Assembly: GCA_947467185.1 (NCBI GenBank)
Contig: CANIHR010000013.1
Coordinates: 1 to 37,537, forward strand
DNA: 37,537 nucleotides
From: Bryobacterales bacterium
Lineage (GTDB): Bacteria; Acidobacteriota; Terriglobia; Bryobacterales; Bryobacteraceae
Direction: 5' to 3'
Each line of letters begins with the position of its first letter. Within the stretch, counting starts at the first letter, position 1. The notes under the pieces are model-generated. The model ran no database searches. It was given only the letters and a program-made list of their open reading frames with translations, and was not told where the DNA came from. The position numbers were made by a program, and so were the translations under genes. Of this stretch, positions 1-37,537 are shown piece after piece.

Positions 1-277
1 CATACGCCCAGAGTCGACCGGGGGTCGGCTTTGCCTGTTCCTGCTCCAGGCGGGCGCGGAGCAGGGCTCTCGGGCCAGCGATGGACGGCAGTTTGGCGTC
101 GAGAGCATAGTTGCGGGTCCGGACGAAGTCGAGGATCGTACCTTCGAGCGACTGCACGCGTTCCCGGCAGGTCCAGCAGCCTTCGAGGTGCATGGCCATT
201 TCGGCCTTTTCCGGGGCGCTCAGTTCACCATCAAGCCAGAGCAGGAGGCGGTCTTCCGCCGGGTGCAGAGACATCAT
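1..277 (-). CDS. Anti-sigma factor, zinc-finger type (3' end cut by window edge)
   Basis: The N-terminal 92 residues of a putative anti-sigma factor; the rest lies beyond the left edge. Around residues 29-36 there is a His-x3-Cys-x2-Cys motif (HLEGCWTC), the ZAS/zf-HC2 signature of anti-sigma factors that hold an ECF sigma factor. Its ATG overlaps the stop of the sigma gene by four bases (ATGA), so the two are translationally coupled, as expected for a sigma/anti-sigma pair. A membrane segment and sensor domain would be expected downstream but cannot be seen here. Confidence 0.8.
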   Translation of the reverse strand, partial: MMSLHPAEDRLLLWLDGELSAPEKAEMAMHLEGCWTCRERVQSLEGTILDFVRTRNYALDAKLPSIAGPRALLRARLEQEQAKPTPGRLWAY

Positions 278-846
278 CGAACCTCCTGTTGCCCGGTCCG
301 GCGAGACAGGCGGGTGAGCGAACGGGAGAGGGAATTCGCTACCGAGCCGAGGGATATGCCGAGAACCCGGGCGATGTCTCGGTAGCGCAAGCCTTCGGCG
401 CGCAGGGCCAGGCAGCGCTGGTCCTGCGCGGGCAGCGCTTCGACGACGGCCAGGAGATTTTGCTGCATCTCGAGCATCTCGAAACGCTCAACGGGGTTGG
501 GATCGGCGTCGGGTTGCTGGAGGTAAACCTCGGGGTCTGCCACAGCCCGACGGAGTCGTTCATAGTTCCTCAGGGCCAGATTGTGGGCAACTCCAAAGAG
601 CCAGCCCTGAAGGTTTTCCCTGCTCTTCCCCGCCCTGAGGTGGCGGAACAAGAGGAGAAACGCCTCCTGAACGATTTCTTCCGCGTCCGCCACGGGCACA
701 CGGAGGGAGAACAAATACCGCAGTAACGGATTTCGCAGTTGCTCAAACAGTGAGATAACTTCCTGTTCCAGGCCGGTGGGACCCGGAGCACTGGCTGCAC
801 GCGCCGAGGTCAGGCGGGCCAGCAGGGTGGAAGTGAGAGCCGTCAT
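274..846 (-). CDS. ECF-type RNA polymerase sigma factor
   Basis: A 190-residue sigma-70 family protein of ECF size. Region 2 spans about residues 30-95 (DAEEIVQEAF for core binding, GWLFGVAHNLALRNY for -10 recognition) and region 4 about 135-182 (LPAQDQRCLALRAEGL followed by the helix-turn-helix YRDIARVLGISLGSVANSL). It is followed with a four-base overlap by a zinc-finger anti-sigma gene, which is the usual arrangement. The signal it answers to is unknown. The exported redox proteins just upstream on the same strand are possible regulon members, but no ECF-type promoter was identified. Confidence 0.9.
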   Translation of the reverse strand: MTALTSTLLARLTSARAASAPGPTGLEQEVISLFEQLRNPLLRYLFSLRVPVADAEEIVQEAFLLLFRHLRAGKSRENLQGWLFGVAHNLALRNYERLRRAVADPEVYLQQPDADPNPVERFEMLEMQQNLLAVVEALPAQDQRCLALRAEGLRYRDIARVLGISLGSVANSLSRSLTRLSRRTGQQEVR

Positions 847-902
847 CGAATGCAGTTCCTACACCTGAGTATCCCCCGCAGGGAGGTTGTGTTCAGAGTT
901 TT

Positions 903-1625
903 TTATTGGGTCAGTAAGGTTAGTGACGCTCCGGCCGGGGCGGACACATGAATCTTCGTCCCACGAGGCAGACGCACTGGACTGCGCAGAAGGTAGTCAC
1001 GTGCCCAGGCGGTCCGATAGTCCTTCAGCCAGATAAGGCGTTCCGTGCTTCCGTCCGGCCGGGTCGCCCAGGCTTCGAGACTTTGGCGGTCCCGCAGATC
1101 TTTGGGGCGCAGGGCAAGGATGACTACTGGCCGCTGGAGCGTCTGTTCCTGCGTGACCTCGAGAGCAGCCCCCCGAGTCACCGAGGCAACCGCGAGTGGC
1201 ACGGCAGGTAGCTTCGAAGGCAGCAGAGCAGGGTCACCCTCCGGTGCACCACCTTCCACCCAGGCGACGAAACTGTCGATCTCCGGCAGCGACAAACTCG
1301 GATCATCGTGGAAGACACCGACGCCCTTCACGGCTCCCCAGGGCGGCATGCGCCGCCCCAGCACTTCATCGCGAATGGCTTTGGCCCAGGGCCGGGCATC
1401 AGCGTAAGTAGTCAGGCTAAAAGCCCGACCGCTTTCGCGGTGGCACCCGGCACAATGCCGGTAGACCAGGCGGGAAATCTCCTGCGTCCAGGTTAGTTTC
1501 GTGGTGATGGCGTCGTGCGCGAACAGCGGCGATGCCACCAGAAACGCGAGACTACTCCAGCGCGCCAGGCTTCGGCTCCGATTTGCGCTGCGGCATGATG
1601 CTTCGCAGATCCTTGCTCGCGTCAA
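903..1625 (-). CDS. Exported monohaem cytochrome c-like protein
   Basis: About 240 residues. A hydrophobic signal segment (SLAFLVASPLFA, residues 25-36) precedes a cytochrome c domain with one haem site CAGCH (about 58-62) and a MPPW motif (about 93-96) likely to carry the axial Met. The first 90 residues of the mature protein closely resemble the haem domain of the gene upstream (both have RPWA, RRMPPW and GAPEGDP motifs), so the two look like duplicates, but this one lacks the copper-monooxygenase half. The ATG at 1625 lies 74 bases inside the upstream gene and gives a long n-region; a non-ATG start near 1568 would give a cleaner signal peptide. Function unknown; probably periplasmic electron transfer. 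Confidence 0.7.
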   Translation of the reverse strand: MTRARICEASCRSANRSRSLARWSSLAFLVASPLFAHDAITTKLTWTQEISRLVYRHCAGCHRESGRAFSLTTYADARPWAKAIRDEVLGRRMPPWGAVKGVGVFHDDPSLSLPEIDSFVAWVEGGAPEGDPALLPSKLPAVPLAVASVTRGAALEVTQEQTLQRPVVILALRPKDLRDRQSLEAWATRPDGSTERLIWLKDYRTAWARDYLLRSPVRLPRGTKIHVSAPAGASLTLLTQ

Positions 1626-2829
1626 TCGTTACGTTGAAGAAACCGAACATCATCTCTTCCCAACTCTGGTCGCCATAGCGAACTTCCGCTTTCGGATCGG
1701 GGTTGTTCGGATTATTCGGCGAGTTATCGTAATGCGCGACGCACTCAATGCGGGAGCCCTTCGGCATGATTAACTCCTGCGCCGGGGTGTAAAGCAACTG
1801 CCAGGCGAAGTCGTACTTCGGCACGTTTAGCAGAACCTGACGCTCGCCGGTGGGGTAAACGGCAGTGAACTGGAAATCCTTGCCGCGGAGGTGCATGTGC
1901 GGTGCCAGCATGGTGACCTTGGTATCAGCGCCGAATTCGAAGCTGGAACGAACTTCATAGTTGGGGTCGCCGGGCGGGATGACGAACTTGTTGGTGGTGG
2001 CGGCAATGGTGAAAACGCGCTCTTTCACCGGCCCCTTCGCGAAAATCATCCCGACTGACGACTGGTCGGTACCCGGCTTGCCGTTGGCCGTATAGTGCAA
2101 CTGCAGAATAATGTCGGAGCCCGCCTGAATCAGCTTGGCCTGACCTTCGGGGAGTGGGTCGGGAGCAGTGCCGGGGGCGTAGCCGACCAGGTTCTCGCTG
2201 GGGCCGTTGTCGCCCTTGCCCGGCTGATAAGGAATGCCGGGTTGCGCGCCCTTCATCCAGTTGGAGCCGCGAGGCCGCACATAGGCGATCACGTGGTGGA
2301 CCAGTTCGCGATTGCCGGGGCGGACTTCGACGGCCTGAATCCATTTGTCTTCGGTGAAGTTGAGGGGGATCAGCAGGTACTTGTAGTCGATGGTGCCGGT
2401 GGCCGGGATGTCGTATTTCTGCGGCATCGTGACCACCAGGTCGGGCTTGCCGATATTCCAGCCTTCAACGAACTGCACGGGGGCAGGCAGATCCTTCGGG
2501 TCGCCCTCAGGGGCACCGGCGTTCACCCAGGCTATGAGCGTGTCCATTTCAGCCTGCGTGAGGCTACGGTCGTTCGAGAACTTGCCGTAGTGGGGATCCG
2601 CAAACCAGGGCGGCATGCGGCGAACCTTCACCGCTTCTTTGATGGAAGCAGCCCACGGGCGCGCCGACTTATAGTTCAGCAGGGAGAATGGCGCAGCTTC
2701 ACCGGGACGATGGCAACTCTGGCAGCGCCGCTGCAAAATCGGTGCGACTTCTTTGCTGAATGTGGGGGCGGGGGCTGCCATTGCCAGCGCAGCGGCAGCC
2801 AGGAGAAGTACCGTTGTTTTCAGGATCAC
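1552..2829 (-). CDS. Exported cytochrome c / copper type II monooxygenase-like fusion
   Basis: About 425 residues: Sec signal peptide, a cytochrome c domain with CQSCH and RRMPPW, then a C-terminal half resembling the ascorbate-dependent type II copper monooxygenases (peptidylglycine hydroxylase fold). Candidate copper ligands are HHV, QLHY and PHMHLRG. Such fusions are common in Acidobacteriota and Planctomycetota, where their substrates are unknown. Start choice: the longest frame begins with TTG at 2847, but a -10-like TATACT at 2858-2853 would start transcription at about 2846, and GTG at 2829 has a GAGG ribosome site upstream and gives a clean signal peptide. The smaller haem protein follows downstream with overlap, suggesting one transcript. 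Confidence 0.75.
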   Translation of the reverse strand: MILKTTVLLLAAAALAMAAPAPTFSKEVAPILQRRCQSCHRPGEAAPFSLLNYKSARPWAASIKEAVKVRRMPPWFADPHYGKFSNDRSLTQAEMDTLIAWVNAGAPEGDPKDLPAPVQFVEGWNIGKPDLVVTMPQKYDIPATGTIDYKYLLIPLNFTEDKWIQAVEVRPGNRELVHHVIAYVRPRGSNWMKGAQPGIPYQPGKGDNGPSENLVGYAPGTAPDPLPEGQAKLIQAGSDIILQLHYTANGKPGTDQSSVGMIFAKGPVKERVFTIAATTNKFVIPPGDPNYEVRSSFEFGADTKVTMLAPHMHLRGKDFQFTAVYPTGERQVLLNVPKYDFAWQLLYTPAQELIMPKGSRIECVAHYDNSPNNPNNPDPKAEVRYGDQSWEEMMFGFFNVTIDASKDLRSIMPQRKSEPKPGALE

Positions 2830-2852
2830 GCGAAACCTCGGAATCAACCTCT

Positions 2853-2858
2853 AGTATA
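2853..2858 (-). promoter_or_regulatory. -10-like box for the cytochrome/monooxygenase gene
   Basis: TATACT (5 of 6 consensus positions) read on the minus strand, between the MFS-SpeE gene end and the monooxygenase gene. It would place the transcript start near 2846. No convincing -35 was found. Confidence 0.35.
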
Positions 2859-2872
2859 CGGAGGTATTTCCC

Positions 2873-5311
2873 TCAGAAACGGCGATGGTGGAACATTGCC
2901 TTCATGGCCGCGATGGATTCCGGGGAACCAAGCACCATGTCATCCGGGAACTTCGCCGCGTTCATCATCTGGTCATAAATGGGACCGGCAAGGTTCGAGT
3001 TCACACCCAGGCCAGCGAGGAACTGCAGCCGCAGATTGCGGTCCCGATTGATCTGCGCATGGCGAACCCATTCGCGCAGATCACTGGCGCGGGCCGCATA
3101 AGTAGAGAGCAGTTCCAGCCCGGTGCCGTAACCGGCCTCCCGCAGCGAGGCCTTGATCTGCGCATGGTCCGGACGGTTTAGCCGTTCCTGGAGCGCGTCG
3201 GGGTTGATTTTGAGCGGCTCCACCTGGCCCATCAGGACAAGATCGTAGCCCTGACCGTCGGTGTTCACGTTGCCCCAGATGCTGCCATTCGGGAAGGCTT
3301 CGAAGAAGGTGGCGATTTCGCTTTGCGCCGCTTCCATGCTGGTTTCGTAAAGCGGGACCCACTGCGTGACGAACCCGCCCGGATTCAGGCGGCGCTTGCA
3401 CATCTCGAAATATTCGGTGGTATAGAGCGAGGCCATCCCCTTCACCCAGGGGTGGATTGGGTCGGAGGTAACGATATCGAACTTCTCGTTGCCGGTGAGG
3501 ACAAAGTGACGAGCATCGTCAAAATGGACTTGCGTCCGCTTGTCCTGATAGACATGGTAGTTTTCGTTGCCGAAGTACTTGTCCGAATTGGGCGGAATGT
3601 TGGGCTCGATTTCGCAGATCGTGATCTTTTCGATGCTGGGGTGGATCACGAAGGAACCCGCTGTGCAACCCGCGCCAAAACCGACGATCAGCACCGACTT
3701 TGGATTCGGATGGAGCAGCGCGGGCAGGTGACCGAGCATCCGCTGCAGGCTCATATCCTGCGGCTCGGTGGAAGCCTCCACTTTGCCCGAAACATGGAAG
3801 TAAACCGTGCCACCTTCCCAGCGTGACCAGGCTGCGGAAGAATTGGTCCCTTCGGCTACCTTTAGCAGTTCCCAGTTTCCGGTGGTGGTGGGCAGGCGAC
3901 GACCGAAGCCGATCAGCATCCACGGCAGCGGGGGCAGGACGAAAGCGAGGACCGCGGCGGCGACGATAGACGCCGTCAGCTTCAGAGTCGAAATTTGTGG
4001 GATGCCCTGGAGGACGACGAGGCCGGCAACAATTGAGATACCGATCAGCAGTTGCTCGGAAACCCGTGTACCGAAGGAAGGCAGAAAGACCAGGCTGAAC
4101 AGAATGGAGCCGAGGATCGCGCCGATGGTGTTCGCGCCATAGATGCCGCCGACCAGAGTGGCGGGGTCGGAATCCTTACGGGCGGCGGCGGAGAGGGCCA
4201 GCGGGAAGCTCGCCCCCCAGAAGAGGGCGGGCAGGAAGACAGCCAGCGCGGTGCGCCAGATGTCGCCGACAAAATCCTTCCAGGGCCCGGCAACCGAATT
4301 CACGTTGCCTTCGAAGTACGGCAGCTTCATGGCCAGCATGTAGCCGGAGACGGCGATCAGGACGCAGAGGGCGAGTTGGGAGTAACCCAACCACATCCGG
4401 GCGTTGCCCTTCTTTTCGGCGAGACGAGCACCACCCGCGCTTCCCAGGCCGAGGCCAGTGAGGAAGACGCCGAGGATGATGGAGAACGTGTAGACCGTCG
4501 GCCCAAGCATTAGGGCGAGGATCCGGGTCCAGACCACTTCCGCGCCGAGCGCCGCCAGGCCGGAGAGGCCGATAGCGAGGTAGATGCCAGTGGTGGAGAG
4601 GGCCGGGGAGTCCGGGGTGTCTGCGGGCAGGTCGCCGACGGGCTGTTCCGGCAGCGCCAGTTCCAACTTTTCGATGCCGAGCGCACCGAGCGCAACCACA
4701 ACGTTCAGAACCGCTGCCACGGCGGTCGCGACCGACATGTCATACACGCGCAGCAGGTAGAAACCGGCCAGGGTGCAGCCGACCACGCCTCCGGCGATGT
4801 TCGTCCCGTAGAAGTAGCCCCACCAGACAGCCGCGTTGGGCGTAGAGGCGACCCAGCGCGAAATGGCCGGGAGGGTTGCCCCCATCAGCAGCGTGGGCGG
4901 CAGGAGGCAGATGGCGCAGGCGATGCCACGCAGCAGCATGTTCGACATGCCGCCCGTGACGGCCGCTACATAAATGTTCTGCAGAACCGGCAGGCCGTAG
5001 AGCACCAGGACGCCGAAGACCGCCGTTGCGATTTCCAGCACCGCATAGACCTTGAGGGCGCTGTACTTGTTCGAAACAACCTTCGAGAACAGAATGCTGC
5101 CCAGGCACATGCCACCCATGAACGTCCCCAGCAACACGGCAAGGGAAACGGCCGAGGAGCCGACCACCAGTTGCAGCAACTGCAGCCAGACGATCTCGTA
5201 GATGAGACCGGCCGCGCCGCTCGCCGCGAACAGGATCAGCAACAGGGGAAACAAGCGGTTGACGCGGTCTGAGCCAGGCGTCTGGGGAGAAATGGTATCC
5301 GAAGGAGTCAC
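2873..5311 (-). CDS. Fused MFS-like membrane domain / spermidine synthase-like methyltransferase domain
   Basis: 812 residues. Roughly residues 15-490 hold many hydrophobic helices (MFS/SpeE-fusion type) and residues about 540-760 resemble the Rossmann domain of spermidine synthase, with a nucleotide loop VGFGAGCTAGS in place of the usual GGGDG-type loop, then DDARHF and TSDPIHPW. The polyamine-synthase active-site pattern is not preserved, so true spermidine synthesis is doubtful. These fusions are widespread and their function is not established. Start is GTG at 5311, supported by an extended -10 box (TGGTATGAT) 11 bases upstream. Divergently transcribed from the LigC-like gene. Confidence 0.75.
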   Translation of the reverse strand: MTPSDTISPQTPGSDRVNRLFPLLLILFAASGAAGLIYEIVWLQLLQLVVGSSAVSLAVLLGTFMGGMCLGSILFSKVVSNKYSALKVYAVLEIATAVFGVLVLYGLPVLQNIYVAAVTGGMSNMLLRGIACAICLLPPTLLMGATLPAISRWVASTPNAAVWWGYFYGTNIAGGVVGCTLAGFYLLRVYDMSVATAVAAVLNVVVALGALGIEKLELALPEQPVGDLPADTPDSPALSTTGIYLAIGLSGLAALGAEVVWTRILALMLGPTVYTFSIILGVFLTGLGLGSAGGARLAEKKGNARMWLGYSQLALCVLIAVSGYMLAMKLPYFEGNVNSVAGPWKDFVGDIWRTALAVFLPALFWGASFPLALSAAARKDSDPATLVGGIYGANTIGAILGSILFSLVFLPSFGTRVSEQLLIGISIVAGLVVLQGIPQISTLKLTASIVAAAVLAFVLPPLPWMLIGFGRRLPTTTGNWELLKVAEGTNSSAAWSRWEGGTVYFHVSGKVEASTEPQDMSLQRMLGHLPALLHPNPKSVLIVGFGAGCTAGSFVIHPSIEKITICEIEPNIPPNSDKYFGNENYHVYQDKRTQVHFDDARHFVLTGNEKFDIVTSDPIHPWVKGMASLYTTEYFEMCKRRLNPGGFVTQWVPLYETSMEAAQSEIATFFEAFPNGSIWGNVNTDGQGYDLVLMGQVEPLKINPDALQERLNRPDHAQIKASLREAGYGTGLELLSTYAARASDLREWVRHAQINRDRNLRLQFLAGLGVNSNLAGPIYDQMMNAAKFPDDMVLGSPESIAAMKAMFHHRRF

Positions 5312-5322
5312 AGGAAACGGTC

Positions 5323-5328
5323 ATCATA
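5323..5328 (-). promoter_or_regulatory. Extended -10 promoter element, MFS-SpeE gene
   Basis: TATGAT preceded by TGG on the minus strand, giving a TGnTATGAT extended -10. It ends 11 bases before the GTG start, which implies a leader of only a few bases. No ribosome-binding site is visible in the gap. Confidence 0.45.
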
Positions 5329-5413
5329 CCAGCGTTCGCCGGAAACGCCGCGTATTCCGGGACACGAACCGCGTAAAGAACTATGATTTTGCGGCCCCGG
5401 TGAGGCCACCTCG

Positions 5414-5419
5414 TACCAT
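5414..5419 (+). promoter_or_regulatory. -10-like box, LigC-like gene
   Basis: TACCAT on the plus strand ends 7 bases before the ATG at 5427. If used, the transcript would begin at or next to the start codon. The 115-base gap to the divergent MFS-SpeE gene holds both promoters. Confidence 0.35.
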
Positions 5420-5426
5420 AAAGACG

Positions 5427-6377
5427 ATGAAGATCTGCGTAGCGGGCGAAGGTGCGTTCGGCGTTAAGCACCTGGAAGCCCTGGCAAAGATTGATGGTGT
5501 GGAAGTGGTTTCTTTGGCTGGCGGCGTGGCGGCGGATACCGAGGCCCTGGCACAGAAGTTCGGCATCGGACACTGGGCCGTCGGCCTGGAAGAAAGCCTG
5601 GCACGACCCGACGTGGAAGCCGTCATCCTGACCACCCCCACCCCGATGCACGCCCGCCAGGCCGTTCAGGTGATGCGCGCCGGAAAGCACGTAATGGTCG
5701 AAATCCCAATCGCCGATTCGCTGGCGGACGCGGAAATGGTCGTCGCCACGCAGCGGGAAACCGGCCTGGTCGCGATGGGCGGCCACACGCGCCGGTTTAA
5801 TCCCAGCCACCAGTTACTGCATAGGCGCATTCTGGCGGGCGAACTGAAGCTGCAGCAGCTTGACGTCCAGACTTACTTCTTCCGCCGCACCAATATGAAC
5901 GCGTTGGGCAAGCCCCGCAGTTGGACCGACCACCTCCTGTGGCACCATGCCTGCCACACCGTCGACCTGTTCCAGTATCAGACCGGGGAAGTGGCGTCGG
6001 AAGCGTTCGCGCTGCAGGGCCCGGCACACCCGACGCTCGGCATCGCGATGGATATGAGCATCGGCATGAAGGTGCCTTCAGGCGCCATCTGCACCCTGTC
6101 GCTCTCCTTCAATAACAAGGGCCCGCTGGGGACCTTCTTCCGCTACATCTGCGATAACGGCACCTTCATCGCACGCTACGACGACCTGGTCGATGGCGAA
6201 CAGAATCCGATTGACCTGTCCGGCGTCGATGTCTCGATGAACGGGATCGAACTGCAGGACTGCGAGTTTCTCGCCGCAATCCGCGAAGGCCGCGAACCGA
6301 ATGCCAGCGTGGCGCAGTGTCTGCCCGCCATGCAGACGCTCGACCGCCTGGAACGCAACCTGAACAGCCACTCTTAA
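5427..6377 (+). CDS. ligC: Gfo/Idh/MocA oxidoreductase, LigC-like (4-carboxy-2-hydroxymuconate-6-semialdehyde dehydrogenase)
   Basis: 316 residues, matching the length of Sphingobium LigC, which oxidises the protocatechuate 4,5-cleavage product to 2-pyrone-4,6-dicarboxylate. The N-terminal Rossmann fold shows GEGAFG at residues 7-12, with VEIPIA near 91-96. The blocks GHTRRFNPSHQ, QTYFFRR, RSWTDHLLWHH and GTFFRYICDNGT recall LigC closely, more than generic sugar-dehydrogenase members of the family. The start at 5427 is chosen because it begins directly with the Rossmann strand. A [2Fe-2S] ferredoxin and its reductase follow within 10 bases each, hinting at an aromatic oxygenase system. The family is certain; the substrate is inferred from remembered motif similarity. 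Confidence 0.72.
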   Translation: MKICVAGEGAFGVKHLEALAKIDGVEVVSLAGGVAADTEALAQKFGIGHWAVGLEESLARPDVEAVILTTPTPMHARQAVQVMRAGKHVMVEIPIADSLADAEMVVATQRETGLVAMGGHTRRFNPSHQLLHRRILAGELKLQQLDVQTYFFRRTNMNALGKPRSWTDHLLWHHACHTVDLFQYQTGEVASEAFALQGPAHPTLGIAMDMSIGMKVPSGAICTLSLSFNNKGPLGTFFRYICDNGTFIARYDDLVDGEQNPIDLSGVDVSMNGIELQDCEFLAAIREGREPNASVAQCLPAMQTLDRLERNLNSHS

Positions 6378-6386
6378 CTAAAGATC

Positions 6387-6710
6387 ATGCCCTCCATTAC
6401 CTATATTTCGAATTCGGGTGAAACCCGCACCATCACGGTCGATTCCGGCACCACCATCATGCAGGCGGCCGTCCGCAACGGCGTCCCCGGCATTGTGGGC
6501 GACTGCGGCGGCGAATGCCAGTGCGCCACCTGCCATGTTTATGTCGACGAGAAGTTCCTCGGGCTGCTGAAGCCCGCCGCGGAAGACGAAGACGCGATGC
6601 TCGCGCTGACAGCTTCCGAGCGCAAGGACAATAGCCGCCTGGCCTGCCAGATTGCGCTGACCGACAAGCTGGACGGGATCGTCGTCACCACCCCGCCGAT
6701 TCAGCAGTAA
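6387..6710 (+). CDS. [2Fe-2S] ferredoxin, putidaredoxin/adrenodoxin type
   Basis: 107 residues. Cluster ligands are Cys40, Cys46, Cys49 and Cys87 (C-x5-C-x2-C-x37-C), the spacing of vertebrate/putidaredoxin-type ferredoxins; Cys44 is an extra cysteine inside the loop. It would carry electrons from the flavoprotein reductase encoded 11 bases downstream to a cytochrome P450 or Rieske oxygenase, neither of which is in this window. It starts 9 bases after the LigC-like gene, so the three genes probably form one transcript. Confidence 0.9.
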   Translation: MPSITYISNSGETRTITVDSGTTIMQAAVRNGVPGIVGDCGGECQCATCHVYVDEKFLGLLKPAAEDEDAMLALTASERKDNSRLACQIALTDKLDGIVVTTPPIQQ

Positions 6711-6721
6711 GGGTCGTTTTG

Positions 6722-7855
6722 ATGGATCGCGGCGTCGTCATTATTGGGGCGGGACAGGCGGGTTTTCAGACCGCGCTGTCCCTGCGAAATGAAGGCTACG
6801 CCGGAAAGATCGCGCTGCTTGACGATGAAGGCCGGGTGCCGTATGCCCGGCCTCCTTTGTCTAAGGCGTACCTGAAGGGGACGGCGACGGCTGAATCTCT
6901 GGAGTACCGTCCGGCGGAGTTCTTCGTTCAGCAGTCGATTGATCTGGTACTGAGCGACCCGGCTGTGGCTCTCGACCGGAGACGGCAGATGGTGGCGCTG
7001 CGGTCGGGTCGGGAACTGGAGTGGTCGTCGCTGGTCCTGGCTACAGGCGCGCATGTTCGTCGGTTGCCCACAAGCGGTAAGGAACCCTTCTGCCTGCGCA
7101 CTTTCGCCGATTCGGACAGTCTGCGGACGCACCTGAGTGAGGCGAACGAGGTCCTCGCCATCGGCGTTGGGTTCATTGGCCTGGAAGCGGCGGCGGCAGC
7201 ACGGGCGCAGGGGAAAAAGGTCCGGCTGATCGGAGCCGAGGCAAGGCTGATGGGACGCGCGGTTTCGCCGTTCATCTCCGCTTGGTTTCAGAAGATGTTT
7301 GAGCGCCATGAGGTGCCAATCCGCCTGAATACCGCGGTGAAGCGCATCACCGAAGCGGGCGTGGAACTCGCAGACGGCTCAGTGGAAACGGCAGACACCG
7401 TGATCGTCGGCATCGGAGTGATCCCCAACACGGAACTCGCCGCCAAAGCGAACCTCGCCGTATCGGGAGGCATCGTGACGGATTCGTACCTGAGGACCAG
7501 CGATCCGTCCATTTTCGCCGTGGGCGACTGCGCCACCCACCCCAACGTCTACGCCGGTGGCCTGACCCGGATCGAATCGGTGCAGAACGCGGCGGACCAC
7601 GCACGGGCAGTGGCATCGACGATTTCGGGGAAGCCGAAAGAATACCGACAGGTCCCCTGGTTCTGGACCGAACAATTCGAAGCCAAACTGCAGATTGCGG
7701 GTCTGGCCGTGGAAGCAGATGAAACCGAGGTCAAAGGAGACCCCGAGTCCGGCAAATTCTCGGTCTACAACTACAAGGGTGGAAAGCTGAAGTTTGTGGA
7801 GTCTGTGAACCAGCCCGCGGCCCATATTGCCGCGCGGAAGTTATTGGAGATTTAG
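6722..7855 (+). CDS. FAD-dependent ferredoxin reductase (putidaredoxin reductase type)
   Basis: 377 residues. It has an FAD-binding GxGxxG (residues 9-14, IGAGQAG), a central NAD-binding motif (IGVGFIGLEAAA, about 142-153) and the second FAD motif (IFAVGDCAT, about 265-273), in the order of pyridine-nucleotide disulphide oxidoreductases that lack the redox disulphide. A C-terminal domain follows. ATG at 6722 is preferred over an adjacent TTG at 6719. Position directly after the ferredoxin indicates a dedicated reductase/ferredoxin couple that transfers electrons from NAD(P)H to an oxygenase encoded elsewhere. Confidence 0.9.
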   Translation: MDRGVVIIGAGQAGFQTALSLRNEGYAGKIALLDDEGRVPYARPPLSKAYLKGTATAESLEYRPAEFFVQQSIDLVLSDPAVALDRRRQMVALRSGRELEWSSLVLATGAHVRRLPTSGKEPFCLRTFADSDSLRTHLSEANEVLAIGVGFIGLEAAAAARAQGKKVRLIGAEARLMGRAVSPFISAWFQKMFERHEVPIRLNTAVKRITEAGVELADGSVETADTVIVGIGVIPNTELAAKANLAVSGGIVTDSYLRTSDPSIFAVGDCATHPNVYAGGLTRIESVQNAADHARAVASTISGKPKEYRQVPWFWTEQFEAKLQIAGLAVEADETEVKGDPESGKFSVYNYKGGKLKFVESVNQPAAHIAARKLLEI

Positions 7856-7868
7856 GACGCTCAGCGTT

Positions 7869-8576
7869 ATGGCGCACCAGGAAGGTCCGGCAACCTTTGT
7901 CGCGGAAGATGGGATGTATCCCGGTCGATGTCCCCAATGCGGCACCTTTCGCCCACTGAATGATTTTTCGATGCTGGCCCCCATGATCGAATGCCAAACG
8001 TGCCATTCGTCCGCCGCCCCTGCCAGCTTTGTTGAGCAAGCTCGCAGCGAAGCATGTCTCGCAAAACCCTTTCCGGGGATCGAGCTTTCGGGCGACCAGA
8101 CAGACTGGACCATCAGGATTCCCCCGGCCGCAGGCTGGCGAGTGAGCATGCTGTGGCTCTTCCCCCTTGTCTTCACGTTCCGGTGGATGATGGAGGACCA
8201 GGGGTCGGTCGGTAACGAGAGAATGTGGCTATTAAATCTGGCCCTGGCGGCTGTGGCCACGATGCGAACGGCCTTCCAGACATGGGGACATTATTCCCTG
8301 ACAGTTCGTAATCAGGAAGCTACTCTTTTCCGCGGCATTGGAAGTGTTGGCTGGAATCGCAACTTCAACTGGGCTCAGCTGCGAAGAGTCGTCCTTCGCG
8401 CAAAATTGGCAGGCAGGCATACGAAACAAGCCCTCGAGATCGAGGCAGACAGGAAGGTCACGTTCGGAAAAATGCTACCGGACGAGCAACTGGTATATTT
8501 AGCAATCTTATTGGTGGCAAAACACCGAGCCGCAGAAGCTGAAATCAGCTCTTCGCGAACCGCTGGACTTCAATAA
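7869..8576 (+). CDS. Unknown zinc-ribbon membrane protein
   Basis: 235 residues and not recognised. An N-terminal zinc-ribbon pattern has CPQC at about 18-21 and CQTC at about 39-42. Two hydrophobic stretches follow (about 97-112 and 119-135). The C-terminal 90 residues alternate short beta-like strands ending in a helix (LVYLAILLVAKH), which suggests a bacterial PH-like domain, though this is only a guess from pattern. It starts 13 bases after the ferredoxin reductase and its 3' end overlaps the convergent thioesterase by 32 bases. Codon use seems less GC-rich than neighbours, which may indicate acquisition. Confidence 0.55.
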   Translation: MAHQEGPATFVAEDGMYPGRCPQCGTFRPLNDFSMLAPMIECQTCHSSAAPASFVEQARSEACLAKPFPGIELSGDQTDWTIRIPPAAGWRVSMLWLFPLVFTFRWMMEDQGSVGNERMWLLNLALAAVATMRTAFQTWGHYSLTVRNQEATLFRGIGSVGWNRNFNWAQLRRVVLRAKLAGRHTKQALEIEADRKVTFGKMLPDEQLVYLAILLVAKHRAAEAEISSSRTAGLQ

Positions 8577-8934
8577 TCGCGCGCTCGTGGGTCCCGTCAC
8601 CCACCACCACTTCGCCCCGAGCCGGGTCCAGTAACGTCGCCTTCACATTGAACTGAACGCGGCGTTTACTTACCGACACGAGCTCCGCCCAGAACCGCAC
8701 GGTCGATCCCATCAGCGCCGCCTTCCGGTGGTACACATTCACATGCGTCCCCACCGTGTCCTGCCCTTCGTCCAGCATCGGGAAAACCAGGTCGCGGCAG
8801 GTGCGTTCCATCAAGCCGATCATCCGGGGAGTCGCCAGCACACGCGCCCCTTCCGGGCCCAGAAACTTAATCGCAAACTCGTCCTGCACCACCACGTCGA
8901 CTTCAAGCGTGGCGCCGATTTCAATGTTGGCCAT
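8545..8934 (-). CDS. FlK-like hotdog thioesterase
   Basis: 129 residues, the size of a single hotdog-fold subunit. It resembles fluoroacetyl-CoA thioesterase FlK: ATPRMIGLMERTC carries Thr35 and Glu43, His69 lies in the NVYHR block, and GTHERAIIE near the C terminus matches the FlK GTHERA block. These correspond to the Thr/Glu/His catalytic set of FlK. Fluoroacetate itself is an unlikely substrate; acyl-CoA housekeeping is more probable. The gene lies 11 bases after the Tat-exported isomerase and is probably cotranscribed. The 3' end overlaps the convergent gene. Confidence 0.8.
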   Translation of the reverse strand: MANIEIGATLEVDVVVQDEFAIKFLGPEGARVLATPRMIGLMERTCRDLVFPMLDEGQDTVGTHVNVYHRKAALMGSTVRFWAELVSVSKRRVQFNVKATLLDPARGEVVVGDGTHERAIIEVQRFAKS

Positions 8935-8945
8935 TCGCCGGAGCC

Positions 8946-9782
8946 TTAACCCCGAAGCCCGGCCATCACGCCGCGCATATAGGCAAACGACTTCTGCATC
9001 CCGGGCAGCGGATCGTCCGCATCAATCTCATATTCCAGCGAACAAACACCCTGGTAACCAACCTTCTTCAACTGCTTGAAGATCCCGGTAATCGGCAGCA
9101 CGCCGTCACCCACCGGAACCTGGCCAAAGTTCGAGCCGCCGCCGTTCCCGGAAGCATCCTTCAGATCCTTCATGTGCAGTTCGAACAACCGGGGACCGGC
9201 AAGCGAGATCGCTTCCACCGGGTCCTTCCCCGCCCTCGCCGTGTGGCCGATGTCGAGGCAAAGGCCCATGCGGGCATCCATGCCCTTCACCGCATCCAGA
9301 ACGCTCTGCGGCGACGGGAAGTGCTTGTCTTCCGGACCGTGGTTATGAATCGCGATCTTAATGTTGAACTCTTTGGCGAGCTTTTCGATGGCACCGAGGT
9401 TGTCATGGTTCGGAGCGCAGATCATCATCGGGAAGCCCGCAGCCTTCGCATATTCAAAATGCTTGCGCAGACCCGCTTCGTCCGGTTCCTGGAGCGAAAC
9501 ATTCCCGCCGCCCACAACCTTCAGACCCGCCTTGTCGAACTCTTTCCGCCCCGCTTCCGTTGCCTTCGCAGACTCGGTCTGCGGCAGGTGAAACTCCTTG
9601 ATATCGACATACTCAATGCCCAACTGCTTCACCATCTTGATGGCGAGACCGCGCTGAAACTGGCGCAGTGAGTAGGTAGCCACCGACAACTTGAGGTCAT
9701 CAGGCGCTGCAGCCGAGGCCGGCGATACAGCAAACGGGGCCGCGAGCGCGGCGGAGCTGAAGAAGAAGTTCCTGCGGTTCAT
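8946..9782 (-). CDS. Tat-exported sugar phosphate isomerase/epimerase-like protein (xylose isomerase-like TIM barrel)
   Basis: 278 residues. The N terminus MNRRNFFFSSAALAAP is a twin-arginine signal followed by an Ala-rich segment and a likely AxA cleavage site near residue 26. The body is an AP-endonuclease-2/xylose-isomerase-like TIM barrel: LCLDIGHTARAG, IAIHNHGPEDK and CSLEYEID supply the acidic and His residues that bind metal in the family. Tat export fits a folded metalloenzyme. ATG at 9782 is preferred over GTG at 9785; a TATCAT -10 box lies 7 bases upstream. The substrate is unknown. Confidence 0.82.
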   Translation of the reverse strand: MNRRNFFFSSAALAAPFAVSPASAAAPDDLKLSVATYSLRQFQRGLAIKMVKQLGIEYVDIKEFHLPQTESAKATEAGRKEFDKAGLKVVGGGNVSLQEPDEAGLRKHFEYAKAAGFPMMICAPNHDNLGAIEKLAKEFNIKIAIHNHGPEDKHFPSPQSVLDAVKGMDARMGLCLDIGHTARAGKDPVEAISLAGPRLFELHMKDLKDASGNGGGSNFGQVPVGDGVLPITGIFKQLKKVGYQGVCSLEYEIDADDPLPGMQKSFAYMRGVMAGLRG

Positions 9783-9789
9783 CACGGCA

Positions 9790-9820
9790 ATGATATCGCA
9801 ATCAGCATCGCCGTTATCAT
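9790..9820. promoter_or_regulatory. Divergent promoter pair between isomerase and cyclophilin genes
   Basis: Two TATCAT -10-like boxes face away from each other in a 50-base gap: one on the minus strand at 9795-9790 (7 bases before ATG 9782) and one on the plus strand at 9815-9820 (12 bases before ATG 9833). Both imply very short leaders. Confidence 0.4.
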
Positions 9821-9832
9821 GAGAGAAGCACT

Positions 9833-10447
9833 ATGAGAAAGACTACGTTTGCCCTTCCGCTGGCACTGCTGCTGGCGGCCTGCTCCGGCCAGAAGACGGC
9901 CACTGCCCAGAAGGCGCCTGCGGAAGAAACCGCCCCCGCCGTCTACCGTGTGAATTTTGAGACCTCGAAGGGTCTGTTTGTGGTGGAAATCACCCGGGAA
10001 CAGGCCCCGAACGGCGCCGATCGCTTCTTCAATCTGGTGAAGTCGAAGTATTTCGATGGCGCCCGCTACTATCGCGTGGTGCCCGGCTTCATGGTCCAGT
10101 GGGGATCCGCCGCCGACCCCGCCGTTTCCGCCGCCTGGGACGTTCGTATTCCGGACGATCCGGTTAAGGCCACCAACGAACGCGGCACCATCAGTTTCGC
10201 CGCCACCAGCGCCCCCAACAGCCGCAGCACGCACATGTTCATCAACTACGGCGAAAACAGCCGCCTGGATGGCATGGGCTTTGCCCCCATCGGCAAGGTT
10301 GTGAGCGGCATGGACATCGTGGATCAGCTCTACTCGGGCGACGGCGAACGCCCCGACCAGATCCGTATCAAAGAGGAAGGCAACAAGTACCTGGAACACG
10401 AGTTCCCCAACCTCGATTACATTAAGACCGCCCGTATCGCCCAGTAA
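9833..10447 (+). CDS. Lipoprotein peptidyl-prolyl cis-trans isomerase, cyclophilin family
   Basis: 204 residues. Signal sequence ends in a lipobox (LLAAC, Cys17), predicting a membrane-anchored lipoprotein. The cyclophilin domain covers about 40-185: YYRVVPGFMVQWG contains the catalytic Arg and the Phe-Met-Gln of the proline pocket, and THMFINYG matches the usual FFIN block. It would catalyse proline isomerisation during folding of exported proteins. A cytochrome gene follows after six bases. Confidence 0.9.
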   Translation: MRKTTFALPLALLLAACSGQKTATAQKAPAEETAPAVYRVNFETSKGLFVVEITREQAPNGADRFFNLVKSKYFDGARYYRVVPGFMVQWGSAADPAVSAAWDVRIPDDPVKATNERGTISFAATSAPNSRSTHMFINYGENSRLDGMGFAPIGKVVSGMDIVDQLYSGDGERPDQIRIKEEGNKYLEHEFPNLDYIKTARIAQ

Positions 10448-10453
10448 ATCGCC

Positions 10454-10987
10454 ATGCTGCCCGTCGCGCTCATGATGCTGTTGCTGGCGGGGGACCCGGG
10501 CCGGGGCAAGGAGCTGTTCCGCTCCTGCTCCGGCTGCCACAACACGGATACCGATGACCGAAAAATGGGGCCATCGCTGAGAAGCCTGTTCGGCAAGGTC
10601 ACGCTCCGTAGCGGCAAACGCGTGGATGCGGAAAATGTCCGGGCCATCATCGTGGAGGGCTACAACGGGATGCCGTCCTTTCAATACTCCTTCCGTCCGG
10701 CAGAACTGGACGACCTGATCTCGTACCTGCAGACGCTGCGCGGTCGGCCTGCGACGAAGGCCGAAGCACCCGGCGAGACACTGTTCCGGTCCCACTGCAT
10801 CAGTTGCCACGACCCGGCCGTGCGGACATCACCCGGCCCCGACCTGCGCGGTAAGTTCCTGCCGGAATGGGTGGAACGTGTCGAGAACGGCCACGGGGGA
10901 CAGCCACCGCTGACCGCCCCGCCTCTCAAAGACTGGCTCGACGAAGCTGGCCGCAAGTCCCTGTTCGACTACCTGAAAACCTACTGA
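10454..10987 (+). CDS. Dihaem cytochrome c
   Basis: 177 residues with a short hydrophobic N terminus and two cytochrome c domains: CSGCH at about 26-30 and CISCH at about 115-119. A GMPSF motif around residue 73 is a likely Met ligand of haem 1; no equally clear Met is seen after the second site. It would act in the periplasm or on the membrane as an electron carrier. The spacing to the cyclophilin gene (6 bases) and to the nucleotidyltransferase (2 bases) suggests cotranscription of unrelated functions. Confidence 0.8.
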   Translation: MLPVALMMLLLAGDPGRGKELFRSCSGCHNTDTDDRKMGPSLRSLFGKVTLRSGKRVDAENVRAIIVEGYNGMPSFQYSFRPAELDDLISYLQTLRGRPATKAEAPGETLFRSHCISCHDPAVRTSPGPDLRGKFLPEWVERVENGHGGQPPLTAPPLKDWLDEAGRKSLFDYLKTY

Positions 10988-10989
10988 TC

Positions 10990-11709
10990 ATGCTCCGGAA
11001 AGCCATCGTTCTGGCCGCGGGGCGCGGCACTCGCATGGGGGAACTCACCGAGGAAAAACCGAAGCCAATGCTCCCGGTGGGTGACGCCCCCATGCTGGAA
11101 CACATCGTGCGGCGGCTGCAATCCGTTGGGATTGAGGAGATCCTGCTGGTGGTTGGCTACCGGCGGGACCTGATTGAGGCGCATTTCCGCGACTTCCCCG
11201 GCATCTCCTTCGTCGTACAAGACGTGGTGGATGGCACCGCCTCCGCCGCGAAAATGGGCCGAAGTTTCATCGGCGACTCCGATTTCCTGCTGACCTTCGG
11301 CGACATCATCACCCCGGCCGGTAACTACGCAGGAATTGGCGCTGACCTGAAATCGACCGGAGCCTTTGCCGTGGCGGGTGTCAAATGGGCCGAGGACCCC
11401 TGGCAGGGTGCCGCCGTCTATGCCGACACCACCGGACGCGTCTCCCGCATCATCGAAAAGCCACCCGTCGGCACCTCCACCACCCACTGGAACAGTGCGG
11501 GACTCTACGCTTTCCGTGCCGAGATCTTTCACGAAATCGACACAATCCCCCGCTCCATTCGGGGAGAATTCGAAATCGCTTCAGCCGTGGAGCAACTCAT
11601 CGCACAGGATCGTCTGGTGCGAATGTTCGAAATGCAGGGTGCCTGGCGCGATGTGGGTCGGCCGGAAGACCTCAAAGCCGCCCCTGAGGACCTGCTGGCG
11701 TCGGAATGA
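10990..11709 (+). CDS. Sugar-phosphate nucleotidyltransferase
   Basis: 239 residues of the NTP-transferase fold. The signature VLAAGRGTRMGE (residues 7-18) and EKPKPMLPVG (about 22-31) bind the nucleotide phosphates and sugar phosphate; FGDIITP contains the metal-binding Asp. The size is that of the short class without the C-terminal left-handed helix, as in mannose-1-phosphate guanylyltransferase-like or MurNAc-1-phosphate uridylyltransferase-like enzymes; which nucleotide and sugar are used cannot be decided. The start ATG at 10990 lies two bases after the cytochrome stop. Confidence 0.82.
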   Translation: MLRKAIVLAAGRGTRMGELTEEKPKPMLPVGDAPMLEHIVRRLQSVGIEEILLVVGYRRDLIEAHFRDFPGISFVVQDVVDGTASAAKMGRSFIGDSDFLLTFGDIITPAGNYAGIGADLKSTGAFAVAGVKWAEDPWQGAAVYADTTGRVSRIIEKPPVGTSTTHWNSAGLYAFRAEIFHEIDTIPRSIRGEFEIASAVEQLIAQDRLVRMFEMQGAWRDVGRPEDLKAAPEDLLASE

Positions 11710-11752
11710 CGCACAATCAGTGGCTTACAGTCCCTCTGAGAAATAACCTAAT

Positions 11753-11779
11753 CCTTTCAAAGGGTTAACGTGTTACCAT
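11753..11779 (+). promoter_or_regulatory. Promoter of the nucleoside-salvage operon
   Basis: An extended -10 (TGT followed by TACCAT, 11771-11779) ends 11 bases before the ATG of the pyrimidine phosphorylase. Just upstream, CCTTTCAAAGG (11753-11763) is a perfect palindrome of 11 bases around a central C, a possible operator. No ribosome-binding site is visible before the ATG. Confidence 0.4.
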
Positions 11780-11790
11780 CTTTACTTATC

Positions 11791-13095
11791 ATGCGTACTG
11801 TCGACCTGATCCTGCGGAAACGTGGGGCTGATGAGCTAAGTGTGGAAGAGATCCAGTTCCTTGTGAACGGATACACCACGGGTGAAATTCCGGATTACCA
11901 GATGGCCGCCTTCCTCATGGCGACCTATTTTAGCGGTATGACGGACAGAGAACTGAGTGCCCTGACCGAGAGCATGATGGCGTCGGGCGAGACGATTTCC
12001 CTGGCCGAAATCCCTGGTGTCAAGGTGGACAAACACTCCACTGGTGGGGTTGGTGACAAGACCAGCCTGATCTGCGCCCCGATAGCTGCCGCCGCAGGCG
12101 TGGTCGTGCCCATGATCTCCGGACGTGGCCTGGGGCACACGGGTGGCACGCTCGACAAGCTGGAATCGATCCCTGGTTTCCGCACCGATCTGACCATTGA
12201 ACAGTTTAAGGCGCAGCTTGCCGAACTCGGCCTCTGCTTCATCGGCCAGAACGACGAAGTTTCCCCCGCCGACAACCGCATCTACGCCCTTCGCGATGTC
12301 ACCGGCACCGTGGAATCCGTACCGCTCATCGCTTCTTCCATCATGTCGAAGAAGATGGCCGAAGGCATTGACGCCCTCGTGCTCGATGTGAAGGTTGGCA
12401 ACGGTGCCTTCATGAAGACGCAGGTGGAAGCCCGCCGTCTGGCGCAGGCGATGGTCGGCATTGGCCGCCGCCTCGACAAGAAGGTTCAGGCCCTCATCAC
12501 CGATATGAACCAGCCGCTCGGCTATGCCGTCGGTAACGCTCTGGAAGTGATGGAAGTTTCGCAGACGCTGCAGAAAGCCGGCCCGGCCGACCTGACGCGC
12601 CTCAGCCTGGAACTGGCCGCTCGCATGATCTTCCTCGCCAAGGTCACCCCCACGCTGGACGAAGCCCGCAAGCTGGCCGAAGACAAGCTGATGGATGGCT
12701 CCGCGTACAAGAAATTCCGCCAGGTTGTGCAGGCGCAGGGCGGCAATCCGCAGGCCCTCGACCGCTTCGATCTGCTGCCGAACGCCACGGGCATGCGCGA
12801 AGTTCTCTCACCGCGCGCCGGTTTCGTCTCCGCTATCAAGGCCGAAGACATTGGTCGCGCTTCCCAGATGATGGGCGCTGGCCGCATGGTCAAGGAAGAC
12901 GTTATCGACCACGCCGTTGGTGTGATTCTGGAAGTCAAAGTTGGCGAAAAAGTGGAAGCCGGCTCCGTTCTCTGCCGCCTGTACTACACGGGCGAAGAGC
13001 ACCTGGACGAAGCGGCTGACCTTGTGGAAGACGCCTTCCGCGTCTCCAACGCACGTCCGGAAGAGCGTGAGCTCATTCTGGAAGTCGTCGGCTGA
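11791..13095 (+). CDS. deoA: Pyrimidine-nucleoside / thymidine phosphorylase
   Basis: 434 residues, the normal family length. It cleaves thymidine and/or uridine with phosphate to base and (deoxy)ribose-1-phosphate. The family signature SGRGLGHTGGTLDKLESIPG lies at about 111-130, with KVDKHSTGGVGDKTSL at about 77-92 for phosphate and substrate binding. ATG at 11791 is chosen over an upstream GTG (11770), because an extended -10 box lies between them and the protein then begins with the usual MRTVDLI. It is the first gene of a nucleoside uptake and salvage operon. Whether it is DeoA (thymidine) or Pdp (broad) cannot be told. Confidence 0.92.
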   Translation: MRTVDLILRKRGADELSVEEIQFLVNGYTTGEIPDYQMAAFLMATYFSGMTDRELSALTESMMASGETISLAEIPGVKVDKHSTGGVGDKTSLICAPIAAAAGVVVPMISGRGLGHTGGTLDKLESIPGFRTDLTIEQFKAQLAELGLCFIGQNDEVSPADNRIYALRDVTGTVESVPLIASSIMSKKMAEGIDALVLDVKVGNGAFMKTQVEARRLAQAMVGIGRRLDKKVQALITDMNQPLGYAVGNALEVMEVSQTLQKAGPADLTRLSLELAARMIFLAKVTPTLDEARKLAEDKLMDGSAYKKFRQVVQAQGGNPQALDRFDLLPNATGMREVLSPRAGFVSAIKAEDIGRASQMMGAGRMVKEDVIDHAVGVILEVKVGEKVEAGSVLCRLYYTGEEHLDEAADLVEDAFRVSNARPEERELILEVVG

Positions 13096-13128
13096 AAATA
13101 AGATCATGGAGGCGGGGAGGCCGAATCA

Positions 13129-14337
13129 GTGAGCCGTTTTACAGGGTTACTCGGCCTCGCCGCCATTCTGGGCGTTGCGTGGCTGCTTTCAAAGCACAAG
13201 AGCGCAATTAAGTTACGGATTGTTCTATGGGGCATGGGCTTGCAGTTTGTCTTTGCCCTTTTGGTTTTAAAGACCTCCTTCGGCAATATCTTCCAGGCTG
13301 CGAGTACCGGCGTTGCCGCCATGCTCGACTACACCAAAGCGGGCAGCACGTTCGTTTTTGGCCAGGAACTCGGCGGCGGACCGGTGATTTTTGCTTTCCA
13401 GGTCCTGCCCATCATCATCTTTATTGCCTCGTTTTTCTCCATCCTGTATTACCTCGGTATCATGCAGTGGGTCGTGAAGGTTTTCGCGGTCGGCATGCAG
13501 AAGATTATGGGCGCGAGCGGCGCGGAGTCGCTGAACGTCGCAGCCAGCATTTTCATGGGCCAGACGGAAGCGCCACTCACCATTAAGCCCTTCCTTGCCG
13601 GTCTTACAGAATCCGAGTTGTTCACCATCATGGTCAGCGGCATGGCCCACGTTTCGGGTGCCGTGATGGCCGCTTATGTTCTGATGGCGCATGTTGAGAT
13701 CCGCCACCTGCTGACGGCCGTCATCATGACCGCTCCGGCCACCATCATGCTGTCCAAGATCTTCCAGCCGGAAGTCGATACACCTGTAACCGCCGGTAAG
13801 GTGGAAGTGAAGCTCGAAAACTCCGCCGTCAACGTGATTGACGCCGCCGCTCAGGGCGCGGCCGACGGTCTGCACCTGGTGCTGAACATCGCCGCCATGC
13901 TGATTGCTTTCCTGGCGCTGATCGCCATGGTGAACGGCATTTTCAAGTGGGGCCACGGGGTGGTTTCGTTCATCCCTGGCTCGATGGAAGAACTCTTCGG
14001 CATGATCTTCTCCCCCGTCGCGTGGCTGATGGGCGTGAAGTGGGAAGATTGCTCGACGATTGGCCGCCTGCTGGGCGAACGGCTCGTCACCAACGAATTC
14101 ATTGCGTTTATTGATCTGGGCAAGGTCCGGGAACACCTCGACAACAAGTCGTTCACGATCGCGACCTACGCGCTCTGCGGCTTTGCGAACTTCAGTTCCA
14201 TCGCGATTCAGATTGGCGGCATCGGGGCGCTCGCGCCCACCCGTAAATCCGACCTCGCCCGCATGGGTCTGCGCGCCGTCGCCGCCGGAACCATGGCCAA
14301 TTTCATGTCGGCGTGTATCGCCGGAATGCTGCTCTAA
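13129..14337 (+). CDS. nupC: Concentrative nucleoside transporter (CNT/NupC family)
   Basis: 402 residues with about ten hydrophobic segments. The CNT core GQTEAPLTIKPFLAGLTESE (about 145-164) includes the substrate-binding Gln-Thr-Glu, and TNEFIAF (about 322-328) corresponds to the second helical hairpin motif. It imports nucleosides with protons or sodium. Start is GTG at 13129, preceded by a GGGGAGG ribosome site about 9 bases upstream. It sits between the pyrimidine and purine phosphorylase genes, so uptake and cleavage are encoded together. Confidence 0.92.
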   Translation: MSRFTGLLGLAAILGVAWLLSKHKSAIKLRIVLWGMGLQFVFALLVLKTSFGNIFQAASTGVAAMLDYTKAGSTFVFGQELGGGPVIFAFQVLPIIIFIASFFSILYYLGIMQWVVKVFAVGMQKIMGASGAESLNVAASIFMGQTEAPLTIKPFLAGLTESELFTIMVSGMAHVSGAVMAAYVLMAHVEIRHLLTAVIMTAPATIMLSKIFQPEVDTPVTAGKVEVKLENSAVNVIDAAAQGAADGLHLVLNIAAMLIAFLALIAMVNGIFKWGHGVVSFIPGSMEELFGMIFSPVAWLMGVKWEDCSTIGRLLGERLVTNEFIAFIDLGKVREHLDNKSFTIATYALCGFANFSSIAIQIGGIGALAPTRKSDLARMGLRAVAAGTMANFMSACIAGMLL

Positions 14338-15137
14338 TGTCTACCGCCGCTGATTACCTCCACCCGTTGCTTTCGGTTAAGCCGAAGATCGCTGTCGTCC
14401 TGGGCAGTGGTCTGGGAGCGTTTGCCGACTCGCTGGATAACGCACAGACGATTCCGTATCACGACATCCCGGGCTGGCCGCAATCAACTGCGATTGGGCA
14501 TGCCGGAAAGCTGGTGGGCGGTACCGTGGAAGGAATCCCGGTAGCCGCTCTGGCTGGCCGCGCCCACCTCTACGAGGGCTATACGGCACAACAGGCGGTC
14601 TATGGCATCCGCGCATTGCACGAACTCGGCGTGGAATCCGTGATCCTCACCAACGCCGCCGGCGGCGTCAATCGCGACTACAAGCCGGGGGACCTGGTTC
14701 TGATCTCGGACCACATCAATCTCCTCGGGCAGAATCCCCTCTCCGGACCGAATGACGGGTCACTTGGTCCCCGCTTTCCGGATATGAGCGAGGCCTACAA
14801 CAAGCTCTTCCGTGCTACCGCCAAGGCTGTGGGTGCCGAGATGGGCCTCAACCTGGTGGAAGGCGTTTATGCCGCTGTTCCCGGCCCCAGCTACGAAACT
14901 CCGGCTGAAATCCGCTACCTCCGAACGATTGGCGCCGACCTGGTCGGAATGTCGACGGTTCCCGAAACCATCGCGGCGAATCACATGGGCATGAAGGTTC
15001 TGGGAATCTCCTGCGTCACCAACCATGCGGCCGGTGTGATCGACCAGAAGCTCAATCACACCGAAGTTCTGGAAGTGGGCGAGCGGATGAAGAGCACGCT
15101 CATCGGCCTGCTGCGCGATCTATGCCGCACGCTCTAA
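14337..15137 (+). CDS. punA: Purine-nucleoside phosphorylase, trimeric type
   Basis: 266 residues. Motifs of the trimeric (PNP-I) family are present: GSGLGAFAD near residue 23 (phosphate loop), GRAHLYEGY near 75, VPGPSYETPAEIR (about 182-194, with the purine-site Glu) and SCVTNHAAG (with the purine-contact Asn). It releases hypoxanthine or guanine from nucleosides as phosphorolysis products. The ATG shares its A with the TAA stop of the transporter (TAATG), so translation is coupled. Confidence 0.92.
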   Translation: MSTAADYLHPLLSVKPKIAVVLGSGLGAFADSLDNAQTIPYHDIPGWPQSTAIGHAGKLVGGTVEGIPVAALAGRAHLYEGYTAQQAVYGIRALHELGVESVILTNAAGGVNRDYKPGDLVLISDHINLLGQNPLSGPNDGSLGPRFPDMSEAYNKLFRATAKAVGAEMGLNLVEGVYAAVPGPSYETPAEIRYLRTIGADLVGMSTVPETIAANHMGMKVLGISCVTNHAAGVIDQKLNHTEVLEVGERMKSTLIGLLRDLCRTL

Positions 15138-15508
15138 CAGAAGCCGCACTTAGCGCCCGGTTGCATGCGCACGCGCCCTACTCGAAGTTTCTGGTCGGTG
15201 CGGCCATTGAGGACGAATCCGGCGCCATCCACACCGGCTGCAATATCGAGAACGCGACGTATGGCCTGACGGTCTGCGCGGAACGGATCGCGATCTTCAA
15301 AGCCATGTCGGAAGGTGTCCGCCGCTTTACACGTATCGCCATCGCCGCCGACACCGAGACCCTGACGCCGCCCTGTGGCGCCTGTCGCCAGATCCTGTGG
15401 GAGTTCGCCGGCGACATCGAAATCACGCTCGTCAACCTCCACGGCAAGACGGAAACCATGCGGCTCGCCACTCTCTTCCCAAGGGCTTTTGATGCTTCGT
15501 TCATTTAG
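15122..15508 (+). CDS. cdd: Cytidine deaminase
   Basis: 128 residues, the homotetrameric class. Zinc ligands are Cys52, Cys85 and Cys88 (VCAERIA and PPCGACRQ) with Glu54 as the catalytic acid/base. It converts cytidine or deoxycytidine to uridine or deoxyuridine, feeding the pyrimidine phosphorylase encoded at the start of the operon. Its start lies 16 bases inside the purine phosphorylase gene and its end overlaps the following amidohydrolase, so the operon is tightly packed. Confidence 0.93.
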   Translation: MPHALTEAALSARLHAHAPYSKFLVGAAIEDESGAIHTGCNIENATYGLTVCAERIAIFKAMSEGVRRFTRIAIAADTETLTPPCGACRQILWEFAGDIEITLVNLHGKTETMRLATLFPRAFDASFI

Positions 15509-16871
15509 TATTCTTCTCCTGGCCGCCACCACCCTGGCCGCCGCACCCTGCGACTTGATCCTCAGTGCCCGCTACGTCGTCACGATGGACGCGCGCCGCC
15601 AGGTGATCGAGAACGGCGCCGTGGCCGTCCGCGACAGCCGTATCCTTGCCGTGGGCACCAAAGCCGCCATCGACCGCGACTGGCAGCCGAAACGACGCAT
15701 CGACCGTCCCAACGCACTCATCACGCCCGGCCTGATCAACACTCATACCCATGCTGCGATGTCGCTGTTCCGCGGCATCGCCGACGATATGAAGCTGCAG
15801 GACTGGCTGAATAACTTCATCTTCCCGGCGGAAGCGAAGAACGTGAACGCCGAGTTTGTCCGCTGGGGAACGCGGCTGGGGGCTCTGGAAATGCTGCTGT
15901 CCGGGACCACGACCTTCACCGACATGTATTACTTCGAAGACGTCGTTGCCGAAGTCGCGAAGGAAGCCGGAATTCGGGGCGTGCTGGGCGAAACGGTCAT
16001 CGGGTTCCCGGTGGCAGACAACAAGACTCCGGCGGACGCACTAAAGTACACCGAGAAGTATCTGCAGCGTTTCAAAGGCGACGCACTGGTCGTGCCCGCG
16101 GTCGCCCCGCATGCGCTCTACACGAACTCTGATGAGACGCTGAAGGCCGCTCGCGCTCTCGCCAACAAGTACAACGCGCCTATCCTGATCCACCTGTCTG
16201 AGACGAAGAAGGAGAACGACGACAATCAGGCAAAGCGGAAGCAGAGTCCCACGCAGACGCTCCAGTCACTGGGCTTCTTCAACGGCCGAACCGTCGCCGC
16301 GCATTGCGTGTGGGTGGATGCCGCAGACCAGGCGATTCTGAAGACCACTAACACGGGAGTCGCACACTGCCCGTCCAGCAACATGAAGCTGGCCAGTGGC
16401 GCGGCACCTGTCGTGGACATGCTGAAGCGCGGCATCAACGTCGGGCTTGGTCCCGATGGTCCCGCAGGCAGCAATAATGACTTCGACATGCTGGAAGAGG
16501 CGGATCTGGCAGCGAAACTCCAGAAGCTGATCCGTAATGATCCGGAAGCATTACCCGCGAAACAGGCCTTCGAGATGGCCACGATTGGTGGTGCGCGTGC
16601 GCTCGGCCTGGACAAAGAGATCGGATCGCTGGAAACAGGTAAGCGCGCTGATCTGATCACCATCAACCTGGACGTGGCCAACGCTGTGCCTCTGTTCGAC
16701 CCTTACTCGCAGATCGTCTACGCGCTGAAGGGTTCGAATGTTCTGGATGTGGTGGTGAACGGCAAAGAAGTGGTCCGCGACCACCGGTCGGTTACCCTGG
16801 ATCAGGCCGCAATCCTCGCCAAAGCGCGCGAATACGGAATCAGCGTCGCCCAATCCGTAAAAAAACGCTGA
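15492..16871 (+). CDS. mtaD: Exported amidohydrolase of the 5-methylthioadenosine/S-adenosylhomocysteine deaminase (MtaD) family
   Basis: 459 residues. After an apparent Sec signal (MLRSFSILLLAATTLAAAP) comes a cyclic deaminase domain: metal ligands in NTHTHAAMSLFRG (about 79-91), a His in APHALY, a His in HLSE and the Asp in LGPDGPAGSNNDFDM. These match MtaD/SAH deaminases and related guanine/chlorohydrolase amidohydrolases. Cytoplasmic members have no signal peptide, so this copy may act on nucleosides in the periplasm. It overlaps cdd by 17 bases and ends the operon; its stop directly abuts the stop of the convergent ribBA homologue. The exact substrate is inferred. Confidence 0.78.
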   Translation: MLRSFSILLLAATTLAAAPCDLILSARYVVTMDARRQVIENGAVAVRDSRILAVGTKAAIDRDWQPKRRIDRPNALITPGLINTHTHAAMSLFRGIADDMKLQDWLNNFIFPAEAKNVNAEFVRWGTRLGALEMLLSGTTTFTDMYYFEDVVAEVAKEAGIRGVLGETVIGFPVADNKTPADALKYTEKYLQRFKGDALVVPAVAPHALYTNSDETLKAARALANKYNAPILIHLSETKKENDDNQAKRKQSPTQTLQSLGFFNGRTVAAHCVWVDAADQAILKTTNTGVAHCPSSNMKLASGAAPVVDMLKRGINVGLGPDGPAGSNNDFDMLEEADLAAKLQKLIRNDPEALPAKQAFEMATIGGARALGLDKEIGSLETGKRADLITINLDVANAVPLFDPYSQIVYALKGSNVLDVVVNGKEVVRDHRSVTLDQAAILAKAREYGISVAQSVKKR

Positions 16872-17966
16872 TCAGCCGATCGGCACTTTTTCGACGATCT
16901 CAATCCCGAAGCCTTCGAGCGCCACAATACGGCGGGGATTATTGGTGAGCAGACGGATCGTGTGGAGTCCCAGATCCGAAAGGATCTGAGCACCCAGGCC
17001 AACCTCGTGCTGCAGTGGCGGCTGGGGGACGTTCTTGTCGTGACCAACGATCTTACCGTCCCGCGTATGCAGGCCGGGTCCGGAAGAGTGCAGATAGACC
17101 AGAGCCCCGGAACCAGCTTCCGCAATGCGGCGCAGGGCGCCATCAACCAGGTGCTGACACTCGCAGCTGGCGGAACCAAACAGGTTGCCATAGGCGCAGT
17201 GCGAATGCATCCGGACCAGAACTTCCTTCTTGCCCGCGATATCGCCCTTCACCAGCGCCATGTGGGAATAGGGGCTGAGATCGCTGGTATACAGAACGGT
17301 CCGAAATTCCCCATGAGCCGTCTGAATGGTGCCTTCGCCACGGCGGTGCACGCAATGCTCGCTGGCGAGCCGGTAGCGGATCAGGTCCGCCACCGAGATC
17401 ATCTTCAGACCATGCCGTAAACAGAATTCCTTCAGTTCCGGCACCCGAGCCATGGTGCCGTCGTCGTTCATGATCTCGCAGATGACGCCTGAAGGATGCA
17501 GGCCAGCCAGACGGGACAGATCTACGGAAGCTTCGGTCTGGCCGGCGCGGACAAGCACGCCGCCTTCACGGGCCCGCAGCGGGAACATGTGGCCAGGGCG
17601 CGCCAGGTCCTGTGGGCGGGTATCGGGGTGGATTGCCGCAAGGATGGTTTTGGTGCGGTCCGCAGCCGAAATACCGGTGGTGACGCCTTCACGGGCATCG
17701 ATGGCTTCGCAAAACGCCGTGCCAAACACCGAAGTGTTCTGCGGCGACATCAACGGCAGGTGGAGTTCATCGCAGCGTTCGGCCGTCAGCGTGAGGCAGA
17801 TCAGCCCACGCCCGTGCATCGCCATGAAATTGATCACTTCCGGTGTTACGTGCTCGGCCGCGATGGTGAGATCGCCTTCGTTCTCGCGGTCTTCGTCGTC
17901 AACAACAACGAGCATTCGCCCGGCGCGAATCTCTTCAATAGCTTGCGGTATGGTGGCGAAGGGCAT
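16872..17966 (-). CDS. ribBA: RibBA-like protein (DHBP synthase / GTP cyclohydrolase II) with altered active sites
   Basis: 364 residues. Residues 1-205 match 3,4-dihydroxy-2-butanone-4-phosphate synthase (DDEDRENEGD at 23-32, GVTTGISAADR, RPGHMFPLRA), but the position of the metal ligand His153 of E. coli RibB is Gln143 (AGQTEA instead of GGHTEA). Residues about 210-364 match GTP cyclohydrolase II: the zinc ligands Cys257, Cys268 and Cys270 are kept, yet the catalytic RQEGRGIGL block reads HSSGPGLHT and the later D-x-RDYGIGAQIL block reads LQHEVGLGAQIL, so the catalytic Arg and Asp are missing. RibBX-type proteins with a degenerate second domain are known in Proteobacteria. The start ATG at 17966 is chosen by family alignment; TATATT lies 15 bases upstream. 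No FMN riboswitch is seen. Confidence 0.85.
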   Translation of the reverse strand: MPFATIPQAIEEIRAGRMLVVVDDEDRENEGDLTIAAEHVTPEVINFMAMHGRGLICLTLTAERCDELHLPLMSPQNTSVFGTAFCEAIDAREGVTTGISAADRTKTILAAIHPDTRPQDLARPGHMFPLRAREGGVLVRAGQTEASVDLSRLAGLHPSGVICEIMNDDGTMARVPELKEFCLRHGLKMISVADLIRYRLASEHCVHRRGEGTIQTAHGEFRTVLYTSDLSPYSHMALVKGDIAGKKEVLVRMHSHCAYGNLFGSASCECQHLVDGALRRIAEAGSGALVYLHSSGPGLHTRDGKIVGHDKNVPQPPLQHEVGLGAQILSDLGLHTIRLLTNNPRRIVALEGFGIEIVEKVPIG

Positions 17967-17981
17967 AAGGGCCGAAATTCC

Positions 17982-17987
17982 AATATA
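17982..17987 (-). promoter_or_regulatory. -10-like box, ribBA homologue
   Basis: TATATT on the minus strand (5 of 6 consensus positions), 15 bases before the ATG at 17966. No clear -35 was found. Confidence 0.35.
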
Positions 17988-18089
17988 GCGCCCGAAACAA
18001 AACATCCCGGGAACTCATCGGCGCGATTCATATCGCGGCAGATGCCTTCACGGGACGGGCAAAACAGTAGACTGAGGTGAGATTTCCAA

Positions 18090-18116
18090 TGCCAGACCGG
18101 GCAGGCCGGTCTGGCA
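18090..18116. repeat. Perfect 11-bp inverted repeat between ribBA and rpmE
   Basis: TGCCAGACCGG and its complement CCGGTCTGGCA flank a five-base loop. It lies just beyond the stop of rpmE (minus strand) and could end that transcript, but there is no T-run on either side. The form resembles REP-type palindromes; no second copy was noticed in this window. Confidence 0.5.
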
Positions 18117-18140
18117 CCAGAGGTTAGAAACGGAGCTTAA

Positions 18141-18377
18141 TTAAGCGCCGGCGAGACGGCTGGCTTTCTCAGCGCGCTGACTGGCGTACTTCTTCTCAAA
18201 GCGGTCGACTCGGCCCGCGGTGTCAATCAGCTTCTGCTTGCCGGTAAAGAACGGGTGGCAGTTGGAGCAAATTTCGACACGGATGTCGCCTTTGTGGGTG
18301 GAACGAGTCTTAAACACGTTTGTGCAGGCACAAATCACGTTTACCTCGTTGTATGCAGGGTGAATTCCAGCTTTCAT
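18141..18377 (-). CDS. rpmE: 50S ribosomal protein L31 (bL31), zinc-binding form
   Basis: 78 residues. It carries the four zinc cysteines of the C+ form (Cys16, Cys18, Cys37, Cys40) in CACTN and [13 protein letters not shown], then the conserved [13 protein letters not shown]. The start ATG at 18377 has a GAGGAT ribosome site directly upstream; an upstream in-frame GTG-type extension is not family-like. About 260 bases of structured leader with its own promoter precede it. Zinc-containing L31 is expected to serve under zinc-replete conditions. Confidence 0.95.
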
Positions 18378-18407
18378 TAGATCCTCGCGAAAATCCATCT
18401 TAACACA

Positions 18408-18449
18408 CGAAAGCCCCCGGGACACCGTTTGGGGTGCCCGGAGGCTTCG
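18408..18449. terminator. GC-rich hairpin upstream of rpmE, possible attenuator/terminator
   Basis: A stem of about 17 pairs with small defects (CGAAGCC-TCCGGGCACC against GGTG-CCCGGGGGCTTTCG arms). On the plus strand it is followed by TTTTACTT, and on the minus strand by GTGTTAAG. It therefore looks more like a plus-strand terminator, but no plus-strand gene leads into it; for the minus strand it would sit between leader and rpmE as an attenuator. Confidence 0.5.
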
Positions 18450-18564
18450 TTTTACTTCTCACTGCCTGAGACAGCTACTTCATCTATAAGTACGAAGCGA
18501 CCGGTCCACAGGAACCAGATCCCGCTCACTGAGAGCGGTGATCATCAGCTTTAGAACGGTCGAC

Positions 18565-18606
18565 TCAACAGTCGGCCACCTCGTACGGTCTACTTCCTGA
18601 TTTCAT
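18565..18606 (-). CDS. Short leader reading frame (13 codons), candidate
   Basis: ATG at 18606 lies 12 bases after AAGGAGG and the frame reads MKSGSRPYEVADC before TGA. The +1 frame crossing this stop continues open for about 28 more codons to 18480. It may be a regulatory leader peptide, or the strong ribosome site may simply recruit ribosomes for control. Its codon third positions are less GC-rich than in neighbouring genes, so protein coding is uncertain. Confidence 0.25.
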   Translation of the reverse strand: MKSGSRPYEVADC

Positions 18607-18641
18607 TCTTTTGGACCACCTCCTTCTTCAGTGATAACTAC

Positions 18642-18670
18642 AACTTACGCCCGGTCCGGCGAGTTGTCAA
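18642..18670 (-). promoter_or_regulatory. Sigma-70-type promoter of the rpmE leader
   Basis: On the minus strand a perfect -35 TTGACA (18670-18665) is followed after 17 bases by TAAGTT (18647-18642). This is the best -35/-10 pair in the window and suits a ribosomal-protein or stable RNA promoter. Transcription should begin near 18635. Confidence 0.6.
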
Positions 18671-18743
18671 TGGCAAAGAAAAAGGGGCGGAATCTGGCCT
18701 GTCCGGGGCGTCCTGGGGCAAATCGGACGACCCGTCTGAAACC

Positions 18744-18790
18744 AAATACAAAGGCCGGGCGTTGCAGCGAAACCGCTGCAGACCCGGCCT
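18744..18790 (-). terminator. Intrinsic terminator of the cytochrome c556-like gene
   Basis: A long hairpin with arms AGGCCGGGTCTGCAGCG and CGCTGCAACGCCCGGCCT (one central mismatch region) and a short loop, followed on the minus strand by TTTGTATTT. It lies 29 bases after the stop of the cytochrome gene. Confidence 0.75.
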
Positions 18791-18818
18791 GAAAAAACGA
18801 ACCCAAATGGGCTAAAGC

Positions 18819-19208
18819 TTATTTGAAGTCGCTGCCGTTGCGGTAGTTGGTATGGCAACCGCGGCAGGTGCCACCGAGCTTGGCGAGAGCGGCCTGCTGG
18901 CCAGCTTCGTCAGCCGTGGCGACAGCCTTGGCGGCGTCGCGGGCATCTTCCGACATCTTCTGGGCGTCAGCCTTACCCTTACCCGCCCAATACTTGGCGA
19001 TGGAATCGAAGGCATCGGCAGCCTTGGCCGAATTCTCCTTAATGGCAGCCGCGTCCTTGGCGGTGACTGCGGCGCGGAGGGCACCATTGGCACCGGCACC
19101 GGCCTTCATCCAGGTCTGGTACTGAGCAAGATCCGCATTCTGGGCAACGAGCCCGGCGGCGCAAAGAGCGAAAACAGAAAATAGAATAGAAACTCGACGC
19201 ATGGGCAT
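18819..19208 (-). CDS. Cytochrome c556/c'-like protein, exported
   Basis: 129 residues. A Sec signal (VSILFSVFALCAAGLVAQ) is followed by an Ala/Lys-rich four-helix-like body and a single haem site CRGCH at about 115-119, close to the C terminus. C-terminal haem on a helical bundle is the hallmark of class II cytochromes c (c', c556). The ATG at 19208 is favoured by a GAGG site six bases upstream; a second ATG lies at 19202. The gene stands alone with its own terminator. Role: periplasmic electron transfer or gas binding, unknown. Confidence 0.8.
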   Translation of the reverse strand: MPMRRVSILFSVFALCAAGLVAQNADLAQYQTWMKAGAGANGALRAAVTAKDAAAIKENSAKAADAFDSIAKYWAGKGKADAQKMSEDARDAAKAVATADEAGQQAALAKLGGTCRGCHTNYRNGSDFK

Positions 19209-19302
19209 AGCATACCTCGTTCTCTGCCCGCCTGGAATAGCCGTGGCGTTAAAACTGCATTAACATACAAAGCGTTACAAGAAAAACGTCAGTCGGCATC
19301 GC

Positions 19303-19308
19303 TACAAT
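19303..19308 (+). promoter_or_regulatory. -10 box, SET-domain gene
   Basis: TACAAT (5 of 6 consensus positions) ends 8 bases before the GTG at 19317 and overlaps an alternative TTG start at 19308. If used, the message would be leaderless or nearly so and the GTG would be the start. Confidence 0.4.
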
Positions 19309-19316
19309 TGCGGAAA

Positions 19317-19817
19317 GTGCCCAAGCGTCCAAAGACTACAGCCGCAGAGACTCCGAAGACGGCGGCTCCGGAAGCTCCGGAACCTCGCATCAACCCGAAA
19401 TACGCCTGTTTCAAGCTGGAAATCCGCTCTTCAACCATCCATCGCTGGGGAATCTATGCCGGCGAGGACATCCCGAAGCGGCGGAAGGTAATCGAATACA
19501 CCGGCGAACGAATCTCCCGGCGGGAGACAAAGCGGCGGGCAGAGGCGAACCCCGGCCTCATATATCTGTTCACCCTGGACAAGTACTGGACGCTGGACGG
19601 GTCAGTCGGCGGCAGCGGCGCAGAGTTTATCAACCACTGCTGCGACCCGAATATCGTGACCGAGATCCGCTCGGGCCACATCCTGTATTTCAGTGACCGG
19701 GATATTAAGAAGGGCGAAGAGCTGACGGTGGACTACCACTTCTCGAAGGACGTGGAGCGGATTCCCTGCAAGTGCGGCGTGACGAAATGCCGTGGCACCA
19801 TTAACCTTCTTTCGTAG
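19317..19817 (+). CDS. SET-domain protein-lysine methyltransferase-like protein
   Basis: 166 residues from GTG. The first 25 residues are Lys/Pro/Ala-rich and basic, like a nucleic-acid-binding tail. A complete small SET domain follows: RWGIYAGEDI (AdoMet loop), EFINHCCDPN (the NHSC-x-PN knot motif), EELTVDYHF with the catalytic-site Tyr, and post-SET cysteines CKCGVTKC (C-x-C-x4-C), which with the knot cysteine would bind a zinc ion. The family transfers methyl groups from AdoMet to lysine. The bacterial target is unknown. Its end overlaps the convergent enolase-like gene by 17 bases. Confidence 0.85.
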   Translation: MPKRPKTTAAETPKTAAPEAPEPRINPKYACFKLEIRSSTIHRWGIYAGEDIPKRRKVIEYTGERISRRETKRRAEANPGLIYLFTLDKYWTLDGSVGGSGAEFINHCCDPNIVTEIRSGHILYFSDRDIKKGEELTVDYHFSKDVERIPCKCGVTKCRGTINLLS

Positions 19818-21039
19818 CGGGCCACTCCCATTTTTCGATTTCCAGCAGGCGATTGTACTTGGCCAGACGTTCAGACCGCGTAATAGAGCCAACCTTGATC
19901 TCGCCCGCACCGGACGCGACCGCGAGGTCAGCCAGAAACGAATCTTCTGTCTCTCCGGAACGGGCTGAAATGACGGCACCAAAGCCAGCTTCCCGTGCGC
20001 GATCGATGACACCGAAAGTCTCGGTCAGGGTTCCGATCTGGTTCATCTTGACCAGGACTGCATTAGCGGCACATTCCGCTATCCCTTTTTCGAGGCGGGT
20101 GAGATTCGTGACGAACAGGTCGTCGCCTACCAGCCGGACCTGATTCCCCAGCCGGGCAGTCAGGAGCTGCCAGCCAGCCCAGTCGTCCTCCGCGAGAGGG
20201 TCTTCGATGGAGCGGACGCCGTATTTTTCGAGCCAGGGGGCGAGGAGGTCGGCCATGCCTTCGGCGGTCAGTTCCCTGCCCTCCAGTCGATAGGTTCCTT
20301 CCTCATAAAAGTGGGAAGAGGCCACGTCGAGCACGATGTCCATGTCCGCGCCCACCTGCGCGATGGCTTCGTGAAGTACCTGAATCGCTTCTTCATTGCT
20401 GGCGAGGCGCGGTCCCCAGCCGCCCTCATCCGCGACTCCTGTCAGAATGCAGCCCTTCATCGCCAGCAGCTTTCCGGTAGCCCGGTGAACCGCTGTCACG
20501 GCCTCCAGCGCCGAGGCCAAATCGGGGTAGCCCCTGGGACGGACCAGAAAGTCCTGAAATTCCAGGTTCCGGCCAGCGTGGAGGCCGCCCGAGATGATAT
20601 TCACCATCGGGATGGGCATGGTTGGTGTCCGGGAACCAGCCAGATAGCGCCAGAGTGGGATACGCCGGGCGTTAGCCGTGGCTCGGGCAGCCGCACAAGA
20701 GAGGGCCAGCAGGGCATTGGCCCCCAGACGTGCTTTATTCGGACTGCCGTCCGTCTCAATGAGTCGGGCATCGACAGCGGCCTGGTCAGCCGCATCCAGG
20801 CCGATAACCGCGGGCCCCAAAATCTCTTCCACGTTGCGGACCGCCCGCAGGACACCCTTACCGGCATGCCGCACGGGGTCGCCATCACGCAGTTCCACCG
20901 CTTCGTGACGACCAGTGGAGGCTCCGGACGGTGCCTGCGCGGAGGCCGAGGAGCCGTCAGACAACCAGACCTGGGCCTGCACAGTAGGCGTGCCACGGGA
21001 ATCGAGGATTTCAAGGGCGCGAACGCGTTCAATCTTCAT
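19801..21039 (-). CDS. eno: Enolase-family protein with altered active-site residues
   Basis: 412 residues, slightly shorter than usual enolase. Metal ligands Asp238, Glu279 and Asp306, the base Lys331, the acid Glu205 (ADEGGW), Lys394 and the loop PSGASTG (37-43) are all kept, so 2-phosphoglycerate dehydration remains possible. However, the canonical QEF glutamate is Asp163 (FQDF), the SEF segment reads SHF (His243), and the SHRSGETED histidine is Ala359 (SARSGETED). These positions line the substrate pocket. It overlaps the upstream kinase gene by four bases (ATGA), an unusual partner for glycolytic enolase. It may be the glycolytic enzyme of this lineage or a paralogue with another phosphorylated substrate. 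Confidence 0.85.
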   Translation of the reverse strand: MKIERVRALEILDSRGTPTVQAQVWLSDGSSASAQAPSGASTGRHEAVELRDGDPVRHAGKGVLRAVRNVEEILGPAVIGLDAADQAAVDARLIETDGSPNKARLGANALLALSCAAARATANARRIPLWRYLAGSRTPTMPIPMVNIISGGLHAGRNLEFQDFLVRPRGYPDLASALEAVTAVHRATGKLLAMKGCILTGVADEGGWGPRLASNEEAIQVLHEAIAQVGADMDIVLDVASSHFYEEGTYRLEGRELTAEGMADLLAPWLEKYGVRSIEDPLAEDDWAGWQLLTARLGNQVRLVGDDLFVTNLTRLEKGIAECAANAVLVKMNQIGTLTETFGVIDRAREAGFGAVISARSGETEDSFLADLAVASGAGEIKVGSITRSERLAKYNRLLEIEKWEWPATKEG

Positions 21040-22007
21040 AGTTCAAAAAACTCCAGGGGGTGCTGCAGGCCGGCATCCATGGCACGAAGTGCCACGCGGC
21101 ACGCCTCCGTTCGACCCGATTCGTCCAAATATTCGGCGGGCGACTTGCCATTGACCCGGGCCAGCAGCAGGGCCGGAAGATGGACAGCAGCGGCAGCGGT
21201 GACCCAGGCGGCCTCCGGGGGGCGAGTTTCTTCGAAAGCGCGGAGGGCCGTGGTGGCCAGATCACGCAGGGCCGGGCGATACTGCGGCAGGGCGAGCGAT
21301 TTGAGGTACAGGTGGTTGAGCAGGAAGCCAACATCAAACGCCGGATCGCCATAGTGGATTACTTCCCAGTCGATGACCCACATCGTCTCACCGTCGGTAA
21401 GCAGGTTCTTCGGACTCCAGTCGCCATGTGTGAGGCTGAAACGGCGGCTGGCGGACTCTTCGATCAGACGCCGAAAATACTGCGCGTGGGCCGGGTGGCG
21501 GCGGGCAGTCGTCCGGTAATACGGGTCAATGCGGAGCTGGTCGAAGACTGTCTGGTCACCGAACAGTACGACGGCCTCTGGATTCCCGTGACTTACCGCC
21601 ACCATACTTCCCAGCAGGGTACCGGCAGCATGCGCGTCGGCCAGCGAAAGAATACCGTTAAACAGCCGCGTCTTCCACATCAGGGCCTCGGCTGGAGCGG
21701 CCTCTATCGCGATGGCGTAGTTTTCCCGGTCTTCCACGATGACCGCCGGAACACGTCCGCCAAGCATACGCGGGCCGAGCCAGCGCATGGCAGCCGCTTC
21801 CCGAAAGATGCGGTCACGTTCTGAAAGCCACTCCTCGGCGACACGCAGCCGCGCCAGAGACTGTTTGATGACAAGGCGCCTTTCCGGCAATTCCGCCAGA
21901 ATGACGTGGTTCGAGACGCCGCCGCCCAGGCTGGTGAAATGGCCCTCGACTGCGTCGATTCCGTTATGGGCCAGCCAGAGCGCCGCGTTTTCAGTGGAGA
22001 GCTCCAT
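21036..22007 (-). CDS. Aminoglycoside phosphotransferase-family small-molecule kinase
   Basis: 323 residues of the APH/choline kinase/methylthioribose kinase fold. VIKQSLARLR supplies the ATP-binding Lys, LTHGDWSPKNLL (about 195-206) is the Brenner catalytic loop with Asp and Asn, and VIDWEVIHYGDPAFDVG is the metal-binding DFG-like segment. The VIKQ and catalytic-loop context recalls 5-methylthioribose kinase, but that identity is not established. Start ATG 22007 is preferred to TTG 22010. Its stop overlaps the start of the enolase-like gene, so the two proteins are made together. Confidence 0.8.
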   Translation of the reverse strand: MELSTENAALWLAHNGIDAVEGHFTSLGGGVSNHVILAELPERRLVIKQSLARLRVAEEWLSERDRIFREAAAMRWLGPRMLGGRVPAVIVEDRENYAIAIEAAPAEALMWKTRLFNGILSLADAHAAGTLLGSMVAVSHGNPEAVVLFGDQTVFDQLRIDPYYRTTARRHPAHAQYFRRLIEESASRRFSLTHGDWSPKNLLTDGETMWVIDWEVIHYGDPAFDVGFLLNHLYLKSLALPQYRPALRDLATTALRAFEETRPPEAAWVTAAAAVHLPALLLARVNGKSPAEYLDESGRTEACRVALRAMDAGLQHPLEFFEL

Positions 22008-22143
22008 CAAAGAGCATGATCGCCCATCCCCCTCGCCCGTGTTTCATTTGGGAACGCCGGCAAGATTCGGTGAGAAATTTCGCGTTTATCGGCACTATCT
22101 CTCTAAGCTCTTTGGAGAAACATGCCGATAGATCTCCAGGTCG

Positions 22144-22824
22144 ATGGAAACGATGCAATCTACCGCTAAAAAATCAATTCTGGTCTGCGATACGCAGCCC
22201 GTTGCCGTGGAAGGAGTCCGGTCGCTGATCCGGGCGGCGCCTGATCTGGAGTTTGTCGGGGCCGTCTATTCGCTGGAAGCAGCCTTCGAACTGGTCCGAA
22301 GCGCAAAGCCCGATGCGATCGTACTCGACAAGGGCTTCGGCATGTCGGATCTGATCGACTGGCTCCACCAGTTGGCAACCTCCGGCAATACGTCGGCGCC
22401 GGTCGTCTGGGGTTCCAACCTTACCGAATCAGAAGCACTGCGACTGCTTCAGGCAGGTGCACGAGGCATCCTGCGACGGTCAGCCGAACCCCGAACACTA
22501 CTTACCTGCCTGAACACAATCACGACGGGAACCAGCTGGATGGAAGACGGTATTTTCGGCTCGTCTGAAAAACTGGCCCCGCGCTGCAACGATCTTACAG
22601 CCCGGGAGCAGGAAGTTGCCGCACTGGTGGAACAGGGCCTCCGCAATCGCGATATTGCCCGGTCACTGGGAATTCAGACGGGCACAGTGAAGATTCACCT
22701 GAAACATATCTTCGAGAAGACGGGCGTCCGGGGCCGCTATGGCCTGGCCCTGACGAGCCTGCGAAAGAAGGGTGCGATTGAGTACCCGATTCTGCCCACA
22801 ATTCCGGCCTTGCCCAGCATGTAG
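22144..22824 (+). CDS. LuxR/NarL-type response regulator with atypical receiver
   Basis: 226 residues. The N-terminal half resembles a receiver domain with Asp16 and Asp62 (VLDKG) but lacks a second acidic residue before Asp16, and the conserved Lys before Pro is Arg (LRRSAEP). A GerE/LuxR helix-turn-helix covers about 150-200 (LTAREQEVAALVEQGLRNRD, GTVKIHLKHIFEKTGV). Phosphorylation may therefore be weak or absent. No histidine kinase gene is adjacent. It is divergent from the kinase-enolase pair with 136 bases between, so it could regulate that pair. An alternative ATG lies at 22153. Confidence 0.82.
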   Translation: METMQSTAKKSILVCDTQPVAVEGVRSLIRAAPDLEFVGAVYSLEAAFELVRSAKPDAIVLDKGFGMSDLIDWLHQLATSGNTSAPVVWGSNLTESEALRLLQAGARGILRRSAEPRTLLTCLNTITTGTSWMEDGIFGSSEKLAPRCNDLTAREQEVAALVEQGLRNRDIARSLGIQTGTVKIHLKHIFEKTGVRGRYGLALTSLRKKGAIEYPILPTIPALPSM

Positions 22825-22844
22825 CCGACAAAACGGCTGCGACC

Positions 22845-23330
22845 TCAGTCGGATTTCGGGATCGAAATATCACCCTCAGTGGCCTTCACGACCCGTATGT
22901 AGTCGTTCGGGTCGAGGATGATCTGAGTACCCCGAACTCCGGCTGATATCGCAATCACGTCGAACAGAATGGCGGTCTCGTCAATATAGACCGGATAGTC
23001 TTTCCGGCAGGCAAGCGCTGTGACGCCTCCGCGGATATATCCGGTCAACGGCAAGACCTCTTTGAGCGAAACCATCTCAGCCTTCCGGTCGCCTGCCAGT
23101 TTCGCCAGTGCCTTGAGATTGAGTTCCGCATTACCGGGCACGACAGCCAGGCAAATTCCGTTGCGATCCCCGCGAACTACTAAGGTCTTAAACACCTGTT
23201 CGGCGGGGAGCCCAACCTTCGCCGCGACCGTCTCGGCGCTGAGATCTTCGGGATCCACTTCGTACTCGCGCAACTCAAATCGGACCTTCAGTTCTTCCAG
23301 AAGTCGGGCCGCGTTGGTCTTCACGAACAT
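22845..23330 (-). CDS. ybaK: YbaK/EbsC-family aminoacyl-tRNA deacylase
   Basis: 161 residues, the normal length of YbaK (Cys-tRNA(Pro)/Cys-tRNA deacylase). VFKTLVVRGD contains the conserved catalytic-site Lys, followed by CLAVVPGNAELNLKALAKLAG and GYIRGGVTAL, the expected blocks. It hydrolyses mischarged tRNA to protect translation. The ATG at 23330 is chosen by family alignment; the open frame continues upstream only as antisense of the neighbouring gene. It is divergent from the amidohydrolase with a 30-base gap and convergent with the LuxR-type gene with 20 bases between. Confidence 0.9.
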   Translation of the reverse strand: MFVKTNAARLLEELKVRFELREYEVDPEDLSAETVAAKVGLPAEQVFKTLVVRGDRNGICLAVVPGNAELNLKALAKLAGDRKAEMVSLKEVLPLTGYIRGGVTALACRKDYPVYIDETAILFDVIAISAGVRGTQIILDPNDYIRVVKATEGDISIPKSD

Positions 23331-23347
23331 TAGATTAGCCTGAGAGT

Positions 23348-23353
23348 TAAACT
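23348..23353 (+). promoter_or_regulatory. -10-like box, amidohydrolase operon
   Basis: TAAACT ends 7 bases before the ATG at 23361 in the 30-base divergent gap with ybaK. It implies a leaderless or nearly leaderless message. Confidence 0.3.
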
Positions 23354-23360
23354 GAAGGCG

Positions 23361-24662
23361 ATGCGCGCCACACTGTTCTTCCTGGCATTGCCCCTTCTTG
23401 CACAAACACAGCCGGCTCAAACGCAGTACGACCTGCTGCTGAAGAATGGACATGTGATCGATGCGAAGAACAAGATCGACGCGATCCGTGACGTCGGTAT
23501 CAAAGACCACAAAATCGCAGCCGTTGCGGCGAACATTCCGGCCGCACAGGCCGCCAAAGTCATCGACGTCAAGGGCCTCTACGTTACTCCGGGCCTTGTG
23601 GATATCCATGTCCATGCCTACACCGGCACCGGTGTAAAAGGTTCTTACGCGGGCGACCTCAGCGTGTACCCGGACAGTTTCACTCTGCGGAACGGTGTCA
23701 CCACCGTTGTTGACGCAGGCAGCTCCGGCTGGCGAAATTTCCCCGATTTCAGGGACCGCATCATTTCCCGTTCCAAAACCCGCGTTCTGGCGTTGCTCAA
23801 CATCGTCGGCAACGGCATGAGTCCCGGGGTGATCGAGCAGAATACAGCGGATATGGAAGCGAAGTCCACCGCCGATCGCGCGAAGGAATTTCCTGGCCTG
23901 ATTGTCGGCATCAAAACCGCCCATTTCGACGCTCCCGAGTGGACGGCCGTGGATCGCGCGCTCGATGCCGCGAAACTGGCCGGCCTTCCGCTGATGGTCG
24001 ACTTCGGAACTTTCCGTCCGGAACGTCCGTATCAGGATCTTGTGCTGAAGAAACTGCGTCCCGGCGACATCTCGACGCACATGTACCTCGACATGGTGCC
24101 GATGCTCGACGAGAACCAAAAGCTGCTCCCCTACCTGCAGGAAGCCCGCAAGCGCGGCGTCCTGTTCGATGTCGGCCACGGCGGAGGCAGCCTCCTGTTC
24201 CGCCAGGTTGTTCCCGCCATTCGGCAGGGCTGGACTCCGGATTCGATTTCCACCGACCTCCACGTCTCCAGTTCCACCGGCGGCATGAAGGACATGCTGA
24301 ACGTGATGTCGAAGTTCCTGAACATGAATCAGACACTCGCGAACGTGATTGCCCAGTCAACCTGGAATCCGGCAAAAGAGCTTCGGCTGGAGCCACTGGG
24401 CACGCTTTCGGTGGGCGCGACGGCCGATGTGACAGTCCTCCGCCTCCATACCGGCACTTATGGATTTGTCGATTCCTACGGCGCGAAGATGAACGGCACA
24501 AAGAAACTGGAGTGCGAATTGACCGTAAGAGATGGTCGCGTAGTCTGGGATTTGAACGGTCTGTCGCGCGAAGACTGGACGATGCTGGACAAGAATTACA
24601 AGGCCCAGGGCACGAACGACTGGGATGGAACTTTGAATGCCGCGGTTCGCAGCCGCAAGTAG
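23361..24662 (+). CDS. Exported amidohydrolase/deacetylase-family metallohydrolase
   Basis: 433 residues. A Sec signal (MRATLFFLALPLLAQTQ) precedes an amidohydrolase of the dihydroorotase-like/EF_0837-Atu3266 type: metal ligands DIHVHAYTG (about 81-89), a probable carbamylated or bridging Lys in VGIKTAHFD, STHMYLD, FDVGHGG and a final Asp in STDLHVSS. Relatives hydrolyse N-acyl amino acids or aryl esters; the substrate here is unknown. It is the first gene of a four-gene operon in which all products look exported. The gap to the next gene is 23 bases with a GAGGAG site. Confidence 0.82.
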   Translation: MRATLFFLALPLLAQTQPAQTQYDLLLKNGHVIDAKNKIDAIRDVGIKDHKIAAVAANIPAAQAAKVIDVKGLYVTPGLVDIHVHAYTGTGVKGSYAGDLSVYPDSFTLRNGVTTVVDAGSSGWRNFPDFRDRIISRSKTRVLALLNIVGNGMSPGVIEQNTADMEAKSTADRAKEFPGLIVGIKTAHFDAPEWTAVDRALDAAKLAGLPLMVDFGTFRPERPYQDLVLKKLRPGDISTHMYLDMVPMLDENQKLLPYLQEARKRGVLFDVGHGGGSLLFRQVVPAIRQGWTPDSISTDLHVSSSTGGMKDMLNVMSKFLNMNQTLANVIAQSTWNPAKELRLEPLGTLSVGATADVTVLRLHTGTYGFVDSYGAKMNGTKKLECELTVRDGRVVWDLNGLSREDWTMLDKNYKAQGTNDWDGTLNAAVRSRK

Positions 24663-24685
24663 TTGAACTTAACGAGGAGAACGCC

Positions 24686-25156
24686 ATGTCTGAACAAAAA
24701 CAGCCTGAACAGAAGAAGAACCGCCGGAACCTGATCGCGGGAGCGGTCGCCGCCGTGGCAGCTGCTGGCGCCGCCAGTGCACAGACCGCCGCACCTCAGA
24801 AGAAGGTCCACCGGGCCGGCCCGAAGCCTGCGAAAACCCCGCTCTTCAACTCGGCCGTCAGCTACGGCAACCTGGTATTCATTGCGGGCATCGGCTACCA
24901 CAAGGAACCCAACACGATTGCCGTCCACACGGAAGGCGTGCTGACAGAAATGAAGCGTCAGTTGGAAATCGCGGGTTCATCCATGGAAAAGGTGCTGAAG
25001 GTCACGGTCTACCTGGCAAACAAGGATGACTTCAAGGGCATGAGCGACGTCTTCCAGGGTAAGTTCGGCGACGAACCGCCTGTTCGCACCACCATCGCAG
25101 CGGCGTGGGTCCCGGGCGACTCGCTCGTCGAAATGGACTGCATCGCGTACATCTAA
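24686..25156 (+). CDS. RidA-family protein with twin-arginine signal
   Basis: 156 residues. The N terminus has KKNRRNLIAGAVAAVAAAGA, a Tat-type signal with Ala-rich core and AxA site. The rest is a YjgF/YER057c/RidA domain: LVFIAGIGY, EGVLTEMKRQLEIAGSSMEK, VTVYLANKDDF and PPVRTTIAAAWVPG, the last carrying the conserved Arg that binds enamine/imine carboxylates. Typical RidA is cytoplasmic and deaminates reactive enamines; an exported one is unusual. The start is fixed by a GAGGAG ribosome site eight bases upstream. It lies between the amidohydrolase and the DUF362 gene. Confidence 0.85.
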   Translation: MSEQKQPEQKKNRRNLIAGAVAAVAAAGAASAQTAAPQKKVHRAGPKPAKTPLFNSAVSYGNLVFIAGIGYHKEPNTIAVHTEGVLTEMKRQLEIAGSSMEKVLKVTVYLANKDDFKGMSDVFQGKFGDEPPVRTTIAAAWVPGDSLVEMDCIAYI

Positions 25157-25208
25157 CCGTCAACCGGCAGCATCTGACAGTCGACCGATTTTATCTCCAG
25201 GAGCAACA

Positions 25209-26357
25209 ATGGATCGCCGCACCTTTCTAACCGCTGCAGCAGCCACGCCAATGGGCGTTTCGTTACTGGGACTCCCGCTTGCGGGCGCACCCAAATCGGA
25301 ACTACCCGACTATCGGGTTGTGACGAAATACCCGCATGGGGTAGTGAGCAGCGGCATGCCTGGCCGGTACCCCGGCCAGGTGGTGCGGGTCAACGCGGCG
25401 AATTCGATTGATGTTGCCACCGAAAAGATCAACGTTCCGGTGATGGAAGACATGATCTCCCGGGGCATGCGTGAACTGACCGGAATGAAGGACGCGCGCG
25501 ATGCCTGGCGGTCTTTCTTCGAACCGAATGACGTGGTCGGGATTAAGACCAACTGTTCCGGTGCGCCGCTGGTTATGTCGAGCCCGGAAGTGGTGGCGAA
25601 CATCGTCGCCAATCTGATGGCGGTGGGCGTGAAGGCGTCGAATATCTGGGTCTACGAACGCTTCCCGGACCAAATGGCAACAGTCGGGTATGAGAAGTAT
25701 CTGCCGGAGGGTGTCCACGTGGATGGCGTCGAGAAGACGCGCCAGTCGATCCTCGGCTACGACCCCAACACTTATGTGGAAGTCGATTTCTTCGGCGAAG
25801 ACGACACCCGTTCTATGCTGGTGCGCAATGTTTCGGAACGCTTCACCAAGATCATCAACGTCCCCAACATGAAGGACCACGGGGCCTCGGGAGTCACGGG
25901 GTGCCTGAAGAACATCGCGTACGGCAATTTTTCGAATGTCGCGCGGTCGCACCAGTTTTCGAAGACCAACACCCTGTCATTTATTGGCACGCTGGCATCG
26001 GTGGAACCCCTTCGGACCAAAACGGTTCTCAACATCATGGACGGTATGCGCGGCGTCTGGCATGGTGGCCCCTTCCTGCACGATAAGCGCTTCCGTTTTT
26101 ACCCGAAGCAGATGATGTTCGGTACGGACCCCGTTGCGATGGATCGACTGATGATGGATGTGGTGGAAGAGCGTCGCAAACAGGAAGGCGCCATTTCCGT
26201 TTGGGACCGGTCCCAGAAGAGTGTGAAGCAGGGCTTCACCAGTGACCCCAACGCGAACAACTTCGTCCGCGAGCCTGGCCACATTGAATTCGCCGGCGGC
26301 AAGGGCCTCGGCGTTTACGACATCAAACAAATCCGCGAAAAGGCTTTCACGCTCTAA
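25209..26357 (+). CDS. DUF362 protein with twin-arginine signal
   Basis: 382 residues. MDRRTFLTAAAATP is a Tat signal. The body matches DUF362: DVVGIKTNCSGAP, then NVPNMKDHGASGVTGCLKN and later TDPVAMDRLMMDVVEERR. DUF362 is often joined to 4Fe-4S ferredoxin domains; no such cysteine cluster is present here. Function is not established. An AGGAG site lies upstream of the ATG. The stop shares a base with the next start (TAATG), so the next protein is coupled to it. Confidence 0.82.
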   Translation: MDRRTFLTAAAATPMGVSLLGLPLAGAPKSELPDYRVVTKYPHGVVSSGMPGRYPGQVVRVNAANSIDVATEKINVPVMEDMISRGMRELTGMKDARDAWRSFFEPNDVVGIKTNCSGAPLVMSSPEVVANIVANLMAVGVKASNIWVYERFPDQMATVGYEKYLPEGVHVDGVEKTRQSILGYDPNTYVEVDFFGEDDTRSMLVRNVSERFTKIINVPNMKDHGASGVTGCLKNIAYGNFSNVARSHQFSKTNTLSFIGTLASVEPLRTKTVLNIMDGMRGVWHGGPFLHDKRFRFYPKQMMFGTDPVAMDRLMMDVVEERRKQEGAISVWDRSQKSVKQGFTSDPNANNFVREPGHIEFAGGKGLGVYDIKQIREKAFTL

Positions 26358-27148
26358 TGCTCCTCCTGCTCGCTGCTTCCCTTCCCTCTTTGCTCAACGG
26401 TGCCCCGCCTGAGGGCTGTGTGAGCGCTCCAACGCCGCGGGTGAACCTCAGGGCCAATGTGGCGCGCGCCACGACCAGCCCGTGGGTGGAATCAAATGGT
26501 GCGCGGTATACACGGAAGCCCGGTGCCACTTACTGCGTGGAGGCCCCCGGCAGAGGTAGTGCGCTGGCTGCTGCGGAAGCCTTCGCTTTCGGCGTGACCG
26601 CCTGGATCAAGTCAGCCGACGGCACTACCGAGTTTGGCCGGATGCTTGACTTCCTCAAAGCTCTGCCGCAGGTAGGTGAACTCCCCTCGATGGCCAACAT
26701 CGGCGTGGTGGATGATGGCACGGGGCAGACCTCGGAGCTGATGAATCTGCTGAGCCGCCGCAATCTGCTCTACCGCATCGTCGCAAAGCCGGATCCCCGC
26801 CTCGATCTGAATGTGAGCGGACCGCATGCGGCTGACCCCAGCGCAGAAGCCTACGAGATCCGACAAAAGCTGGGTGATGGGAAACGCCTGCTGCGCCTCT
26901 ACGGCAGCGAAGTTGTTGTGGGCCGCCTGACTGGCGACGGTAACCGCATCCGCCTCCATTTGGTGAACTACGCGAATCGCCCGGTAAATGGTCTGCGTGT
27001 TCGTATCCTCGGCAACTATCCGAAGTCCGCGTTCCAGGCGTTTGGCCTACCCGGGGCGATACTGGCGGATTTCACGGCCACCAGTGAAGCGACCGAATTC
27101 ACGGTGCAGTCGCTGAACGAATACGCGGTCATCGACCTGACGCGATAG
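26357..27148 (+). CDS. Unknown exported protein coupled to DUF362
   Basis: 263 residues with a hydrophobic N terminus (MLLLLAASLPSLLNG) as signal peptide. The middle (ANIGVVDDGTGQTSELMNLL then LLYRIV) looks like an alpha/beta fold, and the C-terminal 90 residues alternate strands and end in EYAVIDL like a beta-sandwich domain. This layout recalls the trimerisation and C-terminal domains that follow the barrel of some beta-galactosidases, but no catalytic domain is present and the likeness is a guess. TAATG overlap with the DUF362 gene suggests joint function. Confidence 0.6.
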   Translation: MLLLLAASLPSLLNGAPPEGCVSAPTPRVNLRANVARATTSPWVESNGARYTRKPGATYCVEAPGRGSALAAAEAFAFGVTAWIKSADGTTEFGRMLDFLKALPQVGELPSMANIGVVDDGTGQTSELMNLLSRRNLLYRIVAKPDPRLDLNVSGPHAADPSAEAYEIRQKLGDGKRLLRLYGSEVVVGRLTGDGNRIRLHLVNYANRPVNGLRVRILGNYPKSAFQAFGLPGAILADFTATSEATEFTVQSLNEYAVIDLTR

Positions 27149-27192
27149 ACGTACGCTAACAAGAAACGTCCGTACGTCACACATGGTACGCT
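27148..27192 (+). promoter_or_regulatory. Operator-like inverted repeat and promoter of the toxin-antitoxin pair
   Basis: GACGTACG (27148-27155) and CGTACGTC (27171-27178) form a perfect 8-bp inverted repeat with 15 bases between. An extended -10-like TGGTACGCT follows, ending at 27192, six bases before the antitoxin ATG. Antitoxins of the Phd type usually bind such repeats to repress their own operon. Confidence 0.5.
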
Positions 27193-27198
27193 TGGGTT

Positions 27199-27447
27199 AT
27201 GTCGGTTACCGCCACGCAACTTCGCAAAGATCTCTACCAGACGCTCGACCGGGCGATCCAGGGTGAGTCTGTCGAGATCAGCTATAAGGGCGCGACGATC
27301 CTGCTGCAGCCTGCTGCGGGTTCGAAGCTATCCAGAGCAGTGCGCAGGCCCACTCTTCTGGTGAATCCTGACGCCATCGTCGAGTCCGACGGCGACTTGA
27401 TGGCGGAACTGGAACAGAAGTGGCAGCGTGAGGCCGAGAGCCTTTGA
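27199..27447 (+). CDS. Antitoxin, Phd/YefM-like
   Basis: 82 residues. The N terminus (VTATQLRKDLYQTLDRAIQG then VEISYKG) has the Phd/YefM DNA-binding layout, and the acidic C terminus (SDGDLMAELEQKW) is the part that would wrap the toxin. The gene precedes a PIN-domain toxin with a four-base overlap. The palindrome upstream suggests autoregulation. Confidence 0.8.
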   Translation: MSVTATQLRKDLYQTLDRAIQGESVEISYKGATILLQPAAGSKLSRAVRRPTLLVNPDAIVESDGDLMAELEQKWQREAESL

Positions 27448-27827
27448 GTTCGTTGTATCTGGACACCCACGCGGCGGTCTACCTGCACGCAGGAGAACTG
27501 GAATTACTGGGGACCGAGGGGAAACGGCAGATCGAAGCTAATCATCTGCTGATTTCCCCGATGGTCCTGCTGGAATTCGATTACCTCTACGTCTGCAAGA
27601 AGATCCGCTATCGGGCCACGGAAGTTTATACCGCACTGAATGCGACTTTCGGTGTCACCCTCTGCACCCTACCGTTCTCGGACGTGGCACACCAGTCACT
27701 GAGCATTCAGTGGACTCGTGACCCGTTTGACCGGCTGATCGTTGCCCAGGCGCAAGCTAACCACAATGCCCTGCTGGTGACTCGTGACCGAACAATCCGG
27801 TTGAACTATCCTCAGTCGATCTGGTGA
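27444..27827 (+). CDS. PIN-domain toxin (VapC-like ribonuclease)
   Basis: 127 residues from TTG, chosen because it overlaps the antitoxin stop by four bases (TTGA). The acidic active site is visible: Asp7 (LDTHAAVYL), Glu44 (VLLEFDY), Asp93/Asp96 (RDPFDRLI) and Asp115 (TRDR). Such toxins cleave RNA, often initiator tRNA or rRNA, when released from their antitoxin. The 3' end overlaps the convergent ccoI by 16 bases. Confidence 0.87.
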   Translation: MSSLYLDTHAAVYLHAGELELLGTEGKRQIEANHLLISPMVLLEFDYLYVCKKIRYRATEVYTALNATFGVTLCTLPFSDVAHQSLSIQWTRDPFDRLIVAQAQANHNALLVTRDRTIRLNYPQSIW

Positions 27828-30220
27828 CGGAGCAGGCGTGACGAATTTCCAATGACAAAGAGGCTGGACGTGATCATAGCCCCGGCGGCGACGATTGGAT
27901 TGAGTTGGCCGGTGGCAGCTAAACTGATCCCTGCCACGTTGTAGAAGAACGCCCAGAAGAGGTTCTGCCGAACGACACGCAAAGTCCTTCGAGACAATGT
28001 GAAGACTTCGGTTACGCGGCTCAGCTGATTCCCCATGAGGACAACACCAGCAGCCTTCATGGCCAGCGCCGTGCCGGACCCCATCGCGATCCCCAGATTC
28101 GCCTGTGCAAGCGCGGGCGCGTCGTTGACGCCGTCTCCCACCATGGCAACATGGAGGCCGGCACTCTGCAACTCCTGAACCAGAGCCTGTTTGCCCGCCG
28201 GAAGGATTCCGGCATGGAACGTATTCACTCCCAACGCACGAGCAACGGAAGCTGTCGTCGCCTCCGAGTCACCAGAAACTAACCGAACGTCCAACCCCTG
28301 ACGGTGCAACATCTCCACCAGTTCCGCAGCGTCCCCACGAATCCGGTCACCGAACTGAAGCACGCCCCGAACTGAGCCCCCCCAGCCATAGAAGGCCACC
28401 GTAAAACCAGCAGCTTCCCACTCCTGCGCCTGGCGCTCAGTTGCGCCATCGAGGGCGGCACCGCTCTCCTGCACCAACCTGCGATTGCCACAGAACATCA
28501 CTTCACCGGCAACCGTACCTCGCACTCCGCGCCCTTTGCAGATTTCAGTGGCAAGCGCTTCCGGCACGGGCAAATGCAGCCTTTTCGCCTCCGCCACAAT
28601 CGCTGAACCGAGAGGATGCTCCGAGGCTGCTTCCAGGGCTGCAACCAGCGCAAGGTCGGACGGTGGGTAGTAGAGAAGGGAGAAATGCCCTTCCGTGACC
28701 GTTCCGGTCTTATCCAGCAGCACGGTATCAATACGTGAAACGCTCTCCAGCGCCTTCGTGTCGGGGATAACGATACCGCGCTTCGACGCGGCCCCGACAG
28801 CCGCCGTCACAGCCAGCGGCGTCGCGATCCCCAGCGCACAGGGGCAGGCGATTACCAGAACGGTGATGGCCCGCATAATCGCTTCGCCGGCCGGCAAGCC
28901 CGTCAGCCAGGTTCCGGCCCCAATCCCCAATGCCAGCACGATTACCGCTGGCACAAACACCCGTGAGACCGCATCGGCTACCCGCTCTAAACGGGAACGA
29001 CGAGTGAGCGCTGCTTCCACCGCTTCCACAATTCGGGCAAGAACCGTCTCGCCACCCGTCGCCGAGACTCGCACACGCAGTACCCCACCCGCATTCAGGG
29101 AACCGCCCGCCACAATATCCCCGGGCTGACGGGAAACCGGGTTGGATTCCCCGGTGAGAATGCTCTCATCCACGAACGCATCACCCTCCACCACGACCCC
29201 ATCCGCCGGGATTCGTTCACCGGCCTTCACGAGGAAGGTATCGCCAACGGCCAGCGCATCAATCGCGACAAAGCGCTCGCGACCTTCGGCCACAACTCGC
29301 GCCTTCGCGGGCAGCATTTGGTAGAGCATCGAAATCGAGCGAGAGGCCCCGTCTTTCGCATTGCGTTCAATGAATTTCCCGAGCAGGACCAGCGTCACGA
29401 TGGCGCACGAGATATCGAAATAGATGTGACCACCGCCGCGGAACGCCTGTATGGCGCTATAGACCCAGGCAGCGGTGATACCAAGCGCCAGCAGAGTCTC
29501 CATGCGGACGATGCCGACGCGAAGGCCGGTCCACGCAGCACGCAGAATTGGAATCGCGCAGTAGAAGACGACAGGCGCCGACAGGAACATCACGACGAAC
29601 GGCAGCAGGTGCCTCATGCTGGGACTGAGTTCTTCGAAGACCCCGAAGTACACCGAGAGATTCAGCATCATCACGTTCAGCCAAAGGAACGCGGCGATCC
29701 CGACGCGCAGCAATTCTGCACGGCGCTCCGGGGCCCGATCCCGCGATTCACCTGAGCTGACCTCAACGGTGTAGCCGAGTGACTGCAGTTTCTTCGATAC
29801 ACGTTCCAGCGGCAGCACCTGAGGGTAGTAGCGCAGGCGAAGGATATCCGACGTGAAAAATACCGCTGCCGATTCCACGCCCGTCTCTCCCCGCAGAACA
29901 TGCTCGATCAGCCACGCGCAACTGGTGCACCACATGCCGCGGACCTGCAAAGTCCGCTCTTCAACCACGCCCTGTGGCAGGGCGATTGCGGGAGCCGTAT
30001 TGCGTGCCGCCACCGACACCAACCCCAATTCCAGACTGCGCCGAAACAGTTCGGTTTCGCGCAGATCCTGTCCGGCGGCCACCACGCCACTCTCCAACAG
30101 AATCGAGTAGACGTTGCGGCATCCGGCGCAGCAGAAGTTGTGCTCTTCCGCTGTAGGACCCGGGGCGAGATCGCAAGGTTCAGCACAGAGATCGCAGAGG
30201 AGATCAGCGGCAGTCGGCAT
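27812..30220 (-). CDS. ccoI: Copper-translocating P-type ATPase of the CcoI/FixI type
   Basis: 802 residues. The N terminus has a cysteine-rich metal-binding segment (CDLCAEPC then FCCAGCRNVY) typical of CcoI, followed by a heavy-metal domain with GMWCTSCAW. About eight transmembrane helices surround the CPC site (CPCALGIATP), the phosphorylation site DKTGTVTEG and the hinge GDGVNDAPAL. It supplies copper for assembly of the CuB centre of cbb3 oxidase. It is the last gene of the cbb3 operon, five bases after a 47-residue membrane protein gene. Confidence 0.92.
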   Translation of the reverse strand: MPTAADLLCDLCAEPCDLAPGPTAEEHNFCCAGCRNVYSILLESGVVAAGQDLRETELFRRSLELGLVSVAARNTAPAIALPQGVVEERTLQVRGMWCTSCAWLIEHVLRGETGVESAAVFFTSDILRLRYYPQVLPLERVSKKLQSLGYTVEVSSGESRDRAPERRAELLRVGIAAFLWLNVMMLNLSVYFGVFEELSPSMRHLLPFVVMFLSAPVVFYCAIPILRAAWTGLRVGIVRMETLLALGITAAWVYSAIQAFRGGGHIYFDISCAIVTLVLLGKFIERNAKDGASRSISMLYQMLPAKARVVAEGRERFVAIDALAVGDTFLVKAGERIPADGVVVEGDAFVDESILTGESNPVSRQPGDIVAGGSLNAGGVLRVRVSATGGETVLARIVEAVEAALTRRSRLERVADAVSRVFVPAVIVLALGIGAGTWLTGLPAGEAIMRAITVLVIACPCALGIATPLAVTAAVGAASKRGIVIPDTKALESVSRIDTVLLDKTGTVTEGHFSLLYYPPSDLALVAALEAASEHPLGSAIVAEAKRLHLPVPEALATEICKGRGVRGTVAGEVMFCGNRRLVQESGAALDGATERQAQEWEAAGFTVAFYGWGGSVRGVLQFGDRIRGDAAELVEMLHRQGLDVRLVSGDSEATTASVARALGVNTFHAGILPAGKQALVQELQSAGLHVAMVGDGVNDAPALAQANLGIAMGSGTALAMKAAGVVLMGNQLSRVTEVFTLSRRTLRVVRQNLFWAFFYNVAGISLAATGQLNPIVAAGAMITSSLFVIGNSSRLLRHQID

Positions 30221-30225
30221 CGGCT

Positions 30226-30369
30226 TCAGTAGATCGACTGTGCGGTCTTGACGGGTTTACCGTGTTCGTCCAGGAAGATCGGATTCGCATCGCGGGCGAT
30301 AACCCAGCAGCCAATCAGAATCGCGATGAAAAACGTAAATACCGCAGCAAGCAGCCACTTGAACTTCAT
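30226..30369 (-). CDS. Small membrane protein (47 residues) in the cbb3 operon
   Basis: One hydrophobic helix (WLLAAVFTFFIAILIGCWVI, residues 5-24) followed by a polar tail with NPIFLDEHGKP. It lies between ccoG and ccoI, where ccoH or ccoS is found in other bacteria, but the sequence is not recognisably either: it lacks the CcoS WAV-x-SGQFDD pattern and is far shorter than CcoH. A GAGGT ribosome site overlapping the ccoG stop supports translation. Probably an assembly factor by position only. Confidence 0.7.
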   Translation of the reverse strand: MKFKWLLAAVFTFFIAILIGCWVIARDANPIFLDEHGKPVKTAQSIY

Positions 30370-30379
30370 TTTTTGGACC

Positions 30380-31705
30380 TCATTGTTTGCTCCCTTTTTG
30401 TGGCATCAGGAACGTCATTGGAATCTCGTCGTGCACTCCCGAGGGCTGTGTCTCGGCCACGAACTGGAAATGCGATACCGCAGGCAGGTTCGCATCGGCG
30501 GCCACTTCCACAGTGAAATATGCAACTTTACTGCCACCCGCATCGACGGGTACAGGATTCGCCGCCAGCCGGAGAGTTCCTGCCGCCAGCCCGTCGGCGC
30601 GCAGGGTGACGAACGCCTTTTCACCCGAGCGATTGGCGAGGTTCAGTCGGAAGCGATTGGCGACACCACCCGATGCGGTAGTGGCATAGAGCGTGGCTCG
30701 TTCCGGGCTGATCCGCACCATTACCGGGTGCCGCATCGAGAGCGCAACAGCCAGGCCCGACGCATAGAAGAACAACACGCCCATGACAGCTCGCCGCTTC
30801 GCATCCCGAATTCCCAGGCGATACAGGAAACTGCGCTCCGGTTGCGCTCCCAGCTTCGCGCCCTCCGTACCCCAGGCATATTCGACCACAGGAGGCAGCC
30901 CCCGGCGCGGCATGATTTCCTCGCAGGCTTCAATGCACTCACCACAGTGAATGCACTCCATCTGGTAGGGCGACTTCCGAATGTCGATCCCCATGTGACA
31001 CACACGAACGCATTTCTTACATTCGATGCAGAGGTGGTCGGGGTCCCGGTATTGCACCAGCAACGTATTTTTATCGGCCAGCATCCCCTGCAGGTAGCCA
31101 TAGGGACACAGGGTGGTGCAGAAGCGCTGTCGGACGAAGGCAAAGTCGAGGAAGGTGAAAAGTGTTGTGACCGCACCGGCGACACCACCAGCGGTAATCA
31201 GGTCGAAGTGTGCGAGACGGCCAAGCAGATCGCGGGGTTCAACGAAATAGGAGATGAACACAAAGGCGAGCCCAACAGAGGCGAGCCCGATCACCGAGTA
31301 GACCAGTACGCCATGTAACAGATTGCGCCGTTTTACCGGCCACGAGATGAACTTCTTTGTCACCCACTTGCGGAGTTTTTCTTCGGCGGCATTCGCCGCT
31401 TCGCTAAAGATCATCTGCGGACAGGCGTAACCGCAGTAAACGCGGCCGTAGACCATCGAAAGGCCCACGACGATGAACAGCAGAAACATCATCGAAAAGA
31501 AGACGATGCCGAATTCATTGATCCAGAGCTGTACCCCGGCGAAGTAAAATCGCTGGCGCGGAATATCAAACCGCATCACGTTGAAGAAAGGCAGAGCGCA
31601 GAAGATCAGGAAGCAGAGGAGGTGGATCCGCTTCCGAAGGGTGTGGCGGTTGCCGGATTTCAGAATGGGAGGCAGCGATTGATTAACGGGCGCAGCGGTG
31701 GGCAT
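30380..31705 (-). CDS. ccoG: Cytochrome c oxidase accessory protein CcoG (FixG/RdxA)
   Basis: 441 residues. Several transmembrane helices in the N-terminal half, with a CxxxC pair (YCGYACPQ) and RFCTTLCPYGYLQG, then two [4Fe-4S] motifs, CIECKKCVRVCH and CIHCGECIEAC, and a C-terminal immunoglobulin-like FixG domain (about 330-441). CcoG is a cupric reductase needed for cbb3 assembly. The ATG at 31705 is preferred over upstream starts because it begins near the downstream edge of the safE gene and fits family length. Confidence 0.92.
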   Translation of the reverse strand: MPTAAPVNQSLPPILKSGNRHTLRKRIHLLCFLIFCALPFFNVMRFDIPRQRFYFAGVQLWINEFGIVFFSMMFLLFIVVGLSMVYGRVYCGYACPQMIFSEAANAAEEKLRKWVTKKFISWPVKRRNLLHGVLVYSVIGLASVGLAFVFISYFVEPRDLLGRLAHFDLITAGGVAGAVTTLFTFLDFAFVRQRFCTTLCPYGYLQGMLADKNTLLVQYRDPDHLCIECKKCVRVCHMGIDIRKSPYQMECIHCGECIEACEEIMPRRGLPPVVEYAWGTEGAKLGAQPERSFLYRLGIRDAKRRAVMGVLFFYASGLAVALSMRHPVMVRISPERATLYATTASGGVANRFRLNLANRSGEKAFVTLRADGLAAGTLRLAANPVPVDAGGSKVAYFTVEVAADANLPAVSHFQFVAETQPSGVHDEIPMTFLMPQKGSKQ

Positions 31706-31716
31706 AAGTATAGCTC

Positions 31717-32403
31717 TCAATGCCCATGATGCATATGCGCGCTCATGGGTAACAGCATCCCTCGCCATACCAGAAGCCCACCCATCAGCGCGACGCCGAC
31801 AGCGGCCAGTCGAGGTCCGCTCAGCCCTAACCGGCGATTAATGACGCTGGAAAAGACACCCACGCCAAGCAGCGGTCCAGCCATCCCCAGCCCGAATGCG
31901 GCCATGGAACCAGCCCCCTGCCAGACAGACGCGGAAGCCGCCGACCGCAGTAATGCCGCATAGACGAGACCACAGGGCATGCAGCCCAGAAGTAAGCCGG
32001 CGGCGAGTTTCACCTTCAGTCCCGATGCCCGCAGGAAACGTCCGGTGACGCGCGAAAGAGGCCCCGGCATTTCCAGTCGGACGAGTTCCGATCGGCCAAA
32101 CACACCTGCCAGCAGCACTCCACCAATGATCATGAGAATGCCAATGCCAACCGACGCCCAGCGCTCCACGCCAGCCAGGCGCGATAGTACCGATGCTCCC
32201 TGCCCCAGCCATCCCGCCAGTGCCCCCAGTAGCGCATAGGTCGATATGCGGCCTGCATGATACGCCCCGTGCGCTGTCAGTTGACGGAATTTCGATTGCC
32301 CCGCCATCGGCAACCCGAACGCCAAAACGATTGGGCCGCACATTTGCACGCAATGCAGACTACCTGCCAAACCGAGCGCGACCATCAGCGCCAGATCGCT
32401 CAA
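31717..32403 (-). CDS. SafE/TauE-like membrane protein of the cbb3 cluster
   Basis: 228 residues and about six transmembrane helices. It has the two paired motifs of this family found beside cbb3 genes: SLHCVQMCGP near the N terminus and LGCMPCGLVYAALL in the middle; a His-rich C terminus (SAHMHHGH) could bind copper or nickel. The start is set at TTG 32403, which overlaps the stop of the upstream flavoprotein by four bases (TTGA) and has no better alternative. Relatives in other cbb3 clusters are thought to aid metal handling. Confidence 0.78.
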   Translation of the reverse strand: MSDLALMVALGLAGSLHCVQMCGPIVLAFGLPMAGQSKFRQLTAHGAYHAGRISTYALLGALAGWLGQGASVLSRLAGVERWASVGIGILMIIGGVLLAGVFGRSELVRLEMPGPLSRVTGRFLRASGLKVKLAAGLLLGCMPCGLVYAALLRSAASASVWQGAGSMAAFGLGMAGPLLGVGVFSSVINRRLGLSGPRLAAVGVALMGGLLVWRGMLLPMSAHMHHGH

Positions 32404-34340
32404 GCAGCGACTCCCTGCCTGGCGGCCGGTACGCTGGTGCATTCCGTCCAGTAGTCGAACCGCTGCATCGTAATCGCATGTGTAGGACAGCGCGAAGCGC
32501 ACATCGCACAACGAATGCAACTCGTCTCGTCCTTGGTCATGACGGCACCAATGTTATCGAGTTCTTCCGCGGACATGCTGCGCAACTCAGCCACCGTGAG
32601 CCCGACATTCGCCGCCACTCGCTGGCTCCACGCCTCGTCAACTACCAATTGACTGAGTCCGACCAGACGGATGAGATTCTGCGGGCAGACGTCCACACAA
32701 CCGTTACAGGCGATGCAGATGGAAGTATCGAAGACCGTGTTGATGTTGCAGCGCAGGCAACGCCCGGCCTGCTTCTGTGCCTCGGCCTCGGGATAACTTT
32801 CTTCCACGATTTCAATGGACGCCGCGCGAACTTCCGCATCGATCACGGGAGGTTCATGGCGAATGAGGCGATGCCAGTCCTGCTCCATCGTGTAGATGGC
32901 CGGAGTCCACTTCTTGCGAACCGTGATTTCGGTTCTGGTGCCACGCAGGAAGTCATGCATGGAGCGCGCCGCAATCTGGGCGGACGCGATCGCATTGATG
33001 AACAGACGCGGTCCGTGTGCGATATCGCCGCAAGCATACACACCGGGCGCCGAAGTTGCGTAGGTCGTGGGATCCACCTGAATCAGGCCACGGTTGGTCG
33101 CGATGCCATCTTCCGGAGCAAGAAAAGACAGATCCGAGGTTTGCCCGATCGCGAACATGATTGTGTCCGCCTCGATGTCTTCGGTAACCTCGTTGTCGAA
33201 CGTGGGATTAAAGCGGCCCGTGTCGTCAAATACGGAAACGCACTTGATGGTTCGCAGTGCAGTCGCTTTCCCGTTCTTCCCCAGAATTTCCTGCGGGCCG
33301 CGGCCATTGTGAAGGTAAATTCCTTCCTCTTCGCCTTCCTCGATTTCACGCTTGTCAGCGGGCATCTGCGCCAGTTGTTCCAGGCAGACCAGATGAACCT
33401 GCTTGTCGCCGGACATCCGTAGTGCGGTCCGCGCGATGTCATACGCCGTCTTCTCACCCCGCTCGATTTCAGCATTGGTTTCTTCAGCGGTCGATTCCAG
33501 ATTCGCCGGCCGGATTGCCGAACGCGCCACGTCATACGCGACATTACCGCCACCAATCACGACGATGCGTTTGCCCAGTGGCATCGGCGCACCTTCATTG
33601 AAGGAACGCAGGAAATCGAGGCCGTCGTAAACGTTTTCCAGATCCGCACCGGGGACCGGAAGACGTCGGCCTTTCGGCAACCCGATCCCGAGAAAAACTG
33701 CCTTGTAACCATCGCGCTTCAGGCTGGCAATCGAGAAGTCCCGGCCCAGAGCCATGTTGCAACGGATGTCTACGCCGAGGGACCGAATGGCCTCGATTTC
33801 GAGATGCACCAGTTCGCGCGGCAGCCGGAATACCGGCACCCCGACTGTCAGCATTCCACCTGGTTTCGAGTACGCCTCAAAGACCGTAACCTTGTACCCG
33901 ACCCGAGCCAGGTCATGTGCCACAGTCAGACCCGAGACCCCTGCGCCAATTACCGCAACGCGCTCAAAGTCGCCCCGCCCCGGGGGCAACATGGCTTCAT
34001 TGCAACCCGCACGATGTGTCGCGAAGTCGCCGGTCTCCGGTCCGTATTTGTCGGTAACAAAACGCTTCAGAGCACGAATCGAAACCGGAGAATCCACCGC
34101 GCCACGACGGCATGCCAGTTCGCACGGCGCGCCGCAAACCCGGCCGCAGATAGAAGCGAAAGGATTCGTCGCCCGGGCAATCCGGTAGGCGGTTTCATAC
34201 TCACCGGCCGCGATGGCATTCACATAGCCGCAGGCATCGGTATGGACCGGGCAGGCATCGCGACACTTCACCTGCTTCATCCAGTACGACGTCGCGTCCG
34301 GAGGTTGAACCTGTATCAGAGAGTCTGGTATCGAGGCCAC
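32400..34340 (-). CDS. GltD-like Fe-S flavoprotein oxidoreductase in the cbb3 operon
   Basis: 646 residues. N-terminal domain with clustered cysteines (CRDACPVH, CGRVCGAPCELAC) as in the glutamate synthase small subunit; two nucleotide folds (VAVIGAGVSGLTVAHDLA near 150 for FAD, IVVIGGGNVAYDVARSA near 300 for NAD(P)H); and a C-terminal ferredoxin part with CIACNGCVDVCP and CIRCAMCASRCP for two [4Fe-4S] clusters. No glutamate synthase large subunit is present. GTG at 34340, with AGGG upstream, follows the previous stop by 11 bases. It lies inside the oxidase operon, which suggests a redox role linked to respiration or oxidase assembly, though this is inference. Confidence 0.82.
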   Translation of the reverse strand: MASIPDSLIQVQPPDATSYWMKQVKCRDACPVHTDACGYVNAIAAGEYETAYRIARATNPFASICGRVCGAPCELACRRGAVDSPVSIRALKRFVTDKYGPETGDFATHRAGCNEAMLPPGRGDFERVAVIGAGVSGLTVAHDLARVGYKVTVFEAYSKPGGMLTVGVPVFRLPRELVHLEIEAIRSLGVDIRCNMALGRDFSIASLKRDGYKAVFLGIGLPKGRRLPVPGADLENVYDGLDFLRSFNEGAPMPLGKRIVVIGGGNVAYDVARSAIRPANLESTAEETNAEIERGEKTAYDIARTALRMSGDKQVHLVCLEQLAQMPADKREIEEGEEEGIYLHNGRGPQEILGKNGKATALRTIKCVSVFDDTGRFNPTFDNEVTEDIEADTIMFAIGQTSDLSFLAPEDGIATNRGLIQVDPTTYATSAPGVYACGDIAHGPRLFINAIASAQIAARSMHDFLRGTRTEITVRKKWTPAIYTMEQDWHRLIRHEPPVIDAEVRAASIEIVEESYPEAEAQKQAGRCLRCNINTVFDTSICIACNGCVDVCPQNLIRLVGLSQLVVDEAWSQRVAANVGLTVAELRSMSAEELDNIGAVMTKDETSCIRCAMCASRCPTHAITMQRFDYWTECTSVPAARQGVAA

Positions 34341-34351
34341 GTGTGCCGCCC

Positions 34352-34663
34352 TTAGTCGTGCGGATTCTTCGCAGCAAAGATCGACACGCCGACAAAGAAG
34401 GCGGCGGCCATTGCGGCGATTGTATACATCAATGTCTCGTTCGTAAATGTCGTCTGGTTGAACTGTTTGACAAGCGGTCCGCGTTCGGAATGACCCACTT
34501 CGCCATACATGAACATGATCAGATAGGCGACGCAGGCGCTGGCGATCACGACATAGCAAATACGCAGGAACGGAGGCACCGGACTATCGGCTTTTTCGGT
34601 GATCCACCCCCCGGCGTAATCGTGTGTGGCTGGAGTCTCGGACAGGCTTTTCTCAGCGGCCAT
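34352..34663 (-). CDS. Two-helix membrane protein resembling the CcoP N-terminal anchor
   Basis: 103 residues. It starts at ATG 34663, where a GAGGGAG site is present, and overlaps the ccoQ-like gene by 11 bases. The segment HDYAGGWITEKADSPVPPF followed by a transmembrane helix resembles the start of CcoP (HDYDGIxExDNPLPxWW then a helix), and a second helix lies near the C terminus (IAAMAAAFFVGVSIF). No haem motif is present. It may be a detached CcoP membrane anchor, with the haem part encoded upstream of ccoN. The likeness is short and needs profile support. Confidence 0.6.
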   Translation of the reverse strand: MAAEKSLSETPATHDYAGGWITEKADSPVPPFLRICYVVIASACVAYLIMFMYGEVGHSERGPLVKQFNQTTFTNETLMYTIAAMAAAFFVGVSIFAAKNPHD

Positions 34664-34823
34664 TTGGTTTATCTCCCTCATCAAATACGTGGAACTTTAC
34701 GTCTTCGGACTCGCCACCCCAGTAGCCGCGGCGAAAGCTGCGAATGCAGAAGTAGATGGCACCGAAGAGAAACAGAAAGAACAGGAAGTACGACAGGAAA
34801 ACGCTTGGGTAGGTATAGTCCAT
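34653..34823 (-). CDS. ccoQ: CcoQ-like small cbb3 oxidase protein
   Basis: 56 residues. One helix (VFLSYFLFFLFLFGAIYF, about residues 8-25) followed by a basic and then acidic tail (RSFRRGYWGGESEDV). Size and place directly after ccoO match CcoQ, a small stabilising subunit. An AGGG ribosome site overlapping the ccoO stop lies seven bases before the ATG. The next gene starts within its last codons. Confidence 0.65.
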   Translation of the reverse strand: MDYTYPSVFLSYFLFFLFLFGAIYFCIRSFRRGYWGGESEDVKFHVFDEGDKPNGR

Positions 34824-34831
34824 GGCGTTCC

Positions 34832-35401
34832 CTATTTCTCGTAGTCGTTATCCGGGCGCCAGTTCTTGGCCCGGCCCAGACGCTGTAAATACGCCACCAG
34901 CGCCTGAAACTCTTCTTCGTTGTTCGCGATCCAGGGGAACGGCGGCATGATGGAGCCAGGCACCAGATCGCGCGGATTCTTAAAGTGAGTGCGATGCCAC
35001 TGCTGGTCGTACTTGCCGCCGACACGCGACAGATCCGGCCCCGTGCGCTTGGTCCCGAACATGTGCGGGCTGTCGTAGACGAACTCGTCCGGCGTCGAGA
35101 CCGGCGAGTCTACGCCGCGCCAACCCGAGCGTTTCGTATCCGCCAGCAGAGTCCGCGTTTGCTGCGTGTGGCAATACCAGCAACCCTCGCGGACGTAGAT
35201 AGCGTGGCCCTTCTTCTCCTGCTCTGTATACGGCAGAAGCTTACCAGTCGGGCCCTTCGAGGGATCGTTGTTCTCGAATGGCTTGCTCCAGCTGGTGTCA
35301 ACCATGGGCGGCACAACGGTGGTCAGAGTCCCCCCGATGAAGAACATCACCAGCGCAGCTCCCACAAATACCTTGGCGTCGATATCAATTCGATTCAGCA
35401 T
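34832..35401 (-). CDS. ccoO: cbb3-type cytochrome c oxidase subunit II
   Basis: 189 residues. An N-terminal helix (VFVGAALVMFFIGGTLTTVV, about 11-30) anchors a periplasmic monohaem domain with CWYCH at 74-78 and a likely axial Met in PGSIMPPF. EGCWYCHTQQTR is the CcoO signature. It passes electrons to CcoN. A GAGGAG site precedes the ATG, 26 bases after ccoN. Confidence 0.95.
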   Translation of the reverse strand: MLNRIDIDAKVFVGAALVMFFIGGTLTTVVPPMVDTSWSKPFENNDPSKGPTGKLLPYTEQEKKGHAIYVREGCWYCHTQQTRTLLADTKRSGWRGVDSPVSTPDEFVYDSPHMFGTKRTGPDLSRVGGKYDQQWHRTHFKNPRDLVPGSIMPPFPWIANNEEEFQALVAYLQRLGRAKNWRPDNDYEK

Positions 35402-35427
35402 GATGGTCGCTCCTCAGTTGTCGCGCC

Positions 35428-36834
35428 TTAAGCTGCGCTGCGTCCTTTCGCGGAAAGGGCAGTTGCCATGAAGTTGTACAGGAACGTCGTGATGCCGGCG
35501 AACATCAGTATGCCGGAGAAGAAGCGTACGATCCAGACCGGCTTGAGGGCCACTACGGTATCGATGAACGGAATCGATGGATTATTCCACTGCCACCCCT
35601 GCCAGAAGCCACCCAGCCAGAGGGTAACGAAGAATCCGAGGCCGCCAATCATCAGGAACCAGTAGCTCCAGTTGGCGAGAGCATTCGAGTACAGTTCCAC
35701 GTTGAAGATCCGCGGCAGCACGTAGTAGGTTCCGGCGATTGCGAAAAACGAGAATGCGCCCAGAACGGCCATATGCGCATGACCGGGAATCCAGTCTGTC
35801 TTGGAGACAATGGCATTCACTGTACGCAGGCTGTGCATCGGACCCTGAAAACATGTGAGCAAGTAAAAGACCACTCCGGACATCAGGAATTTGAGAGGTA
35901 CATTCTCCCGAACCATGTGCCACTGACCCTTCATGGTGGCGAAGAAGTTGTAGACCACGGTCCACACCGGAATGAGCAGCATCACCGAGAACGCAATTGC
36001 GATCGTCTGCAGCCACTGCGAAATCGGACCATGCAGCATGTGGTGCGCGCCCGTCCAGACATAAACGAAGGCCAGCGACCAGAAGCCAATCATGCTGAGC
36101 CGGTGACTATGCAGCGGCGCATTGCTCGCCTTCGGAATGAAGTAGTAGGCAATCGCCAGCCCGACGGGCGTAAAGATCAGACCGACAGCGTTGTGGACGT
36201 ACATCCAGTTCAGATTCGCCTGATTGACACCGGTAGCGAAGAGCACCGCCAAATTGCCGGTCAGATATACGAATGCAGTCCAGAGGATCGTACCCATCGT
36301 GTACCAGAGCGACACATACATCTGGGTGTACTTGCGGTTGGCAATCGTCATGAAGATATTCAACCCGAACATCACCCAGGCAACCACCACCAGCAGGTCA
36401 AGCCACGACGGCAATTCCGCATACTCCAGGCCCTGATTATGACCAGCCAGTAATTCCACCACGGCGCTCAGAATAATGATGTTCCAAAGACCGGCAGTCG
36501 CACAGCCGAGCTTTTCACTCCATAACCGAACGCCACAGAGTCGGGGCACATAGTAGAAGGCCAGGCCCATATCGCAAGCCAGCAGCCAGCCGAACAGCAT
36601 ACCGTTGACATGCAGGGGACGCAAGCGACCGTATGTCAGGACCGAGACAGTTCCCAGAAGCTCCGGCCACACGAACTTCGCGGCCAGCAGAATCGCCACG
36701 ATTCCGACGATGAAGAAGTAGGAAACGGAGCTGATCAGGAACCACTTTGACGTCGTATCCGTGTGGACGGTGCGGGTAACCGCCCCCGCCGTGGACCCCT
36801 GCGTCTTTTCGGCTATTACCTGTTGTTCTTCCAT
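35428..36834 (-). CDS. ccoN: cbb3-type cytochrome c oxidase subunit I
   Basis: 468 residues with twelve or more membrane helices. Haem and copper ligands are visible: RPLHVNGMLFGW (low-spin haem b), GAHHMLHGP (CuB histidines) and GHAHMAVLGAF (high-spin haem and low-spin haem histidines). The catalytic oxygen-reducing subunit of the high-affinity terminal oxidase. It begins four bases after the stop of the upstream haem c gene, so the operon is translationally tight. The N-terminal 25 residues are hydrophilic and variable. Confidence 0.95.
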   Translation of the reverse strand: MEEQQVIAEKTQGSTAGAVTRTVHTDTTSKWFLISSVSYFFIVGIVAILLAAKFVWPELLGTVSVLTYGRLRPLHVNGMLFGWLLACDMGLAFYYVPRLCGVRLWSEKLGCATAGLWNIIILSAVVELLAGHNQGLEYAELPSWLDLLVVVAWVMFGLNIFMTIANRKYTQMYVSLWYTMGTILWTAFVYLTGNLAVLFATGVNQANLNWMYVHNAVGLIFTPVGLAIAYYFIPKASNAPLHSHRLSMIGFWSLAFVYVWTGAHHMLHGPISQWLQTIAIAFSVMLLIPVWTVVYNFFATMKGQWHMVRENVPLKFLMSGVVFYLLTCFQGPMHSLRTVNAIVSKTDWIPGHAHMAVLGAFSFFAIAGTYYVLPRIFNVELYSNALANWSYWFLMIGGLGFFVTLWLGGFWQGWQWNNPSIPFIDTVVALKPVWIVRFFSGILMFAGITTFLYNFMATALSAKGRSAA

Positions 36835-36838
36835 ACGG

Positions 36839-37537
36839 CTAAAACTCCTTCACTCCGGATGTAGATGGCTTTATGACTGCAACCTTACCCGCCGACGGCG
36901 GCGCTGTCAGACTGCGAATGTAGTTCACAAGGTCTCCAGCGTCTTTCACGGACAGCCCATAGTCAATCCATGGCGGCATCGCGGTACCCTGCACGCCGAA
37001 CAGAATCGAATCGATGGCACGGTTGTCGGACATACTGTCGAGGAACCAGCGATTACGCAGGTTACGGGGATGCGGTACGATATCGAGCGAATTCGGTCCC
37101 TTGCCATCCGCCTTCAGGCCATGGCACCCCGTGCAGCGCTTCAGGAACGCTTCTTCACCACGACGGATCGACTCTGCCCCAGTCGCGACAGGATTATTCG
37201 CAGGCACGTTCGCGTGCGCCTTCAGGGTGCGGGGCTTTTCTTTCACATATGCCTGGCGTACATAGGCGAACAGATTTTTCGCCTGATCTTCCGAGAGCAC
37301 ATTCTTCCAGGGCGGCATCGAGGTGCCAGGGACTCCTTCCAGAATCGAGTGAAGGAAGCGCTCGTCGCTCTTGGAGTTAAAGAACGATGCCTTGGTCAGG
37401 TCGCGCGGCGCCGGGTCCAAATAGAAGGCCGTGATGCCCAGACCATCGCCCTTGTCTCCATGGCAGCGGGCACAGAGAGCGGTATAGACCTTCGCCTGTT
37501 CCGCAGGCAGCGCCGGAGGTGTCTTCAGGCTGACCAG
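36839..37537 (-). CDS. Dihaem cytochrome c of the cbb3 operon (5' end beyond window)
   Basis: At least 232 residues, continuing past the right edge; the apparent start at 37420 is a TTG inside the gene, since the frame is open upstream and contains another haem site. Two haem motifs are visible, CARCH (about 37465) and CTGCH (about 37130), each followed by a MPPW segment. It likely serves as the haem c donor subunit of the oxidase in place of the usual fused CcoP, or as a separate donor. It is the most upstream gene seen and ends four bases before ccoN. Confidence 0.85.

Follow-up and report, generated by a model that had tools for sequence, protein, structure and literature searches.

The window (the whole 37,537-nt stretch of Bryobacterales DNA analysed here) carries on its minus strand a standalone small RNA gene, and we are confident that this RNA is a divergent Bryobacterales form of a family that is represented in Actinobacteria by Rfam RF02471 (Ms_IGR-5). 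The RNA has its own promoter, a maximal Shine-Dalgarno sequence (SD), a conserved 13-codon open reading frame (ORF) and covarying helices, and the end of the ORF is at the same time one strand of the main helix. Overall, the locus is probably best explained as a standalone, promoter-driven, translated, structured small RNA related to Ms_IGR-5. As far as our searches go, it is new that the family extends to Acidobacteriota, that Bryobacterales have a rewired form and that the mini-ORF is conserved; the revised helices are likewise new.

The small RNA gene and its promoter

Read along the minus strand, the locus consists of the promoter, UAUCACUGAAGAAGGAGGUGGUCC, the 13-codon ORF, the hairpin regions and a GC-rich hairpin that extends to about 18407, with rpmE following from 18377 (Table 1). 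We infer the 5' end of the RNA to lie a few bases past the -10 element and its 3' end to lie at the terminator-like hairpin. The segment 18637-18390 folds far better than its shuffled versions (z -5.15, 0/200), and the consensus SD, the hairpins and the GC-rich 3' hairpin described in the first-pass annotation are all present. A promoter of the form TTGnnn/TAnnnT is found at the matching distance from the RNA 5' end in 141 of 159 family members, where shuffles give 1.4, and in 34 of the 40 Bryobacterales. The window promoter had been called near-perfect; both elements and their spacing are as described, but the wording is too strong for a -10 that agrees with the consensus at three of six bases, which is also why a sigma-70 promoter scan lists none at the window RNA. 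A terminator scan likewise lists none at the 3' hairpin on the minus strand (18407..18450); the U-run after this hairpin is interrupted in the source genome, and a cleaner T run is present in some relatives (e.g. locus L013). Just upstream of the RNA gene, 18819-19208 on the minus strand encodes a cytochrome c'-like protein (Pfam Cytochrom_C_2) that has a CxxCH close to the C-terminus; a terminator-like site (18813-18800) comes next, and then a second GC-rich hairpin at about 18789-18753. A SET-domain protein (Pfam SET, E=3.2e-22) is encoded on the opposite strand at 19308-19817 (plus).

Table 1. Features of the RNA gene in the window, and helices of the form found outside Bryobacterales
Feature	Position	Strand	Details
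Promoter	18642..18670	minus	TTGACA 18670-18665, 17-nt spacer, TAAGTT 18647-18642; from sequence, layout kept in family
Small RNA, ~230 nt	18407..18637	minus	Fold z-score, homologues
5' strand UCACUGA	18628..18634	minus	Proposed partner P3 loop UCAGUGA (18532-18526); 271/5000 swaps, weak
13-nt extended SD AAGGAGGUGGUCC	18613..18625	minus	Complementary to 16S 3' tail GGAUCACCUCCUU, one G-U
Short ORF ATG...TGA	18565..18606	minus	13 codons, MKSGSRPYEVADC then stop
P1b 5' strand GUACGAGGUGGCCG	18573..18586	minus	Inside ORF; 14 bp with 18503-18490
GAG GUG (Glu-Val)	18577..18582	minus	Internal SD-like element, 6 nt before last sense codon
P2 hairpin CGACU-GUUG-AGUCG	18561..18574	minus	Stop codon at loop; 5/5000 swaps, 4/5000 in 37 non-redundant
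P3 hairpin, loop UCAGUGA	18518..18543	minus	1/5000 swaps
C element (P1b 3' strand) CGGUCGCUUCGUAC	18490..18503	minus	Pairing with ORF end
GC-rich 3' hairpin, terminator-like	18407..18450	minus	From sequence
Extended -10 TGTTAAGAT	18397..18405	minus	Likely promoter of rpmE itself; 16/18 scored rpmE-linked loci
rpmE (ribosomal protein L31)	18141..18377	minus	Downstream neighbour, outside the RNA; Pfam Ribosomal_L31, E=3.9e-33
P0, non-Bryobacterales form			5' CRCN pairs with N'GYG before AGGUG
P1, non-Bryobacterales form			GGUGNNNNNN pairs with 3' strand such as GGCAGUCACC
P2, non-Bryobacterales form			Stop region, long-range

A maximal Shine-Dalgarno sequence and a conserved mini-ORF

The 16S 3' end to which the SD is complementary was read in two of 26 genomes searched, both of the same order, the source genome giving no match. 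All 30 fetched loci, that of the window included, have the extended SD followed by an ORF of 12-19 codons with its stop at the corresponding place; the lengths differ by whole codons, and all three stop codons are used (in L006 the distance was taken from an upstream SD-like match, and the same ORF was read). The earlier statement that the region holds no normal gene had therefore overlooked an ORF (18606-18565) whose counterpart is open in every one of these loci. Variants of the SD, compared by eye, mostly keep the pairing with the 16S tail, with G or A opposite U and C or U opposite G, and the pairing is broken at the SD 3' end in a few loci (L037, L038). In locus L009 a hairpin-like insertion of about 40 nt lies directly after the stop codon, inside P2, with the ORF intact.

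A pattern scan of named genomes for the SD plus GYGAGGTG returned at least 120 stretches. In 115 of these 120 loci GAG GTG is followed by exactly three codons and then a stop, where about 5% (about 3 in 64) would be expected by chance, and all 115 have an in-frame ATG, GTG or TTG between SD and GAG. The invariance of GAGGTG itself in these loci (L054-L173) is selected, being part of the search pattern, which is not so for the loci found by BLASTN or by the covariance model R1 (see below). The five that failed the ORF test are L057, L069 and L115 (titled Donghicola, Roseovarius), L091 and L171; L057, L069 and L115 share the SD plus GTATTGGAGCGAGGTG in a different frame and perhaps represent a conserved gene start of another kind. 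Across the wider family the ORFs start with ATG, TTG or GTG, stop with TAG, TGA or TAA and have 9-19 codons. The ORF finder was positive in 163/173 loci (159 after duplicate removal), which is not an unbiased rate since it required V (or EG) four codons from the end. The window RNA shows the same arrangement, an extended SD and then an ORF ending GAG GUG NNN NNN NNN stop. Apart from Glu-Val, which finder and pattern both favour, the peptide end is variable (A/V/T, A/V/D/E, R/S/C/T), and this variability favours the act of translation over the peptide as what is conserved. An unusually strong SD and a frame kept open across several phyla suggest that the presence of ribosomes on the RNA is part of its function.

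Helices of the Bryobacterales form

Helices were tested by swapping partners between species, a test that ignores kinship, in loci sorted by hand (for some, from sequence alone) into 40 Bryobacterales and 119 others. In Bryobacterales the outer part of P1b is strongly supported (0/5000 swaps) and its core more weakly (148/5000), and, as in the wider family, the end of the ORF forms one strand, the 5' one, of the main helix. By eye, the 3' strand of P1b (the C element) cannot be aligned with that of P1 in other phyla. P3 (1/5000) and the P2 hairpin around the stop (5/5000) covary as well. P0 (810/2000 swaps) and the long-range P2 (1631/2000), the helices of the other form, are unsupported in Bryobacterales.

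The 5' end of the Bryobacterales form probably pairs instead with the P3 loop, replacing P0. Both segments are mostly invariant, with co-changed CACUGG/CCAGUG in L017 and L021 and ACUGG/CCAGU in L155. L015 lacks the P3 hairpin and has an altered 5' CAC motif, and in L003 UCAGUG is lost from the P3 loop and the 5' segment is duplicated; the joint losses fit a contact between the 5' end and the P3 loop.

Three further pairings were considered and set aside. The first, between the SD and the C element, is unsupported by swaps (3405/5000; 2073/5000 non-redundant) though energy folding favours it: in the minimum-energy fold of the window RNA the SD pairs with the GGACC side of the C element, at -60.5 kcal/mol versus -55.1 kcal/mol with P1b, so that the SD may be hidden in the free fold. 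The swap test is limited in this case because an SD pinned by the 16S tail cannot covary. A pairing of the ORF with a GGCUACC element is unsupported in Bryobacterales (886/5000), and a 7-bp antiterminator pairing in the window is absent by eye from L002 and L003. When sequences were folded freely, at least eight P1 or P1b pairs formed in 14 of the 19 tried, and in 7/8 of the actinobacterial ones. RNAalifold on a MAFFT alignment returned only 11 pairs, two with a compensatory change, in our opinion because MAFFT shifts the hairpins.

Helices outside Bryobacterales

In the 119 loci outside Bryobacterales, P0, P1 and P2 each gave 0/2000 partner swaps. Matched changes in P1 include GGUGUCCGUC/GACGGACACC, GGUGGUUGUC/GGCAACCACC and GGUGGCCAUC/GGUGGUCACC. 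With L121 and L129 dropped, all ten P1 pairs are present in 67/117 sequences against 29.5 expected with swapped partners; the contrast is small for nine or more pairs (100 of 117 against 93.0 expected). For P0, 88.2% of cells in alignment A2 are paired, compared with 78.0% in shuffles (0/500), and the covariation score is 0.294 compared with 0.135 (0/500); two of the five measures, both-side changed pairs (468/500) and further pair types (38/500), are not outstanding. Slid versions of P0 pair less. The Rfam structure line for RF02471 pairs the SD with the codons after Glu-Val, a helix that is complete in 71/117 and that competes with the covarying long-range helix for the same bases.

Relationship to Ms_IGR-5

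At gathering thresholds the window has no match to any Rfam family, and the region has no meaningful one at E<=5; to this extent the earlier remark that the RNA belongs to no recognised family holds. RF02471 gave no match at E<=5 in 18100-18900, with the window RNA below the 45-bit gathering score; its best matches in the source genome (15.4 and 11.7 bits) lie elsewhere than the window RNA, which also went undetected in an RF02471 scan of 247 Acidobacteriota genomes. That scan gave matches in 14 genomes at E<=0.01, two of them above the cut-off (50.3 and 50.6 bits). Among 17 acidobacterial loci compared with RF02471, seven match at E<=1 with top scores of 44.8 and 43.3 bits against the cut-off of 45, and the four Bryobacterales in this set have no match at E<=1; none of 14 acidobacterial loci in a separate Rfam scan reached a gathering score. 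Of the pattern-found loci, 13 were scanned, and eight of them (seven from Actinobacteria, one from Zixibacteria) scored above the RF02471 cut-off; L129 (actinobacterial, with the RNA at the stretch edge), L100, L109, L073 and L074 did not.

Two covariance models of our own connect these sequences to the window; both lean on the SD and GAGGTG, and their E-values are rough. R1, built from 28 of the 30 fetched loci (L009 and L015 left out), matches 23/297 genomes of the phylum at E<=0.01. Three of its places, L048, L052 and L045 (the last resembling a fragment of a ribosomal protein gene), were judged false by eye, and the others have the same SD and ORF; the genome of L052 (G064) is also an R2 match at E=4.6e-7. 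For R2 we used 39 5' modules from outside Bryobacterales, and its sole match in the window up to E=1 is 18635-18562 on the minus strand (31.9 bits, a rough E=4.2e-10). At E<=0.001 R2 matches 50 of the 61 own and related genomes, the 11 absences possibly being gaps in partly fragmented genomes, and it matches all 33 listed genomes of family f8, five of which are training sources. Across the phylum, 131/297 genomes match at E<=0.01 (70 with E<=1e-6), a count that includes training places (the matches in the 15 training genomes of the phylum are by construction) and at least one place, in L052/G064, that looks false. The RF02471 place coincides with an R2 match in 13 of the 14 Acidobacteriota genomes, five of the 13 being R2 training places that R1 had found earlier. 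Because R2 and RF02471 share places in other Acidobacteriota, we take the window RNA to be a remote, rewired relative of Ms_IGR-5.

Among 80 listed titles from the pattern scan, 62 are Actinomycetota (names sorted by hand), six are Acidobacteriota and 12 are others; four of these 12 fail the ORF test, and the rest are titled Nitrospirae (two), Deltaproteobacteria (two), Zixibacteria, Rokubacteria, Sumerlaeota and an unassigned bacterium. These titles and the RF02471 matches in eight of 13 scanned pattern loci contradict the suggestion that the element is specific to Acidobacteriota.

Downstream genes

BLASTN of the region against 61 genomes (the source and 60 related) gave 46 matching genomes at E<=1 and 29 at E<=1e-3. 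Two strong copies and one weak match occur in genome G019, and two copies in G006 (L208, L017, G019:C228), against a single one in most relatives with a match. Downstream of the RNA lies rpmE in 22 of the 30 fetched loci (18 by motif; L005, L013, L019 and L027 by inspection), starting 165-281 nt past the ORF stop in the 18 motif-scored loci. Elsewhere tsaD follows (L018 and L021 by Pfam, L028 by eye), an Rrf2-type gene comes next (L033), thiG lies downstream (L047) or the neighbouring ORF is convergent (L050). The protein piece downstream in L016 has no Pfam match, L014 and L022 have no L31 frame downstream, rpmE is only 1.2 kb away in L025, and the contig ends in L023. An extended -10 (TGnTAnnnT) stands between the RNA 3' hairpin and the rpmE start in 16 of 18 scored loci, where 0.9 would be expected. 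Since rpmE is absent downstream in part of the loci and has a -10 of its own, the RNA is a separate gene and not simply the rpmE 5' UTR. Of the two possibilities that the first-pass annotation had left side by side, the conserved promoter, the changing downstream genes and the separate rpmE -10 thus support a separate small RNA and argue against an acidobacterial-specific L31 leader. In L018 and L028 the tsaD start, about 10-20 bases past the hairpin and with no visible promoter, is so close that read-through is likely there, and the RNA transcript may feed tsaD.

A proposed ribosome-operated fold and its alternatives

The overlap between ORF and main helix leads us to a tentative model, for which we would claim somewhat less than an even chance, in which translation of the mini-ORF by a ribosome controls whether the fold is open or closed. 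The SD would recruit a 30S subunit by pairing with the whole single-stranded 16S tail, and the ribosome would then translate 13 codons and end at a stop codon within structured RNA. In its second half the ORF also supplies the main helix with its 5' strand, both in P1b of the present form and in P1 of the other, so that the helix could not close while a ribosome occupied the ORF, and a single bound ribosome would decide which state the RNA is in. The SD-like GAGGUG sits three codons ahead of the stop, at a start-like spacing from the last sense codon, and may hold the terminating ribosome in place. The purpose of such a switch could be that of a trans-acting, ribosome-responsive regulator or of a 30S sink. 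Carried further, the RNAs might form a housekeeping-like class of translated, ribosome-operated switches in which a second SD-like element holds the ribosome at a helix-buried stop and the fold reports translation capacity, a generalisation that we regard as doubtful. We are equally hesitant to extend such a class over Acidobacteriota, Actinomycetota and the few genomes titled Nitrospirae, Deltaproteobacteria, Zixibacteria, Rokubacteria and Sumerlaeota.

Many described small RNAs act as trans antisense regulators, and the present one might do the same, with the conserved, unpaired AAUCCC by the P1 3' strand as the seed and the ORF as a second function or a means of keeping ribosomes on the RNA. 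The varying downstream genes are consistent with this, as is the motif AAUnC, which 72 of 100 scored loci outside Bryobacterales have no more than 12 nt from the P1 3' strand, but AAUCCC is not evident by eye in the Bryobacterales form, and the fixed ORF end and maximal SD would be left unexplained; we consider this reading unlikely. A purer role as a ribosome sink or parking RNA, whose product would be the bound 30S or 70S particle and whose effect would be lowered initiation on other mRNAs with an SD, accounts for the mostly maintained 16S-tail pairing and for the internal GAGGUG at fixed spacing to the stop. It appears distinctly unlikely, given that very high abundance would be needed, that covarying helices would be an elaborate means to this end and that a few SDs (L037, L038) break the pairing.

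That the RNA is an mRNA for a functional micropeptide is improbable: the open frame with its in-frame length changes would fit, but the C-terminal residues besides Glu-Val vary widely and sit in helices, the N-terminus is variable, and L030 loses Val (RREGAGS) yet keeps a 10-bp P1b. Least of all do we expect the RNA to act in cis, as an attenuator or an L31 leader of the gene that follows it, a very improbable reading that draws on the frequent proximity of rpmE, on tsaD in L018 and L028 and on the poor U-run in the window, and that was rejected as the main reading because downstream genes change, rpmE has a separate -10, and the RNA is multi-helix and without an Rfam match rather than a single hairpin of a known motif, as the L31 leaders described in the available text of PMC7247131 are.

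Discussion

Our preferred reading, the standalone translated RNA related to Ms_IGR-5, can be set against several known systems. SgrS is a dual-function small RNA with a short internal ORF; unlike RNAs of this type, the window RNA has the overlap of ORF end and main helix together with a maximal SD. tmRNA likewise has a short frame with its stop in a hairpin; the window RNA differs in having an SD and a start codon, and no Rfam family, tmRNA included, matches the window. The yfr6/Downstream-peptide motif of cyanobacteria resembles it as an RNA of about 250 nt with a short conserved ORF, but the conserved structure there, according to the available part of PMC2864571, is a 5' UTR before the ORF, whereas here the ORF end is a strand of the main helix. 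With L31 leaders the window RNA shares its position upstream of rpmE in its genus; the accessible text of PMC7247131 gives five L31 motifs, all single hairpins before rpmE and each confined to one phylum, whereas the window RNA is multi-helix, has its own gene and also occurs without rpmE.

Ms_IGR-5 is the closest parallel. Both forms have their own promoter, a 5' CAC-type strand, AAGGAGGUGGUCC, an ORF ending Glu-Val-x-x-x-stop, helices around the stop and a GC-rich 3' hairpin. The window form differs in being undetected by RF02471, in carrying P3 and the C element, in its 5' end, which probably pairs with the P3 loop and not with the GYG before AGGUG, and in the absence by eye of the AAUCCC/GGCAGUCACC end. 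For the actinobacterial members, significant ribosomal reads on MS_IGR-5 homologues of M. abscessus and M. smegmatis are reported in the available text of PMC4974804, with the caution that footprints are seen on many ncRNAs that are not clearly translated. Sources available in part further describe a small-RNA transcription unit of the Ms_IGR-5 family in S. avermitilis (PMC8780764), list the family as validated by RNA-seq in S. lividans (PMC8079986) and note that IGR-5 overlaps ncMSMEG15794c (PMC10454040). The Rfam title of RF02471 is simply Actinobacteria sRNA, and in the open-access literature we found no function for it and no paper describing its ORF.

To our knowledge, few small RNAs beyond tmRNA, SRP RNA, RNase P and 6S RNA span phyla. 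The RNA described here is found in Acidobacteriota and, judging from record titles, in a few further phyla; its mini-ORF is conserved and its SD maximal, and the model offers a concrete, testable proposal for an orphan RNA of Streptomyces, M. smegmatis and other laboratory organisms. If true, it would be a rare case in which evolution has preserved the act of translation, and not a peptide or an antisense seed.
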